This document shows positions 1 through 64,000 of a stretch of 64,000 nucleotides of DNA, piece by piece. The stretch lies in the NCBI GenBank assembly GCA_004193555.1, contig RPGP01000040.1:1245127-1309126 (forward strand). The letters are read 5' to 3'. This stretch comes from Desulfobacteraceae bacterium Eth-SRB1 (GTDB taxonomy: Bacteria; Desulfobacterota; Desulfobacteria; Desulfobacterales; ETH-SRB1). Under the pieces are notes generated by a model. That model saw nothing but the letters and a program-made list of their open reading frames with translations, did not search any database and was not told where the DNA came from. A program made the position numbers and the translations under genes. Position 1 is the first letter of the stretch, and each line of letters begins with the position of its first letter.

Positions 1-2
1 TG

Positions 3-47
3 CCGGAGGATATGGAAAATGTAATGAAAAAATTAAGGGATTTCTAA
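3..47 (+). CDS. C-terminal end of an unidentified protein (cut by window start)
   Basis: Only the last 14 codons and a TAA stop are visible, reading PEDMENVMKKLRDF. The frame is charged and helical-looking, as expected of a protein tail. No family can be named. It converges on the radical SAM gene, with a hairpin repeat between the two stops. A chance open frame cannot be excluded. Confidence 0.4.
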   Translation, partial: PEDMENVMKKLRDF

Positions 48-71
48 ATCCTTTCCTTTTTCGTAATTGTT

Positions 72-171
72 CACGGTTTGCAGTTTACAGTTAACGGTTG
101 ATCAAAACATACAAGCAATCAGTTGTTGTGTAGTTCATTAAAAAACCGTGAACTGTAAACCGTAAACCGTT
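72..171. repeat. Hairpin repeat with iterated GTTTACAGTT-like words
   Basis: Positions 72-99 and 144-171 form an inverted repeat matching at 24 of 28 positions. Both arms are built from variants of CGGTTTACAGTTTACAG. The loop is 44 nt. The right arm reaches the stop codon (170-172) of the radical SAM gene, so the hairpin may end transcripts of the dcw operon, although no clear U-run follows. Confidence 0.75.
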
Positions 172-1900
172 ACCCTTTTTCACATACCCCGCATATATCG
201 CATGAGTCCATTGGGCACGGAGAAGAAATTTTGGCATGTAAAGCTCTTTTGTATTCTCGCACTAAAAAAGTTTTTTTTATTCCGTGATCTATAAAGTCCC
301 ATGGAAGCAGTTCATCAAAAGAGCGTTCCCTTAAAACATAGAAATTATGGTTTAAATCGGTTTCTTTCAAGGTTTTAGCCCAGTTCCCGTTATTTAAACA
401 GGCTGAAGATAATATCCTGGCAACCCTGCGATCACCGCGGGATAAGAGATCCTGGATATAAGCCTGGCGGGGGACATCTGCTTTTACACGGACATTTGGA
501 ACATTTTTCAATCCCTTCCTTATTAACAGTATCTTTTTCTTTAGTGTTGGAACATCATCCATTGCCACCCATTGAAAAGGAGTAAAAGGTTTTGGAACAA
601 ACGAATTAAGGCTAACCGTTATTTCTCCAATATGTTTTTTAATCCTGCTCGACTTAAGGAAATTGTTTTTTATCTGTTTACACAATTTCACAACAGCTTC
701 GACATCATCCATGGTTTCTGTAGGCAGACCTATCATAAAATAAAGTTTCAGGTTTGGAATGCCGTTTAAAACAAGGATTTCAGTGGCATTAAGTACATTT
801 TCTTCTGTTATACCCTTGTTGATCACCTTGCGCATCCGCTCTGATCCCGCATCAGGCGCAATAGTTGCGGTTTTGACTTTGCTTTGCCTGAGCACGGATA
901 TTAGTTCCGGAGTAAGAGCGTCTGCTCTAAAGGAGCTGAAGGATATCCTGATATCCATGTTATGAACCTGAGAGCATAGTTCTACGATATCAGGGAAATC
1001 CGAAACAGCGGCTCCCACAAGGCCGATCCTGTCGGTTAGCAAAGAACCCTGTTCTATACATTTTTTGAGGAGAGAAAGGGATCTGAATCTTGGGGGTCTG
1101 TAAATATATCCGGCGGTGCAAAATCTGCACCCGTGTGGACATCCCCTGCCTACTTCGATTAAAAATGTTTGTTCGAATGTTGTATGAGGAGTTAATATAG
1201 AACTGCAGGTGGCAACATTGGAGATGTCTTTTACGTAAATCCGCTTTATTTTATCCGGCACATCACATACAGGTTTAAAGGAGCAAATAGTGCCGTCCGG
1301 ATTGTAGGTCGCACGATAAAAGGAGGGAACATAGACGCCGGGGATTTCCCTGGCCAGGATTTTTAAAAGCGATTCTTTGTCTCTATTCAACAACTCAGGC
1401 GGCAGCGTACTGAAAAAAGCTGGTAAAATTCCTTCTGCTTCTCCTATCAGAAAACAATCTATAAATGGAGCAACAGGTTCCGGATTTAAAAAGCAGGCGA
1501 CACCACCCGCAATAACAAGTGGGTGATGATCTTTTCTATCGCAGGAGTGCGTAGGAAGTCCCGCTTTTGACAGGATTGTCAGAAGATTGAGGTAGTCGTT
1601 TTCAAATGAAATTGAAAAAGCGATTATGTCAAAGTCGGAAATGGGTCTGCCCGACTCTATTGTGGTTATATTGGCCGATGCCCGCCGGTTTTTTTCAGGC
1701 AGGAAGGACCTTTCGCACAGGACATGATTTATATCGTTTAACAGATGATATACTGTTTGGAAACCGAGATTGGACATTCCGACATGATATGTGTTGGGAT
1801 ATACAAGAGCTATCTTAATATGCCCTGCCCAGTCTTTTCTTATTGCTCCGATTTCTGATTCAGCAAATTTTTTATGTGCTTTGTCGGTTTTCCATGCCAT
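170..1900 (-). CDS. B12-binding-type radical SAM protein, function unknown
   Basis: 576 residues. A CX3CX2C motif (CPHGCRFC, near residue 252) is the radical SAM 4Fe-4S site. The region before it, including YPNTYHVGMSNLGFQ, resembles the N-terminal cobalamin-binding-like domain of the family often named TIGR03960. The tail is Cys-rich (CPMDSCDICGVC) and could bind a second cluster. The substrate is unknown. The gene lies 66 bp downstream of ftsZ on the same strand and may be the last gene of the dcw transcript. The ATG at 1900 has no strong Shine-Dalgarno. The class assignment is firm; any role in division is inference from position only. Confidence 0.85.
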   Translation of the reverse strand: MAWKTDKAHKKFAESEIGAIRKDWAGHIKIALVYPNTYHVGMSNLGFQTVYHLLNDINHVLCERSFLPEKNRRASANITTIESGRPISDFDIIAFSISFENDYLNLLTILSKAGLPTHSCDRKDHHPLVIAGGVACFLNPEPVAPFIDCFLIGEAEGILPAFFSTLPPELLNRDKESLLKILAREIPGVYVPSFYRATYNPDGTICSFKPVCDVPDKIKRIYVKDISNVATCSSILTPHTTFEQTFLIEVGRGCPHGCRFCTAGYIYRPPRFRSLSLLKKCIEQGSLLTDRIGLVGAAVSDFPDIVELCSQVHNMDIRISFSSFRADALTPELISVLRQSKVKTATIAPDAGSERMRKVINKGITEENVLNATEILVLNGIPNLKLYFMIGLPTETMDDVEAVVKLCKQIKNNFLKSSRIKKHIGEITVSLNSFVPKPFTPFQWVAMDDVPTLKKKILLIRKGLKNVPNVRVKADVPRQAYIQDLLSRGDRRVARILSSACLNNGNWAKTLKETDLNHNFYVLRERSFDELLPWDFIDHGIKKTFLVREYKRALHAKISSPCPMDSCDICGVCEKG

Positions 1901-1966
1901 TTGTTTTACGCAGTATTCATTTTATTCCTTTTATTCTATCTGTTTTGATAACTGTAGTGCAAGAAT

Positions 1967-3118
1967 TTAATCCGCTTTTTTCCTTAAAAATGTAGGAATA
2001 TCAAGATCATCGTTATCGATTATTATCCCTTTATATCCTTTGTAAACAGCTCCGCCAGATTCATTAACGGCCTCTTTTCTGCGGATAAATGTGGGCTCGT
2101 CGTAGTTTACCGCCCTTTGCAGGTCGGCAGGCGTGATGTCCCGTATTTTGCCCCTTAGTCCATGGCCATTACCTATGCCTGTTGCAATTACAGTTACACT
2201 CATTTCATCTTCAAGGTTGTCATCTATAACAGCTCCCCAGATAATTTCTGCGTCTTCACCAACTTCATCATGTATACGTTCTGATGCTTTCGACATCTCT
2301 TCCATTGTCAGATTGCTTGGACATGTAATATTCATTAAAACAGCCTTGGCGCCTGCAATCGAGATATCTTCGAGGAGGGGATGTGAAATGGCCCGTTCGG
2401 CAGCCTCGATCGCCCGGTTTTCTCCACTTGCTATGCCTATGCCCATAATAGCCTGACCGGCTCTTAACATTGTAGTTCTTATATCGGCAAAATCGAGATT
2501 GACGAGACCCGGCATCATTATCAGATCTGTAATTCCTTTTACCGAATGGAGCAGGACTTCATCAGCTTTCCTGAACATATCGATCATTTTTTCATTTTTG
2601 GCTGCAAGTCCTCTTAACCTGTCGTTGGGTATGGTAATTACGGTGTCGGCGACTTCCTTTAATGCGTTAATACCTTCTTCCGCCTGTTTGTTTCGCTTTG
2701 AGCCTTCAAATGAAAAAGGCTTTGAAACCACCGCAACTGTCAGAGCGCCCATATCTTTACAAATTTCAGCTATTACTGGCGCTGCTCCGGTTCCGGTTCC
2801 GCCGCCAAAGCCCGCTGTAATAAATACCATGTGGCTGTTTTCAAGGGAATTTTTTATTGCTTCCGTACTTTCAAGAGCTGCTTCCCGTCCGATTTGAGGA
2901 TTAGCTCCGGCTCCTAATCCTTCAGTAAGCTTATCACCTATCTGGATTTTGACAGGCGCTTTGGAGATATCGAGAGCCTGAGAATCGGTATTAACCGCTA
3001 TAAATTTTACACCCTGGAGCCTGGAATCTATCATGTTGTTTATAGCGTTTCCACCGGCTCCCCCAACGCCAATTACCTTGATTTTTGCAGATTTGTCATT
3101 TTCAACATAGGTAAACAT
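1967..3118 (-). CDS. ftsZ: Cell division GTPase FtsZ
   Basis: 383 residues. FtsZ is the tubulin-like GTPase that polymerises into the cytokinetic ring. The tubulin signature GGGTGTG lies at residues 105-111, preceded by the nucleotide-binding GVGGAGGNAINNM near residue 17. The C-terminal tail ends DLDIPTFLRKKAD, the conserved peptide that binds FtsA and other partners. The linker before it is short. The start at 3118 follows a strong AGGAGG site. The gene sits 40 bp after ftsA, the usual order in dcw clusters. Length and motifs are normal. Confidence 0.98.
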   Translation of the reverse strand: MFTYVENDKSAKIKVIGVGGAGGNAINNMIDSRLQGVKFIAVNTDSQALDISKAPVKIQIGDKLTEGLGAGANPQIGREAALESTEAIKNSLENSHMVFITAGFGGGTGTGAAPVIAEICKDMGALTVAVVSKPFSFEGSKRNKQAEEGINALKEVADTVITIPNDRLRGLAAKNEKMIDMFRKADEVLLHSVKGITDLIMMPGLVNLDFADIRTTMLRAGQAIMGIGIASGENRAIEAAERAISHPLLEDISIAGAKAVLMNITCPSNLTMEEMSKASERIHDEVGEDAEIIWGAVIDDNLEDEMSVTVIATGIGNGHGLRGKIRDITPADLQRAVNYDEPTFIRRKEAVNESGGAVYKGYKGIIIDNDDLDIPTFLRKKAD

Positions 3119-3158
3119 AATTTTTCCTCCTGTTTGTTTGCAGGTTTTGTGTTAAATA

Positions 3159-4385
3159 TCAAATTACCTCTTTGAACCACTTCTTCATCCTGGCCATAAT
3201 ATTGTTAAATATGTTTGCGTCGCGGATCCTGAATTTTTTTACAGACTGGTTTTTGGCCCCGTATATTACCAGCCCCACTCCTGTGGCATACATCGGGTTG
3301 TTTACCACATCAACAAGACCGCTGATTCCCCGTGGCTTGCCCATGCGTGTCGGAAGATTAAAAATGGATTCCGCAAGTTCTGCAATTCCATCCAGAAGAG
3401 CCGAACCTCCTGTTATTACAACACCCGAAGAGATAATATTCTCCATTCCGGCCCTGTAAATTTCTCTTTTGATAAGGGTAAATATTTCTTCCACACGGGG
3501 CTCTAAAATTTCACCAAGAATCTGTTTTGGAAGTTTTCTGGGATTACGTCCCCCCATGCCCGGCACTTCGATTGTTTCTTCGCCGATTATATTACGGGAA
3601 ATACAGGTTCCGTATTTTTTCTTTATTTTTTCCGCTTCTGTAATTGGAGAACGAAGTCCTATAGCGAGATCGTTTGTAAGATTATTCCCACCGATGGAGA
3701 GTACGAACGTATGTTTAATGTTGTCGTTGGAAAAAATTGCCAGATCGCTGGTGCCGCCGCCAAGGTCGAGAAGGGCAGTGCCCAGCTCCTTTTCTTCATC
3801 GGTAAGCACGGCTTCGCTGGAAGCAAGAGATTCAAGGACAATATCGCAGACATCAAGGCCTGACCGGTTTGCGCATTTGATTATGTTATGAGCGGATGTT
3901 ACAGCGCCGGTTACGATATGGATTTTAGCCTCTAATCGTACTCCTGCCATGCCGATTGGATTCTGGATGCCGGTTTCGTCATCTACGATGAATTCCTGGG
4001 GAATCACATGTATTACTTCGCGATCCATGGGAATAGCCACAGCTCTTGCCGCATCAATTACCCTGTCAACATCTTGTTGGATAATTTCAGCGCCCTTTAT
4101 TGCTACGATCCCGCGGCTATTGAAACCTGTTATATGACCTCCGGCAATTCCGGCATAAACAGATGAAATCTCACAGCCGGCCATAAGCTCAGCCTCTTCA
4201 ACAGCTTTTTTTATCGACTCAACAGTTGATTCAATGTTCACAACCACGCCTTTTCGAAGACCGATTGAGGGATGGGTACCGATGCCGATAATATTTATTT
4301 CATTTCCAGACACATCTCCAACCACAGCACATATTTTCGTAGTTCCTATATCAAGGCCAACAATAATGTTTTCCTGTCCCTGCAT
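3159..4385 (-). CDS. ftsA: Cell division protein FtsA
   Basis: 408 residues. FtsA is the actin-like ATPase that tethers FtsZ to the inner membrane. The actin-fold phosphate motifs GLDIGTTKICAVVG (near residue 10) and LLDLGGGTSDLAIF (near residue 205) are present. The C-terminus ends in an amphipathic helix (MARMKKWFKEVI), the membrane-targeting sequence. The ATG at 4385 follows AAGGAGG with good spacing, 3 bp after the ftsQ stop. Neighbours ftsQ and ftsZ match the usual gene order. Confidence 0.97.
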   Translation of the reverse strand: MQGQENIIVGLDIGTTKICAVVGDVSGNEINIIGIGTHPSIGLRKGVVVNIESTVESIKKAVEEAELMAGCEISSVYAGIAGGHITGFNSRGIVAIKGAEIIQQDVDRVIDAARAVAIPMDREVIHVIPQEFIVDDETGIQNPIGMAGVRLEAKIHIVTGAVTSAHNIIKCANRSGLDVCDIVLESLASSEAVLTDEEKELGTALLDLGGGTSDLAIFSNDNIKHTFVLSIGGNNLTNDLAIGLRSPITEAEKIKKKYGTCISRNIIGEETIEVPGMGGRNPRKLPKQILGEILEPRVEEIFTLIKREIYRAGMENIISSGVVITGGSALLDGIAELAESIFNLPTRMGKPRGISGLVDVVNNPMYATGVGLVIYGAKNQSVKKFRIRDANIFNNIMARMKKWFKEVI

Positions 4386-4388
4386 ATC

Positions 4389-5225
4389 TTAAACCTCCTT
4401 ATGATCCATGGCTGGGGATTTAGTCCTTATGGGATTTAGTACGATACGGTTTATATTGTTCAGGTCAATCGACTCAAAATCGGGAAAACCGCGCTGTTGA
4501 TTTATGTAGTAAAGCACATTTTTCAGACGATTATACTTCCCGGGGAAGTTGTTATATCCAAGCTTGATCAATTTTTCCCTGTCAAACGCATAGAGGGTAA
4601 TTCCTATTTCTCTATCAACCTGGATTTTCTTAATTAATCTGTTGGGAATAATACTTTCTGATTTTTGTCCAAGCCTCAAAACATCCATGACAGCATTAAA
4701 GGAGATGCCGCCAGGCCTGCCGGAAACATTTATATCTGAAAATTCGAGCCCGGTAATGACCGGCAGATTGTCAGGATCTGATGCGGTTTTTTCTTTAAAT
4801 ATTTCTCCATGATCATTTATCAGGAATTTGCGGCCTAAATCGATGATGGCAAGAGGCTGATGTTCATCAATTTTGATATTTATTACGTTTGGCAGTTCTC
4901 TTCTTACTTCGGCCTCAGCAATCCATGGATGTGCCAGCAAATTCTTTCTTACAGTTGAAAGATTTATGGAAAAGACATTTATTTCTTCATTAATTTGCGC
5001 CTGCTTTAGCGCCTGTTTAAAAGAGAGTCTGCGCGCACCTTCGACGGTTAAGTCCGTTGCTCTGAAATAATCGCATTGAGTTAGAAAGTCGTGGCAAAAT
5101 ATAAAAATTATACTCATTGTCGCCACAATGGCGATCCCTGCAGTTGCCTTAAAACAGGCTGCAATCCGCTGAATAATTTTGGCACGCCTTCTGGCCATGC
5201 TGTTTTTATAATAGTTTTTTTTCAT
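4389..5225 (-). CDS. ftsQ: Cell division protein FtsQ
   Basis: 278 residues from the chosen start. FtsQ is a bitopic divisome protein linking early and late division proteins. A basic cytoplasmic N-terminus (ARRRAKIIQR) is followed by one membrane segment at about 28-45, then a POTRA domain (FRATDLTVEGARRLSF) at about 53-120 and a beta domain. I place the start at ATG 5225 rather than the upstream TTG at 5240 because GGGGA lies at proper distance before the ATG and murB ends only 4 bp earlier. No ddl gene lies between murB and ftsQ, unlike in Escherichia coli. Confidence 0.92.
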   Translation of the reverse strand: MKKNYYKNSMARRRAKIIQRIAACFKATAGIAIVATMSIIFIFCHDFLTQCDYFRATDLTVEGARRLSFKQALKQAQINEEINVFSINLSTVRKNLLAHPWIAEAEVRRELPNVINIKIDEHQPLAIIDLGRKFLINDHGEIFKEKTASDPDNLPVITGLEFSDINVSGRPGGISFNAVMDVLRLGQKSESIIPNRLIKKIQVDREIGITLYAFDREKLIKLGYNNFPGKYNRLKNVLYYINQQRGFPDFESIDLNNINRIVLNPIRTKSPAMDHKEV

Positions 5226-5229
5226 ATTA

Positions 5230-6189
5230 TTAGTCCCCAACGATTTTAATTTCTGTTTCCAGCTCGATGTTGAACATGTTTAAGACTTTTTTTTGAACCA
5301 GTTCCATCAGCGTAAGTATATCTGAAGCTGATGCGCTTCCTGTATTTAAAATAAAGTTGGCGTGTTTTGATGAAATCTTAGCCCCGCCTGTTGATTTTCC
5401 TTTAAGCCCGGCCATTTCGATAAGCTGGCCTGCTGTTTTACCGGAAGAAGGGTTTTTAAAGAAGCATCCGGCGTTAGGCAAACCTGCGGGCTGTTTTTTC
5501 TTGCGTGTTTTTAAAATTTCATCAGCTTCCTGTTTTAGTTTTTGCGGATCTGCCTGCGGATCTGAATGATGCAGGCAAAAACAGCCGCTTAATATAATCG
5601 ATCGGCTTTTATAAACGTCCTCTTTCCCCATATTCCATGAGAGCTTTCTGTATTCAAAGCATAAATTATCTTTTGACAGGATTTTATTTTTTCCTGTTGG
5701 AAGTAAAATCTCTATCGAATCGAGGACACTTTCCATGGTTCCATGGGCAGTGCCGGCATTCATAATAATACCCCCGCCAACAGTGCCTGGAATGCCCAGG
5801 GCAAAGTTCATTCCTTCAAGGCCGTTCTCGATGGCAAATGCACAAAGGGCTTGCAGTCTGGCCCCGGCTAAAGCGGTAACAATAACACCATTATTATCTG
5901 TGCCGTTTTGTGTAATTTTATTTAGACACCTTGTCAGAACAATCACAACTCCACGAATGCCGCTGTCCTTTACAAGAAGGTTGGTGCCGTTACCAAATAC
6001 CGTGTAAGGGAGCTCTTTTTGTCCGCACCATTTTATAAGCTTAAGCAGTTTTTCAGGGCTTTCAGGCGCGACAAAGACCTGAGCAGGACCTCCAACACGC
6101 AGAGAGGTATGCTTCGACATGGATTCATCAAATCTGACGCTGTTTTTAAACTGGCGTTCAAGCCATATTTTCGAATTAGAATCAAGCAT
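5230..6189 (-). CDS. murB: UDP-N-acetylenolpyruvoylglucosamine reductase MurB
   Basis: 319 residues from the chosen start. MurB is the FAD enzyme that reduces UDP-GlcNAc-enolpyruvate to UDP-MurNAc with NADPH. FAD-binding motifs FGNGTNLLVKDSGIRG and GIPGTVGGGIIMNAG are present. In the proton-donor motif AGCFFKNP a Cys stands where the E. coli enzyme has Ser; Cys is common in other bacteria. The frame is open back to 6234, but ATG 6189 overlaps the murC stop by only 8 bp and has GGAAGA upstream, so I prefer it. Function is confident, the exact start less so. Confidence 0.95.
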   Translation of the reverse strand: MLDSNSKIWLERQFKNSVRFDESMSKHTSLRVGGPAQVFVAPESPEKLLKLIKWCGQKELPYTVFGNGTNLLVKDSGIRGVVIVLTRCLNKITQNGTDNNGVIVTALAGARLQALCAFAIENGLEGMNFALGIPGTVGGGIIMNAGTAHGTMESVLDSIEILLPTGKNKILSKDNLCFEYRKLSWNMGKEDVYKSRSIILSGCFCLHHSDPQADPQKLKQEADEILKTRKKKQPAGLPNAGCFFKNPSSGKTAGQLIEMAGLKGKSTGGAKISSKHANFILNTGSASASDILTLMELVQKKVLNMFNIELETEIKIVGD

Positions 6190-7549
6190 TATCCAGTATA
6201 TCTTCCCCAACTTTCCACACATCTCCTGCGCCAAGAGTAAGCAGAATATCCCCCTTTTTTAATATTTCTTTCAAACAGGACGAAGAAGCTTTAAGACCCC
6301 GGACGCATATCACCTCTTTATGTCCATGAGCGCTTATTCCTTCACATAGAGACAGGCTGTCCACCCCATTTATTTTTTTCTCTCCGGCAGGATAGATGGG
6401 AAGAACCAGAAGTATATCAGACTGATAGAATGCTCGTGTGAAATCATCAAAAAGCGCCATGGTTCGTGTATATCTGTGTGGTTGAAAGACCACAACAATA
6501 CGTCTGTCCGGCCAGCATGTTTTTAATGCCCTAAGGGTAGTTTTAATTTCCGTGGGGTGATGACCGTAGTCATCCACAACTGTGATTCCCTTTATCTTTC
6601 CTTTTACTTCCAGCCTCCGCTGAACACTATCGATAGTTGTCAGGGCTGATTGAATGATATTAAATGGTATGTTAAGTTCAATTCCCACTGCAATACTTGC
6701 CATAGCATTGTAAATACTATGCAGGCCTGGAAGATTTAAATTTATATCTCCAAGCCTGAAACCGGAATGATAAACAGTAAATCTGCTTGTTAAATCGTTG
6801 AATACCACATCTTTTGCCTGAAAATCGGCCTGAGAACTCATTCCGTATGTAGTAAAGCGTTTCTTTATTTTTGGGATAATGTCCTGTATAGCGTCATTAT
6901 CCAGGCAGAGGACGACAAGACCGTAAAAGGGAATCCGGTCAACAAAGTTTAAAAACACTTCTTTTATTGAGTCTATATCCTTGTAATAATCGAGATGTTC
7001 CCTGTCTATATTGGTTATTACCGCAATTGTAGGAGACATTTTTAAAAAAGACCCGTCACTTTCATCTGCTTCAGCCACAATAAAATCCCCCTTACCAAGA
7101 AAGGCGTTTGCGCCAATACTTTTCAGGTTGCCTCCAATAACAACGGTTGGATCAAGCCCGCCTTTATTAAGGACGCTGGCTATTATAGATGTAGTTGATG
7201 TTTTGCCGTGGGCGCCGGCAATCGCAATGCTGTATTTTAAACGCATAAGTTCAGCTAACATTTCAGCCCTTGGTATCACAGGGATTGATGATTTTTTTGC
7301 CGCGACAACTTCGGGATTTTCAGGGCCGACTGCCGATGAAATTACGACTACATCAGCCTCTTTTATTTGTTTTGCAGCATGCCCTTTAAAAATAGCGCCC
7401 CCTATACTTTTCAAATGCTTTGTAATGGATGATGATTTTATGTCGGATCCGGATACCTCGTACCCTAAATTGAGCAGAAGTTCGGCAATACCGCTCATCC
7501 CGATACCGCCTATTCCTACAAAGTGTATATGATATTTTTTAAGATACAT
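6182..7549 (-). CDS. murC: UDP-N-acetylmuramate--L-alanine ligase MurC
   Basis: 455 residues. MurC adds L-Ala to UDP-MurNAc with ATP hydrolysis, the first amino-acid step of the peptidoglycan stem. The Rossmann start HFVGIGGIGMSG and the Mur-ligase P-loop AGAHGKTSTT (near residue 112) are clear, as are DDYGHHPTEI and FQPHRYTRT further on. It is the first gene after a 143-bp repeat-containing gap that separates it from murG. Its 3' end overlaps murB by 8 bp, suggesting translational coupling. Confidence 0.97.
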   Translation of the reverse strand: MYLKKYHIHFVGIGGIGMSGIAELLLNLGYEVSGSDIKSSSITKHLKSIGGAIFKGHAAKQIKEADVVVISSAVGPENPEVVAAKKSSIPVIPRAEMLAELMRLKYSIAIAGAHGKTSTTSIIASVLNKGGLDPTVVIGGNLKSIGANAFLGKGDFIVAEADESDGSFLKMSPTIAVITNIDREHLDYYKDIDSIKEVFLNFVDRIPFYGLVVLCLDNDAIQDIIPKIKKRFTTYGMSSQADFQAKDVVFNDLTSRFTVYHSGFRLGDINLNLPGLHSIYNAMASIAVGIELNIPFNIIQSALTTIDSVQRRLEVKGKIKGITVVDDYGHHPTEIKTTLRALKTCWPDRRIVVVFQPHRYTRTMALFDDFTRAFYQSDILLVLPIYPAGEKKINGVDSLSLCEGISAHGHKEVICVRGLKASSSCLKEILKKGDILLTLGAGDVWKVGEDILDNA

Positions 7550-7555
7550 AATGTG

Positions 7556-7690
7556 TAAGTTACAAGTGCCTAAAGTGAGCTAAAGCGCCTAAAGTTATGG
7601 AGTCGCTCCGCTCCGGTTGTTTTTTTCCAAATTGAGGAGCGAAGCGACATCATCATTCGATGTTGGACGTTCGATGTTCGACGTTCGTCT
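7556..7690. repeat. Chimeric hairpin-type repeat inside the dcw operon
   Basis: The murC/murG gap holds a left arm of the AAGTGCCTAAAGTGAGCTAA word family (7570-7600) and a right arm of the GATGTTCGACGTTCG word family (7655-7690). Between them are GTCGCTCCGCTCC and GGAGCGAAGCGAC (7636-7648), an imperfect inverted pair. Elsewhere in the window each word family occurs with its own inverted partner, so this copy looks like a recombinant of two elements. It leaves the flanking coding regions intact. Confidence 0.7.
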
Positions 7691-7692
7691 TT

Positions 7693-8796
7693 TCAATGGT
7701 TCAACGTGTAAAAGTCATTGACAATAGCCTCTGCCGCATCCGGTCTGCCAAGTTTTTTTATTCTTGAAGACATGGCTTCAAGGGCATTGGGGTTTGATGC
7801 ATAGTGCCTGATTTTTTCAGCCAGGTCTTTGCCGCTAAAATCTTTTTGGAGGATCATTTCGGCCGCTCCGGCGTTTTTTAATGAAAGAGCGTTTAAAACC
7901 TGGTGGTTGTCGGCTGCAAAAGGATATGGCACGAAAAGCACTCCTTTTCCAATGGCTGAAACTTCCGCTACAGTTGTTGCGCCTGCCCGGCATATTATAA
8001 GATCTGCTCTGCAATATTGCTGAGCCATATCATCGAAAAATGCTTTAACCGTGCATGAAATACCATGAGCCGTGTAAGCATGTTTTATCTTTTCTTCGTC
8101 AGCCGCTCCGGTCTGATGCAGAAAAAAAAACTTATCTTTTTCCTTAATATGCTTTAGGGCCTCAATAACAGCCATATTAATACTGTGCGCCCCCTGGCTC
8201 CCGCCTAAGATCAGAACAGTGAAAGCTTTTGCCTGCCCCGAATATATTTTTTGATTCCCTGCGCATTCCAGAATTTCTTTGCGTACAGGATTGCCGGTGA
8301 CACGAATTTTTTTTTGTCTAATGGCGCTGCAATATCGGAATGCCTTTACCCTGGTATTTTTGAATGAAACATATATCCGGTTGGCAAAATGGGACAATAT
8401 TCGGGTTGTAATTCCAGGCAGAATGTTTTGCTCATGAATTACTATTTTGATTCCTAACAACCATGCCCCAAGACCGACCGGCCCTGCTGAATAACCACCT
8501 ACGCCTAAAACCAGGTCAGGCTTGAAATTTTTAAGGATTTTTACAGATTCAACCACCCCTTTTGGTATTTTTGCGATTGAAACAATTTGGTTCCACAATC
8601 CCCGTCCCTTGATTCCCTCCGCTGTAATAGATTGATACATGAAACAGGTTTTTGATAAAATTGATATTTCAAACGGTTTTCCTGTCCCCATAAAGAGCAC
8701 CTCGTTTTTTTTATCCCTTTCCATGAAGGCCTCTGCAATGGCTATGCCCGGAAAAAGATGACCGCCAGTGCCGCCGCCTGCAATTATTATACGCAT
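7693..8796 (-). CDS. murG: Lipid II synthase MurG (GlcNAc transferase)
   Basis: 367 residues. MurG transfers GlcNAc from UDP-GlcNAc to lipid I on the cytoplasmic face of the membrane, giving lipid II. The glycine-rich loop AGGGTGGHLFPG is at the N-terminus, with LGVGGYSAGP and HEQNILPG following. The C-terminal donor domain has LGGSQGA and CRAGATTVAE. The gene follows ftsW by 3 bp. A GT-B fold of normal length with no defects visible. Confidence 0.97.
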   Translation of the reverse strand: MRIIIAGGGTGGHLFPGIAIAEAFMERDKKNEVLFMGTGKPFEISILSKTCFMYQSITAEGIKGRGLWNQIVSIAKIPKGVVESVKILKNFKPDLVLGVGGYSAGPVGLGAWLLGIKIVIHEQNILPGITTRILSHFANRIYVSFKNTRVKAFRYCSAIRQKKIRVTGNPVRKEILECAGNQKIYSGQAKAFTVLILGGSQGAHSINMAVIEALKHIKEKDKFFFLHQTGAADEEKIKHAYTAHGISCTVKAFFDDMAQQYCRADLIICRAGATTVAEVSAIGKGVLFVPYPFAADNHQVLNALSLKNAGAAEMILQKDFSGKDLAEKIRHYASNPNALEAMSSRIKKLGRPDAAEAIVNDFYTLNH

Positions 8797-8799
8797 GCT

Positions 8800-9948
8800 T
8801 TATTTGACCTTTGAGCTCGTTGCCCCAATATTCATTAATATTCCTATGGATGCCATGCTGAATAAAAGGGATGTCCCGCCGTAACTTAAAAATGGCAGCG
8901 TGAGCCCCTTGGTTGGTAAAAGGCCAAGGGCAACCCCCATGTTCACGCAAGCTTGTAGCCCTAATGCGGCAGTAAGACCGATAGCGAGGAACGATCCAAA
9001 AGAATCCTTACAATTTCTGGCTATGCCGATCCCAATCCACACAATCAAAGAATATAGCCCTATGACAACAAGAATGCCAAGCAGCCCGAGTTCTTCAGCA
9101 ATGACCGAGAAAATAAAATCGGTATGGGGTTCGGGAAGATAAAACAATTTCTGATAACCCTTCCCGATTCCGGTGCCCCATATTCCACCTGTGCCAAAAG
9201 CCATGAGAGAGTGAATTATTTGATAACCTTCATCAGTCGGATACTGCCACGGATCCCAAAAACTCATGATGCGTTTGATGCGATATTCCGCATTAACCAT
9301 ATAAAAATATGCGACTGGAAGTATAATCAGCAGAGGAGATATAAGGTGCGAAATGCGCGCTCCTCCCACAAACAACATTATCCATGTAATACACCATAGA
9401 ATAACCGCAGAGCCGAAATCAGGCTGAAGTAATATCAGGGCTGTAAACGATCCCAATACGATAATATGCGGCAGAAAACCGATATAAAAGTTTTTGAGTT
9501 CATCCTTTTTTTTGCTCATCGAATAGGCCAGATAAAGAATCAGAGCAAAACGGGCAAATTCAGAGGGCTGAAAATTTAAACTGCCGAATCGCAGCCAGCG
9601 TGCCGAACCCCCGGCGGAAAAACCGAAGTCTGTAATATGAATCGCGGTTAGGGAAACAAGTGAAAGTATCAGAAGCGGATATGTCAAAGAACGGATAAAT
9701 TTTAACGAGATATGCCTGCAAACAATTAGAACAATTATTCCCATCAGAGAGAAAAGAGCCTGTTTCTTTAAAAAATAGTAGTCTGCTCCGAACTTTTTTA
9801 ATGCAATGGCAGAGCTCGCGCTGTAAACCATTACAATGCCTATCCCTACAAGGAAAAGGACCGGGAACAGGAGCCTGACATCATAATGCTTAGACGGCGC
9901 CCGGATCGCACCGATAAGCTGACTATTACTTTTAATGCTTTTCATCAT
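8800..9948 (-). CDS. ftsW: Peptidoglycan glycosyltransferase FtsW (SEDS family)
   Basis: 382 residues with about ten membrane segments. FtsW polymerises lipid II into septal glycan, in complex with FtsI. Family motifs include LRFGSLNFQPSEFAR, LLQPDFGSAVI and PFLSYGGTSLL. It overlaps murD by ATGA and is followed directly by murG. RodA is the close paralogue; the position next to murG and murD in the dcw cluster favours FtsW. Confidence 0.95.
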   Translation of the reverse strand: MMKSIKSNSQLIGAIRAPSKHYDVRLLFPVLFLVGIGIVMVYSASSAIALKKFGADYYFLKKQALFSLMGIIVLIVCRHISLKFIRSLTYPLLILSLVSLTAIHITDFGFSAGGSARWLRFGSLNFQPSEFARFALILYLAYSMSKKKDELKNFYIGFLPHIIVLGSFTALILLQPDFGSAVILWCITWIMLFVGGARISHLISPLLIILPVAYFYMVNAEYRIKRIMSFWDPWQYPTDEGYQIIHSLMAFGTGGIWGTGIGKGYQKLFYLPEPHTDFIFSVIAEELGLLGILVVIGLYSLIVWIGIGIARNCKDSFGSFLAIGLTAALGLQACVNMGVALGLLPTKGLTLPFLSYGGTSLLFSMASIGILMNIGATSSKVK

Positions 9949-11261
9949 TTATTAAGCTCGTCAACTGCTCTGCAAAAATCTTTTCCACGATGCGCATAGC
10001 TTGTATACATGTCAAAGCTCGCACAGGCAGGGGATAACAGCACAACATCACCTGGCGATGCCGCATGGTATGCTGAAGAGACAGCATCTTCCATTGAGGC
10101 GGCGACTTTAATTGATGTTATGTGCTCTAACGCTGACCTGATATCCTCTTTTGCTTCTCCCATTACTATGATTTTTTTTGTGTGTTGACGTACCAGATCC
10201 TCAAGAAGATGAAAGTCGCTTCCCTTGTCACGTCCCCCCATAATGAGAATTACGGGCTTATTAAAAGCTTCGAGAGCCCTTGCAACCGCATCTACATTTG
10301 TCGCCTTTGAATCGTTGAAAAAATTAATATCATTTATAGTGGCAACATATTCAAGACGGTTAGGAAGACCTTTAAAATTATTCAGAGCCGACTGCACGCC
10401 TTTCACAGTTCCGCCTGTTGTTAGCGCTGCTAATGACGCAGCATAAGCATTTTCGATGTTGTGTTTTCCAGGAAGGCTCATGCGGGCGAAATCCAGGGAT
10501 TTAAAGGTTTTTTCTATTTTATCATTATCAATTGCATTGTTATTAAAGGGCAGTTTTCTTGCTTTAATATTTTTACACAAAGAACGTATATACGGATCAG
10601 AAGCATTATAGACAGCGGTATCGCTTTCCCGCTGGTTTTCAAATATTCGCATTTTGGATTTTGCATAAGCTGCAAAATCAGGATAACGGTCAAGATGATC
10701 TTCGGCTATATTCAGCAGAACACCAACCTTTGGTCTGAATGTATCAATGGTGTCTAATTGAAAACTGCTTACCTCAATTATTAGGATCTCAACTTTTTCA
10801 CCTTTATCCACATAGTCTATCAGGGGATTGCCGATATTGCCGCCCACGAAAATCGCAAGGCCGGATTTTTTAAGCATTTCTCCCAGAAGAGTAGTTGTAG
10901 TAGTCTTGCCGTTTGTGCCGGTCACAGCGACAATCGGTTCTCTGATGAACCTGGATGCAAATTCGATTTCTCCCAAAACAGGTATACCCTTTAACCCGGC
11001 TTTTTTTATCGGCAATATTGTATGAGGAACACCGGGGCTTATAATAATAAGATCGGCGCTTTCAAATGTTTCGATTCTATGCTGCCCTAATTCCATACTG
11101 ATGCCCATCTCACGCAATGGCGGAGTATAGGATTCCAACTCCTCTTCTCCGGCTATGTCGGTTACAGTGACTGCCGCCCCCCTGTTTTTCAGAAAACGGG
11201 CGACCGCTGCCCCTGACCTGCCCAGGCCGACTATTAATATGTTTTTGTTAGTAATATCCAT
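9945..11261 (-). CDS. murD: UDP-N-acetylmuramoyl-L-alanine--D-glutamate ligase MurD
   Basis: 438 residues from ATG 11261 (MDITNKNILIVGLGRSGAA). MurD adds D-Glu to UDP-MurNAc-L-Ala. The Mur-ligase P-loop [13 protein letters not shown], the NDSKATNVDA motif and the C-terminal LLSPACASFDMY are all present. A TTG four codons upstream (11273) is also in frame; neither start has a strong Shine-Dalgarno. The region upstream is a repeat, so the native ribosome site may have been altered by its insertion. The gene ends in the ATGA overlap with ftsW. Confidence 0.95.
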   Translation of the reverse strand: MDITNKNILIVGLGRSGAAVARFLKNRGAAVTVTDIAGEEELESYTPPLREMGISMELGQHRIETFESADLIIISPGVPHTILPIKKAGLKGIPVLGEIEFASRFIREPIVAVTGTNGKTTTTTLLGEMLKKSGLAIFVGGNIGNPLIDYVDKGEKVEILIIEVSSFQLDTIDTFRPKVGVLLNIAEDHLDRYPDFAAYAKSKMRIFENQRESDTAVYNASDPYIRSLCKNIKARKLPFNNNAIDNDKIEKTFKSLDFARMSLPGKHNIENAYAASLAALTTGGTVKGVQSALNNFKGLPNRLEYVATINDINFFNDSKATNVDAVARALEAFNKPVILIMGGRDKGSDFHLLEDLVRQHTKKIIVMGEAKEDIRSALEHITSIKVAASMEDAVSSAYHAASPGDVVLLSPACASFDMYTSYAHRGKDFCRAVDELNK

Positions 11262-11284
11262 TTGTCGTAACAATTATTTGAAAG

Positions 11285-11444
11285 ATGAACGTCGAACATA
11301 TTAAAAGATGAACATCGAACATCGAACGTCCAACGTCCAACGTCGAATTTTGAATAAGGTATTCTGCCAATTTATAAACTGGCGGAGCGAAGCGACATCA
11401 ACATTCATCATTCGATGTTGAATGTTCGATGTTCGACGTTCATT
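11285..11444. repeat. Hairpin repeat, GAACATCGAACGTC-word family, in the dcw operon
   Basis: A perfect 15-bp inverted pair (11285-11299 and 11430-11444, ATGAACGTCGAACAT) bounds arms made of repeated GAACATCGAACGTCCAACG words. The centre carries AAGGTATTCTGCCAA (11356-11370) and GGAGCGAAGCGAC (11384-11396), shared with other repeats in the window. It fills the 209-bp (11274-11482) murD/mraY gap. A 61-codon open frame across it is a by-product of the repeated words. Confidence 0.85.
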
Positions 11445-11482
11445 TTTTGATCTCTCGCCCCCTGACCCCCGATCCCTGATTT

Positions 11483-12562
11483 TCATCTTATTTTCAGCGT
11501 ACTCAGGGAGATAAGAGCAAGCATGATTGCTATTATCCAGAATCGCACTATTATTTTTGGTTCAGGCCATCCCTTTAGTTCAAAATGGTGATGAAGAGGC
11601 GCCATTTTGAAGATCCTCCGGCCGTTTGTCACCTTGAAGAAGCCAACCTGAAAAATGACAGACAGGGCTTCTATGACAAACAGTCCGCCGACAAATACAA
11701 GGAGTATTTCCTGCTTCGTGATAACAGCCACTGTGCCAAGCGCTGCGCCTATGGGAAGAGAACCAACGTCGCCCATGAAAATTTGTGCCGGATAAGTATT
11801 AAACCAAAGAAAACCAAGGCCTGCCCCTGCCAGGGCGCCGCAGAAAACAGCTATTTCCCCGCTTCCTGATACATAGTTGATCTGGAGATAATCGGCGATT
11901 CTGACATGACCTGCCACATAGGCAAAGACCATATAAGTGCTTGCCGCTATAATCACAGGACCGATTGCCAGTCCGTCCAGTCCGTCTGTAAGATTAACCG
12001 CATTTGATGTTCCAACAATAACAAAAGCTGCAAAAAACACATATCCCCATCCTATATCAGGTGAAATATTTTTTAAAAAAGGTATGGTTACATGTGTGCT
12101 GAAGTCCGAATGCAGGCAGAGAAGAATGCCCACTGCAATTGCAAACAACGACTGCATCAGTATTTTGCTTTGCATGCTTAATCCCTTGCTTCTCTTTTTT
12201 ATCAGCATGAGATAGTCATCAATAAAGCCGATTATGCTGTAGCCTATTGTAACCAGGAGAACTATCCATACGTAAAAATTGGTAAGATTGGTCCAGAGGA
12301 GTATGGATACAACAATTGAGAAGATAATCAGGGTTCCACCCATAGTTGGTGTTCCCGCTTTTTTGTGGTGAGTTTTTGGGCCGTCTTCCCTGATATGCTG
12401 TCTGACCTGTTTACTGCCAAGAATTTTGATTACCCACGGGCCAAGGAAAAAACAGATCAGCAAGGCCGTCAGGCTGGCATAGATAGTCCGGAATGTAATG
12501 TACTGGAATACATTAAATGCCGAAATTGTTTTATGAAGCGGATAGAGTAAATGATAAAGCAT
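11483..12562 (-). CDS. mraY: Phospho-N-acetylmuramoyl-pentapeptide transferase MraY
   Basis: 359 residues, about ten membrane helices. MraY moves phospho-MurNAc-pentapeptide onto undecaprenyl phosphate to give lipid I. Catalytic and family motifs are visible: [30 protein letters not shown] and the cytoplasmic [12 protein letters not shown]. The start overlaps the murE/murF stop by one base (TAATG), pointing to coupled translation. Normal length. Confidence 0.97.
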
Positions 12563-15498
12563 TATTTATTCCTCAATCCCTCAACGATTTTTTCCATACC
12601 CATTGTCCTGGAACCCTTGACAAGAACCCAGTCCCCTGGCCGGAGCCAATCTATGAGGTCTTTAAGAATTTCTTCTTTGCTGCCGATAAAAATATCCTTA
12701 AAGCCCGCATTTTTATCTTTTGCGCCTCTTGCAACCGTTTCTGCGAACTCGCCTGTAACATATAGCTTTGCAATATCTGAAGCAGCGGCAAGAGAGCCGA
12801 TCATTTTGTGCATGGATTCCGCATATTCTCCAAGTTCAAGCATATCGCCTGCAACAAGAATCCCCCTGTTGTTTTCCTTTAATGCCTTGAGAGTCATTAT
12901 TGCAGCTTTCATAGAGTCGGGATTTGCATTGTACGTATCATCTATTATATGGATTCCGCGGCTCATCAGGATATTCATTCTTCCGTGGGCAGGAATGAAA
13001 TTCTCCAGGCCTGCTTTAATTTCCATGGGGCTTTCACCGAGAAGATATCCGACTGCGGCGGCGGCAAGGGCATTTGAAACCATAAATGTTCCAGAGACTC
13101 CAAGGTCGATGGAGATACTTTCCGCCGGAAGCATCAGGCTAAATGAGATGCCATGCTCCTTTTCTTTGATAGAAACGGCTCTGATCATAGCATCTTTTGA
13201 CAGCCCAAAAAGAAGGACATCTTGCGTGGTTTTATCTGCCAGCTGCAAAACTCTTGGGTCATCTGCGTTGAGCACGGCTTTTCCGCCCGGCTTGATTTTT
13301 TCCAGCAGCTCGCCCTTGGCGTGCATTATTCCGTTTATTGACCCAAGTCCTTTTAAATGAGCATGGCTGATGTTCGTGATAACCCCGATATCTGGGGAAC
13401 AAATATCGGCGAGCCTTCCTATTTCATTAGGGCTGTTCATGCCTAATTCCAGAACAGCCCACTTATGATCCGGATTCAGCCTGAGAAGAGTTAACGGAAG
13501 CCCGATTTCATTATTAAAATTGCCCTCGGTTGATAATGTGCAATATTTCCTGGAAGCAACAGCAGCGGTCATATCCTTGGTGGTTGTCTTGCCGTTTGAG
13601 CCTGTTATCGCCACAACCGATACATTTGAACGTTTCCGGTTAAATGAGGCAAGGTCGCCTAATGCTTTTGTTGTGTCGTTTACAGCCACACAAACAGCGT
13701 TTTTTCCCTGCTGCTTTGTGAATGGCAACAGATTGTCCGCCTTATCTTTGTTAATTATAATGCCGCGGATTCCATGCTCTATTACATCGCCGGCAAAACT
13801 ATGGCCGTCATAAACATTTCCTTTTATGGCAATAAATATATCGCCGGCGGATATCCTTCGCGAGTCGATTGAGATGCCGGCAAAAGAACTTCCGGTATTT
13901 CCGGATATAATTTCGCCATTTGTTGCCTTGAGAATTTCGGCGGTTGACCATGGGATTGGATTTTGCTTTTCCGGCTTTGCTTTTCCGGCTTCAGACAACA
14001 GAACTTTTTCCGCTTCTTTTCTGTCATCAAAGGGTATGGTTTCATTGCCGATTATCTGATATGTTTCATGACCTTTGCCTGCGATAAGCACTGTATCGCC
14101 GGGTTGAGATGCTGTTATGCCTGACAGTATCGCCTTTTTTCGATCAGGTTCAACAATATACTTTTTTTTGTGAAGAGCTTTTACAGCTTTTTCAACCCCA
14201 TCAAGCACCTGTCTGATGATTTCCATGGGCTCTTCGGTTCGCGGATTATCAGAAGTAATAATTGAAAGGTCGGAAAACCTTCCCGCTATTTCACCCATTT
14301 TAGGCCGTTTCTCTTTATCTCTATCTCCTCCGCAGCCGAATATGCAGATAATTCTGCCGCGGGTTAGAGATCTTAAAGACAGCAGAACCTGTTTCAACGC
14401 GTCAGGTGTATGAGCATAATCTACGTATATAAACCGGCCAATATTATTTGGAACAGTTTCAAGCCGGCCTCGCACACAGGGTGTTTCTTCTATCCCGGTC
14501 TTTATTACGGCAAGAGGAATGTTTAGAGCAATGCCGACGCCTGTGGCGCAAATAATATTTTTCAGATTATGTTTCCCTACAAATGGTGATTTGAAATCAA
14601 ATTCACCCTCTGTGGTTGCAATCGTTCCCATAATACCGGCTGGGTCATATTTGATTTTTTTTGGCTGTATCGTTTGATCCGACACCTGAAGTATTTTGAG
14701 TTTTGAACTCCGGGCGTCAACCATTAAACTTTTTGCAAGCTCTTTTCCTTTTTCGTCATCGCAATTAATTACAGCAGCGGCCATGTCTTTTTTGGGCCCT
14801 GATCTTAAAATATCTGTAAAGAATCTTTTCTTGCATGCCCAGTAGGAGTCCATATCTTTATGGTAATCAAGATGATCCTGGGTTAAATTTGTAAACACGC
14901 CGACATCAAACCGGCAATTCTCAATCCTGTGAAGGTCGATGGAATGCGAAGATACCTCCATTACGACATGTGTGATTCCATTATTGAGCATTTCAGACAG
15001 GATCCTTTGAAGATCCAGCGATTCAGGCGTTGTTACAGGATTATTGAATGTTTTACCCGAATAGTGATAATTTATAGTTCCTATTACACCGACCTTGAAC
15101 CCGGCTTTTGAAAGTATATTTTCAATCAAATAGGCGGTGGTCGTTTTACCGTTTGTTCCTATTATTCCGATAATAAATAAGCTTTCGGACGGGTTACCGT
15201 AAAACATGGCGGAAACAGCGGCAAGGGCTTTTCTTGTGTTATCAACCTCAATTGTTATTGTGTCCCGCGTGACCGGTTTTTGTGTAATTAGCGCTGATGC
15301 GCCGTTAGTTAGAGCTGCATCAATAAAATCATGCCCGTCAGCCACAAGGCCGGGTATGGCGACAAACAGTCCGTTTTGTCGTACATCCTGTGAGTTGTAA
15401 TGGATCGACATTATTTCCGTATTATGCTGCTGCATTTTTTTGTTTGTGTACGTAACCCTTTTTGGCTTGATAGATTTTAGCAAATGCGAAAGTATCAT
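12562..15498 (-). CDS. murE-murF: MurE-MurF fusion: DAP-adding and D-Ala-D-Ala-adding ligase
   Basis: 978 residues joining two Mur ligases in one uninterrupted frame. Residues 1 to about 500 are MurE: P-loop GTNGKTTT near 115 and SDNPRTEEP near 416, where DNPR is the motif of enzymes adding meso-diaminopimelate. A short Lys/Pro-rich linker ([11 protein letters not shown], about 503) leads to Mur[19 protein letters not shown], then [10 protein letters not shown] near 632 and NPDSMKAA further on. MurF adds D-Ala-D-Ala. Both halves keep their catalytic motifs, so both should be active. The start overlaps ftsI by ATGA. Such fusions are known in some bacteria, but separate genes are the rule. Confidence 0.96.
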
Positions 15499-17282
15499 CC
15501 TCTTGCCCTGTCTGTTTGTAAGTATTCAGCCGCCGATCTACGCTGATCATCACTACCGATCCGCCAATCAATCTGCCTGGCAGTGAGTTTGTTCCGGCGG
15601 GCAGGCAGGTTCATATAATTAAGAGTTTCATAAGCTATCTTCCTGAATGCCGGAGCCGCAACAATGCTGCCGTAATGCTGATTCCGAGGCTCATCAATTA
15701 CCACAAGGATCGCAGTTTCAGGGTCTTCTGCAGGAGCAAACCCGATAAATGATGCTATATACTTTCCCTTTGCGTAGGTTCCTTTTTCGTCGATTTTCTG
15801 AGCCGTTCCTGTTTTGCCGCAAACAGCGTAATTCCCTAAGGCTGCATTAACACCTGTTCCTCCGGTCTCGGTAACGGTGAGGAGTATTCTTTTCATTGTT
15901 TCGGCTGTTTTTGCTGAAATAACTCTCCTGACCTCACGAGGCACGGAATTTTTAATCAAGCGGCCGTTCTTATCGGTTATTGCCTGCACGACATAGGGCT
16001 TCATAAGAATTCCATTATTTGCGATGGCACAGGTTGCCGTTATAAGCTGTAAGGCGGAGACGGAAATGCCCTGCCCGAATGATATTGCTCCTGCATCAAT
16101 TTTTGACCATCGATTATACGGGGCTAAACTTCCTGGAGTCTCACCAGGGCAGTCTATTCCTGTCTTTTCGTCGAAACCAAAGCTGCGAAGAGTTTTGTAA
16201 AGGGTCTCAGACCCTGTTGTTTCACTTACTTTGATTATACCGATGTTGCTTGAATATTTAACGATCTGCTGTAAAGACAGCCATCCATGCGGTTTGCTAT
16301 CGTGTACAATATCGTTTCCGATTTTATATGAACCCTTTTCGCAATAAAAGATAGTATTCGGCGTACACGCCCCGGATTCTATTGCCGCAGATGCGGTGAA
16401 AATCTTCATAGTTGAGCCCGGTTCGAACTGGTCTGTTATGCATCTGTTTCTCCACAGCTTGCTGTTGAATTTTTCAAATGAGTTTGGGTTAAAATGAGGA
16501 TAGTGCGCCAGTGCTAAAACAGCTCCTGTTTTTGGGTCCATAACGATTGCCATCCCGGATTGGGCTGAGTGTTTTACAACCGCTTCCTCAAGGGCTTGTT
16601 CGGTTATGTGTTGAACTGTTCCGTCGATAGTTAGTATTAGATTGTTTCCACGGTAGTTTCCGGCTATCTTTTTATCAGCATTGAATCCGCGGCCAAAAGC
16701 ATCCTTTAAAATCGTAAATCGTCCGTCAGCCCCCTCCAGGTAACTGTTGTAATAAAATTCGATTCCTTCCAGGCCATGGCCGTCTAAACCTGAAAATCCA
16801 AGCACCTGCGCTGCCAGATTCCTGTTTGGATAAAAACGCTTATGTTCGGGTATGAAATCGACACCGTTAAGCTCAAGGGCTTTTATTGCCATTGCCTCCC
16901 TGGGCGCTGGATGACGTTTGATCCACACAAACGATTTGTTGGATGCAAGCTTACGGTTTAGATCTTTCTGCTTGATATTTAATGCCTTTCCAAGAGTATT
17001 GGCTGTTGCGGAAGCATCTTTAATCTTGCGGGGATATGCCGCTATTGAAGCTACATCGATGCTTACAGCCATTTCCCTGTGGTTTGAGTCAAATATTGTT
17101 CCGCGTTTTCCATGTGATACAAAAGACTTTTCATACTGTCTTGCCGCCTTTTGAGACAGCCATGGTCCGCAATAAACCTGAAGATATACTGCCTTTGCCC
17201 CGATCCCTATTAAGAACAAGCTGAAAATAAAACCGATCAGGATAACGCGTAATCTTATATATTTTCCGGCAATTGATTTCAT
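15495..17282 (-). CDS. ftsI: Septal transpeptidase FtsI (class B PBP3)
   Basis: 595 residues. FtsI crosslinks septal peptidoglycan in the periplasm, partnered with FtsW. A single N-terminal anchor at about 13-33 is followed by the PBP dimerisation domain and the transpeptidase domain. The three active-site motifs are STMK (near 289), SSN (near 345) and KTGT (near 488). No PASTA repeats are present. It overlaps ftsL upstream and murE/murF downstream by 4 bp each. Confidence 0.96.
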   Translation of the reverse strand: MKSIAGKYIRLRVILIGFIFSLFLIGIGAKAVYLQVYCGPWLSQKAARQYEKSFVSHGKRGTIFDSNHREMAVSIDVASIAAYPRKIKDASATANTLGKALNIKQKDLNRKLASNKSFVWIKRHPAPREAMAIKALELNGVDFIPEHKRFYPNRNLAAQVLGFSGLDGHGLEGIEFYYNSYLEGADGRFTILKDAFGRGFNADKKIAGNYRGNNLILTIDGTVQHITEQALEEAVVKHSAQSGMAIVMDPKTGAVLALAHYPHFNPNSFEKFNSKLWRNRCITDQFEPGSTMKIFTASAAIESGACTPNTIFYCEKGSYKIGNDIVHDSKPHGWLSLQQIVKYSSNIGIIKVSETTGSETLYKTLRSFGFDEKTGIDCPGETPGSLAPYNRWSKIDAGAISFGQGISVSALQLITATCAIANNGILMKPYVVQAITDKNGRLIKNSVPREVRRVISAKTAETMKRILLTVTETGGTGVNAALGNYAVCGKTGTAQKIDEKGTYAKGKYIASFIGFAPAEDPETAILVVIDEPRNQHYGSIVAAPAFRKIAYETLNYMNLPARRNKLTARQIDWRIGSDDQRRSAAEYLQTDRARG

Positions 17283-17587
17283 GGAATAATTATCATCTGT
17301 TCCGGAGTCGGGGTCGCCAGGTGCAGTTGATGTTTTGCAATGCCGGCGAGCCGTTCCGGCGATTTAAGATGCGCAATCTCAATCTTTAGGTTGTTTTGCC
17401 ATGTCGTAACACTCCGGTAACGATCAGCCTCTTTTGTCATTTCATAACCAATCCTGACGCATTGAACTCTGCACCATGTATATATAAGCAGTTCAACAAA
17501 GAAGATCGACATGAGGGAAAACCAGATCGCAAGAATTTTAAATCCAAGCCCTTTTTTTTTAGCTTTTCTTTTCATAATGCTTACCAT
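17279..17587 (-). CDS. ftsL: Cell division protein FtsL (putative)
   Basis: 102 residues: a very basic N-terminus (MKRKAKKKGLGFK), one membrane segment at about 18-38 and a short periplasmic helical stretch. This is the layout of FtsL, which forms a coiled-coil complex with FtsB and FtsQ. Sequence similarity in this family is weak, so the call rests on size, topology and position between rsmH and ftsI. An alternative ATG four codons in (17575) is possible. No ftsB is visible in the window. Confidence 0.8.
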   Translation of the reverse strand: MVSIMKRKAKKKGLGFKILAIWFSLMSIFFVELLIYTWCRVQCVRIGYEMTKEADRYRSVTTWQNNLKIEIAHLKSPERLAGIAKHQLHLATPTPEQMIIIP

Positions 17588-17599
17588 CCGGCTCTATTC

Positions 17600-18538
17600 T
17601 TAAAGTTTTTCCGCTACTCTCAGTTTCGCGCTTCTCGCCATAGGATTTTTTTCAATTTCTTTTTTTGTGGGCCGCAAAACTTTTTTTGTCAGAGAGATTA
17701 CAACCCGTTTTTTGTTACAAACACATTTTGGAAAGTCCGGCGGGCATATGCATTTGCCTTCCAGAGCTTTTATTTTGTGTTTTACAATCCGGTCTTCGAG
17801 AGAGTGAAAAGTTAACACGCAGAGACGACCTTCAGGCTTCAGGGAATCAAATACATTCTCCATAAATGAAGCCAGCGTTTCGAGTTCTTTGTTTACAGCG
17901 ATTCTAAGAGCCATGAACACTTTTGTAGCGGGATGAATCCTTTGCTTAAATGCCGCTTTTTGGGGGATCACCTCGCACACTATTCGAGCTAACTGTTTGC
18001 TTGAATCAATTCTTTTGAGTTTTCTTTCCTTTACTATTCTTCGTGCTATATGACGCGCCCAGCGTTCTTCTCCGTATTCCGAAAAGATTTTTTTAAGGCT
18101 TTCTTCCTTTGCCATATTGATTATATCTTCAGCTTTTGTTTTTAAATTCAGATTCATCCGCATATCCAGAGGTTCATCCCTTCGAAAACTGAAACCACGA
18201 CCGCTTGATTCAATTTGATAAAGTGAAAGTCCAAGATCGAGAAGAACACCGTCTACTGCACAGATGTTTAATTTAGAAAGAATTGCAGGGAGGTTAATGA
18301 AATTGTCGTGAAAGAGACGGATATTCGACCCATATGGTTTTAATACCTTTTTTCCGTTTTTTATCGCCTCCTCATCCTGATCTATTCCTATCAAAAGCCC
18401 GTCAGGAGCAATTTTTTTGCAAATAGCGTCGGCATGACCTGAACCACCCAGCGTGCAGTCAACATAGATTTTTCCAGGGCTGCAGTTCAGATAACGGACA
18501 ATTTCATTTAACATTACAGGGATATGTTTGTATGGCAT
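17600..18538 (-). CDS. rsmH: 16S rRNA (cytosine1402-N4)-methyltransferase RsmH (MraW)
   Basis: 312 residues. RsmH methylates N4 of C1402 in the 16S rRNA decoding centre using S-adenosylmethionine. The SAM-binding motif DCTLGGSGHADAI is near residue 30. HIPVMLNEIV at the start and LTFHSLEDRIVK near the end are family hallmarks, as is the C-terminal NPMARSAKLRVAE. It lies 4 bp after mraZ, the standard start of a dcw operon. Confidence 0.97.
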   Translation of the reverse strand: MPYKHIPVMLNEIVRYLNCSPGKIYVDCTLGGSGHADAICKKIAPDGLLIGIDQDEEAIKNGKKVLKPYGSNIRLFHDNFINLPAILSKLNICAVDGVLLDLGLSLYQIESSGRGFSFRRDEPLDMRMNLNLKTKAEDIINMAKEESLKKIFSEYGEERWARHIARRIVKERKLKRIDSSKQLARIVCEVIPQKAAFKQRIHPATKVFMALRIAVNKELETLASFMENVFDSLKPEGRLCVLTFHSLEDRIVKHKIKALEGKCICPPDFPKCVCNKKRVVISLTKKVLRPTKKEIEKNPMARSAKLRVAEKL

Positions 18539-18542
18539 AAAA

Positions 18543-18989
18543 TTATAAACCTAATTTTGCTATTTCGTTGTTGACCTCCTCTTTTTTCATATCTTTTTCC
18601 ATCCGAAGTATTTCCTGATCGTATCTTTTCTTTGACCATATTTCGAAGTGGTCGATCTGACCGACAAGAACGATATCTTTTTCAATCTCAGCGTACTGCC
18701 TTAGAACCGCCGGAATAAGGATACGTCCCTGCTTGTCACAGGTGCAGTCGGAAGCGCCACCGATAAAAATTCTTCTGAAACGACGCATATATTCGCTTGT
18801 ATCCGTAAGCGCCATAAGCTTGGTTTCAATTTTTGCCCACTCATCAAGCGTATAGGCGAAAAGGGCCTGATCCAGCCTTGTAACTATTACCCCGTCGCCG
18901 CCTCCAACCTTTATAACATCACGGAACCTGGCCGGAACTATTATGCGCCCCTTTGGATCGATAGTATGAAATGAACTTCCTCTGAACAT
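18543..18989 (-). CDS. mraZ: Transcriptional regulator MraZ
   Basis: 148 residues with two SpoVT/AbrB-like halves: FRGSSFHTIDPKGRIIVPARFRD at the start (motif DPKGRI..PARF) and CDKQGRILIPAVLRQYA near residue 80. MraZ forms ring oligomers that bind repeated boxes upstream of its own gene and regulate the dcw operon. A matching three-box operator is visible just upstream. It is the first gene of the dcw block. ATG 18989. Confidence 0.96.
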   Translation of the reverse strand: MFRGSSFHTIDPKGRIIVPARFRDVIKVGGGDGVIVTRLDQALFAYTLDEWAKIETKLMALTDTSEYMRRFRRIFIGGASDCTCDKQGRILIPAVLRQYAEIEKDIVLVGQIDHFEIWSKKRYDQEILRMEKDMKKEEVNNEIAKLGL

Positions 18990-18998
18990 ATATTTTTA

Positions 18999-19023
18999 TC
19001 CCTTATCAACCACTTTTATCCAC
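18999..19023 (-). promoter_or_regulatory. MraZ-type operator: three boxes at 10-bp spacing
   Basis: Read on the minus strand, GTGGA, GTGGT and AGGGA start every 10 bp (19023-19019, 19013-19009, 19003-18999), separated by 5-bp spacers. This is the geometry of known MraZ operators (TGGG-like repeats spaced by 5 nt). It lies 10-34 bp upstream of the mraZ start codon, where binding would block the promoter or early transcript. Autoregulation is inferred from this match. Confidence 0.75.
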
Positions 19024-19032
19024 CATATATGC

Positions 19033-19061
19033 TTAAAAGTACATTTTGATAGAAGTGTCAA
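19033..19061 (-). promoter_or_regulatory. Candidate sigma-70-type promoter of the dcw operon
   Basis: A perfect -35 hexamer TTGACA (19061-19056) is followed after 17 bp by TTTTAA (19038-19033), a weak -10. The predicted start falls at the edge of the MraZ boxes. Its place ahead of the first dcw gene is the main support. Confidence 0.5.
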
Positions 19062-19498
19062 GAGAAAAATGTGATTTATTAAAATATTTTATAATAATTT
19101 GTAAAAGTTAAAGGCAATATGTCGGTCTAATACATAGTGGAGGATTGTGGAGCGACATAATAAATTGAATTTTTATAAAAGGCGGTTGGATTTCTGTTGT
19201 ATTGAGGATTGGAAACAACAACCCTGGCAGGGGATGACCTGACCGCAAGAATGCAATCTACGATATCAAAGTTGGTGCCGCCGTATTTTAGAGGTGCTTC
19301 GAGGATTTCTGATCAGTCGGAATTTACAATACCGGACAGGGTGAACAATTGGTTGCAGGTCATCGATTATCTCTATACGATACACGAAACGCATAATTTC
19401 ATGGGCAGGATTGAGATATTTGCCTTTATGCTGTTTTTTATGGTAGAAATATAAAAAGAATTAACCCTGATGTTGAAAAGTCGAGGATGCTGCATAAT
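19062..19498. other. Gene-poor stretch upstream of the dcw operon
   Basis: A plus-strand open frame (19209-19454, 81 codons) and short minus-strand frames (for example one reading KYGGTNFDIVDCILAVRSS) exist, but none has a Shine-Dalgarno, a recognisable domain or a partner gene. The minus-strand pieces lie in two frames and could be a decayed gene. I see no supported gene. Confidence 0.4.
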
Positions 19499-19840
19499 AT
19501 GAATTCTTATACTGTAATCATTGTTTTTACTCTGCTTGCCAGCTTTTCATGGGTCGTGCTTTCCTATGAACATTACGCTAAACTTAAAAGTTGGCATATT
19601 AGCAAATCCTATGAAAAAAATACTTCTATGATAAAAATTGCCGGCTTTCTTTCTTTACCAGGTTCAGCGCTCGCTTCTGCTTACATGTTTCAGTGGTTTA
19701 GCCCATTTATAGTACTTATTATTGGCTTCTGCTTAGCTCAGTTAATGACAAGTATATTTAAAAAATATGTGCAGTACATAGCATTAGTGGGTGTCCCTGT
19801 CTTCCTTTTTGCAGGCATAATAATTTTATATAATATTTAA
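19499..19840 (+). CDS. Small multi-span membrane protein, unknown
   Basis: 113 residues from ATG 19499 (MNSYTVIIVFTLLASFSWVV). Four hydrophobic segments are visible, at about 4-23, 46-66, 68-85 and 92-112, with a basic loop between the first two (YAKLKSWHISKSYEKN). I chose 19499 because GAGG lies upstream of it, while it directly abuts the alternative ATG at 19487. No family is recognised. It stands alone on the plus strand, between the dcw promoter and a transposase remnant. It may be a real accessory gene. Confidence 0.55.
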   Translation: MNSYTVIIVFTLLASFSWVVLSYEHYAKLKSWHISKSYEKNTSMIKIAGFLSLPGSALASAYMFQWFSPFIVLIIGFCLAQLMTSIFKKYVQYIALVGVPVFLFAGIIILYNI

Positions 19841-19867
19841 CCCGAAATGGAACAACGGGGTCACATA

Positions 19868-20430
19868 TTAAATATTAATTATTCGAGCCTTGATCTTGCT
19901 CACTTTTCTTTTTAATTTTTTATCTCCTGCCATCTCTTCGGCAATTTTATTGTATCTCACGGTAATGGCCTCACCCGATACGCCTCCAAAAAAATCGCCC
20001 AGCTTACTGCACGTTGTGCCACCGAGGTCTCTTGCAAGATAGATTGCGAAGGACCGGACTTAGTTGTTCTTACGTCCCTTTTCCAGTATCTTTTCTTTAC
20101 TGCATCCAAATTCATCGCTAACAATCTGAAGGATACTTTTAAGCGATATTTTTGGTTTGAGCCTCTTGAGCTGCGGAATCTCTTTTTTGTCATTTCTGGC
20201 CAACAGAAAAGTATCTTTTACCCAATTTACAAAATCGATATCTCCGAGAATAAAACCGCCGATAATATCTTCTTCCGGATCTTTGAGAGTTTTGATATCA
20301 ATTCCCTCTACATAGGCTTTATAATTATTGACCGCTTTCTTTTTCTTTCTTCCGAAAGTGGCCAGCAGCCATCCGGTCTCCAGCCAGTCGGGAGTTTTTA
20401 TTTTTCTCCTGTTGTTTTCTCTGACTCCTT
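19868..20430 (-). pseudogene. Remnant of a REP-associated transposase (C-terminal part)
   Basis: The minus strand encodes the C-terminal part of a Y1/REP-type transposase: NNYKAYVEGIDIKTLKDPEE, then IPQLKRLKPKISLKSILQIV, then an in-frame TAA after GRKNN (near 20060), then VRSFAIYLARDLGGTTCSKL and FGGVSGEAITVRYNKIAEEM. The last part resembles the DnaA-like helix-turn-helix that ends many of these proteins. The catalytic N-terminal domain is missing; the HD-GYP gene ends where it should be. Truncation plus an internal stop mark it as dead. It differs from the intact copy at 28362-29372, so it comes from another subfamily. Confidence 0.8.
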
Positions 20431-20435
20431 ATTTT

Positions 20436-21395
20436 TTATTCGAACTTAAACCCTTTCTCAGCAAAAAGTCTCAGGCAGGCGTCTACTACGTCCGGATCGT
20501 ACAGAATCGCCCTGTTCTTTTCTATTTCGCTTAGAGCTTCTTCTATTCCCCGCGCCGCCCGGTATGGCCTGTGGGCAGACATGGCCTCCACAGTGTCTGC
20601 TACTGCCAGAATTCTTGCTTCCATACAAATATTTTCACCGGAAAGGCCCTGAGGATATCCGGAACCATTCATCCTTTCGTGATGTTGAAGTACGATATCG
20701 GCAAGCGGCCACGGAAAGTCTATATTTTTCAGTATATCGTAACCGGACTGGGGATGCAACTTTATCATTTCAAATTCAGCTTTCGTCAATTCGGCCGGCT
20801 TGCTCAATATCTCCGCTGGAACATGTATCTTGCCAATATCATGAATAAACGCGGCAAAATGTATTCCTTTAATCTCATTATCCGAACAGTTCATCTCCTG
20901 GGCAATGGCCTTGGCAAGCTGGGCCACACGTCTCTGATGGCCGGCTGTATAAGGGTCGCGCATCTCCAATGTCATGGCAAGGGCATCTATCGTCGATTCC
21001 ATGCTCTTCAGGAGTCTTTCGGTGCTTTTGTGTTTGTAAAGGGCCATCTCGATGGTGCTGTACAAGTCTCTTTCCACTAAGGGCTTTATCATATATCCGA
21101 AAGGTTCTGTTATCTTCGCTCGCTCAAGGATGCTATCATCGGAATAGGCGGTAAGATAGACAACCGGTATATTAAAACGGGTTTTGATCTGACCGGCCGC
21201 CTCTATGCCATCCATCGTTTCATCCAGGATAATATCCATCAGTATCAGATCGGGCATGAGTTTTCCGGCCTTCTCGACAGCTTCTTCCCCGGAGCGAACA
21301 ATGGGAAGGGGTTCGTACCCGAGATTTCTCAGTTTACTCTCTATGTCTTTCGCTATCATCGTCTCATCTTCTACAATCAGAATCCGTTTTTTCAT
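20436..21395 (-). CDS. Response regulator with HD-GYP output domain
   Basis: 319 residues. The receiver domain (1-122) has the acidic pocket (ED at 9-10), phospho-acceptor D54 and K104. The HD-GYP domain follows: HDIGK with the metal-binding HD at 185-186 and GSGYP at 244-248, the signature of cyclic-di-GMP phosphodiesterases. It should lower c-di-GMP when phosphorylated. The gene follows the hybrid kinase at 21410 by 14 bp, so that kinase is its likely partner. Activity on c-di-GMP is family knowledge, not shown here. Confidence 0.9.
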   Translation of the reverse strand: MKKRILIVEDETMIAKDIESKLRNLGYEPLPIVRSGEEAVEKAGKLMPDLILMDIILDETMDGIEAAGQIKTRFNIPVVYLTAYSDDSILERAKITEPFGYMIKPLVERDLYSTIEMALYKHKSTERLLKSMESTIDALAMTLEMRDPYTAGHQRRVAQLAKAIAQEMNCSDNEIKGIHFAAFIHDIGKIHVPAEILSKPAELTKAEFEMIKLHPQSGYDILKNIDFPWPLADIVLQHHERMNGSGYPQGLSGENICMEARILAVADTVEAMSAHRPYRAARGIEEALSEIEKNRAILYDPDVVDACLRLFAEKGFKFE

Positions 21396-21409
21396 CTAAA
21401 ACCCCCTCA

Positions 21410-23191
21410 CTATTTCACCCTTCTGAATCTCAACACAAAGACAGCGCCTTTTGGCTTGTTGTCTTCAACATATGCATATCCGCCGTAGTTTTCCATGGCT
21501 TTTTGAACGATGTGGAGGCCCATGCCGGTGTGGCCTGTGTCTCCGTGCATAAAACCCTCTTCAAAGATATTCGCCTTTATATCATCGGGGATGCCTGTCC
21601 CGTTATCTGCGATGCGCACCTCGCACATATCCCTTTTTTTGTCTGCGGTTATTGTGATTCTGTCGGCCTTCCCGTGAATGACGGCATTTCCTGCGATGTT
21701 GTCTATCACGGAAGCAAGAGAATCATCGGCCATGACCTGGCCCCTGCCTTTGATCTCGAAGTCTATAAATGGATAGTTCTTAATGGTTTCATCTATGACA
21801 TCATTTATCTTGTAAGGTTTCAGCTTGCTGTGGCGGGATATGAAGAATTCAAGCTCTCTCATCCTGTTGATAAGGCTCAGGCTCTTTTTAACGCGGTCCT
21901 CGGCTTCTTCCAGAAGCGCTTTTTCACGGGAGACCTTGTACAGGTTAAGGGAGCTTTTCATAACCACCAGGTCATTCGTCAGGTCGTGGCGGAGTATCTG
22001 GTTGATGAGGGCAAGATGCTCACGGTTGGACTTTACCTCTTCTTCAGCCTCCTTGCGTTCGGTGATGTTGCGGGCAATTCCGATTCTGCCTGTTATCTCT
22101 CCGGTGGCATCCAGAAGCGAGGACACATTCAGTTCTGTCGGCACAGTTCTTCCATCTTTGTGCTTCACTTCAATTTCATAAAGAGAGATATTTCTTCTGT
22201 CGATCCCCTTTTTGAAATGTTCGACCGTTGATTCCACATATTCAGGAACAATAATTTCCGTGAAAGGGTGTCCGATGAGGTCCTGCCAGGAATAACCTGT
22301 TAATCTTTCTACGACAGGACTGATGTAGGTAAATTTTCCATCCAGGTCTAAAACAAAAATTACATCATTTGTTGTCTCGGCAAGCGTGCGGTATTTCTTT
22401 TCGGAATCGCGCAGCGCCTTCTCTGTCTGCTTGCGCTCGGTGATATCTCGCCAGATCGTGTGAAGAATTTGATTATTTTTATCGTCAGAAATAGCGGTCA
22501 ACGACACCTCAACGGGGAAAATTTCTCCATCAGATTTCTTATGATACCATTCGAAGCGGTGACCGCCATTTTTAAAAGCTGTCTTCATCATTTCATCTGC
22601 TTTTGTAAATGACATTTTTCCGTCCGGTTGTTTTTCCGGTGATAATTCCGAAGGATGCGTATTTAATAGCTCATCTTTATTATTATAACGAAGCATTTCA
22701 ATCGCGGCTTGATTACAATCCACAAATTTCCTATTATAAATAATTAAAATAGCATCCTTTGCTTTTTCAAATAAATTTCTATACTTCTCCTCACACTCCC
22801 GCAGCTTTTTATCCATCTTATATTTGTGAAGGGCTATCTCTACGGCGGCTTGCAGCTCGATATCCTTGAAAGGCTTGAACAGGCAGCCGAAGGGCTCCGA
22901 GCGCGTGATATCTTCCAGCCCGGCATCACTGACATTGGCGGTGACGTACACAACGGGAATGTCAAAACGGGTACGGATCTGACCGGCCGCTTCCACGCCG
23001 TCCATCTCTCCCTGCAGTATGATATCCATCAGGACCAGATCAGGGCGCAGCGATTCGGCCTTTTTGACGGCATCTTCTCCCGAAGAGATAATGGCAGATA
23101 TATCGTATCCCATGGATTCCAGCTTGTGCCGCATTTCCAGGGCGATGATCCGCTCATCCTCAACGATCAGTATCTTTGGTTTTTTATCCAT
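21410..23191 (-). CDS. Receiver-PAS-PAS histidine kinase
   Basis: 593 residues, cytoplasmic, with no membrane segment. Domains in order: receiver (1-125; D56, K106), two PAS domains (about 130-255 and 265-385, each ending in a PAC motif such as GRIGIARNITERKEAEEE), an H-box LRHDLTND with His at 402, and an ATPase domain with N-box (SVIDNIAGNAVIHGKA), G1 (DNGTGIPDD) and GHTGMGLHIV. The N-terminal receiver suggests input from another kinase, perhaps those encoded just upstream. The final 200 residues are very close to those of the kinase at 25971-27767, indicating duplication. Confidence 0.9.
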   Translation of the reverse strand: MDKKPKILIVEDERIIALEMRHKLESMGYDISAIISSGEDAVKKAESLRPDLVLMDIILQGEMDGVEAAGQIRTRFDIPVVYVTANVSDAGLEDITRSEPFGCLFKPFKDIELQAAVEIALHKYKMDKKLRECEEKYRNLFEKAKDAILIIYNRKFVDCNQAAIEMLRYNNKDELLNTHPSELSPEKQPDGKMSFTKADEMMKTAFKNGGHRFEWYHKKSDGEIFPVEVSLTAISDDKNNQILHTIWRDITERKQTEKALRDSEKKYRTLAETTNDVIFVLDLDGKFTYISPVVERLTGYSWQDLIGHPFTEIIVPEYVESTVEHFKKGIDRRNISLYEIEVKHKDGRTVPTELNVSSLLDATGEITGRIGIARNITERKEAEEEVKSNREHLALINQILRHDLTNDLVVMKSSLNLYKVSREKALLEEAEDRVKKSLSLINRMRELEFFISRHSKLKPYKINDVIDETIKNYPFIDFEIKGRGQVMADDSLASVIDNIAGNAVIHGKADRITITADKKRDMCEVRIADNGTGIPDDIKANIFEEGFMHGDTGHTGMGLHIVQKAMENYGGYAYVEDNKPKGAVFVLRFRRVK

Positions 23192-23260
23192 TGTTTCACT
23201 CCATGGCTTTCAACGAACAAGGAAATCCCTTATATTTCTAAACCCCTGAACCCCTGATCC

Positions 23261-25789
23261 TCATATCCTCTTCCTGTACTTCTGTTCATTGAATATTATC
23301 TTAAACGATGTTCCCTCCTTGCTTCTGTCGAGTTCCATTGTGCCGCTGAGCTGTTCGGTGAGCATATCGACCAGTTGAAGGCCGAAGGTCTCGGGGTTTT
23401 TGTAATCGATCCCTTCAGGAATGCCGATTCCGTCGTCTGTGACGGTCAGAGTGTATTCTTCTGTCTTTCTGTTCTGTGTGAGCTCTACAACAATCTTTCC
23501 CTTTCTGCCTTCAGGGAAGGCGTATTTCATAGCGTTTGAGATCAGCTCGTTCGCGATAAGTCCCAGGGGTATCGCCGTTTCGATATTAAAGGAAATATTT
23601 TTTATATGTGATGAGAAGCTTACGTTTCTTGAATCCACTCTGCAGGTCTGAAAGAGAAGAGCTGACAGATCTTCCATATAATCGTGGAAGTCAATCTGTG
23701 ACAGATCTTTCGAGAGGTAGAGCTTCTCATGGATAAGGGACATCGCCATGATTCTGTCCTCGCAATTTTTGATCAGCGCCAGGGATCTTTCATCCTCTAT
23801 ATCTTTGGACTGGAGGGAGAGGAGGCTTGTGATTATCTGCATGTTGTTCTTGACTCTGTGGTGGATTTCGGCAAGGAGAGACTCTTTTTCTCTGAGGGAG
23901 CGCTTGATCTGGTCCTCGATCTTTTCGCGCTCAGCCTCCATATCTATTCCATGGAGGGCGAAGGCAATATCTTCCGCGACCTCTTTAAAGAGGCCCTGCT
24001 CCTCTTCATTAAGGGCGAAATCGGGGGGGATGTAAACAGACAAGAGTCCGTAAATCTTTTCCCCGTACTCCAGACGTATGATCATTGCCGCTTCGCCATG
24101 ATGTATATCAACAAAGGGACAGTCAGTGCAGGTGGACGCAGGATTTTCGATCACCACGACGCCCTGTTGTGAAAGGGCATTCCTGCCACAGGTCGTGAAC
24201 TCGCCTCCCTTCAACATCTCAACCATGGGCAGAAAACCCTTGCCCAGTCCGCTCTCCGCGGATATCGCATATCTGCCGGCATCATCGAAGAGGACGATCC
24301 AGGCGCTGTAATAGCCGCGGGTCTCGGTCAGGTTGTCACAGGCGCCCTGAATCAGACGTCCCCTGTCCTTTTCCGTTACGACAAGCTGGTTGACGTTGCG
24401 GATGGCGCTCAGCACGAGGTTGAGGTGTTTTATCTCCCTCTCGGCCTTTTTTCGGTCGGTGATGTCCATCAGCGAGGCAACGCTCTTTTTCGTTCCCGGG
24501 ATCATGCCTATTTTAAGAAATATATCCTTTACGCTGTCCCGTTTATTGTCAAAGCGAAAGTCGTATTCCGTTGGAGCCTTGCCCCCATTTTTCCTTCTTT
24601 CAGTGGCATATTCTTTCATCCATTCAAGGTCTTCTTCGACCACAAATTCGGTCCACTTCTTTTTGCCCTCTATTTCTTTTCTGGAATAGCCACTGAGTTT
24701 CTCGAATTCAGAGTTTGCCATGGAGATAGTCATATCTTCTGTAAGGATCACGGTGGCCGTGCCTGTGTTTTCAAATACGCTGCGGTATCGTTCCTCACTC
24801 ATCTGCAGCGCTTCTCGCCCTGACAGGACTTCACTTGTCTTTCTCTTTACCTGTATTCTTGTTGCGATTATTACAAGAATACAAAGGATAAACAGGGCCG
24901 CGATGATTTTTAATGCCGCGCTAAGCCACTTTGGAAATACTTCCTTTTCCGCGATTTCCGCCTCAAAATATTCCTCCAGCAACTGGTAATAGACTGAATT
25001 TTCGTCCTGTTTAAGCTGCTTTATATGATAATTTATTCTTCCGGCAAGGTATCGGGTTGATTCGGCATCCTTAGGAAAAGCAAATTTCATATTAATGGGC
25101 TGGAAAATAATGGGTGTCTTTTTTACCTTGAAATTCTTTGCGTTTTTATTCCCGAAGTTCCTGTTTGTTATCCCGGCATCGCCCCTGTTTTCTTCTACCG
25201 CCTTGAATACTTCGGTGTAATCATCCAGTTCCAAGAAGGTGCAGTTCAAATTGAATCCGAGGGCGATTTCTCTTAATCCACCAGCCCCCTCAAGATTGAC
25301 GCTGCCTTTAAGGGCGGCGATCTTTTTGTTCTTAAGGTCGAGCATGGACTGGATTTCCTCATTCTCTTCATTGACATACACCCTCGTCCAGCTCATAAGA
25401 ACAGGGGCTTCAGAGAAGGCGTAGAGTTTATTGCGCTTTTCTGTAAATGCCACATCCGGCATTATATCTATCTCTTTATTTATTAAATGGTCGAGTCCCT
25501 CGTTCCATGTCCCCCAGACATATTTTATCTTCCAGTTTTCTGTTTTGGCTATATGTTCCATGAGGTCGGGCCAGAATCCGGAAATCACGCCGTCTGCATC
25601 CATGAAAATCTTGGGTTGATTCGCATAGGCGCCGATCTTTACCGATAACGGTTCCTGCCCGGCGGCAACGGTAGAAAAGAAGGCGGCTATAAAAATGAAG
25701 ACAAGGGCGAGAATCATGGAGAGAAGGAGTTTACGTTTTATGCCCTGGATGTGTTGCCGGCCGGTTGTGAATGATTTTATCTTTTTCAT
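23261..25789 (-). CDS. Sensor kinase with periplasmic solute-binding, PAS and GAF domains
   Basis: 842 residues from ATG 25789, chosen because AAGGA lies just upstream; the frame is open to 25831. A signal or anchor segment (about 20-44, ending TVAAGQ) precedes a type 3 solute-binding domain (about 48-270: KIGAYANQPKIFMDADGVIS). A membrane segment (about 289-315), a PAS domain, a GAF-like domain with CTDCPF, a HisKA_2-type phospho-acceptor (EIHHRVKNNMQ) and an ATPase domain (DDGIGIPEG) follow. It probably senses a small ligand in the periplasm. The ligand is unknown. It lies between two related kinases on the same strand. Confidence 0.9.
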   Translation of the reverse strand: MKKIKSFTTGRQHIQGIKRKLLLSMILALVFIFIAAFFSTVAAGQEPLSVKIGAYANQPKIFMDADGVISGFWPDLMEHIAKTENWKIKYVWGTWNEGLDHLINKEIDIMPDVAFTEKRNKLYAFSEAPVLMSWTRVYVNEENEEIQSMLDLKNKKIAALKGSVNLEGAGGLREIALGFNLNCTFLELDDYTEVFKAVEENRGDAGITNRNFGNKNAKNFKVKKTPIIFQPINMKFAFPKDAESTRYLAGRINYHIKQLKQDENSVYYQLLEEYFEAEIAEKEVFPKWLSAALKIIAALFILCILVIIATRIQVKRKTSEVLSGREALQMSEERYRSVFENTGTATVILTEDMTISMANSEFEKLSGYSRKEIEGKKKWTEFVVEEDLEWMKEYATERRKNGGKAPTEYDFRFDNKRDSVKDIFLKIGMIPGTKKSVASLMDITDRKKAEREIKHLNLVLSAIRNVNQLVVTEKDRGRLIQGACDNLTETRGYYSAWIVLFDDAGRYAISAESGLGKGFLPMVEMLKGGEFTTCGRNALSQQGVVVIENPASTCTDCPFVDIHHGEAAMIIRLEYGEKIYGLLSVYIPPDFALNEEEQGLFKEVAEDIAFALHGIDMEAEREKIEDQIKRSLREKESLLAEIHHRVKNNMQIITSLLSLQSKDIEDERSLALIKNCEDRIMAMSLIHEKLYLSKDLSQIDFHDYMEDLSALLFQTCRVDSRNVSFSSHIKNISFNIETAIPLGLIANELISNAMKYAFPEGRKGKIVVELTQNRKTEEYTLTVTDDGIGIPEGIDYKNPETFGLQLVDMLTEQLSGTMELDRSKEGTSFKIIFNEQKYRKRI

Positions 25790-25799
25790 GACTTTTCCT

Positions 25800-25965
25800 T
25801 CAGAGTTCAAAAGTTCAGAGGTTATTATCACCTATCACCCATCACTCATTACCCTGTTTCTTTCCCTCCAATTTCTACTTTCCAATTTCAAGTTTCCAAT
25901 TTCAAGTTTCAAGCCGTGAACACCTTCCAACCTTCCAACCTTCCAATCCTCTAATCCTCTAATCC
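25800..25965. repeat. Iterated-word tract between two kinase genes
   Basis: The gap contains runs of near-identical words: CCAATTTCAAGTTT repeated near 25865-25915, then CCTTCCAA three times and CCTCTAAT twice (25920-25965). The same CTTCCAATCTTC and CTAATC words reappear at 28299-28333, at the other end of the neighbouring two genes. No inverted partner is obvious. The left end overlaps the optional longer start of the kinase at 25789. Confidence 0.65.
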
Positions 25966-25970
25966 CCGTC

Positions 25971-27767
25971 TCACTTCACCATCCTGAATCTCAGCGCAAT
26001 GACGGCCCCTTTTGGCTTGTTGTCTTCAACATACGCGTAACCGCCGTAGTTTTCCATGGCCTTTTTGACTATGTGGAGACCGAGACCTGTGTGGCCTGTG
26101 TCTCCGTACATGAAGCCCTCTTCGAAGATCTTTTTCTTTATCTCATCGGGGATGCCTGTTCCATTGTCGGCGATGCGCACCTCGCACATAGCTCCTTTTT
26201 TGTCTGTGGTTATTGTGATTCTGTCGGCCTTCCCGTGAATAACGGCATTTCCTACGATATTGTCTATGACGGAGGCAAGAGAATCGTCGGCCATTACCTC
26301 GACCCTGCCTTTGACTTTAAAGCCTGTAGATGGATAGTTCTTAATGGTTTCATCTATAACATCATTTATCTTGTACGGTTTCAGCTTCCTGTGGCGGGAC
26401 ATGAAGGATTCAAGCTCCCCCATCCTGTTGATCAGTTCAATGCATTTCCCCGAATGTGAGGATATCTCTTTCAGGAATTGCGCTTCGGGAGATTTATTGT
26501 AAAGATTGATTGCGCTCTGTATGATCACGAGGTCATTCGTCAGGTCGTGGCGGAGTATCTGGTTGATGAGGGCAAGGTGCTCACGGTGGGATTTTACCTC
26601 TTCTTCCGCCTGTTTGCGGTTGGTGATGTCTCTGGCAATACTTAAAATCACCTGTTTCCCATGATAAGTTACAAAACTATATTTAACTTCCACTGGAATT
26701 GTCTTCCCATCTTTGGTGGAGTGTGTTGTTTCAAAAACCTGCATTTTATCGGTGGGCATTTGTTCGATTAAACCTTTTATCTCTCCCGCGTTTACAGATG
26801 TATCGATATCTTGAGGTCCCATAGAAAGCAATTCTTCCATAGAATAGCCTAAAACCTCAACAGCAGCATCATTTACATCGATAAAGTTCGCATTAAAATC
26901 AATGACCCAAGCTGTGTCACTCATCCCGTTAATTAACGCTCTATACTTCTCTTCGCTCTCCCGCAGCGCCGCCTCCGTTTTTTTGTGTGCGTCAATCTCT
27001 CTGTTGAGATTATCTATGGAGACTGTGCTTTTCTTCAGATCTTCCATCATACCGTCAAACGCCCTTGAAAGATGTCCGATCTCATCCTTTGCGTCTGTGC
27101 CCACCCTGTGGTCCAGGTTGCCGGCACCGATAATCCGTATACCCTTCTCCAGTCTTGTTACCGGCGCTCCGATGCTTCTGCTGATCCATAAGGAGATCGC
27201 TGAAACAAAACCGGCAAAGACTATAAACAGGATAATCGTGAACAAACCGGTTTTCCGCTGGATAGATACCAGCTTTGCCTGAATTGCCTGATTCACCAGA
27301 AAGACCCGGGAAACCATTGACTGAGACTCCACCAGCAGGTCGCCTGTCAGTTTAACTTTCAGATTAGAGAGCCCGTTTTTTTGATGCCCGCCATATTCTC
27401 TCTTTTCTCCAGGGATTGCGACCAGTTCAGCAAAAATATCTGAAAATCGTTCAAGGCTTTTGAGCGTTTTTTTCAAAGCGTCTTTTCCGCCAGAATCTTC
27501 AAAAATGTTTGCCTCTTCCGCCAGGAGCTTTGTCAGAGAATCGCGGCTTGTTTCCCACTGTATGAGCGAACGTTCTCCGGGATAGAGCAGATACTCACCT
27601 GTTACGATTCTCAGTTCAGCCATATTTCTGGTTACTCTGCCTGTTGTGATCGCTTTTCGGCCACATTCACTCATTTCCCTGTACGCGCCGAAAATAAACA
27701 GGCTAATCACGACAGATATGATCAGGGTCAAGATAATGGCGATCCGTAATCTGGTCTTGATTTTCAT
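25971..27767 (-). CDS. Membrane sensor histidine kinase (HAMP-PAS)
   Basis: 598 residues. Two membrane segments (about 8-28 and 172-194) bracket a helical periplasmic sensor region. A HAMP domain (about 195-248, RLEKGIRIIGAGNLDHRVG) and one PAS domain (about 270-390) lead to an H-box LRHDLTND (His near 407) and the ATPase domain (DNGTGIPDE). The C-terminal 200 residues match the kinase at 21410-23191 closely, but the sensor parts differ. An AGGAG site overlaps the stop codon of the truncated lipoprotein gene just upstream (13-bp gap), so the two are co-transcribed. Confidence 0.9.
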   Translation of the reverse strand: MKIKTRLRIAIILTLIISVVISLFIFGAYREMSECGRKAITTGRVTRNMAELRIVTGEYLLYPGERSLIQWETSRDSLTKLLAEEANIFEDSGGKDALKKTLKSLERFSDIFAELVAIPGEKREYGGHQKNGLSNLKVKLTGDLLVESQSMVSRVFLVNQAIQAKLVSIQRKTGLFTIILFIVFAGFVSAISLWISRSIGAPVTRLEKGIRIIGAGNLDHRVGTDAKDEIGHLSRAFDGMMEDLKKSTVSIDNLNREIDAHKKTEAALRESEEKYRALINGMSDTAWVIDFNANFIDVNDAAVEVLGYSMEELLSMGPQDIDTSVNAGEIKGLIEQMPTDKMQVFETTHSTKDGKTIPVEVKYSFVTYHGKQVILSIARDITNRKQAEEEVKSHREHLALINQILRHDLTNDLVIIQSAINLYNKSPEAQFLKEISSHSGKCIELINRMGELESFMSRHRKLKPYKINDVIDETIKNYPSTGFKVKGRVEVMADDSLASVIDNIVGNAVIHGKADRITITTDKKGAMCEVRIADNGTGIPDEIKKKIFEEGFMYGDTGHTGLGLHIVKKAMENYGGYAYVEDNKPKGAVIALRFRMVK

Positions 27768-27780
27768 CGGGTTACTGCTC

Positions 27781-28266
27781 CTAACGGATTATGATAATTG
27801 CCTCAGGCTTCACCGCGCCCGTTCTGATGCCGCTGTCCTTTCGCGCGATTATCTTGACAAAAGGATATGCGTAGGTAAATGTGGCAAAGACGCAGAAATC
27901 ATCCCTCTTGAAACTGTTAAATACGACGGGCATATCCGCCACGGTAGATATGCCCACTTCCCCCGCGAAGAGGGCCTGCGTGGCCGCTTTGCCGCTGCCG
28001 TACTCCTTCAGCGTAACATCAAGGCCCTCTTTCGCAAAATACCCCTTTTCCTTTGCGATATAAACGGGAACAGACAATAACGACTTTGAGGCGCCGAGCC
28101 TTATTTTTTCTTTGATCTTTGGAGATTCACCCTGCCCGCAGCTCACAAGAAAACAGGCGCCGACTGTTAGGATCAGAGCTGCAGAGATTGCCGCTGCCCG
28201 AACGAAAAATTCCTTCTTTGTCTGTGCCTGCGATGCCAACCATTTTTTTTCGTTTTTTTCGATCAT
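27781..28266 (-). CDS. Truncated NMT1-type substrate-binding lipoprotein
   Basis: 161 residues. A lipobox (FLVSC, Cys43) follows a hydrophobic stretch, then the first lobe of an NMT1/THI5-like periplasmic binding protein: KIRLGASKSLLSVPVYIAKE, KGYFAKEGLDVTLKEY and GEVGISTVADMPVV. Full-length relatives have about 320 residues; here the sequence leaves the family after ARKDSGIRT and stops 13 codons later. It abuts the membrane kinase. Either it is a deletion remnant, or a one-lobe lipoprotein kept as a kinase accessory. No ABC permease or ATPase genes are nearby. Confidence 0.75.
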   Translation of the reverse strand: MIEKNEKKWLASQAQTKKEFFVRAAAISAALILTVGACFLVSCGQGESPKIKEKIRLGASKSLLSVPVYIAKEKGYFAKEGLDVTLKEYGSGKAATQALFAGEVGISTVADMPVVFNSFKRDDFCVFATFTYAYPFVKIIARKDSGIRTGAVKPEAIIIIR

Positions 28267-28298
28267 TTTTCTTTACCTCACAGCTTTGAAATCTTTCC

Positions 28299-28333
28299 CT
28301 TCCAATCTTCCAATCTTCTAATCTTCTAATCCC
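28299..28333. repeat. Short iterated-word tract (CTTCCAATC / CTTCTAATC)
   Basis: Four consecutive variants of CTTCYAATC occur just outside the left inverted repeat of the transposon. The same words occur at 25920-25965. The function is unknown. Confidence 0.6.
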
Positions 28334-28345
28334 TGAGGGCAACTT

Positions 28346-29430
28346 GGGGACATCCATTTAATTATTGGTTTACCTGCTTTTTAAGGTTCAAACCCTGTTT
28401 TTCTGCAATTTTCTTTCCTCTCGAAACCGCCTGGCTTACTGTAGGTTGAGCTAAATTTACCTTTTTTGCCAACTCAACAGTTGTCATCCCAAGTTCACGC
28501 ACCCCCCAGTAACACAACAAGCTGCGGGCCTTAACTGTTTTGACATATTTACCGGCAGCCAATACATCCTTTGGCTCAATTCCCAATAGCTGTGCCACAC
28601 GTTTAATTAGCCAGTCAAAATTATAACCTTGTGCCTCAAGCTCATACTTGCGCTCTAAGTTTTCTTGAGCAGCTTTTAATACGGTTTCAACAAAATCCCC
28701 TTCACCCAATATTCGCTCATCACTTTTCATCCGGTCCCGGCGCAATGCTTTGACCGCTGACCACCCTCCGGCGCTGCGGATCAATCCTCCTCCTGTTAAA
28801 TCAGACCTTCGGCCATCTGCAATGCCTTTTTCCACATATTTACGGTAACGCCGCCGGGCCGTCGAACACTTGCTGGCATAGAATTTTAAAATGTAATCCG
28901 CGTCTTGCCAGTCACGTTTTCTTTTGCCCATCAGCACGTTATGGCCGCAATACGGATATTTATCTAAACCCTTTAGATCCTTAACAAGCCTTGCCCGTAA
29001 TGGATTTAAATGAATATAGCGAACCAACTCTAATAAATACAAATCTTCCTGGCATAAAATGGATTTATAACGATTCTGAAACAGGTGTCCGTGTCTGTGA
29101 TGACGATGGTTAAAGCTAACAGCATAACCGGTTAAAAGACGCCGCATCACTGTCGCAATCGGGGTGAGACCTGTTCGCAGTAACAAATGCAGGTGGTTTG
29201 GAATTAAGGCCCAGGCGAAACAGGGAGTGCCGGTTTCTGTTAAAACAACGCCTAACCGTTCCAGAAAATTATTCCTGTCTGGATCATCATAAAAAATCTT
29301 ACGCCGTTCGATTCCCCTTACAATAATATGATGCAGGGCGCCGGGAGCATCTATGCGGGCTTTGCGTGGCATATTATCTGAATATCATACATGAAATCGT
29401 TTGTAAACCAATAATCAAATGGGCGTCCCC
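28346..29430 (-). mobile_element. REP-type transposon with 28-bp terminal inverted repeats
   Basis: Left end 28346-28373 and right end 29403-29430 are inverted copies matching at 25 of 28 positions (they begin GGGGAC and end TTATTGGTTTAC). They enclose one transposase gene whose stop codon lies within the left repeat. No target-site duplication is obvious. The right end lies 66 bp from the 3' end of tRNA-Glu. The intact gene and well-preserved ends suggest recent arrival. Confidence 0.8.
28362..29372 (-). CDS. REP-associated tyrosine transposase (Y1/HUH family)
   Basis: 336 residues. The N-terminal Y1 transposase domain starts ARIDAPGALHHIIVRGIERR, carries the HUH motif in PNHLHLLLRTG and the HGHLFQNRYKSIL region that holds the catalytic Tyr, and ends YIHLNPLRARLVKDL. 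The C-terminal part (about 230-330) ends in a DnaA-like helix-turn-helix (GVRELGMTTVELAKKVN..TVSQAVSRGKK). Such enzymes cut single-stranded hairpin DNA and are thought to spread REP palindromes. The window is rich in hairpin repeats, so this enzyme or its relatives may act on some of them; that is inference. Confidence 0.92.
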   Translation of the reverse strand: MPRKARIDAPGALHHIIVRGIERRKIFYDDPDRNNFLERLGVVLTETGTPCFAWALIPNHLHLLLRTGLTPIATVMRRLLTGYAVSFNHRHHRHGHLFQNRYKSILCQEDLYLLELVRYIHLNPLRARLVKDLKGLDKYPYCGHNVLMGKRKRDWQDADYILKFYASKCSTARRRYRKYVEKGIADGRRSDLTGGGLIRSAGGWSAVKALRRDRMKSDERILGEGDFVETVLKAAQENLERKYELEAQGYNFDWLIKRVAQLLGIEPKDVLAAGKYVKTVKARSLLCYWGVRELGMTTVELAKKVNLAQPTVSQAVSRGKKIAEKQGLNLKKQVNQ

Positions 29431-29496
29431 AATCGTCAAAATTTTAGATATAAAAAAAAGAGTTGCGAATATTCCGTAACCCTTTGATATCATTAT

Positions 29497-29571
29497 TGGT
29501 GATCCCAAGGGGAATCGAACCCCTGTTACCGGCGTGAGAGGCCGGTGTCCTAACCGCTAGACGATGGGACC
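29497..29571 (-). tRNA. tRNA-Glu (anticodon CTC)
   Basis: A full cloverleaf can be drawn. The acceptor GGTCCCA pairs with TGGGATC (one G-U), the anticodon stem CCGGC/GCCGG encloses loop CTCTCAC with anticodon CTC at 29538-29536, and the T loop is GTTCGAATC. The terminal CCA is encoded (29499-29497). This decodes GAG as Glu. Confidence 0.95.
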
Positions 29572-29623
29572 ATTAGAGAAAATTTATGCTTTGAATATAG
29601 AAATGAGCCGGCATTGTCAAATA

Positions 29624-29848
29624 TTATTTTGTGGATTGTTCGGGCTCAACCGGTTTCTTGCCTTTTCTGAATCCCAGAATCAGATATATTATAAAACCGA
29701 TAAAAGGAATAGAAGCTATTACTCCCCAGAGAGCCTTTTTCTTTATTGTAGCAAAATCCTTTTGTGCAACATCAACGATTGCCCAGACAGTCAACAAAAA
29801 AAATGGGATGCATATAGTTAGAACTACAGTGATTGTTTTCAGATTCAT
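29624..29848 (-). CDS. Small membrane protein, PLDc_N-like domain
   Basis: 74 residues with two membrane segments (about 7-26 and 42-60) joined by DVAQKDFATIKKKALWGVIA. The pattern, with W and P residues around the second helix (IPFIGFIIYLILG), matches the short N-terminal domain seen before phospholipase D-type nucleases, which also occurs alone as a small membrane protein of unknown role. It lies 2 bp downstream of the transglycosylase gene on the same strand. Confidence 0.7.
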   Translation of the reverse strand: MNLKTITVVLTICIPFFLLTVWAIVDVAQKDFATIKKKALWGVIASIPFIGFIIYLILGFRKGKKPVEPEQSTK

Positions 29849-29850
29849 AC

Positions 29851-30723
29851 TTAATCTTTTAAAAGTTTAGATATTTTCAGGATAGTATTAGCATAATATT
29901 TGCTATAGTTATACTTCAATAGAATTTTATAGGCTTTTTTGTCGTTTATTCCAACATGCCATCCGTGATGATTCAGGTAGTTGGCAATACTGACTATTGC
30001 ATCATCATGTGTAAACAGGTCTATACGGCCATCACTGTCGCCATCTTTTGCAAGGGCAAGGGCGTTGCTTGGCATAAATTGAGCTATACCCATAGCGCCC
30101 GCATAAGATCCATGGAGAGCCACAGGATCCATTCTTTCTCTGCCCGCATATTTGAGAAGGGCGGTAAGCTCCGCATATGCCCATTTTGATTTAATCGCGG
30201 CTTTTTTTTCAAACTTCTTTTTTGTAAGACCGGATGAACCTGAGATCTTGCTCCACAACATTTTTTTAACCTGTGGATCAGCAAGGGAAGCCATTGTTGA
30301 GAGTGTGTTTAATATTGATCTTTTTCCCAGACATGTTCCAAGCCTGGTTTCAACAAGGATAATGGCAACGATGATCTCTTTGTCAACATTGTAAGCACGT
30401 TCCATGTTATCAAGAGCGGTTTTATGCGTTTTTAAATATTTTTTTGCCTTGCGGATGGATCTCCATGTGATGAACTGATCATAATTTAGTCTGGATTCCT
30501 GATGTTTGAAAAAAAGCGTAACACCGGTTGTATCGAAAGAGACCTCCGGTTTATTGTAAAGCTGATTTATTCCTGCTTTATCAAAACCGTCCTTTATAAG
30601 CCGTTTTTGCAGTGATTTAAATTGCCAGGCTTTTTCTGTTGCGCCTGCGTTTGCCTGGCCGGGTAAAAAGAGATTTAATGTCAGCAGACAAATAAAGAAA
30701 ATTATATATTTACCGTTTGTCAT
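29851..30723 (-). CDS. Lytic murein transglycosylase, MltB type
   Basis: 290 residues from ATG 30723; the frame is open to 30738. A signal peptide ends near residue 26 (QANA/GA). The catalytic Glu sits in ILVETRLGTCLGK, followed by the family motifs GAMGIAQFMPS and an EF-hand-like DGDSDGRIDLF. These enzymes cleave peptidoglycan with formation of 1,6-anhydroMurNAc and act at the periplasmic side. No lipobox is visible, unlike E. coli MltB. The start choice is uncertain because neither ATG has a clear Shine-Dalgarno. Confidence 0.9.
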   Translation of the reverse strand: MTNGKYIIFFICLLTLNLFLPGQANAGATEKAWQFKSLQKRLIKDGFDKAGINQLYNKPEVSFDTTGVTLFFKHQESRLNYDQFITWRSIRKAKKYLKTHKTALDNMERAYNVDKEIIVAIILVETRLGTCLGKRSILNTLSTMASLADPQVKKMLWSKISGSSGLTKKKFEKKAAIKSKWAYAELTALLKYAGRERMDPVALHGSYAGAMGIAQFMPSNALALAKDGDSDGRIDLFTHDDAIVSIANYLNHHGWHVGINDKKAYKILLKYNYSKYYANTILKISKLLKD

Positions 30724-30765
30724 TCTATTTTGTAACATTTCAGATTTTTTAAAGAAAATTTATTT

Positions 30766-30877
30766 TGACAGGATTAACAGGATATTCATGATTAAAACAT
30801 CAAGGCCATTTACTTTTCGTTTACCAACCTTGCTTGTTCACTTGAAACAGAATCTTGTTTATCCTGTTATCCCGTCA
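30766..30877. repeat. Hairpin repeat with AACAGGAT words
   Basis: 30766-30793 and 30851-30877 are imperfect inverted copies built from GACAGGATTAACAGGATA words. The loop is 57 nt. It lies 43 bp upstream of the transglycosylase start and 7 bp from the 277-bp element, so together the two repeats fill this 391-bp gap. Confidence 0.7.
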
Positions 30878-30883
30878 GATTTT

Positions 30884-31160
30884 TTTATTTAAACATAGAA
30901 AACCTGGCCCTCAGGACCAGGTCAGAGTTTTCCGGCTCTGCCTGAAGAAACGCTGCAAAAGTTTAAAGTGAACTAAAGTGCCTAAAGTGAGCTAAAGTTA
31001 AGGAATTCTATCAATTATATAAAATCAGTGGAGCGAAGCGACTCCACAACTTTAGGCACTTTAGCTCACTTTAGGCACTTATAACTTATACGGTTTTAAG
31101 TACAACAGCTCCTTTCAGGGGCAAACCAAAGCCTGGTCCTTTGGGCCAGGATTCTTTACT
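30884..31160. repeat. 277-bp inverted-repeat-ended element, copy 1
   Basis: Identical to 33865-34141 except for one visible substitution (CAGCTCC versus CAGCCCC). The ends carry CCTGGCCCTCAGGACCAGG (30903-30921) and its inverted near-copy (31132-31150, 17 of 19 matches). Inside are inverted arms of CTAAAGTGCCTAAAGTGAG words around the core AAGGAATTCT (31000) and GGAGCGAAGCGAC (31030-31042). No protein is encoded, so it is MITE-like. Its right end runs into the 3' end of the PHP gene. Confidence 0.92.
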
Positions 31161-31957
31161 TTTATGTTATCTAATGAGATTACGCCCCGTTTCCGTGCTG
31201 TAAATGTGGCTAACTGCCTGTATCCTGCTGTTAGCAACATGTTCAGAGCCCTGTCATAATGTTGTCCGACACTGGAGGGTTTGTGGGCATCTGAACCTAA
31301 GGTAACACTTATTCCTGATTTATGACATTTTTTTAGAATATTTAGAGAGGGGAAGGGTTCACCGATCGGATAGTTATATCCGCTTGTGTTGACCTCCACA
31401 GTTAGATTTTTGCTTTTTATTTTTGATAGTACTGCATCAAATTCTTTTTCAAATGAGACAGCAGGTGTTCTACCGAATTTTTTTATAAGGTCTATATGAC
31501 ATACTACATCAAAGTAATTATAATCCAGCATTTTTTCAAGCTGGGAAAAATAAAGACCGTAAACATAATCGGCATCCAGCTTGCCGTGTCTCCAGTCAGA
31601 ACTGTGCCTGACAATATCAAGGTCGCCGGGGAAATGCAGTGAGCTTCCGATGACATCAAATGAATATGTTTCTGTGATATCATGAAAAAGATCGATATGC
31701 GCCGGGGAAAAATCTATTTCAAGACCGGCTTTAACTTTAATGACATTTTTGTATTTTTGCTTTAAAACCTTTGTTGCCTGGAAATAGAAAGGAACCTCTC
31801 CCGGGGTCATTGAAAGCATTTTTCCGGATTTGTGCATGGTAAGATGATCCAGAAAACATATCTCTTTAAGGCCGACATCAATGGCTTTTTGAACGTAAGC
31901 CTCCATGCCGCCCTTAGCGTGGTTGCAAAGCCTGGTATGTATGTGATAATCGATCAT
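31115..31957 (-). CDS. PHP-domain histidinol-phosphatase-type phosphoesterase
   Basis: 280 residues. Metal-binding motifs of the PHP family are visible: DYHIHTRLCNHAKG at the start, LDHLT near 37, GLEIDF near 78, GSSLHFP, VCHIDLIKKFG and a terminal LGSDAHKP. The closest known function is hydrolysis of histidinol phosphate (HisK/HisJ type), but no other his gene is nearby, so the substrate is uncertain. The last 14 residues (VKNPGPKDQALVCP) and the stop codon lie in the 277-bp repeat, so the native C-terminus was replaced or extended when the element arrived. Confidence 0.88.
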   Translation of the reverse strand: MIDYHIHTRLCNHAKGGMEAYVQKAIDVGLKEICFLDHLTMHKSGKMLSMTPGEVPFYFQATKVLKQKYKNVIKVKAGLEIDFSPAHIDLFHDITETYSFDVIGSSLHFPGDLDIVRHSSDWRHGKLDADYVYGLYFSQLEKMLDYNYFDVVCHIDLIKKFGRTPAVSFEKEFDAVLSKIKSKNLTVEVNTSGYNYPIGEPFPSLNILKKCHKSGISVTLGSDAHKPSSVGQHYDRALNMLLTAGYRQLATFTARKRGVISLDNIKVKNPGPKDQALVCP

Positions 31958-32032
31958 TTCTTTAATTTAATAGTATAGGAATTTCCATTTTATGCTTAAT
32001 GAAATTGGTACTATAGGTATAGATGAGTAAAA

Positions 32033-32269
32033 AGTGCCTAAAGTGAGCTAAAGTATATTAAAGTGCCTAAAGTTAAGGAATGCGCCTTCGGCACTGCCAA
32101 TTTTAATTTTTTTCACCATACAACTTTGCTTACTTTGTTTCTACCTGCCGCGACGGGCACGAGCACGGCGGGTCTGAAGTTATAACCAAGCCCTGAAGAT
32201 CTATAGCACGCCGAAGGCGTACCACAACTTTAGGCATTTTAGGCACTTTAGATCACTTTAGGCACTTAT
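32033..32269. repeat. Long hairpin repeat upstream of radA
   Basis: The left arm (32033-32080) and right arm (32222-32269) are inverted arrays of CTAAAGTGCCTAAAGTGAG-like words. Just inside, GCGCCTTCGGC and GCCGAAGGCGT form a second inverted pair. The loop of about 120 nt is unlike the other copies and contains ACCTGCCGCGACGGGCACGA. It occupies half of the 475-bp gap between the PHP gene and radA. Nothing else is recognised there, and no clear radA promoter is seen. Confidence 0.8.
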
Positions 32270-32432
32270 GTCCATCATTTCTTGATTGAATCAAAATGAC
32301 ATGGTATGTGTTTTAATGTCAAACAATAACACAAACCCGTTGAGTAGAAAAAGAGATGAACGTTCATCTTTCACTTTATGCAAGCCATCGGCTATGCCGG
32401 TGGCTATTACGTCTGTCTGGGTGTTTTAAATA

Positions 32433-33800
32433 ATGAAAAAGAATTCAAAACCGGTTTTTTGCTGCCAGTCGTGTGGCTATCAAACTCCTAAATGGATGGG
32501 AAAATGTCCTGACTGCGGGCAGTGGGATACATTTGTTGAAGAGACCCGGACATTAAGATCTGACCATGGAACCACGCATAGCCTGTTATCTCATCAAACA
32601 GAACCTGTTCCCATAGATTCTATTGAATTTGATGATGAATATCGTCTTTCAACCGGCATTCAGGAATTTGACAGGGTTCTTGGTGGAGGACTTGTTCCAG
32701 GGACACTTGTTTTGATAGGCGGAGATCCCGGAATCGGCAAATCCACACTTATGCTGCAGGCTTTATACGGCCTGGCAAACTCAGGTTCTAAAGTGCTTTA
32801 TGTTTCCGGTGAGGAATCCGTCAGGCAGATAAGGATACGCAGCGAAAGACTGTCCGCGGTTTCGCATGATTTAATGATAGTGTCTGAGATAGACATAGAA
32901 TCGGTCATTTCGATGGTTAAATCTACCAGGCCGGATGTTCTTGTAATAGATTCGATTCAGACCATGTTCAGCTCTGATCTTACTTCTGCTCCCGGCAGTG
33001 TCAGTCAGGTTCGGGAATCAGCGGTAAGGATTATGCTCATGGCCAAAAAGACAGGCATTCCTACATTTCTTGTGGGCCATGTTACAAAGGATGGAGCAAT
33101 CGCCGGGCCAAGGCTTCTGGAGCATATGGTTGATACGGTTCTCTATTTTGAAGGTGATCGGAATCATGTGTTTAGAATTTTGCGTACCGTGAAAAACAGA
33201 TTTGGATCAACCAATGAAATCGGTGTGTTTGAAATGAATGAAAGAGGTCTGGAGGAGGTCGCAAATCCTTCGGCGGTATTTCTTTCCGAACGTCCTGAAA
33301 ACGCTCCGGGATCGGTTGTTACATCCAGCATGGAAGGCACAAGGCCTATTCTCGTTGAGCTTCAGGCCCTTGCCGGTAGTACAAGTTTTGGGAATCCACG
33401 GAGAACCATTCTTGGTCTTGACAGCAACAGGGTAGCATTGCTTGTGGCGGTGATAGAAAAAAAACTGGGGATGCATTTAATGGGGCATGATATTTTTATG
33501 AATGTTGCAGGAGGTGTAAAGGTTGATGAGCCGGCGATTGATCTGGCGATAGTTTCCGCTGTAACATCAAGTTTTTTAGACAAATCAATTCAGGACGGCA
33601 CACTTGTCCTTGGCGAGGTCGGGCTTGCCGGCGAGGTCAGGGCTATAGGTCGTGTGGAAATCAGGGTTGCTGAAGCAAAAAAAATGGGTTTTAAAAGATG
33701 CCTTGTGCCGGACAGCAATTTGAAACGGATGAGCGGGATAAAGGGAATAGAACTCATTGGAATAAAAAGGGTGTCAGAGGCTGTTGAAGCATTGTTTTAG
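32433..33800 (+). CDS. radA: DNA repair protein RadA (Sms)
   Basis: 455 residues. RadA is a hexameric RecA-like helicase that promotes branch migration during recombination repair. It has a four-Cys zinc finger (C11, C14, C25, C28), Walker A GGDPGIGKST at 96-105, the RadA-specific KNRFGSTNEIG and a C-terminal Lon-like domain (about 290-455). Upstream is a long repeat, and there is no strong Shine-Dalgarno before ATG 32433. It stands alone; the next gene on this strand is rlmE, 508 bp away. Confidence 0.97.
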   Translation: MKKNSKPVFCCQSCGYQTPKWMGKCPDCGQWDTFVEETRTLRSDHGTTHSLLSHQTEPVPIDSIEFDDEYRLSTGIQEFDRVLGGGLVPGTLVLIGGDPGIGKSTLMLQALYGLANSGSKVLYVSGEESVRQIRIRSERLSAVSHDLMIVSEIDIESVISMVKSTRPDVLVIDSIQTMFSSDLTSAPGSVSQVRESAVRIMLMAKKTGIPTFLVGHVTKDGAIAGPRLLEHMVDTVLYFEGDRNHVFRILRTVKNRFGSTNEIGVFEMNERGLEEVANPSAVFLSERPENAPGSVVTSSMEGTRPILVELQALAGSTSFGNPRRTILGLDSNRVALLVAVIEKKLGMHLMGHDIFMNVAGGVKVDEPAIDLAIVSAVTSSFLDKSIQDGTLVLGEVGLAGEVRAIGRVEIRVAEAKKMGFKRCLVPDSNLKRMSGIKGIELIGIKRVSEAVEALF

Positions 33801-33864
33801 CCACAGACCCACACGGACAGACACAGACAAAAAAACAACAGCCATTAGGGCAAAACAGATACCA

Positions 33865-34141
33865 TTTATTTAAACATAGAAAACCTGGCCCTCAGGACCA
33901 GGTCAGAGTTTTCCGGCTCTGCCTGAAGAAACGCTGCAAAAGTTTAAAGTGAACTAAAGTGCCTAAAGTGAGCTAAAGTTAAGGAATTCTATCAATTATA
34001 TAAAATCAGTGGAGCGAAGCGACTCCACAACTTTAGGCACTTTAGCTCACTTTAGGCACTTATAACTTATACGGTTTTAAGTACAACAGCCCCTTTCAGG
34101 GGCAAACCAAAGCCTGGTCCTTTGGGCCAGGATTCTTTACT
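33865..34141. repeat. 277-bp inverted-repeat-ended element, copy 2
   Basis: Same orientation as copy 1 at 30884-31160, offset 2981 bp, with one visible substitution. It lies in the radA/rlmE gap, inside no gene. The two direct copies enclose the PHP gene and radA. The remaining part of this 508-bp gap (34142-34308) shows no feature except a short Shine-Dalgarno-poor leader for rlmE. Confidence 0.92.
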
Positions 34142-34308
34142 GTCGGCGAATATGATTCTCAATAGTGTTTTGATATATATAGTCTCCGGTGGATTGAGGC
34201 TTTATGTTTGCCGTCCTCTCAACGGCAAACATAAATTAGCTTTTCTCTGCGTTCTTAGCGGCTTTGCGGTGAAAAATAATATTAAGCAACAGCTATATGG
34301 CAGCTTGA

Positions 34309-34938
34309 ATGAAGCGTAAAAAATCTAAACATAACAGGCGGGTTGATCATTATGCGCTGAAGGCGAAAAAGGAACATTTTCCCGCGAGATCTGTTTACAA
34401 GCTCAAGGAGATACAGCAAAAGTATAAAATTATAAAAAAAGGAGACAGGGTTCTCGATCTTGGATGTTCTCCAGGTTCCTGGCTTCTTTATGCAGCGGAT
34501 TTGGCAGGGAAGGGGGGGGAAGTGGCGGGGGTCGACCTGAAGCCTTTATCTAATGAGATTTCCATGAAGCTTCCATCTAACGCAAGGATGTATGTTGGCG
34601 ATGTTTTATCCGTCGGCGATGAACTTTCCAAATTGATCGGGAAAAATTATAATGTTGTTATAAGCGATATGGCTCCGGCAACAACCGGAAGTAAAAGCGT
34701 TGATGCCGCAAGGTCTTTTGAACTTTGCCGGGCAGCGCTGGCAACAGCTCAAGATGTATTGACGCCTGGCGGCGCATTTATCTGCAAGATATTCCAGGGA
34801 GAAGATTTCAAAATATTTTTAGATTTAGTAAAGACAGGTTTTAATAAACAGAAAATTTTCAAACCGGAGAGCAGCAGAAAAGCAAGTAAAGAAATATATA
34901 TTATAGGATTTGGGAAAAGATGTGAGCCCTTTATATAA
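34309..34938 (+). CDS. rlmE: 23S rRNA (uridine2552-2'-O)-methyltransferase RlmE (FtsJ)
   Basis: 209 residues. RlmE methylates the 2'-OH of U2552 in 23S rRNA. The SAM-binding motif DLGCSPGSWLLYA is near residue 47. The K-D-K-E catalytic tetrad is present: K in RSVYKL, D in SDMAPATTG, K in CKIFQG and E in SKEIYI. Normal length. It is preceded by a repeat-filled gap and followed by a convergent hydrolase. Confidence 0.96.
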   Translation: MKRKKSKHNRRVDHYALKAKKEHFPARSVYKLKEIQQKYKIIKKGDRVLDLGCSPGSWLLYAADLAGKGGEVAGVDLKPLSNEISMKLPSNARMYVGDVLSVGDELSKLIGKNYNVVISDMAPATTGSKSVDAARSFELCRAALATAQDVLTPGGAFICKIFQGEDFKIFLDLVKTGFNKQKIFKPESSRKASKEIYIIGFGKRCEPFI

Positions 34939-34979
34939 TGTCCTTAAAATAATTCACTGTATTCCTGTGGTTGCACGCA

Positions 34980-35804
34980 TTAACAATGCTTGGATATAAA
35001 CTCAATCAATTTTTTGGTAAGTATGTTCCGTGCCTGATTATGCGGGATATGCCCGCAATCTGGAATCAGCAGTTTTTCTGAATAGCCACCCACGTTACCG
35101 GCGATTGCTTTCATCTGGTTTACCGTGCCGTATTCATCATCTTCCCCTTGTACCACCAAAACAGGACAATTGATTTTATTTAGATTCCCTGTAATATTCC
35201 AGTCTGCGAACCCACCGGAAAGCCATATATTAGCCCATCTCAAAAACATGGGCTCAACATTGGAAGAATGATATTTTGACAGTTTATTTTTAAGGTTTGA
35301 TGTGTTGTAAGCATTAACCGCTTTTTTTATGCCTTTTACAGTGAGGTCATCTACAAACACGTGTGCGGCTTCTGTAATGATTCCGGCTGCTGATTCAGGG
35401 TATTTTGAGGAAAAGAGCAGGGCAATTGTCCCGCCATCACTGTGACCTATAAACACACTACGCTTAACACCGCAATGGGACAGGACAGCAGGCAAGGACT
35501 CCCAGGCTTCTGTGTACAAATAGTCGCTGTTTATGGAAGAAGAGGGAAGAGGACTTGATTTTCCATGGCCCAAACGATCATATATCAGCGCATCACACCC
35601 GGTCATCGTTGCTATTTGCTCCGGGAACTCATGCCACATTTCAATGCAGCCAAGGGCTTCATGAAGAAAAACCAATACAGGATCTGTGGTTCGAACATTC
35701 TTATTATGACGAAGCCACCTGGCTCTTAGCTTATAATTGGACAAAAAGATATTAAAGTCTTCTTTTATCAGGTTTGATTTTTCAGAAATCATATTCATAT
35801 TCAA
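34980..35804 (-). CDS. Alpha/beta hydrolase, substrate unknown
   Basis: 274 residues. The nucleophile elbow is GHSDGG (Ser near 120), the oxyanion-side motif is FLHEALGC, the acid is in QGEDDEYG and the catalytic His is in PDCGHIPHNQ. The fold is that of esterases, haloperoxidases and C-C hydrolases. The cytoplasmic location is inferred from the lack of a signal peptide. Neighbours do not suggest a pathway. Several Met codons crowd the start and no Shine-Dalgarno is clear. Confidence 0.85.
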   Translation of the reverse strand: MNMNMISEKSNLIKEDFNIFLSNYKLRARWLRHNKNVRTTDPVLVFLHEALGCIEMWHEFPEQIATMTGCDALIYDRLGHGKSSPLPSSSINSDYLYTEAWESLPAVLSHCGVKRSVFIGHSDGGTIALLFSSKYPESAAGIITEAAHVFVDDLTVKGIKKAVNAYNTSNLKNKLSKYHSSNVEPMFLRWANIWLSGGFADWNITGNLNKINCPVLVVQGEDDEYGTVNQMKAIAGNVGGYSEKLLIPDCGHIPHNQARNILTKKLIEFISKHC

Positions 35805-36054
35805 TGACGCGGTGTTTCAGCGTCCGCCGCAATAATTAATACCGCACGTTCCAAAAAGGCATGATATCAAAGCAGTGCAGTTTGCACAAGGATAGGAATT
35901 TGCTTTTATTGGAGCAAGATATTGCAAAAAAACGGGTTGTGTGTCAAGCGGCAATGTTACTTTTATGTCATGGAAGGTTGCGGAATAATACCTATATTTT
36001 TACTTGACAAACAGGACATTGATTCTACATATATAAAACACATATTTCATAGTA
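35805..36054. other. Gap upstream of yebC, with a possible promoter
   Basis: TTGACA (36004-36009) with TACATA 16 bp downstream could serve as the yebC promoter. If so, the following long hairpin (36055-36320) would be in the leader RNA. The rest of the stretch shows nothing I recognise. Confidence 0.35.
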
Positions 36055-36320
36055 ACTCAAGTTTCGCATCCTTTAATTGATCGAAAGCGTTAGACGGTAA
36101 GGGCTAAAAATAAATTATTAAAGCGAAATATACTGCCTGTGGCTTTTAAGGATTAAGGTGTAAGGGGTAAGGATTAATCCTTTAATCCTTAATCCTAACT
36201 GTGATGTAAGTTGCACAGGGTGCTGGTTACAAAATATTAGTAAATGATTTCGCTGTAAAAATGTTATTTTTAACCCTTACCGTCTTGACATGGATAGAAA
36301 TCAAGGGTGCGAAATTTGAG
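36055..36320. repeat. 266-bp hairpin element immediately before yebC
   Basis: The outer arms (36055-36075 against 36300-36320) are imperfect. The inner arms 36093-36113 and 36264-36284 (GACGGTAAGGGCTAAAAATA) match at 20 of 21 positions. The middle has AAGGATTAAGG-type words and their inverted partners (36148-36195). The element ends 23 bp before the yebC start codon. Confidence 0.8.
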
Positions 36321-36343
36321 ATAGTAAGAAACAGGAGGATGAT

Positions 36344-37084
36344 ATGTCGGGACACAGCAAATGGTCGAGCATAAAACATAAAAAGGGCGCGACAGATGCA
36401 AAACGCGGGAAAATATTCTCAAGAATTAATAAAGAGATTACTGTTGCAGCGCGTATAGGAGGAGGAGATCCCTCGGCGAATCCGAGATTAAGGACAGCCG
36501 TTCAGTCTGCAAAGAGTGAAAATATGCCCAAGGATAATATTGAAAGAGCGATTAAGAAAGGAACCGGCGAGCTCGAAGGGGTAAATTATGAAGAGGTTGT
36601 TTATGAGGGATACGGTCCCGGGGGCGCAGCCGTTCTTATTGAATCTTTGACAGACAACAAAAACAGGGCAGTGGCGGATATCCGCCATATTTTCAGCAAA
36701 GGCGGCGGAAATCTTGGTGAAAATGGATGTGTTTCATGGATGTTTGACAAAAAGGGCTATATAGCAGTCGAAAAACAGGCTGTTGACGAGGAAACACTTA
36801 TGGAACTCGCCATTGATGCAGGCGCAGAAGATGTTCGTGAAGATGATGGCAGTTTTGAAATTATTACCGAGCCGAAAGATTATGAACCGGTAAAAAATGC
36901 AATAGACAACGCATCGATTCCATGCCTTGTCGCAGAGATTACAATGCTTCCCCAGTCAACAATAGCTCTGAAAGGAAAGCAGGCGGAGCAGATGGTTAAA
37001 TTGATGGAAATCTTTGAGGATTGCGAGGATGTGCAAAAGGCTCACACAAATGCCGATATTCCTGATGAACTGGTTTCAGATTGA
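36344..37084 (+). CDS. yebC: YebC/TACO1-family protein
   Basis: 246 residues. It begins with the family hallmark [16 protein letters not shown] and contains [17 protein letters not shown]. Members act as transcriptional regulators or as ribosome-associated factors that help translate polyproline stretches. AGGAGG lies 7 bp before ATG 36344. Its 3' end overlaps that of the convergent nadA gene by 9 bp. Confidence 0.96.
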
Positions 37085-37972
37085 CAGGTCTATCATTCTT
37101 TGAACCGCACTCAGGGCAGGCAGCCGGATCTGTTCCGGCACCTTAACCTCTCCCTCCATAGTTTCAAGACTTTTTATGATATCTTCAAGGGTAATTTTTT
37201 TCATGTCTGCGCACACCATGCTTTCAGAAGCAGGATAAAACTTTTTATCATGGTTTGCTTTTTTTAAGGGATAAATCATACCTGTTTCCGTTCCCACAAT
37301 AAATGAGGACCTGTCAGACTTTCCCGCATATTTAATCATTCCCGAAGTGCTTGTAATCGCATCGGCTAATTCAAGCACATCCGGCCGGCATTCAGGATGA
37401 GCCATAAAAACAGCATCAGGATGCCTGTTTTTTACTTTCAGGACATCTTCGGCCGTAAGATTGTTGTGAATAGGACAGTATCCATCCCACAAATGGATTT
37501 TTTTGTTTGTTTTTGAGGCCGTGTATTGGGCGAGGTTCCTATCCGGAATCATCAGCATTTCCTTTTCTTTCAGGCTGGTTACTACTTGAACGGCATTCGC
37601 GGAAGTGCAGCAAATAGTTGAAATTGCCTTAACAGATGCGGATGAATTAACATAAGTAACAACAGGCATGGGAGGAAACTTGTCAAGCTTTTCTTTAAGC
37701 TGTTCCGGTGTTACCATGTCGGCCATAGGGCATCCAGCGTCTTTACGCGGGAGGAGTACTGTTTTTTCAGGGGACAGAATTGAAGCTGTTTCCGCCATAA
37801 ATGTCACCCCGCAGAACAGAATGGTCTCGGCATTGGTCAGTGATGCCCTTATGCTCAGTTCCAGCGAGTCTCCGCAAAGATCCGCAATGTCCTGTATTTC
37901 CGGTGGTTGATAATTATGTGCAAGCATAATTGCATTTCTTTTTTTCAGCAGTTCTTTTATCTTTTCCTTCAT
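37076..37972 (-). CDS. nadA: Quinolinate synthase NadA
   Basis: 298 residues from ATG 37972. NadA condenses iminoaspartate with dihydroxyacetone phosphate to quinolinate, using a 4Fe-4S cluster. Visible motifs are [15 protein letters not shown] at the start, [17 protein letters not shown] with a cluster Cys, HPECRPDV and the late [15 protein letters not shown]. The frame is open to 38035, but that part lies in the repeat element at 37996-38141, so I use the inner ATG. nadB and nadC are not in the window. Confidence 0.94.
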
Positions 37973-37995
37973 CTTCCTAATTGGTCCTTTCTGCT

Positions 37996-38141
37996 TAGTG
38001 TCCATCCACAAGCGGTAGATTTTGGTTCCCGGCAAGGCTCGAGCGTTTTTGCAACCGCAGGCATAGTGCGCCTATTCCGAGGATTGCAAAAAGCGAGAAC
38101 GCCGCCAGAGGCCGAAAGATGCCATTTATGGATGGACACTA
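37996..38141. repeat. 146-bp MITE-like element between nadA and lolA
   Basis: Terminal inverted repeats TAGTGTCCATCCA (37996-38008) and TGGATGGACACTA (38129-38141) are perfect over 13 bp. Inside is a second inverted pair (GAGCGTTTTTGCAA and TTGCAAAAAGCG). No protein is encoded. The right end supplies the TAG stop of lolA, and the left end lies 23 bp upstream of the nadA start. Confidence 0.85.
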
Positions 38142-38816
38142 TTTATCAAGATGCAGTATATCGGTTCCTTCAGGTATTTGAAAATAAAACATGGAATCTT
38201 CAATGTCCTGTTTAAACCGGATATTCTCCAGGCAGATTAACGTTTTATCTTCATATGAATTATATGTTACTATCCGGACAATATTAAAACTGTTTTTTGA
38301 GATCGACAGATATATAACCGCAATATCGAAAGTTTTATCTCTTGGCAGAAGCTTTAGTATATAGAAGTTATCTGCGCTCTTTTTTTCGAGGACAATATTA
38401 AATTTTTGCCTTATAAGCTTTATGTTTGAAAGAAAACCGGCCCCTTTTCCGTCGCCGAAAAAAAATGGAGCCTTTCCGATCATAACCTGGTTATCCTCCG
38501 GCCTGTAAACCCACAATCTTTTGCTATCTGAAACAATAATCTGTTTATCAGGTTTTTCATATTCCCATCTCATCATGCCGGGAGGTTTGACAAATACTTT
38601 GCCCGAGGCAGTATCTGTTATTTCCATTGCTTTTATGGTTGATATTTGATCAAAACAGGCGGAAAAACCGGAAGCGGCATACCTTCTTTCCACCTTAGCT
38701 ATGATTTCATCCAGAGTTAGAGATGCTTTGTCAGTAGAACGATTTTCACATAGCGCCGAGGTTGCATTGCAAACAACGTAAACGCAAAAGATAATTATTA
38801 GTGATCTGAACTTCAT
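38139..38816 (-). CDS. lolA: Outer-membrane lipoprotein carrier LolA
   Basis: 225 residues with a signal peptide (about 1-23). LolA is the periplasmic chaperone that carries lipoproteins from LolCDE to LolB. The pattern GKVFVKPPGMMRWEYEKPDK followed by IVSDSKRLWVYRPEDNQV is typical of the family. The TAG stop is part of the adjacent repeat element, so the last residues may differ from the ancestral tail. No other lol gene is nearby. Confidence 0.9.
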   Translation of the reverse strand: MKFRSLIIIFCVYVVCNATSALCENRSTDKASLTLDEIIAKVERRYAASGFSACFDQISTIKAMEITDTASGKVFVKPPGMMRWEYEKPDKQIIVSDSKRLWVYRPEDNQVMIGKAPFFFGDGKGAGFLSNIKLIRQKFNIVLEKKSADNFYILKLLPRDKTFDIAVIYLSISKNSFNIVRIVTYNSYEDKTLICLENIRFKQDIEDSMFYFQIPEGTDILHLDK

Positions 38817-38937
38817 TTCTAACGCTCCTGGTTGCCGATTTTATCAAAGACAGTATAACCTCAATTTAGCGAAAAGCTCAATTGATAATTGTCGGGGGTC
38901 ATAGATCGTGGATCAGCTAACCGAATCAAGCAGTTTT

Positions 38938-40842
38938 TTATTTTCTCGCCTTTCCATATCCGACATAATTCAAGGCATCTTCTATTTCATTGAGTGTAGC
39001 GGGATCGTCTATTGTGGCAGGCATCTTATATTCCCTGTTATCTGCAATACTCCTGATAGTGCCTCTCAGGATTTTTCCCGAACGTGTTTTAGGCAACCGT
39101 TTTACAACTGTGGCGGTCTTAAAGGATGTTACAGGCCCGATTCTATCACGGACCATCTGGATAACCTCTTTTATGATTTCATCATGGTCGCGCGTAACAC
39201 CGGCATTTAATACCAGAAACCCGATGGGGACCTGCCCTTTAAGCTGGTCATCGACGCCAAGAACAGCGCATTCAGCCACTTCAGGATGATCGGCCAATAC
39301 CTCTTCAATGGCTCCTGTGGAAAGACGATGGCCCGCAACGTTTATAATATCGTCGGTACGGGTCATTACGTAGATGTAACCATCTTCATCGATGAAACCA
39401 GCGTCGGCTGTTTTGTAATATCCTGGGAATTCCTCAAGATAAGCGCTGACATAACGTTTGTCATTGTTCCACAGGGTAAGAAGTGTTCCCGGAGGCAGCG
39501 GAAGCCTTACGACAAGAGCGCCGATTTCACCTGCTTTGACAGGATTGTTGTCAGGATCTACTACCCGGACATCCCAACCCGGAACCGCTTTTGTGGGCGA
39601 GCCCGGTTTGACCGGAAAATGATGAATGCCCATGCAGTTGGCGGCAATACTCCAGCCGGTTTCTGTCTGCCACCAGTGATCTATTACAGGTATGCCAAGA
39701 TGATTTTCAGCCCAGTGCAGCGTGTCCGGATCAAGTCTTTCACCTGCGAGGAATAATGTTTTGAAGTTTGACAGATCATACTTTTTCATAAGCTCTGCAT
39801 CGGGATCTTCCCTCTTGATGGCCCGAAAGGCTGTAGGAGCGGTGAAGAGCGCTTTGACCTTATGTTCTGATATTACACGCCAGAATGCGCCCGCATCAGG
39901 TGTGCCTACAGGCTTGCCTTCATAAATTACCGTGGTGCAACCTTTAAGCAAAGGGCCATAAACAATATAGGAATGACCAACTACCCAGCCAACATCAGAT
40001 GCCGACCAAAAGACATCTCCTTTATCCATATCATAGATTGCCTTCATACTCCATTTAAGGGCAACCATGTGTCCGCCGTTGTCACGCACAACACCTTTCG
40101 GTTCTCCGGTCGTTCCTGATGTGTAAAGAATATACAAAGGATCTGTTGATTCAACAGGAACGCAGTCATGCGGTTTTGCCTCTGACATGGCTTCGTTCCA
40201 GTCAATGTCCCTGCCGTCTATCATGGAAGCTGTTTCTATTGGCCGCTGGAGGATAATACAACATTCTGGTTTTGATTCCGCCATTTCTATGGCCCTGTCA
40301 AGAAGCGGCTTGTATTTAATAATCCGCTTAACTTCGATTCCACAAGAGGCTGAAACAATTACTTTTGGCGTGGCGTCGTTAATGCGGGTTGCCAGCTCAT
40401 TTGCGGCAAAACCGCCGAAAACGACTGAATGGACAGCGCCAAGACGCGCGCAAGCAAGCATGGCAATGGCGGCTTCAGGAATCATCGGCATATATATGAT
40501 TACCCTGTCCCCTTTTTGCACACCCCGGGAGGCAAGGACACCTGCAAATTTTGCGACTTCGTCTCTCAGTTGACGGTAAGTAAACTTTTTAATTGAGTCT
40601 GTTACCGGGCTGTCATATATCATGGCTAACTGGTTGCCTATGCCGTTTTCAACATGGAAGTCAAGGGCGTTGTAGCAGGTGTTGACCTGCCCTCCGGAAA
40701 ACCAGCGGCAGAACGGCTTTTTTGAGTCGTCAAGAACCTTTTCCCATTTTTTATACCAGTGGCAGTCCTGTGCATGTTCCCCCCAGAAACTTGCAGGGTC
40801 AGAAATCGATTTTTTATAAGTGTCTATGTACCGGTCGGTCAT
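38938..40842 (-). CDS. prpE: Propionate/acetate--CoA ligase (PrpE/Acs type)
   Basis: 634 residues from ATG 40842, chosen because AAAGGAGA lies 8 bp upstream; the frame is open to 40860. The AMP-binding motif YTSGTTGEPKGVV (near 250), WWQTETGW and the C-terminal RSGKILRGTIR with the acetylatable Lys are present. Features such as VVRDNGGH, LWNNDKRY and AGHRLSTGAIEEVL resemble propionyl-CoA synthetases more than Acs. It activates short-chain acids to CoA esters with ATP to AMP. A TTGACA (40919-40914) upstream could be part of its promoter. Confidence 0.9.
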   Translation of the reverse strand: MTDRYIDTYKKSISDPASFWGEHAQDCHWYKKWEKVLDDSKKPFCRWFSGGQVNTCYNALDFHVENGIGNQLAMIYDSPVTDSIKKFTYRQLRDEVAKFAGVLASRGVQKGDRVIIYMPMIPEAAIAMLACARLGAVHSVVFGGFAANELATRINDATPKVIVSASCGIEVKRIIKYKPLLDRAIEMAESKPECCIILQRPIETASMIDGRDIDWNEAMSEAKPHDCVPVESTDPLYILYTSGTTGEPKGVVRDNGGHMVALKWSMKAIYDMDKGDVFWSASDVGWVVGHSYIVYGPLLKGCTTVIYEGKPVGTPDAGAFWRVISEHKVKALFTAPTAFRAIKREDPDAELMKKYDLSNFKTLFLAGERLDPDTLHWAENHLGIPVIDHWWQTETGWSIAANCMGIHHFPVKPGSPTKAVPGWDVRVVDPDNNPVKAGEIGALVVRLPLPPGTLLTLWNNDKRYVSAYLEEFPGYYKTADAGFIDEDGYIYVMTRTDDIINVAGHRLSTGAIEEVLADHPEVAECAVLGVDDQLKGQVPIGFLVLNAGVTRDHDEIIKEVIQMVRDRIGPVTSFKTATVVKRLPKTRSGKILRGTIRSIADNREYKMPATIDDPATLNEIEDALNYVGYGKARK

Positions 40843-40966
40843 TCTGAATTCTCCTTTCATAATTAGATATAAAATAGAAATATCCTATAAAAATAAATAA
40901 AAATCAAGGTTGATGTCAAGATAAAGGCTGGAGGGATTAATTCGTTTGAGAGGTTTTATGAGCGGT

Positions 40967-41659
40967 TTAGCGAACGATGCATTTTTTTACCCATGGTTTT
41001 GCTATGGCTTGAAAATGTATAAGGTCATCATCATTATAGCCGCACTCACTGGTCTGAAAGAACTCTGGATGCAGCACCCTGGTATTGTTAAACTTTTGAA
41101 GGGCGTAGAGCATTGAACCGCTGATAAACCTGGAAATGTCTTCAACAATGCGGGCATCCACCAGCGGCTTTATACATGTAGTCCTGAATTCATAATCTAT
41201 ATTCGATTCCATGATGATCCTGATGCTCGAAACTATGTTATCCGGGTTGGATTTTTTTTGAATTAATGGGGAGTAGTTTAAAGGATCTGTTTTTATGTCC
41301 ATTGCTATGTAATCGACGAGGCCTTCATCTATTAGTTTCTTTATTACATGAGGCCGGCTTCCGTTTGTGTCGATTTTTACCGGATACCCCATCTGTTTTG
41401 TCTTTTCACACAGGCTCGTAAGATCTTTTTGAAGCGTCGGTTCTCCCCCGGAAATAACCACGCCGTCTAAAAAATCTTTGCGCATTTCGAGAAAATCATA
41501 GACACTGTCTTCATTCAATAGAGTATGGATGTTGTTCTTTGCAAGGTCCGGATTGTGGCAATAAGGACAGTCAAAATTACATCCTGAAAGAAAAAGCACG
41601 CAACTTATCTTGCCCGGGTAATCGATAAGAGAACTTTTTTGCAATCCGCCTAATACCAT
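40967..41659 (-). CDS. nrdG: Anaerobic ribonucleotide reductase activase (NrdG type)
   Basis: 230 residues. The radical SAM motif CNFDCPYC has Cys at 27, 31 and 34. This small activase type uses SAM to put the glycyl radical on NrdD. It lies 36 bp downstream of nrdD, on the same strand, which fixes the assignment; by sequence alone it also resembles pyruvate formate-lyase activases (DYPGKISCVLFLSGC). Confidence 0.93.
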   Translation of the reverse strand: MVLGGLQKSSLIDYPGKISCVLFLSGCNFDCPYCHNPDLAKNNIHTLLNEDSVYDFLEMRKDFLDGVVISGGEPTLQKDLTSLCEKTKQMGYPVKIDTNGSRPHVIKKLIDEGLVDYIAMDIKTDPLNYSPLIQKKSNPDNIVSSIRIIMESNIDYEFRTTCIKPLVDARIVEDISRFISGSMLYALQKFNNTRVLHPEFFQTSECGYNDDDLIHFQAIAKPWVKKCIVR

Positions 41660-41695
41660 AGATTTATTTTCCTGTGCTTTGAGACCTTTTTGAAA

Positions 41696-43786
41696 TTATG
41701 CCACCTTAAATGTTTTTCTCATCTCAAATTCTGACTGTTTGCCGTTATTCCACTGTTTGACAGGTCTAAGATATCCCACAACCCGTGAGTAGATTTCTGT
41801 TTCCTGCCCGCATTCAGGACATTTTTCCTGTTTTCCGTTAAGATAGCCATGAGATGGACATACGCTGAAAGTAGGCGTAAGAGTGAAATAGGGGAGCTTG
41901 AAATTGGTCGCCACTTTTTTTATAAGTCCCTTAATGGCATTTGTGTCGGTTACCAGCTCGCCTAAAAAAACATGCAGCACTGTACCACCGGTATATTTTG
42001 TCTGGAGTTTATCCTGCAACATCAGGGTTTCGTAAATATCATCAGTATAGTTTACAGGGAGCTGGGTGGAATTGGTATAGTATGGAGCAGCGCCTTTTCT
42101 ATAGTCCTCTTCATTTGCGCAGATGATCTCAGGAAACCGTTTTTTGTCTAACATCGAAAGGCGGTATGTTGTTCCTTCTGCCGGTGTAGCTTCCAGATTA
42201 AAAAGATCACCTGTTTCTTCCTGTATCCTGGCAATCATGTCACGGATAAAATCCATTACCTTAAGTGAAAATGTTTGTCCTTGTTCGCTGGCGATATTTT
42301 TGCCCAGGAAATTAATACAGGCTTCATTCATGCCGATGATTCCGATAGTTGAAAAATGATTTTTCCAGTAAAGGCCGGAACCGTTCTTAATTTCTCTTAA
42401 ATAGAATTTTGTGTATGGATATAGATTTCTATCTGTAAATCGTTCAAGAATTTTTCTTTTAATTGACAGGCTTTCCTTTGCAAGAAGTGTTATCTTTTTT
42501 AGACGTTCAAAAAAGTCTTTTTCGTTTTCAGCGAGGTATCCGATGCGCGGCAGGTTTATTGTTACAACGCCGATTGATCCTGTAAGGGGATTTGCCCCGA
42601 ATAGACCGCCCCCTCTTTTTAAAAGCTCTCTGTTGTCAAGACGAAGGCGGCAGCACATGGATCTGGCGTCTTCCGGTGACATATCTGAGTTTACAAAGTT
42701 TGAAAAATATGGAATTCCGTATTTGCCGGTCATTTGCCATATTGTTTCAAAATTTGGATTATTCCAGTCAAAGTCTGATGTGATATTATAGGTTGGTATA
42801 GGGAATGTAAAAACCCTGCCTTTTGCATCCCCCTCCATCATTACCTCGGCAAATGCCTTGTTGAGCAAATCCATTTCAGGCTGGAAGTCAGAGTATGTTT
42901 CTTTTTGCTCATTTCCGCCTATGATCACCGGACGGTCCTTAAGAATGGAGGGCACATGAAGATCCATGGTAATGTTTGTAAACGGAGTCTGAAAACCCAC
43001 CCGTGTCGGGATGTTTATGTTAAAGACAAATTCCTGCAGCGCCTGTTTTATCTCTTTATAAACCAGCCTGTCATATCGGACAAAAGGGGCCAGAAGGGTG
43101 TCGAAGTTGGAAATAGCCTGGGCGCCTGCGGCTTCACCCTGCAATGTGTAGAAAAAGTTAACGATTTGTCCCATGGCCGATCTGAGATGTTTTGGAGGAG
43201 CGCTTTCCACTTTTCCTTCGACACCCTTGAAACCCTGCTTGAGGAGATCTTCCAGATCCCACCCAACGCAGTAAATTGAAAGGAGGCTGAGGTCATGTAT
43301 ATGAAGGTCACCATCTTTATGGGCTTGTCTGAACTCAGGAGGATAGATACGGTTCAGCCAGTATTCTTTGGTAATATCGGATGATATGTAATTGTTAAGA
43401 CCCTGGAGGGAATAGCACATATTGCTGTTTTCTTTAATTTTCCAGTCCAGTTTCTGGATGTAGGTTTCAACAAGATTAACATTTATCTTGGCTGCTATAT
43501 TTCTGATTTGAGCATGCTGTTCTCTGTATAATATATAAGCCTTGGCGGTTATAAAATATGGAGAATCGAGGAGCACCCTTTCAACAATATCCTGAATTTC
43601 TTCAACTTCGGGGGTGGAAGCAAGACACATTTCATGCGCCAGGGTCAAAACCCGGAGCGTCATTTTTTTTGCTTCTTTTTCTCCGAATTCTTCGGTAGCC
43701 TTTCCTGCCTTGGCAATTGCCGCTGTAATTTTGGATGAATCAAACTTTGCAATTCTTCCATCACGTTTTTTTATCTCTTCAAACAC
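41696..43786 (-). CDS. nrdD: Anaerobic ribonucleoside-triphosphate reductase NrdD
   Basis: 696 residues. NrdD reduces ribonucleotides to deoxynucleotides without oxygen. The N-terminal ATP cone (KKRDGRIAKFDSSKITAAI) senses ATP/dATP. The catalytic domain follows, then a zinc site (CPSHGYL with CPEC) and the glycyl radical motif RVVGYLR with Gly671. No aerobic class I enzyme is seen here. The gene is preceded by two NrdR-like boxes and a hairpin in the leader. Confidence 0.96.
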   Translation of the reverse strand: MFEEIKKRDGRIAKFDSSKITAAIAKAGKATEEFGEKEAKKMTLRVLTLAHEMCLASTPEVEEIQDIVERVLLDSPYFITAKAYILYREQHAQIRNIAAKINVNLVETYIQKLDWKIKENSNMCYSLQGLNNYISSDITKEYWLNRIYPPEFRQAHKDGDLHIHDLSLLSIYCVGWDLEDLLKQGFKGVEGKVESAPPKHLRSAMGQIVNFFYTLQGEAAGAQAISNFDTLLAPFVRYDRLVYKEIKQALQEFVFNINIPTRVGFQTPFTNITMDLHVPSILKDRPVIIGGNEQKETYSDFQPEMDLLNKAFAEVMMEGDAKGRVFTFPIPTYNITSDFDWNNPNFETIWQMTGKYGIPYFSNFVNSDMSPEDARSMCCRLRLDNRELLKRGGGLFGANPLTGSIGVVTINLPRIGYLAENEKDFFERLKKITLLAKESLSIKRKILERFTDRNLYPYTKFYLREIKNGSGLYWKNHFSTIGIIGMNEACINFLGKNIASEQGQTFSLKVMDFIRDMIARIQEETGDLFNLEATPAEGTTYRLSMLDKKRFPEIICANEEDYRKGAAPYYTNSTQLPVNYTDDIYETLMLQDKLQTKYTGGTVLHVFLGELVTDTNAIKGLIKKVATNFKLPYFTLTPTFSVCPSHGYLNGKQEKCPECGQETEIYSRVVGYLRPVKQWNNGKQSEFEMRKTFKVA

Positions 43787-43822
43787 TTATATCACCTCAA
43801 TTAGAAATATTATGATTAATCA

Positions 43823-43878
43823 CCACGAAGAACACGAAGAAATTTTCTTTATCTTCACGTCCTTCGTGTTCTTCGTGG
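43823..43878. repeat. Hairpin in the nrdD leader (CACGAAGAA words)
   Basis: 43823-43839 and 43862-43878 are perfect 17-bp inverted copies (CCACGAAGAACACGAAG) with a 22-nt loop. It lies 37 bp upstream of the nrdD start, downstream of the proposed promoter, so it would be in the mRNA leader. Confidence 0.8.
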
Positions 43879-44023
43879 TAAAAAATATCACTGTGAGTAC
43901 CTTCGAGTTTTCTTAAGTTAACGACATTGGCTATGTGCCGGCGTGGATTTCGATGTCAGACATGTGCCTGAATATGGAAAATTTGAATAAATGATAAAAG
44001 CCATCAATTTTGATGACTTAAGC

Positions 44024-44075
44024 CGAATATCACAACATATTGTGTGTGTCAACAAACAAATTCAATATATAGTGC
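44024..44075 (-). promoter_or_regulatory. NrdR-type double operator with embedded promoter
   Basis: CAACATATTG (44033-44042) and CAATATATAG (44063-44072) fit the NrdR-box core CwAnATATwG, and their centres are 30 bp apart, about three helical turns. TTGACA (44052-44047) lies between them and a weak -10 (TATTCG, 44029-44024) beyond the first, 17 bp away. NrdR represses ribonucleotide reductase genes when dATP is high. No nrdR gene is in the window. Confidence 0.7.
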
Positions 44076-44111
44076 TATTTTTTTTTAAAAAAATCTGTAA
44101 TCCGTAATCCG

Positions 44112-45092
44112 CTACTGTTTATGGGTCATGTGTCGGTTGACTCCTGATTTTGAAAGCTTTCTCATAGTTGGCTTTTTATCAGCAGGTGTTACCCATATAT
44201 AATCCCCATATGAAAGTTCGGCCTTGCTTCCCGCCGGCGCCAGAAAAAGGGTTCTAAAAGATCCTTTTGTAAGTTTATATACCCTGTCGGGTATGCCGAA
44301 TTTACGCACAATGTGACCGTTTCCGGCCAGGACAACCATTATATTTCCTTTCAGATTATTAGCTATGGATTCGGCCATGGTGTCTTCCCACACGCACTGG
44401 GCCATATAGAAATACTCGAAATTTTCCCTTCCTCTAATATGATGGTTTTTGAATATCTCTTCAACATAGGCTCTGTGATCAGGGTTTGATGTGTTTAATT
44501 GTTTTGGAAGATATTTTTTTTCATCATATGAGAGATTTTCAATACCACCCACAGATATTTTGGAAGGTATATGGAAAGGGATATTCAGACCGACAAGCCT
44601 GATTTTTTTATCCTTTAAAAACTCCAGGATATCAGCATATAATCCATAATCGAATTTCCAGTTTGCATACCAGTGTGTTTTTTCCAGAAAAGCTTTTTGA
44701 TCCAGCTTGCCTGAAGACCACATGTCTAATTGTTGCTGATATGAATAATCAAAGGCTTCCATACCAACAGCGAGTTTCGGATGCTTCTTAAAAAGATCTT
44801 TTATAATATTTAGCTGGATATTGTGATGGGCAGGATCGGAGTGTTTTTCCCCGATATATATTACCCGGACGTCGCTTAAATCATCCATAAGCTCTTCAAA
44901 AGATACAGGCATCCCTGTTTTTGTGCAGATGATTGTATCTATATTAAACGATTTTGATATATCCTTTATAACAAGTTTTTTTGGCGCCATGGCGCATCCC
45001 CACATAATATTCATTAATGCAATTACAATATAAATACTGCAAAGCCGTTTGTTATTAGAGCCTGTAACATTTTGTTGTTTGACATGTTTCAT
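44112..45092 (-). CDS. ChaN-family putative lipoprotein
   Basis: 326 residues. The N-terminus has a hydrophobic stretch ending in Cys33 (NIMWGC), a weak lipobox. The domain (about 60-280) has the family pattern VIYIGEKHSDPAHHNIQL, GMEAFDYSYQ and VVLAGNGHIVRKFG. ChaN proteins bind heme or iron at the membrane; relatives in the wider superfamily are peptidases. It stands upstream of nrdD and divergent from the next small gene. The substrate is unknown. Confidence 0.85.
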   Translation of the reverse strand: MKHVKQQNVTGSNNKRLCSIYIVIALMNIMWGCAMAPKKLVIKDISKSFNIDTIICTKTGMPVSFEELMDDLSDVRVIYIGEKHSDPAHHNIQLNIIKDLFKKHPKLAVGMEAFDYSYQQQLDMWSSGKLDQKAFLEKTHWYANWKFDYGLYADILEFLKDKKIRLVGLNIPFHIPSKISVGGIENLSYDEKKYLPKQLNTSNPDHRAYVEEIFKNHHIRGRENFEYFYMAQCVWEDTMAESIANNLKGNIMVVLAGNGHIVRKFGIPDRVYKLTKGSFRTLFLAPAGSKAELSYGDYIWVTPADKKPTMRKLSKSGVNRHMTHKQ

Positions 45093-45129
45093 AACTTGAT
45101 CTTTTTAAATATATTAGGTAACATTAATA

Positions 45130-45387
45130 ATGTATCTTGATCAGAATCCTCTTTTTAGAAAAATTATTGTGCCATGGTATGATTCAGAAACGGTATGTTT
45201 TATTGTGATTGGCCTCATGTTTTTTGTTTTAATTTTTGGTGTTGTGGGAATCTCAGGAGCTTATGAAAAAGTTGAATACCGTGAGCATATTTGGGTTCCC
45301 ATACTTCTGGTCATTACCAGCGGACTTGTAATCGTTTCAACGGCAATACGTTTGACAAAAAGATATTCACAGCAATTTCCAAAATAG
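45130..45387 (+). CDS. Small two-span membrane protein, unknown
   Basis: 85 residues. Two membrane segments (about 20-43 and 55-76) are linked by the charged EKVEYREH. The sequence is hydrophobic but well formed, with conserved-looking aromatic residues near the start (NPLFRKIIVPWYDSE). No family is recognised. It is divergent from the ChaN gene (37-bp gap) and converges on proC. Confidence 0.6.
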   Translation: MYLDQNPLFRKIIVPWYDSETVCFIVIGLMFFVLIFGVVGISGAYEKVEYREHIWVPILLVITSGLVIVSTAIRLTKRYSQQFPK

Positions 45388-45422
45388 ATTAATATAGAAT
45401 ACCCCTTAATCCTCTAATCCTT

Positions 45423-46274
45423 TTATGCGCTGAGCTTTTTTGAACGCAATGCCGCCGCTGCTATTGCGTCAATTATATTTTGTTTAACTCCATTGTTTTC
45501 AAGTATCTCGAAGGCTGCCTCAGTAGTACCGCCAGGTGAAGTCACCTTTTTTCTCAGGGTTTCCGGCGATTCATTCAATTTTTCCATTAGTGCAAGAGAG
45601 CCTTTGAGCGTAGCAATGGTCAGGGTATATGCATCATTTGGGTCAAGGCCGGCGTTAATGCCCCCTTCTATCATTGATTCAATAAAATAAAACACATATG
45701 CCGGGCCGGAACCGGAGAGAGCTGTTACAGCATCAAGATCATTTTCATTAAATTCGAGCACCTTTCCCATGGCTTCGAGAAGGGTTTTGACAATATTTAC
45801 ATCTTCAACTGAAGCATATTTGTTTGCGCTCATCCCGGATATGCCGGATAGAACCAGTGCCGGTGTGTTTGGCATCACCCGTATGATTGGAAGCTTTGTT
45901 CTGGATTTTTCATCAAGAGGTGTGTAAAGTAAATCTTCAATTTTTTGCAAAGGTATTCCTGCTGCAATGGAAATTATCAGCTTTTTAGCAGGTATCATGT
46001 AGTCTTTTTGATTTGTGATTTCTATGAGTACCTTGTATATATGCTGAGGTTTGACTGCAAGGATAACAATATCACATTTTGAGAAAAGTTTAACATTGTC
46101 ATTTGCAGCTGATATGCCGTAGTTTGAACGAAAAACAGCAAGGCGCTCTTCGTTGATATCACTTACATATATCATTGAAGGGGATAGAAGGTTTGATTTT
46201 ATGATTGCGCCCACAAAAGCTTCTCCCATGTTGCCTGCTCCAATAAAACCTGTTTTTTTATTAAGTGGTGACAC
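45423..46274 (-). CDS. proC: Pyrroline-5-carboxylate reductase ProC
   Basis: 283 residues. ProC makes L-proline from pyrroline-5-carboxylate with NAD(P)H. The Rossmann motif GFIGAGNMGEAFVGAI is at the start. The C-terminal signature ALSGSGPAYVFYFIESM and VTSPGGTTEAAF are clear. It is divergent from yggT; the proC-yggT-divIVA neighbourhood is common in bacteria. AAGGAGG-like sequence lies just before the start codon. Confidence 0.96.
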   Translation of the reverse strand: MSPLNKKTGFIGAGNMGEAFVGAIIKSNLLSPSMIYVSDINEERLAVFRSNYGISAANDNVKLFSKCDIVILAVKPQHIYKVLIEITNQKDYMIPAKKLIISIAAGIPLQKIEDLLYTPLDEKSRTKLPIIRVMPNTPALVLSGISGMSANKYASVEDVNIVKTLLEAMGKVLEFNENDLDAVTALSGSGPAYVFYFIESMIEGGINAGLDPNDAYTLTIATLKGSLALMEKLNESPETLRKKVTSPGGTTEAAFEILENNGVKQNIIDAIAAAALRSKKLSA

Positions 46275-46462
46275 GTTACCTCCTTTATGCTCATCAATGT
46301 CTGTTGTATCTATTTTTATAGTTTTATCGACTGTGTATTGAGTATGTCAACGATTTTGGGTGAAATATCTTGACTTCTCATTGATAATATACTTAATTTT
46401 AGTTAAAAAGCAGCTTGTTAAGCGGTTGCCATGATAAAATCTCAATATAAGGTATAATCTGT

Positions 46463-46762
46463 ATGTTTATAGTCGGCTATCTTTTAAAAGCTATTGCAAA
46501 TGTCGTCGATATTGTTTTACTTTTCTTTATGTGGATAGTTATAGCGCGGGCCGTCCTGTCTTGGGTAAGTCCTGACCCGTATAATCCTATCGTCCGTTTT
46601 ATTCATAATGTTACAGAACCGGTTCTGTATCGCGTACGCGCATTTATTCCCATTAATTTTGGAGGCATTGATTTTTCTCCAATTATTGTTTTCCTGGCAA
46701 TTATTTTTCTCAGAACCTTTCTTGTCAGCAGCATTTTAAGATTGTCTGAAATCTTGTTATAA
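46463..46762 (+). CDS. YggT-family membrane protein
   Basis: 99 residues with two membrane segments, about 5-30 and 70-92. Family features include WIVIARAVLSWVSPDPYNPIVRFIH and TEPVLYRVRAFIP. YggT proteins are linked to division site or membrane stress roles in various bacteria, but their activity is unknown. It begins an operon leading into divIVA, 27 bp downstream. Confidence 0.9.
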   Translation: MFIVGYLLKAIANVVDIVLLFFMWIVIARAVLSWVSPDPYNPIVRFIHNVTEPVLYRVRAFIPINFGGIDFSPIIVFLAIIFLRTFLVSSILRLSEILL

Positions 46763-46789
46763 CAACAAATTATTTACAGGTGAGATATT

Positions 46790-47293
46790 ATGAAAACAAC
46801 ACCACTTGATATTCAGCAGCAGCAGTTTAAAGTAAGATTTAGAGGATTTGATGTCCATGAGGTTGATCGATTTCTTGAACAGATGGCGGAATCATTTGAA
46901 ATGTTGCAACGTGAAAATGAGATTGCTCAGGAAAAAATTCGCAGGATCAAGCTTGAAAGCCAGGGATATAAAGAACGTGAAGAAACCTTTAAGCGCGCTA
47001 TGCTCAATTCGCAGAAAGTTATGGATCAGATGAAGACAAATGCGCGAAAATCTGCAGAATTAATAATAGCCGGCGCTGAAGTAAAAGCGGAAAAGATTTT
47101 AAACAAGGCCCACAACAGACTTGCCCAACTGCATGAAGATATGACCGAACTTAAACGTCAGCGTATGCAGATCGAAGTTCAGATTCGTTCAGTAATTGAA
47201 ACACATGCAAAACTTCTTGATATAGGAAAAGAGGGTATGGAAGCAATGGATGAAGAGGATTCCAAGCTGAAGGTGTTAAAACAGGGAACGTAA
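46790..47293 (+). CDS. DivIVA-domain protein
   Basis: 167 residues. The N-terminus (TTPLDIQQQQFKVRFRGFDV..EVDRFLEQM) is the membrane-curvature-binding DivIVA domain. The rest is a long coiled coil (about 35-150). DivIVA proteins mark poles and division sites and recruit partners. Its place directly before two PilT-type ATPases suggests a link between pole marking and pilus retraction; that is inference. A clear Shine-Dalgarno (AGGTGA) precedes it. Confidence 0.92.
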   Translation: MKTTPLDIQQQQFKVRFRGFDVHEVDRFLEQMAESFEMLQRENEIAQEKIRRIKLESQGYKEREETFKRAMLNSQKVMDQMKTNARKSAELIIAGAEVKAEKILNKAHNRLAQLHEDMTELKRQRMQIEVQIRSVIETHAKLLDIGKEGMEAMDEEDSKLKVLKQGT

Positions 47294-47316
47294 ATAAAGC
47301 ATAACAGGAGCGGCTA

Positions 47317-48399
47317 ATGGCAAAAATAGATGCTTTCTTTAAATTGATGAATGACCAGGGAGCTTCAGATCTCCATCTTGTTTCAGGGCAGCCTCCTGCT
47401 CTGAGAATCAGAGGCGAGATGGAAAGGATCAAATATAAGGTGCTGGAGAATGACGAGCTTAAAGCTATGCTCTATGAAATTGCGCCTGAGGACAAAGTTA
47501 AGGTTTTCGAAGAAACAGGGGATGTTGATTTTGGTTATGAGATACCCGGTCTTGCTAGATACAGGGCGAATTTTTTTATGCAGAAATACGGTGCGGCCGC
47601 GGTTTTCAGAGAAATTCCAGCTACAATAATGACCGCCGAACAACTGGGTCTTCCTCCTGTTATCACCAAGCTGGCTTCCCTGCCACGTGGTCTGGTTCTG
47701 GTGACAGGGCCGACCGGGAGCGGCAAATCGACCACCCTTGCAGCAATAATTGATGAGGCAAACCGCACCCGTAAGGATCATATTATAACCGTCGAAGATC
47801 CCATTGAATTTGTACACAAAAGCCAGGGATGCATTGTTAACCACAGGGAGGTTGGTCTTCATACAAAAACATTCAGCTCCGCATTGCGCGGCGCATTGCG
47901 CGAGGACCCCGATATTATTCTTGTGGGTGAACTTAGAGATCTCGAAACCATATCCCTTGCCATCGAAGCAGCATCAACCGGCCATCTTGTTTTTGGCACA
48001 CTGCATACATCCAGCGCTGCAAAAACCGTTGACCGGGTTATTGAGGTTTTTCCTTCAACCGAACAGGCCCAGATCCGATCAACACTTTCTGATGGACTAA
48101 GGGCTGTTATAGCTCAGGTGCTGTTTAAACGGATTGATAAGAAAGGACGCTGCGCCGCTCTTGAGATATTGATAGCGAATCCTGCGGTGCGTAATCTGAT
48201 TAGAGAGGGGAAAACACACCAGATAGCTTCGATGATTCAGACAGGGAAAAAATACGGTATGCAGCTTTTGGATGATGCTGTAATGGAGCTTTACAAAAAA
48301 GGGTGGATAAGCGCTGATGAAGCCTATCTCAAGTCTAATGACAAGGGAAAGTTCAGAGCTTTGTTGAAGACCCCGCCTACGGACTTTACAGAAGCTTAG
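47317..48399 (+). CDS. pilT: Type IV pilus retraction ATPase PilT
   Basis: 360 residues. PilT is the hexameric motor that disassembles type IV pili. The N-terminal PAS-like domain begins ASDLHLVSGQPPALRIRG. Walker A is VTGPTGSGKSTTLAAI (near 130), with the Asp box (ITVEDPIEFVH), Walker B region and His box intact. The C-terminal VRNLIREGK corresponds to the AIRNLIRE retraction motif. No pilin or pilB is in the window, so it depends on pilus genes elsewhere. Confidence 0.95.
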   Translation: MAKIDAFFKLMNDQGASDLHLVSGQPPALRIRGEMERIKYKVLENDELKAMLYEIAPEDKVKVFEETGDVDFGYEIPGLARYRANFFMQKYGAAAVFREIPATIMTAEQLGLPPVITKLASLPRGLVLVTGPTGSGKSTTLAAIIDEANRTRKDHIITVEDPIEFVHKSQGCIVNHREVGLHTKTFSSALRGALREDPDIILVGELRDLETISLAIEAASTGHLVFGTLHTSSAAKTVDRVIEVFPSTEQAQIRSTLSDGLRAVIAQVLFKRIDKKGRCAALEILIANPAVRNLIREGKTHQIASMIQTGKKYGMQLLDDAVMELYKKGWISADEAYLKSNDKGKFRALLKTPPTDFTEA

Positions 48400-48415
48400 A
48401 TAGGGGTGTTGTGCC

Positions 48416-49585
48416 ATGAGAAAACAGGAAATTGATTATATCCTGACAAAGATGCTTGACGCTGGTGAAAATATTTCTGATCTAAATATAACCGTCGGAA
48501 AATCTTTTCAGGTTGAGAGCTCCGGCCAGCTTGTCGGGGTTGATATTGGGCCGCATTTTCACGAACTTACACCGTTCCAAACCGAAATCTTTGCCCTCAA
48601 CCTTATTAATCAGGACCGGCGTCTTACTGAAATTCTTTTAACGGAAGGATCATGTGACTCATCTTACGAACTCCCGGGAAAGGCGCGCTTTAGAGTGAAT
48701 ATTTTTTCTCAATTAGGCAATTATTCTATTGTTTTGAGAAAGCTTGAATCCAAGATTCCAACTTTCCAGGAAATGGACCTGCCCGAAGCATTTAAAAAAA
48801 TGTCTCTGGAAAAAAACGGGATCGTCTTTGTGACAGGTGCTACCGGCAGCGGGAAAACGACCTCCCTTGCAGCCGTCCTCAACGAGATTAACGAAACCAC
48901 ATCTGTTCATATAGTAACTCTCGAAGATCCGGTTGAGTATCAACATCCTCATAAGAAATCTACTTTCAACCAGCGTGAGATGGGAAACGATTTTGACACA
49001 TTTGCCAGCGGTCTCAGGGCAGCCCTTCGCCAGGCCCCCAAGGTAATCCTTGTGGGTGAGATGCGCGACAGGGAAACTGTAGAGATTGGCCTTAGTGCGG
49101 CTGAAACAGGGCATCTGGTTTTAAGTACACTCCACACTGTAGATGCAGGTCAGACCATCAACCGTATCCTCGGTATGTTCAATACAGAGGAGGAAAACCA
49201 GATTCGGATCAGACTCGCCGATACAGTGCGATGGATTGCATGTCAGAGGCTTCTCCCAAAGGTGGGAGGAGGACGTGTAGCGGCTTTTGAGATAATGGGA
49301 ACCAATCTCCGGATCAAGGATACGATTCTGCATGGAGAGTCTGAGGGCAAAACCTTTTATGAGATTATTCAGGCAGGCAAGGCTTTTGGCATGATAACAT
49401 TTGATGATTACATAGTGGAACTGTATGAAAAAGGTCTTATTACCGAGGAGACAGCCATGGCATATTCTTCGCGCAAAGGTATAGTTGGCCGCGGAATTGA
49501 TTCGGTCAAGAGCAAGCGCGGAGAGACCACCACAGATATTGAGGAATTGAAGGTTGACCGTGATTACGGAAAGCAAAAAAGGTAA
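48416..49585 (+). CDS. Second PilT/PilU-type ATPase
   Basis: 389 residues, 16 bp after pilT. Walker A (VTGATGSGKTTSLAAVL) and the Asp and His boxes (LEDPVEYQHP, STLHTVDAG) are intact. The AIRNLIRE motif is replaced by LRIKDTILHGES and the C-terminal tail (about 360-389) is charged, both as in PilU, which boosts PilT under load. It could instead be a paralogue with another partner. Confidence 0.9.
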   Translation: MRKQEIDYILTKMLDAGENISDLNITVGKSFQVESSGQLVGVDIGPHFHELTPFQTEIFALNLINQDRRLTEILLTEGSCDSSYELPGKARFRVNIFSQLGNYSIVLRKLESKIPTFQEMDLPEAFKKMSLEKNGIVFVTGATGSGKTTSLAAVLNEINETTSVHIVTLEDPVEYQHPHKKSTFNQREMGNDFDTFASGLRAALRQAPKVILVGEMRDRETVEIGLSAAETGHLVLSTLHTVDAGQTINRILGMFNTEEENQIRIRLADTVRWIACQRLLPKVGGGRVAAFEIMGTNLRIKDTILHGESEGKTFYEIIQAGKAFGMITFDDYIVELYEKGLITEETAMAYSSRKGIVGRGIDSVKSKRGETTTDIEELKVDRDYGKQKR

Positions 49586-49612
49586 CAGGCATATTGAAAA
49601 TGGGAGATAACT

Positions 49613-50296
49613 ATGGATGTCGTTTGCGAACAGTGCCGGAGCAGGTTCAAAATACCTGATGAAAAGATACCTAAAGGGCGGTCCTTTACCCTTTCCTGTC
49701 CCAAGTGTAAGAATAAAATTACCATAGACACACGCATGGCCGCTTCTCCGTCACCTAAGGAAGATACCAGGAAACCGGAAACAGGCCCGGAAAAGACCAT
49801 AATCGACGAAGTCAGCTCCGGTGCATACGATGCCTCGGAAAAGCCTTTTGATTTTATTGAGGAGGGTACGGAAACAGTTCTTCTGTGTGAGCCTGATCCG
49901 GCCATCAGGGCAAAAATCAGATCTGTTTTTGAAAAGATGGAATATAATATTACTGAGCCGGACACGGCAAGAGATGCTCTCAAGCAGATGCGTTTTCATG
50001 TTTTTGATGTGATTGTATTAAATGAAAGATTTGACACAGGGGATCCTGATGAGAATAATGTGCTCAGGTATCTGGATCGGCTTTCTATGTCCACAAGACG
50101 AAACATATTTGTTGCTCTTCTAACCGACAGGTTTCGTACCATGGACAATATGACGGCTTTTAACAAAAGTGTAAATATTGTTATCAATCTGGAAAATATC
50201 GATGAAACAGAAAAGATTTTAAAGACCGGTCTGACCGACAACATAGCGTTTTACAAGGTGTTTAAGGAGCTTCTTGTAAAAACCGGCAGGGTATAA
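49613..50296 (+). CDS. Zinc-ribbon plus degenerate receiver domain protein
   Basis: 227 residues. The N-terminus is an MJ0042-type zinc ribbon (CEQCRSRFKIPD with CPKCKNK). After a linker (about 45-80) a receiver-like fold starts at TVLLCEPDPAIRAKIRSVF. The phospho-acceptor position reads DVIVLNERFD, so Asp is replaced by Asn and normal phosphorylation is unlikely. It is the last gene of the yggT-divIVA-pilT-pilU operon, 27 bp after pilU. A scaffold or localisation role for the pilus motors is possible but unproven. Confidence 0.8.
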   Translation: MDVVCEQCRSRFKIPDEKIPKGRSFTLSCPKCKNKITIDTRMAASPSPKEDTRKPETGPEKTIIDEVSSGAYDASEKPFDFIEEGTETVLLCEPDPAIRAKIRSVFEKMEYNITEPDTARDALKQMRFHVFDVIVLNERFDTGDPDENNVLRYLDRLSMSTRRNIFVALLTDRFRTMDNMTAFNKSVNIVINLENIDETEKILKTGLTDNIAFYKVFKELLVKTGRV

Positions 50297-50395
50297 AAAA
50301 CATCTCACGCAAAGGCGCAAAATTTTTCTTTAATTTTTGTAACACTTTAGCTTTTAAAAACGAATTCAAACTTACGGATTTGTTTTGAACCGCAG

Positions 50396-50543
50396 AATAT
50401 CGAACAAGGAATTATGAATATCGAAGTAAGGTATTCTATCATTTTTATTAGTATAAAAGATAGCTTGCCGGGGCATAGCCGTAGGCGACGCCTGGAGCGT
50501 AGCGATACCACAATTCATCATTCGAAATTCCTTGTTCGATATT
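50396..50543. repeat. Hairpin repeat after the pilT operon
   Basis: AATATCGAACAAGGAATT (50396-50413) has a perfect inverted copy at 50526-50543. The centre carries AAGGTATTCTATCA (50428-50441) and GGAGCGTAGCGAT (50494-50506), the core shared with the elements at 11285, 30884 and 33865. Arms differ from those copies. It lies between the convergent pilT operon and coaX, in a 312-bp gap that shows nothing else. Confidence 0.85.
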
Positions 50544-50608
50544 TATTATTCAGCGATAGAGGCAGAAAAAGTTTTTATTTGAGCGCTTGCCCTTGAATCC
50601 TTATTATC

Positions 50609-51394
50609 CTAACAACTCTTTTTGATATGATCCATATCTTCGTATATAATACGGAGACCCTCAAGGGTTAGCGTGGTGTCCACAATCTCTATGGTCTTGC
50701 AGATATCGGCCATGAGTTTTGCCAGACCTCCTGTAGCAATTATTTTGGGGTCAGAGCCCATTTCGATTTTCATCCGCCTGACTATCCCATCAACAAGCCC
50801 TGCATATCCATAGATAATACCTGCCTTTATGCTGCTTGCCGTGTCTTTGCCGATTACTTTATCAGGAGGATCAACGATCTCTACCCTGGGAAGTTTGGAC
50901 GCTTTTATAAACAGGGCTTCGGAAGAAATCATTATACCCGGGCTGATTGCCCCGCCAAGGTATTCTCCATTTTCTGAAATAGAATCAAAGGTTGTAGCTG
51001 TGCCGAAATCAACTACAATAAGGCTTGTTTTATATTTGTGAAATGCCGCAACGGAATTAACGATCCTGTCTGCTCCAACTTCTGCCGGATTGTCGTAAAG
51101 TATAGGCATGTGAGCGGCAGACCCGGCATCGACCCAGTATGGAACATGCCCAAGATATTTAAGACAGAATGAATTCAGAATAGATACTAATGGCGGCACT
51201 ACGCAGGAAATAATTGTTTTGTCAATTTGCTTTGGGTTGACACCGCTTCCGGCAAACAGGCTGGAGATTATGACATTGTATTCATCTTCAGTTATATTTC
51301 TTTCGGTACGTATTCTCCAGTCTTTATATAGATGAACGCCATCATAAAGACCTATTACGGTGTTACTATTTCCAATGTCTATGACAAAAAGCAT
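50609..51394 (-). CDS. coaX: Type III pantothenate kinase CoaX
   Basis: 261 residues. CoaX phosphorylates pantothenate, the first step of CoA synthesis. The phosphate-binding start is FVIDIGNSNTVIGLYDG; GADRIVNSVAAFHKY and VVDFGTATTFD are further ASKHA motifs. It follows folP on the same strand after 48 bp. No birA is adjacent, unlike in many species. Confidence 0.95.
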   Translation of the reverse strand: MLFVIDIGNSNTVIGLYDGVHLYKDWRIRTERNITEDEYNVIISSLFAGSGVNPKQIDKTIISCVVPPLVSILNSFCLKYLGHVPYWVDAGSAAHMPILYDNPAEVGADRIVNSVAAFHKYKTSLIVVDFGTATTFDSISENGEYLGGAISPGIMISSEALFIKASKLPRVEIVDPPDKVIGKDTASSIKAGIIYGYAGLVDGIVRRMKIEMGSDPKIIATGGLAKLMADICKTIEIVDTTLTLEGLRIIYEDMDHIKKSC

Positions 51395-51442
51395 GGCATG
51401 ATTTAATGGGTTAAGGGGGTTACGAGTTCATCAAATTGAGTT

Positions 51443-52303
51443 TCATGCATTTTTAATTGCATCAATAATTTTTAAGGTGGTGCGAGTGCCGGCAACGTCG
51501 TGGACCCTTACGATGTCGGCGCCATGTAAAACCGCGGCTGCAACTGCGGCCTGGGTTCCGGTTTCCGTTACGGGCATATCAGGCTTAATATCGTCGCCGG
51601 AAAGGCCCTTAAGGGTGTTTCGTATAAATGCTTTTCTTGAAGGCCCTGCCAGTATTGGAGCGCCAAGGGTTTTAAATTCATGCAGACGCTTAATCAGCAA
51701 AAAATTATGTTCAAATGTTTTGCCAAAACCGAGTCCTGGATCGATGATGATTTGAGACCTTGAAATTCCGTTTTTTTCAGCCAGATCGATTCTATTCTCG
51801 AAAAACTCTTTTATTTCTTTGATGATATCATCATAAACCGGTGAAACCTGCATGGTTTTCGGGGTTCCCTTCATGTGCATCAAAATCACCGGCACGCAGT
51901 ATTTTACGGCAACACCTGCTATTTCATTATCCGTACTCAAGGCGCTTATATCATTTATAATGGAAGCGCCGGCTTCAACAGCGCGTCTCGCTACACCGGC
52001 TTTTGTGGTATCAATGGAAATAGGGATTGAAAGCTGTTTGGCTAACTTTTCAATCACAGGCACAACGCGCCTTGTTTCCTCTTCAACAGAAACCGTGTCA
52101 GAAAATGGTCTTGTTGATTCACCGCCTATGTCAATAATATCAGCGCCGTTTTCAGCAAGTTTCTGGCCGTGAGCTATTGCCGCATCAAGGGTAAAAAACT
52201 TTCCTCCATCTGAAAATGAGTCGGGTGTTACATTCAGGATGCCCATAATATTTGTGCGGGCGCCTAATGCAAGGGTATGAGCGCCGCATACAATATTATA
52301 CAT
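51443..52303 (-). CDS. folP: Dihydropteroate synthase FolP
   Basis: 286 residues from ATG 52303. FolP joins the pterin pyrophosphate to p-aminobenzoate. Motifs GILNVTPDSFSDGG, DIGGESTRP and GPSRKAFI are intact. The frame is open to 52357, but that would overlap ftsH by 44 bp; the inner ATG lies 10 bp after the ftsH stop with GAAGA upstream. Order ftsH-folP is common in this group. Confidence 0.96.
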   Translation of the reverse strand: MYNIVCGAHTLALGARTNIMGILNVTPDSFSDGGKFFTLDAAIAHGQKLAENGADIIDIGGESTRPFSDTVSVEEETRRVVPVIEKLAKQLSIPISIDTTKAGVARRAVEAGASIINDISALSTDNEIAGVAVKYCVPVILMHMKGTPKTMQVSPVYDDIIKEIKEFFENRIDLAEKNGISRSQIIIDPGLGFGKTFEHNFLLIKRLHEFKTLGAPILAGPSRKAFIRNTLKGLSGDDIKPDMPVTETGTQAAVAAAVLHGADIVRVHDVAGTRTTLKIIDAIKNA

Positions 52304-52313
52304 CGTTGCGTCT

Positions 52314-54149
52314 TCAGCTTTCAGCTTTATCTTTACCTTTTTTTGCCGGCAGTTCAAAACCCGGTTTCATGGAGAGAATTAGATTGTCAAGCTCATCACC
52401 CTTGACGGTTTCTTTTTCAAGCAGAAGTTCCGCTAATTGGTGAAGAATGTCTAAGTTTTCATTTAGAACAGTTTTTGCCTGATTGTAGCTTTTGCTGATC
52501 AAAGCAGTAACTTCTTCATCGATTTTTCTTGCGGTTTTTTCAGAATAGTCCCTGTGTTGCGCTATTTCCCTGCCAAGAAAAATCTGTTCTTCATCTTTAG
52601 CATAAGAAAGCGGGCCAAGCGATTCGCTCATGCCCCATGAGCGTATCATCTTCTGGGCAATATCGGTCGCCTGTTTGATATCGTTGGAAGCGCCGGTGGT
52701 GATACGATTGAAGACAAGTTCTTCAGCTACTCGCCCCCCAAATGCCACCGACAGCTCGTTTTCAAGCTGGTCTTTAAACTTGAAATCCCTTTCTTCAGGC
52801 AGAAACCATGTAATGCCTGCCGCGCGTCCCCTTGGGATAATAGTTATCTTATTAACTGCATCCGTGTATGGCAAAAGACGCGCTACAAGAGCGTGTCCGC
52901 CCTCGTGGTATGCCGTGATTTTTTTATCTTCCTCTTTTACTACTTTTGACTTGCGTTCAAGCCCCATGTAAACCTTATCTTTTGCATCTTCCAGATCAGA
53001 CATATCAACTTTTTCTTTATTTCTTTTAGCAGCAAGGAGGGCTCCTTCGTTTACAAGATTTTCCAGATCTGCGCCGGAGAATCCAGGCGTTCCCTTTGCA
53101 AGAACAAGGGGATCAACATCAGGCGATACAGGAGTTTTTTTCATGTGGACCTTCAGTATTTCTTCGCGTCCCTTGATATCTGGCAGCGAAACAAATACCT
53201 GGCGGTCAAAACGCCCGGGACGAAGAAGAGCTGGATCGAGTACGTCCGGCCGATTTGTGGCAGATATCATAATAACCCCTTCATTTGATTCAAATCCGTC
53301 CATTTCGACGAGAAGCTGGTTTAAAGTTTGCTCCCGTTCATCATGTCCTCCTCCAAGACCGGCCCCACGGTGTCTTCCGACAGCATCGAGTTCGTCGATA
53401 AATATAATACATGGTGCGTTCTTTTTGCCCTGAACAAAAAGATCTCTTACACGGGATGCGCCGACTCCCACAAACATCTCTACAAAATCCGAACCGCTGA
53501 TGCTAAAGAAAGGAACGCCTGCTTCACCTGCAATTGCGCGTGCAAGGAGGGTTTTGCCTGTGCCCGGCGGCCCCATCAGGAGGACCCCCTTGGGTATGCG
53601 TCCACCAAGACGTGTGAACTTTTTCGGTTCTTTCAGAAAGTCGATTATTTCGCCAAGTTCCTCTTTTGCTTCTTCTATTCCTGCAACATCGTCAAATGTA
53701 ACTTTAGCTGACGAGTCAGATTGCAGACGGGCGCGGCTCTTACCGAAAGAGAGAGCCTTGCCGCCTCCTGACTGCATTTGTTTCATAAAAAATATCCATA
53801 TCCCGATCAGCACGATCATCGGGAGCCATGAAACAAGGACGGATATATACCAGGGCGACTCTGTCGGCGGTTTTGCATTAATGGCCACATCCTTTTGCCT
53901 GAGGATTTTGATGAGATCGGTATCCTGGGGTGCAAACACCTTAAAGTGATTGCGATTTGTATCGGTCACAAAGAGTTCCTGGCCCTGAATAACCACTTCG
54001 GCTATACGTTCGCTATCAACCATGGCAAGAAATTCAGTATAACCTATATTTGTTTCAGGCTGGCGCTGTTGATTGAAAAGGTTATATAGCATCACCATCA
54101 TCAGTGTGATGACGAGCCATAAGGCAAGATTTTTATAAAATGGGTTCAA
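52314..54149 (-). CDS. ftsH: ATP-dependent zinc metalloprotease FtsH
   Basis: 611 residues. FtsH degrades misfolded membrane proteins and regulators at the inner membrane. Membrane segments at about 6-25 and 100-122 flank a small periplasmic domain. The AAA domain has Walker A GPPGTGKT (193-200), Walker [13 protein letters not shown] (about 248-259), and the second region of homology near 298-314. The zinc site is HEGGH (415-419). It lies between tilS and folP. Confidence 0.98.
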
Positions 54150-54211
54150 AAGTTGTATCCCTCCTGAATATAAGTTTGGATTGATTCGACTAAATTAATC
54201 ATTATAGTTAA

Positions 54212-55693
54212 TTAAGCAAGTGAAAGTTCGGCTTTAAGCACAAATTTGGTTGAAGGTTTTACTTTAACAAAGTCAGCTATTCTAAGACCGATAACCCAGA
54301 TAATTTTTTCTTTGTTAAGCAGGATGGGATATCTGAATCGTTCCGGTTTTGGGATCTTCTTGTTTATGAGAAATTTTTTTACCTTTTGCGAACCGTTCAT
54401 TCCAAGGGGGTTAAAACGGTCTCCATGCTGAAAACTCCTTAGAACAAGAGGGAAACTTAAAGTATCCATATCAAAAAAAGCTACATTATGTCCAGCACAA
54501 TAGGTATCAGGCAGGTGATCGATATCGATCTCGGTAAATTTGAGATGCAGACCTGTCTCTTTGACAAATACTAATTCAGGTTTGACCCCTGGTTTTAAGA
54601 TGCTGTATTCAAAAGAAACCTCTTTGGTTTTATCGGATCTGATATTTAAGTCACGCAACCTTTTCTTTTCTTTAGACAAGAAAAGAACATCCCTGTTTCG
54701 TTTAACCCTGATACGATCAGGCAGATCAAGACAATTATAGACCGATTTGTCGTTCAAAAGAGTAACTATAGAATCGATATGGGCAAATGTTATACGTCTT
54801 AAATTACCTTTTATTGTTGCAATAGCCTTTCTGATTATCCTTCTGCGGGCAGCGATATGTATTTTGTTAATTATCGGGACAGAAAGTGTGATTTTATCAT
54901 TTTTTATGTCTAAAATAGATTGTTTGAAGACAGGCTCTATTATTTCTTCAATCCATTCCTCTTCAACTCTAATAATTGAAGCAAGCCGGTTAAGTGTTTT
55001 TATTATTCCCGGATTGTAAGATTCTTTTAAAGAAGGGATTAAATGATGACGTATTCTATTACGAAGATACTTTGTGTCCAGATTTGATATGTCAAAGACA
55101 TGTTTTAATCCTTTTTCCTTCAAAAAACCGGATATCTCGGATTTTGTTACCATTATCAGAGGACGGACAATCTTTGTGCCCGGATTTCCGGTGTTTCTTA
55201 CCGGGGGTATTCCCGAAATGCCTAAAGGACCGCTGCCTCGAAATAGATACATCAATATAAGTTCTGCATTATCATTGGAATTGTGGCCAAGAGCTATTTT
55301 GTTGAACCTGTTTTTTTCTGCGACCTTGTCATAAAAGGCATAACGAACGCGCCTGGCAGCTTCTTCCATAGACAGTTTATGCCGGCGCTGAAATGTACGA
55401 ACATCCTCTTTGCTGATATAGAAGGGCAAATCAAGATCCCCTGCAAGGGTCGCAACGAATTCGGCATCATTATCCGAATCTTTTTGACGGAGGCCGTGAT
55501 TCAGATGGGCGACACCCAGCCGGAGAGAAAACTTTGGGGTCAGTTTGTGCAAAATATGCAAAAGAGCTACAGAATCAGATCCTCCTGATATACAGACAAG
55601 AACAGAATCACCCTGTTGAAACATCCTGTACTTTTTAATGGTCTGTTCAACGTTGTGTAATAATTTATTGTAGCCTTTGAGCGATGCTGGCAT
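54212..55693 (-). CDS. tilS: tRNA(Ile)-lysidine synthetase TilS
   Basis: 493 residues. TilS converts C34 to lysidine in tRNA-Ile (CAU), so that it reads AUA. The PP-loop SGGSDS (36-41) and HLNHGLRQKDSD are clear. The C-terminal half (about 380-490) holds the TilS-C domain. ATG 55693 overlaps the end of the upstream DUF3568-like gene by 29 bp. The tilS-ftsH pairing is widespread. Confidence 0.94.
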   Translation of the reverse strand: MPASLKGYNKLLHNVEQTIKKYRMFQQGDSVLVCISGGSDSVALLHILHKLTPKFSLRLGVAHLNHGLRQKDSDNDAEFVATLAGDLDLPFYISKEDVRTFQRRHKLSMEEAARRVRYAFYDKVAEKNRFNKIALGHNSNDNAELILMYLFRGSGPLGISGIPPVRNTGNPGTKIVRPLIMVTKSEISGFLKEKGLKHVFDISNLDTKYLRNRIRHHLIPSLKESYNPGIIKTLNRLASIIRVEEEWIEEIIEPVFKQSILDIKNDKITLSVPIINKIHIAARRRIIRKAIATIKGNLRRITFAHIDSIVTLLNDKSVYNCLDLPDRIRVKRNRDVLFLSKEKKRLRDLNIRSDKTKEVSFEYSILKPGVKPELVFVKETGLHLKFTEIDIDHLPDTYCAGHNVAFFDMDTLSFPLVLRSFQHGDRFNPLGMNGSQKVKKFLINKKIPKPERFRYPILLNKEKIIWVIGLRIADFVKVKPSTKFVLKAELSLA

Positions 55694-56090
55694 GAATCGA
55701 TCCGGATCTTTTTTTGTCCCATAACCCGATTATGCCGGAACGGATGGAGATTTCGGTAATCTCGGGAGCTATCATTTTAATTTTGATAGTAACAGATTTT
55801 TTATCAGCACATTTGCCTTTGATTCTGGTTTGTATGCCGTCGGGTGTTTTTTCTCTTATTGTTATTTTCAAGCTTTTTAAGGCAGCGTTACATGCAAGAA
55901 TTGTTTTGTCAAATGATGCCTGGTACGACCTTTTCAGTTCTCCACACTTATAGGTATAGATTGCGGCGCCTGTGCCGGCTCCAGCTACAAAGACAGCGCA
56001 TCCGGCGGTTACCGAATAGCATGATAATAATAAAAGGATTAAAAACTTAGGCATTTTTCTATCACTGTTTTTTTTGAGTTTTCTTAGCAT
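55665..56090 (-). CDS. DUF3568-like small lipoprotein
   Basis: 141 residues. A signal peptide ends in a good lipobox (VTAGC, Cys31), followed by AVFVAGAGTGAAIYTYKCGEL, the recurrent start of DUF3568 proteins, and a small alpha-beta domain. A second Met (56054) lies just before the hydrophobic stretch and could be the true start. Function is unknown. It overlaps tilS by 29 bp and is probably co-transcribed with it. Confidence 0.8.
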   Translation of the reverse strand: MLRKLKKNSDRKMPKFLILLLLSCYSVTAGCAVFVAGAGTGAAIYTYKCGELKRSYQASFDKTILACNAALKSLKITIREKTPDGIQTRIKGKCADKKSVTIKIKMIAPEITEISIRSGIIGLWDKKRSGSIHASIAQRLQ

Positions 56091-56465
56091 ATGCGGAATT
56101 ATATCTATTTTTGTAATAGTTTCGCCACAAAGCTTTGTGACTTAGCGGCTGAACTTTTACCTATTTTTTATAGCTATGATAGAGATGTTTATATGTCAAT
56201 AAAAAACACTAAATGTTGCGTCTTGGGCTAAAAACAACAGTCTATATTGTGGAATGTGTTCTTTTCAGAGCAACTAATTTTGATGAAATCGTAAAAAGTC
56301 AAAAAGGCACACTTTTGTCATTCATGGGAAGGTTGGAATACAGCAATTACAAACAGTTATCTCTGTGTTCTCTGTGCGCTCCGTGGTAAATTATACTTTT
56401 TACCGGCAGTATGTTAAAGTTTTTTTTTCTTGAAAAATTGATTTGATAAATTATATTATAAAAAT
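56091..56465. other. Gap upstream of the SRP RNA gene
   Basis: A/T-rich. Fragments such as CTCTGTGTTCTCTGTGCGCTC (56350-56390) resemble the iterated words seen elsewhere, but no clear element or gene is visible. The promoter of the SRP RNA lies at its right end. Confidence 0.5.
56430..56459 (+). promoter_or_regulatory. Promoter of the SRP RNA gene
   Basis: TTGAAA (56430-56435) and TATTAT (56454-56459) are separated by 18 bp. The -10 ends 6 nt before G56466, where the proposed RNA begins, which agrees with normal initiation. Confidence 0.65.
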
Positions 56466-56720
56466 GGTTGTGCTAGGCGGGGAGTTAGCGGTGCCCTTTA
56501 CCCGAAATCCGCTTTATGCGGGGCTGAATTCCCTCTAAAGGGTTTTTACTCCTGAAAGTATTAAGCCATTCCGATCGGTCGCCGCGCAACAGACGGTCAT
56601 GAACCTCGTCAGGTCCGGAAGGAAGCAGCGATAAGTGATGCGGTCTGTGTCGTGGATCGATTCCGATCAATTTTATGGCTATATGTTTTGAGGAAAAGAT
56701 TCGATAGGGGGTGCGCAACC
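56466..56720 (+). ncRNA. ffs: Signal recognition particle RNA, long form
   Basis: The conserved core GTCAGGTCCGGAAGGAAGCA (about 56609-56629), with a GGAA tetraloop, is the Ffh-binding domain. Upstream lie TGCTAGGCGGGGAGTTAGCGG and CTGAATTCCC (56471-56532), conserved in the SRP RNAs of many proteobacteria with longer forms. The ends GGTTGTGC (56466) and GCGCAACC (56713-56720) pair. The length of about 255 nt is much more than the 114 nt of E. coli 4.5S RNA. ATTTTT follows the end. Confidence 0.85.
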
Positions 56721-56804
56721 ATTTTTAAATATTGACATCTTTCTTACTCTCCCCCGGTTGTTGCCTTGACATTACTCCAAACAGTATTATTTTTCTATCA
56801 TTGT

Positions 56805-56850
56805 TATTTTTGATGAATTTGTAACAAATCGAATTTATTCATCAAAAATA
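56805..56850. promoter_or_regulatory. 14-bp inverted repeat upstream of grpE
   Basis: TATTTTTGATGAAT (56805-56818) has a perfect inverted copy at 56837-56850 with an 18-nt loop. It is 45 bp upstream of grpE. It is not a CIRCE element. It could bind a regulator or fold in the leader RNA. TTGACA at 56767-56772 is a possible -35 nearby. Confidence 0.45.
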
Positions 56851-56894
56851 TCTATCAAATCAGAGAGATATAATTAAGGGGAATATTCCGGCTT

Positions 56895-57512
56895 ATGTCA
56901 GACAAAAAGAAAGTAAAAAAAAGCGTTGAAACCGGTAAGGTTGATATAGTTGATATAAAGGATAAAGAAAAAAAAAGAGGCGATATTGATAAAGAGGCTA
57001 AAACAGGGCCCGTTGATCCGATAAAGGAGTTGGATGCAAAGCTTGAGACGGCAGAGCAGGAGGCAAAGGAAAACTATGACCGTTTTTTAAGGGTTTCTGC
57101 TGAATTTGAGAACTATAAAAAGCGATCTACACGTGAAATGAGTGAATTCAGGAAGTTTTCAAATGAATCGTTGATAAAAGAGATGCTCTCTGTTGTGGAC
57201 AATCTTGAGCGGGCGCTGGATTCGCAAAGCAATAAACAGGCTCGTACAGGTTTGGTGGAAGGGGTCGCTATGACTCTGAAGGAGATACTGAATATTTTTG
57301 AAAAGTTCAGTGTAAAGCCGGTTGAGTCTTTGGGAAAGCCTTTTGATCCGGCTATCCATCAGGCCGTCATGCAGGAGGAGACAGATGGTCATCCTGAGAA
57401 TATTGTAACAAATGAGATGCAAAAGGGATATATGATGCATGACAGATTGATAAGGCCGGCTATGGTTGTAGTCTCCACGTCAAAAGAAAAAACCGGAGAT
57501 GAAAAAAAATAA
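56895..57512 (+). CDS. grpE: Nucleotide exchange factor GrpE
   Basis: 205 residues. GrpE releases ADP from DnaK. A very charged N-terminus (1-45) leads into the long dimer coiled coil (about 45-105, FENYKKRSTREM) and the beta domain ending MHDRLIRPAMVVVS. AAGGGG lies upstream of ATG 56895, slightly far (about 14 nt). dnaK follows after 69 bp. hrcA and dnaJ are not adjacent. Confidence 0.95.
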   Translation: MSDKKKVKKSVETGKVDIVDIKDKEKKRGDIDKEAKTGPVDPIKELDAKLETAEQEAKENYDRFLRVSAEFENYKKRSTREMSEFRKFSNESLIKEMLSVVDNLERALDSQSNKQARTGLVEGVAMTLKEILNIFEKFSVKPVESLGKPFDPAIHQAVMQEETDGHPENIVTNEMQKGYMMHDRLIRPAMVVVSTSKEKTGDEKK

Positions 57513-57581
57513 CAAGCATAGGCTGAAAAATCAAAAGTAATATAATAATTATATTTATATAAGGTTTAAGGAGGAGAATAG

Positions 57582-59507
57582 ATGGGCAAAATAATTGGAA
57601 TCGATCTCGGCACCACAAATTCATGTGTGGCTATTATGGAAGGCGCCGATCCAAAGGTAATTACGAATCCTGAAGGAGGGCGCACAACCCCTTCTATCGT
57701 TGCTGTAACAGACAGTGGCGAGCGATTGGTCGGTCAAATCGCGAAAAGGCAGGCTATAACAAACCCTGAAAACACTGTCTTTGCCGTAAAAAGGCTGATT
57801 GGCAGGAAATATGCTACACCTATAGTGCAGAGTGATATCAAGGTGCTTCCCTACAAGCTTGAGCAGGCAAGCAATGGCGATATTCGCATAAACCTTTGCG
57901 GGAAGCTTCACAGCCCGGCAGAGGTATCGTCATTTATTTTGGCAAATATCAAAAAAACAGCGGAAGAATACCTTGGAGAAAGTATTACAGATGCGGTTAT
58001 AACTGTGCCGGCTTATTTTAATGACAGCCAGCGGCAGGCGACTAAAGATGCAGGCAAGGTCGCCGGTCTCAATGTTTTGAGGATAATAAATGAGCCAACA
58101 GCAGCGTCACTTGCATATGGTCTTGACAAAAAAAAGGAAGAAAAGGTCGTTGTCTTTGATCTTGGCGGAGGCACCTTTGATGTGTCCATCCTTGAAATTG
58201 GCGAAGGGGTCTTTGAAGTCAAGTCAACAAACGGCGATACCCATCTTGGAGGCGAGGATTTTGATCTCCGGATTATCGATTATCTGGCGACTGAATTCAA
58301 AAAGGATCAGGGGATTGATATCAGGAATGACAAGATGGCCTTGCAACGGCTTAAAGAGGCGGCTGAAAAGGCAAAGATGGAGCTGTCAACATCTATTGAA
58401 ACAGATGTAAACCTTCCGTTCATAACAGCAGATGCCAGCGGCCCGAAGCATCTTAACATTAAATTAACGAGGGCAAAGCTGGAAGCGCTTATCGGCGATT
58501 TGTTGGACAAACTGGAAAAACCGTGTCGTATTGCGCTTAAGGATTCAAAATTGAGCACAGGCGATATTAATGAAGTTATTCTTGTAGGCGGGATGACACG
58601 CATGCCGGCGGTACAGGATCGGGTTAAGAAAATATTTGGCAAAGACCCCCATAAAGGCGTTAATCCTGATGAAGTTGTAGCCATCGGCGCAGCCATTCAG
58701 GGCGGGGTTTTAAAAGGCGATGTCAAGGACGTGCTTCTTCTTGATGTTACGCCGCTTTCGCTTGGAATCGAAACACTTGGCGGGGTAATGACAAGACTGA
58801 TTGAAAAGAATACAACCATTCCGACAAAAAAGAGCCAGGTTTTTTCTACCGCCGCAGACAGTCAACCCGCAGTTTCTATTCATGTACTCCAGGGGGAACG
58901 TGAGATGGCGGCCGGCAATAAAACCCTGGGTCGTTTTGAGCTTGTCGGCATACCACCTGCGCCAAGGGGCGTGCCCCAGATAGAGGTGACATTTGATATT
59001 GATGCCAATGGCATTGTAAATGTTGCTGCAAAGGACATGGCTACGGGTAAGGAACAGTCAATTCAGATCACGGCATCTTCCGGCCTCTCAAAGGAAGACA
59101 TCGACAACCTTGTAAAAGATGCAGAGCTTCATGCCGAGGATGATAAAAAGAAAAAGGAATTGGTCGAGGCCCGTAATGCAGCGGATGCTCTGATGTATTC
59201 AACCGAAAAATCTATTAAGGACCTTGGAGACAAGGTTGACAGCGCAACAAAGAGCCAGATTGAGGAGATTACAAAGCGTCTCAAGAAGGCCATTGAAGGG
59301 GAAGATAAAGAAGAAATCAGCCGTATAAGTGATGAGTTAACACAGTCTTCCCATAAGCTTGCGGAGGCTATGTATCAGCAGGCTTCGCAGGGCGCTCAGC
59401 AGGCTGAAGAAGGCGCTGGAAGCGAAGCAAAACCGGAACCTTCTAAGCCTGACGAGGATGTGGTGGATGCTGATTTTGAAGAAGTAAAAGATGAAGATAA
59501 AAAATAA
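57582..59507 (+). CDS. dnaK: Molecular chaperone DnaK (Hsp70)
   Basis: 641 residues. The ATPase domain opens [16 protein letters not shown], with [17 protein letters not shown] near 195 and [13 protein letters not shown] near 335. The linker [16 protein letters not shown] starts the substrate-binding domain. The C-terminus ends in an acidic tail ([10 protein letters not shown]). A strong AAGGAGGAG site precedes ATG 57582. A stem-loop terminator follows. Confidence 0.98.
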
Positions 59508-59528
59508 TGTGAAATAACAATTGCTTTA

Positions 59529-59567
59529 AAATCCCGCATACATCATTATGTATTGCGGGATTTTTTT
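59529..59567 (+). terminator. Intrinsic terminator after dnaK
   Basis: AATCCCGCA(A)TACAT and its inverted partner form a strong stem ending in GCGGGATTTTTTT. A seven-T run (59561-59567) directly follows. It lies 22 bp after the dnaK stop. Confidence 0.9.
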
Positions 59568-59620
59568 AGGAGCAGAAGTTTACAAAATCGCAACAATTTA
59601 GCCTTTTGAAAATATATCCG

Positions 59621-59814
59621 CTCCAGGTATAATTTAATTTAAACTAGGAAAAACTCACGTATAAGAAATCGTAAAGAAAGAACAGTCCATAAATAAAAAT
59701 AATAATTGTGACAATCTGAACGATTCTTTATAAATAACAATATCGTGTCAGGTTCTTTCTTAACGATTTCTAATACGTTCAAACAGTTCCCTGATTTAAA
59801 TTAAATCATACCTG
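59621..59814. repeat. 194-bp long inverted repeat upstream of an acyl-CoA ligase
   Basis: Arms of about 65 bp, 59621-59683 and 59749-59814, match closely: both contain CAGGTATRATTTAATTTAAA and CGTATWAGAAATCGTWAAG. The loop is 65 nt. No protein is encoded. Unlike the other elements the arms are not built of short iterated words, so this may be a different MITE-like family. It fills most of the 370-bp gap after dnaK. Confidence 0.85.
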
Positions 59815-59877
59815 AAGCTCACCGCAATACTGCAGATGGGACTTTTTACAACGCCATCAATTTTTTAGGAAGAAAAT

Positions 59878-61431
59878 ATGCTTATAACTGAGATGTTAGA
59901 CAAAAACGCCGGGATTTATGGTCACGAGGTTGCTCTTATTGAAAGAGAGCCCGCAAGGAATATACGCAGGGAAATAACATGGGATGAATTCAACAGACAG
60001 GCCAACCGCATCGCCAATGTCCTTATTTCCAAAGGGATAAAAAAAGGGGATAAGGTTGTCCAGCTTATGATGAACTGTATAGAATGGCTCCCTGTATATT
60101 TCGGTATACTTCGTTCCGGCGCCTGGGCTGTTCCTTTGAATTTCAGATTTTTAGCCGATGATATCAGGATGTGTGCAGAGATTGCGGAAGCAAAAGTTAT
60201 TATTTTTGGGGAAGAATTTATTGACAGAATAGATCCGATTAAAGCTTTTTTAAGCAAAACCATTACAACATATATTTTTGCAGGATCTGATAAAACATGT
60301 CCTGATTATGCGCAGCAGTGTGATAAGGTTATATCCTCAAGTTCTACAGCAGATCCGAAAGTGGAGTTGGTTTTGTCTGATGGAGCGGCCTTATATTTTA
60401 CATCCGGCACTACCGGCGTTCCGAAACCTGTGCTTTTGACCCATCGTAACCTTGAGTTTGCCTGTCTCGTTGAAAATAATCACCACAAACAGACACATGA
60501 AGATAATTTTCTGTGCATACCTCCGCTGTATCACACAGGAGCAAAGATGCACTGGTTCGGCAATTTTATTGTCGGGGCAAGGTCTGTTATTCTGAAAGGG
60601 GTAAGCCCCAAATGGATACTGGAAGCTGTTTCCGAAGAGAAGGCCACTATTGTATGGCTCCTTGTTCCCTGGGCACATGATATACTTGTTGCCATTGAAG
60701 ATAATGACATTGATTTAGGCGATTATAATCTTGAGCGGTGGCGACTTATGCATATAGGCGCCCAGCCGGTTCCTCCGAGCCTTATTAATAAATGGAAAAA
60801 GATTTTTCCAAATCATGATTACGATACAAACTACGGCCTGACAGAGGCCACAGGCCCCGGCTGCGTACATCTTGGAATGGAGAATCTTCATAAGGTCGGG
60901 GCAATCGGCCTTCCGGGGTTTGGCTGGGAATGCATGATTGTTGACAGCGACATGAAACCTTTGCCCAATGGTGAGACTGGTGAGCTTTTAATTAGGGGTG
61001 ATGGTGTTATGAAGGAGTATTACAAGAATCCCGAGGCAACTGCAAAAACTCTTGTTGATGGATGGCTGCTTACAGGAGATATTGCCCGAATGGATGATGA
61101 TGGGTTTATATGGCTTGTTGACCGGAAAAAGGATGTTATCATAACAGGAGGAGAAAATATTTTTCCTGTTGAAATAGAAAATTTTATCATGTGCAACGAT
61201 AAGATTCATGATGTCGGGGTGATAGGGGTTCCCGATGATCGTCTTGGAGAAATAGTTGCGGCCGTGATAAAGGTAAAATCCTCATTTAATATGAACGAAG
61301 AAGAGGTTGCAAATTTTTGTGAAAAACTACCAAGGTATAAACGGCCAAGGAAAATCTTTTTCGATGATGTTCCGAGAAGTCCCACCGGAAAAATTGAAAA
61401 GCCGAAAATGAGAAAAAAATATTCGGGTTAA
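59878..61431 (+). CDS. Acyl-CoA synthetase (AMP-forming), substrate unknown
   Basis: 517 residues. AMP-binding motifs YFTSGTTGVPKPVLLTH, NYGLTEATGPG, GWLLTGDIARMDDDG and the C-terminal PRSPTGKIEKPKM are intact. The size and motifs fit medium- or long-chain fatty or aromatic acid CoA ligases, which give acyl-CoA, AMP and PPi. The chain length cannot be told. AGGAAGAAA lies just before ATG 59878. Its stop overlaps the stop of the convergent U32 gene in the palindrome TTAA. Confidence 0.9.
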   Translation: MLITEMLDKNAGIYGHEVALIEREPARNIRREITWDEFNRQANRIANVLISKGIKKGDKVVQLMMNCIEWLPVYFGILRSGAWAVPLNFRFLADDIRMCAEIAEAKVIIFGEEFIDRIDPIKAFLSKTITTYIFAGSDKTCPDYAQQCDKVISSSSTADPKVELVLSDGAALYFTSGTTGVPKPVLLTHRNLEFACLVENNHHKQTHEDNFLCIPPLYHTGAKMHWFGNFIVGARSVILKGVSPKWILEAVSEEKATIVWLLVPWAHDILVAIEDNDIDLGDYNLERWRLMHIGAQPVPPSLINKWKKIFPNHDYDTNYGLTEATGPGCVHLGMENLHKVGAIGLPGFGWECMIVDSDMKPLPNGETGELLIRGDGVMKEYYKNPEATAKTLVDGWLLTGDIARMDDDGFIWLVDRKKDVIITGGENIFPVEIENFIMCNDKIHDVGVIGVPDDRLGEIVAAVIKVKSSFNMNEEEVANFCEKLPRYKRPRKIFFDDVPRSPTGKIEKPKMRKKYSG

Positions 61432-63434
61432 AGTAAACCCAGATTCCAGTTCCACAACCCGGGCCTTTTCTTTAGCTTTATATTTGCCGGAAGCGGCTCA
61501 TGAAGATATGCAAACAGGCTGTACCCCGCCCTTTGAAGCTCATCTTTTTTACTTTTTATGTCAAGATTCCAGTTTGGATAGATCCAGAAATCGGATCCCT
61601 GTTTTTTGACCCAGGCGTCTTCCCCTTTTGGACTTGAAAAAATTGTCTCTGTTTTAAAATTTTCACAAAGGATTCGTGATATGCTTACAGGCCAGTATCC
61701 TTCGATAACTATGCCAAGCGGCAGGGGGCTGTGTTTTGGAAGGAGCAAATAATCTTTACGACTTAGTTCCGGACTTACAATAACACCTGCAAAACCAAGT
61801 GATGACAGGATGCTGATGGCCGTATTGTTTGCGATATTGCAAAATGGCCCGGCCCAGAGGTTCAATTTTTTTGGGTTTGAGAAAAGATTTATCTGCCACG
61901 GAGAGTTCAGCACAAAATTCCGGCAACCGTTTTTTTCAGCGAGTTCGATAAGATTTTTTTGTTTTGTCTCGTCTTCCGGCCAGGTTACAGGGGGAAGCCA
62001 CCACCATATTTTCTGCTTAACACTCTTTTGCAACCCTTTTTGAGCTTCGTCAGAGAGCCAGACTCCGGTCAGACCCTGTTTTAAGCTGCTTGGCTTTCTG
62101 TGTACATGCATCTCGAGTATCTTTCCTTTTCCCCCGGATTTTTTTGGATCTTTTGCAGGAAGTCCGGCAATAAAGGTCGAGGTGGCAGGTTGCGTTTTTT
62201 GTGATACGGCAAGCTTTGCTTCCAGTTCGGATAACATTTCCCCAAGCGTTTTTTCCAGCCTGTTTGTGAGAAAAACAGGCGCCATGCCGGCATCCTTTTT
62301 TCCGGAAGAGAGCTTCAAATAGAGGCGCCCCCTTTTAGGCACATATTTGCTTACCTTGTGAATTGTATGCCATGATTCGTCCTCATATCCGATTCGCAGG
62401 AGATCTCCCGGCAAAAGTTCTGTTTTTGGGTTTAAATACGGTCTTTGTTTTCCGCCCTGTATTTTTCCTACAAGAAGGCCAGAGCCGCTTTGACCGTCTA
62501 TATTAATGGGGTTTTGTGGACGTTGGGGCAAAAAATTATAATGGGTTCCTGTTCGTCCCAGGGCATGCTCGAGAAGCCCGATGGCGATTTTTTTCATCTT
62601 TGGATCTGTTCCCTGATCCCTTAAAATTCTGTACGCCTGTGTCGTATAAAAGACATAATGCGGGCCTTTTTTGCGGCCTTCGATTTTCCAGGTGTTTACT
62701 TCAGGAACAGACAAAAGAACCTTGGCGAGAACGTCAAGGCTGAGATCCCGGCATGAAAAGAATCTTCTTTTTTGCCCCTTTTGTGTGTAAAGCCTGCGGC
62801 ATGGCTGGACACATCTTCCTCTGAGACCGCTTTTCCCACCAAAATAGCTGCTCCAGTAACATCTTCCGGAAACTCCATAGCAAAGAGCCCCATGCACGAA
62901 TACTTCGAGAGAAAGACCGTGGGGGCAGGCTGATGCCATGGTTTTTATTTCATCTATGCTGAGTTCTCTTGGAATAACTACACGGTCGATTCCGAGTTTT
63001 TCCCGGATGGGTTTCAAGGCTGCCGGGAGGCTGACATTGGCCAGTGTCGATAGATGAAGTTCACCGGAAAAACCTGTCTGCCTTGCCAGTTCCACAAAAG
63101 ACAGATCCTGAATTATGAGAGCATCCGGTTTTACAAGGCGGTCTAACTTAACCAGTATTTTCCCGACTCTGTTTATGTCGCCGGGTTTTAATATGGAGTT
63201 TAATGCTACATAGACCTTAATGCCCATATCCTGAGCAAGTTGTTTTAGAGGATAAAGTTCTTCAACGGTGAAGTTTTTTGCCTCCATGCGCGCTGAAAAG
63301 CTTTTCAGGCCGCAGTAAACGGCATCGGCGCCAGCCGCAAGGGCGGCTAAGAATGAAGCTTTATTCCCGGCAGGAGCAAGAATTAGAGGTGCAGATTTTT
63401 GTGGTAGCCCGGGATATTTTTGAATTTGCATCAT
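61428..63434 (-). CDS. U32-family protein (RlhA/TrhP-like)
   Basis: 668 residues. The U32 signature is in LEVFVHGALCYGVSGRCYWSS, with more Cys following (GRCVQPCRR) that probably hold an iron-sulfur cluster. Characterised members RlhA and TrhP hydroxylate 23S rRNA or tRNA; others were named peptidases. The length is near that of RlhA, and the second half (about 330-668) could correspond to its DUF3656 part. I cannot decide between them. ATG 63434 or 63431 may be the start. Confidence 0.85.
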   Translation of the reverse strand: MMQIQKYPGLPQKSAPLILAPAGNKASFLAALAAGADAVYCGLKSFSARMEAKNFTVEELYPLKQLAQDMGIKVYVALNSILKPGDINRVGKILVKLDRLVKPDALIIQDLSFVELARQTGFSGELHLSTLANVSLPAALKPIREKLGIDRVVIPRELSIDEIKTMASACPHGLSLEVFVHGALCYGVSGRCYWSSYFGGKSGLRGRCVQPCRRLYTQKGQKRRFFSCRDLSLDVLAKVLLSVPEVNTWKIEGRKKGPHYVFYTTQAYRILRDQGTDPKMKKIAIGLLEHALGRTGTHYNFLPQRPQNPINIDGQSGSGLLVGKIQGGKQRPYLNPKTELLPGDLLRIGYEDESWHTIHKVSKYVPKRGRLYLKLSSGKKDAGMAPVFLTNRLEKTLGEMLSELEAKLAVSQKTQPATSTFIAGLPAKDPKKSGGKGKILEMHVHRKPSSLKQGLTGVWLSDEAQKGLQKSVKQKIWWWLPPVTWPEDETKQKNLIELAEKNGCRNFVLNSPWQINLFSNPKKLNLWAGPFCNIANNTAISILSSLGFAGVIVSPELSRKDYLLLPKHSPLPLGIVIEGYWPVSISRILCENFKTETIFSSPKGEDAWVKKQGSDFWIYPNWNLDIKSKKDELQRAGYSLFAYLHEPLPANIKLKKRPGLWNWNLGLL

Positions 63435-63564
63435 ATTTAAGCGGTAGACAGAGCAAGCTTTGTAGCAGTCGTTAGTTTTTTATGAGTCTTAATTAATTCT
63501 GATGCCCTGTTTTGTCAATATCATTATTAAAAGGTTGAGCATCAGCCTGTTAAATGATAGATTG

Positions 63565-63736
63565 CGTAACTCAGGCAGATAGGCTGAAGGCTAAAGGCTT
63601 TTAGGAAAAAGACTCATAAAACTTAATAATAGCATAGCCATTCAAATATACTATCTCCAAATACGGCTTTTGATGTTGGAGAGGTATCAATATCCTTCAG
63701 CCTACAGCCTTCAGGCTAATAATCTGAGCAGTTACG
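63565..63736. repeat. Hairpin repeat before the MFS gene
   Basis: CGTAACT (63565) and AGTTACG (63730-63736) start and end the element. Arms hold the words GGCTGAAGGCTAAAGGC and inverted CCTTCAGCCTACAGCC. The element lies 26 bp before the TTG start of the transporter and occupies about half of the 327-bp gap. Confidence 0.75.
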
Positions 63737-63761
63737 AAATTACATTTAGTATGAGGTAACA

Positions 63762-64000
63762 TTGGTTAAGGAAAGATCAGATTTTAAGGCTTCCAGGATA
63801 TTAATTATTTCCGGAGGTCATTTTATACATGATGTCTATTCAAGCTTCCTGGCAGTATTCCTGCCGCTTCTTATCGCTAAGTTTGGGCTGACCATGATCC
63901 TTGCCGGATCACTAACGGTTTTTTTTCGCCTCCCATCTCTTTTAAATCCTCTTTTAGGAGTAATATCCGACCGTATTGATATGCGATACCCGGCAATCTG
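63762..64000 (+). CDS. MFS transporter, N-terminal part (cut by window end)
   Basis: 79 residues are visible, from a TTG start with GAGG 5 nt upstream. The frame reads ILIISGGHFIHDVYSSFLAV, FLPLLIAKFGLTMILAGSLT and PLLGVISDRIDMRY. Two membrane helices and the loop motif GVISDRID match the major facilitator superfamily; the GGHFIHDVYSSFL start resembles the fosmidomycin-resistance (FsR) group. The substrate is unknown. Confidence 0.75.
   Translation, partial: MVKERSDFKASRILIISGGHFIHDVYSSFLAVFLPLLIAKFGLTMILAGSLTVFFRLPSLLNPLLGVISDRIDMRYPAI

Follow-up and report, generated by a model that had tools for sequence, protein, structure and literature searches.

A two-family palindromic repeat element between murG and murC of Desulfobacteraceae bacterium Eth-SRB1 and a recurring set of like-oriented hybrids between genes

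In Desulfobacteraceae bacterium Eth-SRB1, which is related to sulfate-reducing bacteria, the gap between the cell-wall genes murG and murC contains a repeat element whose two arms are built from words of different families. Does it record one exchange of arms at this site, or does it belong to a larger set of hybrid repeats? Coordinates below refer to the window, which is the whole 64,000-nt stretch of DNA analyzed. The gap is 143 bp long and separates murG (7693–8796, minus strand), the upstream gene, from murC (6182–7549, minus strand), the downstream gene. The hybrid element occupies 7564–7686 and has one arm of A words and one of B words around a shared core. The A-word arm (AAGTGCCTAAAGTGAGCTAAAGCGCCTAAAGT; 7564–7595, plus strand), a direct repeat, forms the half towards the murC start codon. 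It is followed by the core copy of the A half (7599–7614, minus strand), which reads GGAGTCGCTCCGCTCC on the plus strand and GGAGCGGAGCGAC on the minus strand at 7614–7602. A 21-nt spacer (GGTTGTTTTTTTCCAAATTGA; 7615–7635), of a type common to the other composites, leads to the core copy of the B half (GGAGCGAAGCGAC; 7636–7648, plus strand). The B-word arm, composed of the heptamers TTCGATG, TTGGACG, and TTCGACG (7656–7686, plus strand), forms the half after the murG stop codon. The core is present twice in inverted orientation (7602–7614 and 7636–7648), a feature overlooked in the preliminary description, and the two copies form a hairpin (7602–7648) in which all 13 pairs form on the gene strand (minus), one of them U-G.

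Exact word matches to AAGTGCCTAAAGTGAGC (7564–7580) in the left arm, GATGTTCGACGTTC (7673–7686) in the right arm, and the core GGAGCGAAGCGAC between them confirm that the element is a chimera of two families, as the preliminary description had proposed. All three words are enriched in the window relative to the means of 100 dinucleotide shuffles, with 8 matches against 0.11 for AAGTGCCTAAAGTGAGC (≤3 mismatches), 9 against 0.39 for GATGTTCGACGTTC (≤2 mismatches), and 6 against 0.87 for GGAGCGAAGCGAC (≤2 mismatches). The nearest named relatives of this genome are MAGs labelled Desulfobacteraceae. An Rfam 15 scan of the window returned only the SRP RNA and one tRNA, with no match to the element at gathering score, which rules out a known RNA family as its identity. 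The plasmid and phage collections gave no match and no sign of a plasmid or phage origin. An assembly artefact was also ruled out, because the same junction recurs at eight loci of the genome and in two other genomes.

In the whole genome (3.34 Mb, 52 contigs), 92 sites lie within one mismatch of GGAGCGAAGCGAC, compared to a single site for the reversed pattern. The flanks of all 92 were inspected, with arm types assigned by an automatic call and then by eye; two mosaic sites, both in L006, had been labelled C automatically and were reassigned. The automatic call gave 24 A/A and 18 B/B sites, 18 sites fall in 12 mosaic elements, and the remainder are half-units, sites with other arms, or unrelated sites. 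The murG–murC element is therefore the single visible case, as it had been called, only within the window. Eight of the mosaics are double-core composites, namely the murG–murC element (L001), L002, L003, L004, L006, L007, L009, and L010. Of the other four, L005 joins an A half of another inner type to a B half, C29:512531 (also L176) has A and B arms around a single core, and C40:326504 and C1:33033 are opposite mosaics with the B arm on the left and the A arm on the right. At least four junction types are thus present among the 12 mosaics. Solo B half-units are also common in the genome. The centres of 28 of 30 elements lie outside open frames of 150 codons.

The window also contains single-family elements, including a B/B element with one core (11287–11440) and an A/A element with one core (30964–31082), the latter lying within a longer mobile repeat and having an identical second copy (33945–34063). 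A further A-arm element (32032–32267), which is absent in the sister species, has a different inner hairpin of the GCGCCTTCGGC type and a long insert. The mobile repeat with the A/A hairpin is about 273 bp long and is found in the window at 30887–31159 and 33868–34140; 11 near-identical copies were aligned. It has hairpins close to both ends (CCTGGCCCTCAGGACCAGG and CCTGGTCCTTTGGGCCAGG), its right end is TTTAC, and it resembles a non-autonomous IS200/IS605-type element. Both window copies are absent in the sister species, which together with the 11 copies indicates that at least some of these hairpins ride on larger mobile repeats.

The preliminary description held that the murG–murC element cannot form the full hairpin, which is true of the arms and not of the core. 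When the left arm was scored against the reverse complement of the right arm, median complementarity was 45 for A/A (n=23, a set that includes 11 copies of the mobile repeat, so that its rows are not independent), 40 for B/B (n=17), and 13 for double-core A/B elements (n=8), equal to shuffled arms (13–14). An interrupted A/A element (C1:876750) and an element with its B arm far from the core (C1:141744) were left out of these counts and of the orientation counts below. Folding z-scores were −7.7 for A/A and −6.1 for B/B. For the murG–murC element the score was −3.5 with the gene strand, −2.0 with the opposite strand, −4.1 for the core hairpin alone (62 nt), and −1.6 for the element as single-stranded DNA. 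The two cores are predicted to pair into a 13-bp hairpin with the unlike arms left unpaired. No covariation was found in the core hairpin, where 8 of 16 pairs are invariant and shuffles score as well.

An alignment of ten composites (eight of this genome and one each of the sister species and of another genus) is unambiguous from the A-side core through the spacer (RTTTGTTTTC-AAATTGA type) to the B-side core, with 87% mean column identity. This argues for one ancestor and not for repeated fresh exchange. The composite L004 is found at the orthologous site of the sister species (L111). For the single-core element L176, the orthologous site in G014, a member of another genus, has the full double-core composite (L110), which indicates that the composite is older than the genus split and that L176 lost one core. 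Composite loci are thus common to species or genera, with the same junction and spacer in three genomes, and a single arm exchange confined to the murG–murC site, as originally proposed, does not fit these data. A strict double-core pattern was matched in 3 of 291 genomes, an undercount, as the pattern recovers only 2 of the 8 composites known in this genome. Core matches were found in 47 of 94 genomes among relatives, many of them from another repeat, TCATTGCGAGGAGCGAAGCGAC, or inside genes. The same core lies inside this different, widespread repeat at L082, L087, L088, L092, L093, L094, and L096.

At the eight double-core loci, the sister species has one composite, one B half only, and six sites without a composite (L001, L002, L003, L007, L009, and L010). 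Some of these absences could be deletions, and several of the sister gaps contain other repeats. At L006 the sister (L122) keeps the B half, with TTCAGG words on the left side and neither an A arm nor a second core. The G014 counterpart of L005 (L123) has the B half alone, and that of L007 (L280) has a B..B element in the same gap, which is short in G003 and G007. Partners therefore change in place at fixed loci, and pairs of this kind do not separate gain from loss. L009 and L112 were dropped as an ortholog pair since their upstream genes are mismatched. A gap in G008 orthologous to L009 (L294) contains a long hairpin of CACAGAGG-type words.

Based on these comparisons, we consider it fairly probable that in the murG–murC element two palindromic half-units are joined head to head as a hybrid dimer, which has spread between genes and is restricted in orientation within operons. 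In each half-unit the 13-nt core would be joined to short tandem words running outward, from family A in one half and from family B in the other. The orthologous copy in both genera shows that the hybrid is older than their split, and it may then have appeared at further intergenic sites of the lineage, the murG–murC gap included. The sister sites would reflect, locus by locus, either gain here or loss there. New copies may have been made by movement in trans, most probably through an enzyme that works on single-stranded hairpins in the way suggested for REP dimers. The hybrid itself is probably cargo that the cell tolerates, and any effect on the murG–murC message would be mild at most.

The strongest competitor to dimer spread is stepwise assembly, in which an A half (arm and core) was added later beside a resident B half-unit, or was lost again. 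We regard this as unlikely, though it has more in its favour than the other alternatives. The comparison of L006 with L122 fits it, as both loci have the TTCAGGG words on one side and the spacer and B half on the other and L006 has about 35 nt of A arm and core in between, and at L005 versus L123 the A arm is present in the Eth-SRB1 genome only. B half-units with other left neighbours also have the spacer TTGTTTTCCAAATTGA in common. However, the aligned composites agree to the base in where the A core joins the spacer, so that later insertion would need a strong site preference, and deletion in the relative would yield the same pattern.

At all nine composite loci examined, C29:512531 and the eight of the double-core type, the neighbouring genes are co-directional and the element faces the same way, with the B half following the upstream stop and the A half preceding the downstream start. 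Among other elements between co-directional genes, this orientation is seen in 9 of 20 A/A (a set with the same 11 mobile copies), 6 of 12 B/B, and 7 of 14 half-B elements (22 of 46 in total). The bias, noticed post hoc and resting on nine loci of one family, has a two-sided sign-test value of 0.004 and a hypergeometric value of 0.003 against the other elements. The nearest open frames on both sides were used, so that flanking genes are open frames only, and at L002 the upstream frame has 89 codons and lies about 400 bp away. The input comprised 20 half-B, 17 B/B, and 23 A/A elements and the nine composites, from which two half-B and one B/B had an unusable flank or locus; the three remaining mosaics, L005, C40:326504, and C1:33033, stayed outside the test. 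This one-orientation rule of composites between co-directional genes is new here.

The two strands of the composites differ in pairing. In the 13-bp core stem, 124 of 130 cells are paired on the gene strand compared to 116 on the other, because the common core difference gives U-G on the former and a C-A mismatch on the latter. Predicted energies make the gene strand more stable in 6 of 8 composites, the exceptions being L002 and L007. A consensus scan identified a terminator-like hairpin followed by a T-run, made up of the A-side core and the spacer, on the non-gene strand of 6 of 8 composites; it found none on the gene strand of any of the eight, and none on either strand in L002 and L010. 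The bias most likely stems from selection against termination inside operons, a post hoc reading. In the reverse orientation the element would stop transcription inside operons, murG–murC included, and such copies would be removed. Within operons the hybrid would thus persist only with its B half upstream, given that its other strand resembles an intrinsic terminator.

The same orientation and strand data could reflect a functional intercistronic RNA hairpin selected to tune expression of the downstream gene. MurC was found in all 58 genomes searched, with 30 loci returned, one of which is the window's own, and the murG–murC gap was readable in 28 of the 29 relatives (L055 has no murG). When 27 of these gaps were scored (L074 was excluded for its Ns, and L053, with 13 nt, was counted as without), 12 had tandem words and 7 folded at z < −2.5 with other sequences, as would suit a selected hairpin, whereas 20 did not fold strongly. 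The lack of covariation, the absence of an Rfam match, and the lack of orientation bias in the symmetric elements also argue against a selected RNA, and we consider this explanation improbable. Six relatives (L051, L052, L060, L063, L065, and L067) have their own tandem words in this gap. The gap of L065, with GGATTAGA words on one side and CATCAATC words on the other, is another mosaic.

The view of the preliminary description, that an A/A and a B/B element traded an arm in a one-off recombination at the murG–murC site, predicted a one-family form in relatives. Neither A nor B arms were found in any of the 28 readable gaps, so that the one-family form and the mosaic are equally absent there. 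The sister species (92% MurC identity) has an unrelated hairpin of GGAATTGA words in this gap, and the composite therefore either arrived after the sister split or was replaced in the sister. A/A, B/B, and A/B elements do coexist in one genome with a core in common, and partners differ between orthologs at other loci, as recombination would allow. However, A/A and B/B elements have one core and the composite has two inverted cores, for which a simple crossover in the core is insufficient, and one junction is common to eight loci of this genome and to two other genomes. A one-off event is accordingly very unlikely. Partner exchange is supported as a process by the other loci and is not supported as the origin of the murG–murC copy.

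Least probable of all is template switching in the hairpin during replication, a process reportedly described at inverted repeats in one study (PMC8794818), which would homogenize arms and could import foreign words: the same gap in related species has word hairpins with matching arms and different words, yet in the Eth-SRB1 genome arms paired within an element resemble each other no more than arms taken across elements (permutation p 0.93 for B/B and 0.65 for A/A, with the 11 mobile A/A copies taken as one and two B/B elements with another inner hairpin left out), and arm homogenization by this route in that genome was rejected for now.

Among known systems, the head-to-head dimer favoured here is closest in form to hybrid REP dimers. 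Head-to-head REP dimers of the GTAG/CGTC super-families, including hybrids of different families, and the coexistence of singletons and dimers are described by Di Nocera 2013 (PMC3733652), where hybrid dimers (about 10%) are noted in Stenotrophomonas and heterodimers are suggested to escape hairpin clearance. The murG–murC element, like those dimers, is a two-family intergenic palindrome arranged head to head with a short spacer; unlike them, its half-units have long tandem-word arms. The core is a high-copy short extragenic palindrome (92 sites versus one control), and the eight double-core composites are inverted dimers with a spacer of 16–21 nt. The unpaired GTAG/CGTC tag of REPs is absent at both core ends in the ten-composite alignment, which has a GGAG stretch only. 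As described in PMC3116915, REPINs likewise have two inverted conserved short sequences with a spacer, form hairpins, and are extragenic and dispersed, but a REPIN has ends of a single type and is associated with a RAYT, whereas here the arms are of two families and a link to a RAYT was not found. The BIMEs with RAYTs described in PMC2817692 are also mosaics of inverted palindromic units between genes, but here there is no regularly spaced array, the core is different, and no cognate RAYT was found. MITEs insert precisely, with terminal repeats and a target duplication; for comparison, the composite is missing from the sister at six of the eight loci.

Cyanobacterial STRRs are likewise tandem 7-mers in intergenic regions and are spread across distant groups. 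TAACTGA heptamer repeats are reported between genes of Beggiatoaceae and cyanobacteria by MacGregor 2015 (PMC4679880); they resemble the present words as intergenic tandem 7-mers spread across distant groups, and differ from them in that the words here are paired arms around a conserved core hairpin. No published description of the hybrid element was found in the open-licence literature. The recurring set of hybrids facing one way between genes is a variant of known bacterial palindromic repeats and not a one-off accident.

A total of 14 matches to the Y1-transposase family (PF01797) were retrieved from the genome, 13 of them above cut-off. None of the 14 is flanked by the core within 1.5 kb on either side, in an incomplete assembly where a gene may have been missed, so that the cognate RAYT flanked by the same repeat, typical of REPINs and BIMEs, was not among them. 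Within that distance the core is seen near L037 alone, at the distal end of the flank. The lack of both the tag and a transposase link places the element as a variant like a hybrid REP dimer and not as a member of the super-family. At L042 (about 1100–2000), a 182-aa Y1-transposase frame has GGAGCRAG palindrome arrays on both sides; it is a good RAYT–REP pair, unrelated to the hybrid element. In the window, a RAYT-like Y1-transposase gene encoding 336 aa (28362–29372) is accompanied by a 30-nt inverted repeat (28344–28373 and 29403–29432) that is 90% complementary.

The arm words found are 7–10 nt long and include A, B, TTCAGG, GGAATTGA, TGATAAT, and others. They tentatively suggest an order-wide class of conserved core hairpins whose interchangeable word arms are replaced in place and whose unlike-arm hybrids are kept orientation-restricted in operons, a generalization that we hold to be possible and less likely than not to extend so far. 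If such a class exists, bacterial intergenic hairpins would evolve by swaps of whole word arms and not by point mutation. Orthologous sites with the same hybrid, one half, another partner, or nothing provide a comparative case in which one can ask how palindromic repeats gain and change partners. The uniform direction of the composites between co-directional genes yields a simple testable rule, that a palindromic hitchhiker survives in an operon only in the non-terminating direction.

Other repeats were noted in the course of the analysis. At 50396–50543 the window has an inverted, degenerate element of B-like type with words TCGAACAAGGAATT, and the L009 gap of the sister has a similar one. 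The hairpin module CCTGCCGCGAC...GAGCACGGCGGG recurs as an insert within word arms, at L111 (about 1460–1490), in the second gap of L045, and in the window at about 32144–32173. Two pairs of direct repeats in the window (21414–21713 with 25975–26274, and 21936–22078 with 26497–26639) are 84–86% alike and 4561 bp apart, forming a diverged duplication.

Follow-up and report, generated by a model that had tools for sequence, protein, structure and literature searches.

A 271-bp repeat with IS200-type ends in a Desulfobacteraceae genome, a probable transposase-less derivative of a resident insertion sequence

In the 64,000-nucleotide stretch of Desulfobacteraceae bacterium Eth-SRB1 DNA analysed here (the window), a preliminary description made from the sequence reported that a PHP-family gene and radA are flanked by two nearly identical direct copies of a 277-bp sequence. 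What kind of repeat is this, and how did two copies come to lie so close together?

Extent, copy number and anatomy of the repeat

Both copies exist as described (30884-31160 and 33865-34141, both on the + strand), and they share 276 of 277 bases, the sole difference being a T at 31110 and a C at 34091. The search for further copies that the description had proposed was carried out over the whole genome (3.34 Mb) and returned 12 copies located on three contigs, 11 of them at no less than 97% identity and one at 89%. As the flanks of each of these 12 copies are unrelated, the sequence is a real dispersed repeat and not a local duplication; its occurrence is far beyond chance. When the 12 copies were aligned together with their flanks, agreement ran from TTTAT at the left to TTTAC at the right. 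Of the 277 bp, 271 make up the element proper; the others are the target TTTAT (5 bp) and a single flanking T. No ORF of at least 100 aa is contained in the 271-bp element, which is too short to encode a transposase. Its parts are the following:

30884-30888, + strand: target TTTAT of copy 1 and predicted CL (left cleavage site); part of the flanking DNA and retained at the left, found left of 31/38 complete elements and present in the unoccupied sites of a related genome (G001)
30889-31159, + strand: copy 1, 271-bp non-autonomous IS200-type element
30903-30921, + strand: left-end palindrome CCTGGCCCTCAGGACCAGG; related insertion sequences (ISs) have a palindrome of other bases at the same place
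30923-30940, + strand: second hairpin of the left end, CAGAG..CTCTG, which the IS conserves in part
about 30961-31087, + strand: core, an inverted word-array hairpin of TAAAGTG words (fold z -8.2), also a separately dispersed repeat
31109-31121, + strand: inner right-end hairpin CTCCTTTCAGGGG, common to element and IS
31132-31150, + strand: right-end palindrome CCTGGTCCTTTGGGCCAGG, with CAAAG just before it
31155-31159, + strand: TTTAC, predicted right cleavage site (CR), element-borne, in 33/38 elements; unoccupied sites have TTTAT instead
33865-33869, + strand: TTTAT target of copy 2
33870-34140, + strand: copy 2, 271-bp element in the same orientation as copy 1, with left palindrome (33884-33902), core (33942-34068), right palindrome (34113-34131) and TTTAC (34136-34140)

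The 19-bp imperfect inverted repeats that had been described as terminal are present (30903-30921 and 31132-31150), and each can fold by itself, as had been noted, being itself a palindrome. They are subterminal rather than terminal, separated by 14 bp from the left edge of the 271-bp element and by 9 bp from its right edge. The feet of the palindromes read GAAAA (left) and CAAAG (right); both resemble the AAAG guide of IS608, and, judged by eye, a putative pairing of CAAAG with TTTAC and of GAAAA with TTTAT would fit the IS608 guide scheme.

Unoccupied sites and history of the window copies

The insertion sites could be compared with those of G001, a genome of the same genus. Its contig C94 has the gene order SLT-PHP-radA-ftsJ of the window and lacks both copies. 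At the position of copy 1, G001 reads AATTTATTTTTATGTTG (AATTTAT/TTTTATG), that is, TTTAT followed directly by the DNA that lies to the right of TTTAC in the window. Unoccupied sites were also found in G001 for the insertions at C40:1311553 (TTTTTTATTTAATGACA, with TTTTTTAT joined to TTAATGACA) and at C1:353406 (GGTAGTTTTATATTTTCATGG, with TTTAT joined to ATTTTCATGG); for the latter, a further genome (G008) reads TCTAT/ATTTT. The empty sites that the preliminary description had suggested looking for were thus recovered for three insertions; target duplications, for which it had also suggested looking, were found at none of the three. All three G001 sites have a T after TTTA, where the element brings a C. 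It follows that insertion took place 3′ of TTTAT with no duplication, the TTTAC being supplied by the element and the TTTAT remaining outside it as flank. At the site of copy 2, G001 also has no element, but about 240 bp of other repeats are absent as well and the comparison is less clean.

These sites bear on the possibility that the repeat is a miniature element (MITE) of a DDE transposase, one that is bounded by 19-bp terminal inverted repeats and duplicates a 4-bp target, TTTA, on insertion. Such an element could be expected from the imperfect 19-bp inverted repeats and from the TTTA found at both edges. Nevertheless, duplication of TTTA predicts a C after TTTA, whereas the three unoccupied sites show a T, which rules this duplication out; conserved sequence extends 14 to 19 bp past the repeats on the left, and the matching ends belong to an IS of the Y1/HUH type (see below). 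We consider a DDE-type MITE very unlikely.

The preliminary description had named an assembly error as the circumstance under which the duplication would not be real. The assembly consists of multiple contigs, and in related MAGs the repeat ends contigs. However, the window lies in a 1.33-Mb contig, the 12 copies have separate flanks and private variants, and the order SLT-PHP-radA-ftsJ across both sites is the same in G001, which makes an assembly artefact exceedingly improbable.

High identity of the two copies had been interpreted as the result of recent movement or of gene conversion. Recent movement is supported by the 12 copies, many of them near-identical, and by a G001 locus that lacks both window copies in the same gene order. 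Local segmental duplication, or conversion between the window copies, could in turn be suggested by their same orientation, their distance of 3 kb and their 99.6% identity, as well as by the three close same-orientation pairs found among the 12 copies, against about 0.12 expected. Still, the perfect match of each window copy lies far away rather than beside it (for copy 1 at C40:1126316, for copy 2 at C1:1120443), so that neither process between them is needed, and homology ends exactly at the element edges. We regard this explanation as very improbable; local hopping or conversion within the window pair was likewise rejected, since the neighbours are not nearest relatives. Conversion with distant copies could still have taken place. 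The relationships among the copies are star-shaped, with an identical pair (L003 and L004) at the centre, as would be left by a burst, and the window copies are most plausibly explained as having inserted independently during a recent burst. Recombination between them could in principle delete or amplify the intervening segment, as had been proposed.

That segment and its surroundings include these features:

31115-31957, - strand: PHP/HisJ-family histidinol-phosphatase-like gene, with its stop codon inside copy 1
32032-32267, + strand: free-standing word-array hairpin between the PHP gene and radA, absent in G001
32433-33800, + strand: radA (TIGR00416, 617 bits)

The last 14 residues of the PHP protein (VKNPGPKDQALVCP) and the stop are encoded by copy 1, and the protein ends in ..KVKNPGPKDQALVCP here versus ..KINSL in G001; copy 1 inserted into the final codons of this gene. 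Immediately to the left of copy 1, 117 bp (30767-30883) form a further repeat with arms ACAGGATTAACAGGAT and ATCCTGTTATCCCGTC that is missing at the G001 site, and the radA-ftsJ gap includes word-like repeats at 33803-33864 and 34234-34262 (CCACAGACCCACACGGACAGACACAGAC; TTCTCTGCGTTCTTAGCGGCTTTGCGG) that are not in G001. Repeat insertions which the close relative lacks have shaped the gaps next to the PHP gene and radA. Elsewhere in the window, a long hairpin with arms TCAAGTTTCGCAYCCTTTAATT.. occupies 36045-36331 (similar ones occur at L226, L231, L234 and L249), and a 300-bp direct repeat of 86% identity (21414-21713 and 25975-26274) lies inside ORFs 21410-23191 and 25971-27767, which are probably paralogous genes.

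With respect to the genomic context of insertion, four insertion sites follow terminator-like hairpins, of which a scan scored two and two were seen by eye, against about 1% of background TTTAT sites, a background that includes coding DNA; for this reason, a preference for terminator T-tracts is not claimed. Replication-strand bias, with IS200/IS605 elements oriented towards the lagging-strand template, was also examined through GC skew, which in the sampled contigs tracks gene orientation.

Relation to a resident IS200 insertion sequence and to elements of other genomes

The genome yields 14 matches to Y1 transposases. One of these matches (185406-185765 of contig C29) belongs to an IS (185251-185890) with an intact Y1/HUH tnpA gene of the IS200 type. 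The ends of this IS match those of the 277-bp element: its left end (185251-185295) is 84% and its right end (185841-185890) 92% identical. The 144-aa TnpA is called as IS200 by NCBIfam (NF033573, 137 bits, cut-off 55), matches the structures of IS608 TnpA (2vhg/2a6m) and ISDra2 (2xm3), and keeps the HVH and YxxxQ motifs. Directly 5′ of the intact IS stands TTTAG instead of TTTAT, and this IS may be unable to leave its site. A second IS, at C1:392515, has lost its right end; its left end is the same and follows TTTAT, and its TnpA (C1:392488) is 68% identical. Two genomes of the same family (G003 and G015) encode TnpAs of 76% and 73% identity, with left and right palindromes at the same places and changed stem bases, the right end of the G003 IS being TTTAC. 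Despite these stem changes, both palindromes are kept in the related ISs (for example CCTTGCCC/GGGCAAGG, CCTTGCTC/GAGCAAGG, CCAGCCCC/GGGGTTGG).

Movement by a RAYT (TnpA_REP) protein would represent another route, in which the repeat is a REP/REPIN-like element served by the gene at 28362-29372. This RAYT-like gene is located 1.5 kb from copy 1, and there are several in the genome. Against it, the palindromes have no GTAG/GTGG foot and the element ends match the IS200 element, not the RAYT genes; we judge this origin highly improbable. The 28362-29372 gene product is a RAYT-like Y1 protein of 336 aa with a C-terminal part weakly similar to DnaA, and other Y1 genes of the genome also have matches to the DnaA C-terminus nearby. 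At a separate locus (L039, G000:C29:316769, in the same genome), a Y1 transposase gene is cut off beside a CRISPR-like array with repeat CGGTTCATCCCCACGCCTGTGGGGAACAT.

The exact right-end pattern was found in 85 stretches of bacterial genomes. Among the records listed, nearly all are Desulfobacterales MAGs, one being labelled Desulfarculaceae and one only Deltaproteobacteria. From all loci recovered, in the genome itself and in Desulfobacterales MAGs, 38 complete elements were collected. Of these, 31 follow TTTAT and two follow TCTAT at the left, and 33 end at the right in TTTAC; the first element base is T in 36/38 and the +1 flank base is T in 27/38. Many measure about 270 bp and carry the same TAAAGTG array. 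In many related MAGs contigs end inside the element, as is expected of a multi-copy repeat. Related elements are also present in G001, where IS200 TnpA was looked for and none was found.

We are thus confident that the 277-bp repeat corresponds to a homogeneous palindrome-associated transposable element (PATE), a miniature transposase-less derivative of the resident IS200-subgroup IS (IS200/IS605 family). Direct support comes from the anatomy, the ends held in common with an intact tnpA element, the target, the lack of duplication at three sites and the lineage-specific spread. Supply of TnpA in trans, single-strand chemistry and present-day movement are what we infer, the mechanism being taken from the IS608 and ISDra2 literature. 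The Y1/HUH TnpA would act in trans, bind the subterminal palindromes of the top strand in single-stranded form and make guide-directed cuts 3′ of TTTAT (left end) and TTTAC (right end). The excised element would be a single-stranded circle, which would insert 3′ of another TTTAT with the target not being duplicated. The word-array core would travel as putative passenger DNA, itself a dispersed repeat.

The word-array core and comparison with known systems

As had been described, one repeat type is nested within another: the word-array hairpin lies inside the 277-bp repeat, occurs separately at dozens of other genome sites that lack IS200-type ends, and the same ends carry other arrays. The latter are found at L133, L134, L076 and G001:C63, and PATEs with these ends carry at least four word arrays other than TAAAGTG (TTCGATG, GAATTCAGGAGTCAG, TTCGAATTTCGG and AGACTGAAGG). 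Little or no array is present at G001:C101, G001:C19 and L105. That a word array was inserted into an older, array-free PATE is unproven, and the element at G001:C101:6143-6301 might just as well be a PATE that has lost its array by collapse.

Within 864 kb of sequence from the genome itself, 24 of 25 sites with the loop motif GGAGCGAAGCGAC adjoin TAAAGTG or TTCGATG word arrays. Four of these are chimeras, with one word family on each side, and the arm sequences are unrelated. In the window, hairpins with this loop motif are seen at 7553-7651, 11377-11399, 31030, 34011 and 56387, and elsewhere at loci L211-L250. The same 864 kb include 39 long inverted-repeat hairpins, many of them built of short words. 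The loop-motif sites suggest a hairpin class with exchangeable arms, beyond what the 277-bp element alone explains. A more tentative proposal, which we consider possible but doubtful, is that in Desulfobacterales IS200-type ends act as a mobile chassis for hairpins with the common loop GGAGCGAAGCGAC and interchangeable arms of unrelated words, the PATE spreading the hairpins and the arms being swapped. A literature search on palindromic repeats in Desulfobacteraceae found nothing relevant. In sulfate-reducing bacteria, the 277-bp element accounts for at least one clear way in which the word-array repeats, otherwise unexplained, can spread.

REPINs and REP elements with RAYT are likewise palindromic and intergenic, and a Y1 relative moves them. 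In contrast, the element described here has no GTAG/GTGG foot and its parent is a classical IS200 transposase. With IS608 and the IS200 group it shares the subterminal palindromes, the relation to a Y1/HUH TnpA and the use of a short AT-rich sequence, 3′ of which insertion occurs. IS608 prefers at +1 the base following CL, and it does with TTAC what the element does with its own TTTAC and the TTTAT left as flank (PMC5934647); both also have a base preference at +1, an AAAG on the 5′ side of the palindrome and TTAC where the cut is made. Unlike IS608, in which CL is TTAC and CR is TCAA, the element includes no tnpA, its target is TTTAT and its right end TTTAC.

PATEs were named in Haloquadratum (PMC3119063). 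As in those of H. walsbyi, near-terminal palindromes related to IS605-type transposons are present, the target is not duplicated, the element is too short for a transposase, and copies are homogeneous (>90% identical). In H. walsbyi, small mobile repeats (SMR-A) are often found inside PATEs (PMC3119063). The present element differs in its bacterial host, in its IS200-only parent and in a core that is an inverted word array of a type recurring across an order. The PATE-like element of Halanaerobium hydrogeniformans (PMC7290912) is also an ends-only IS200/IS605 derivative in a bacterium, but it is single copy, while here there are 12 copies with a foreign core. The element is a further example of the PATE kind, the less usual part being its core, a second repeat type. 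As its parent IS, its target and the signature of its right end are all identified, and unoccupied sites are available, this bacterial PATE renders trans-mobilisation directly testable.
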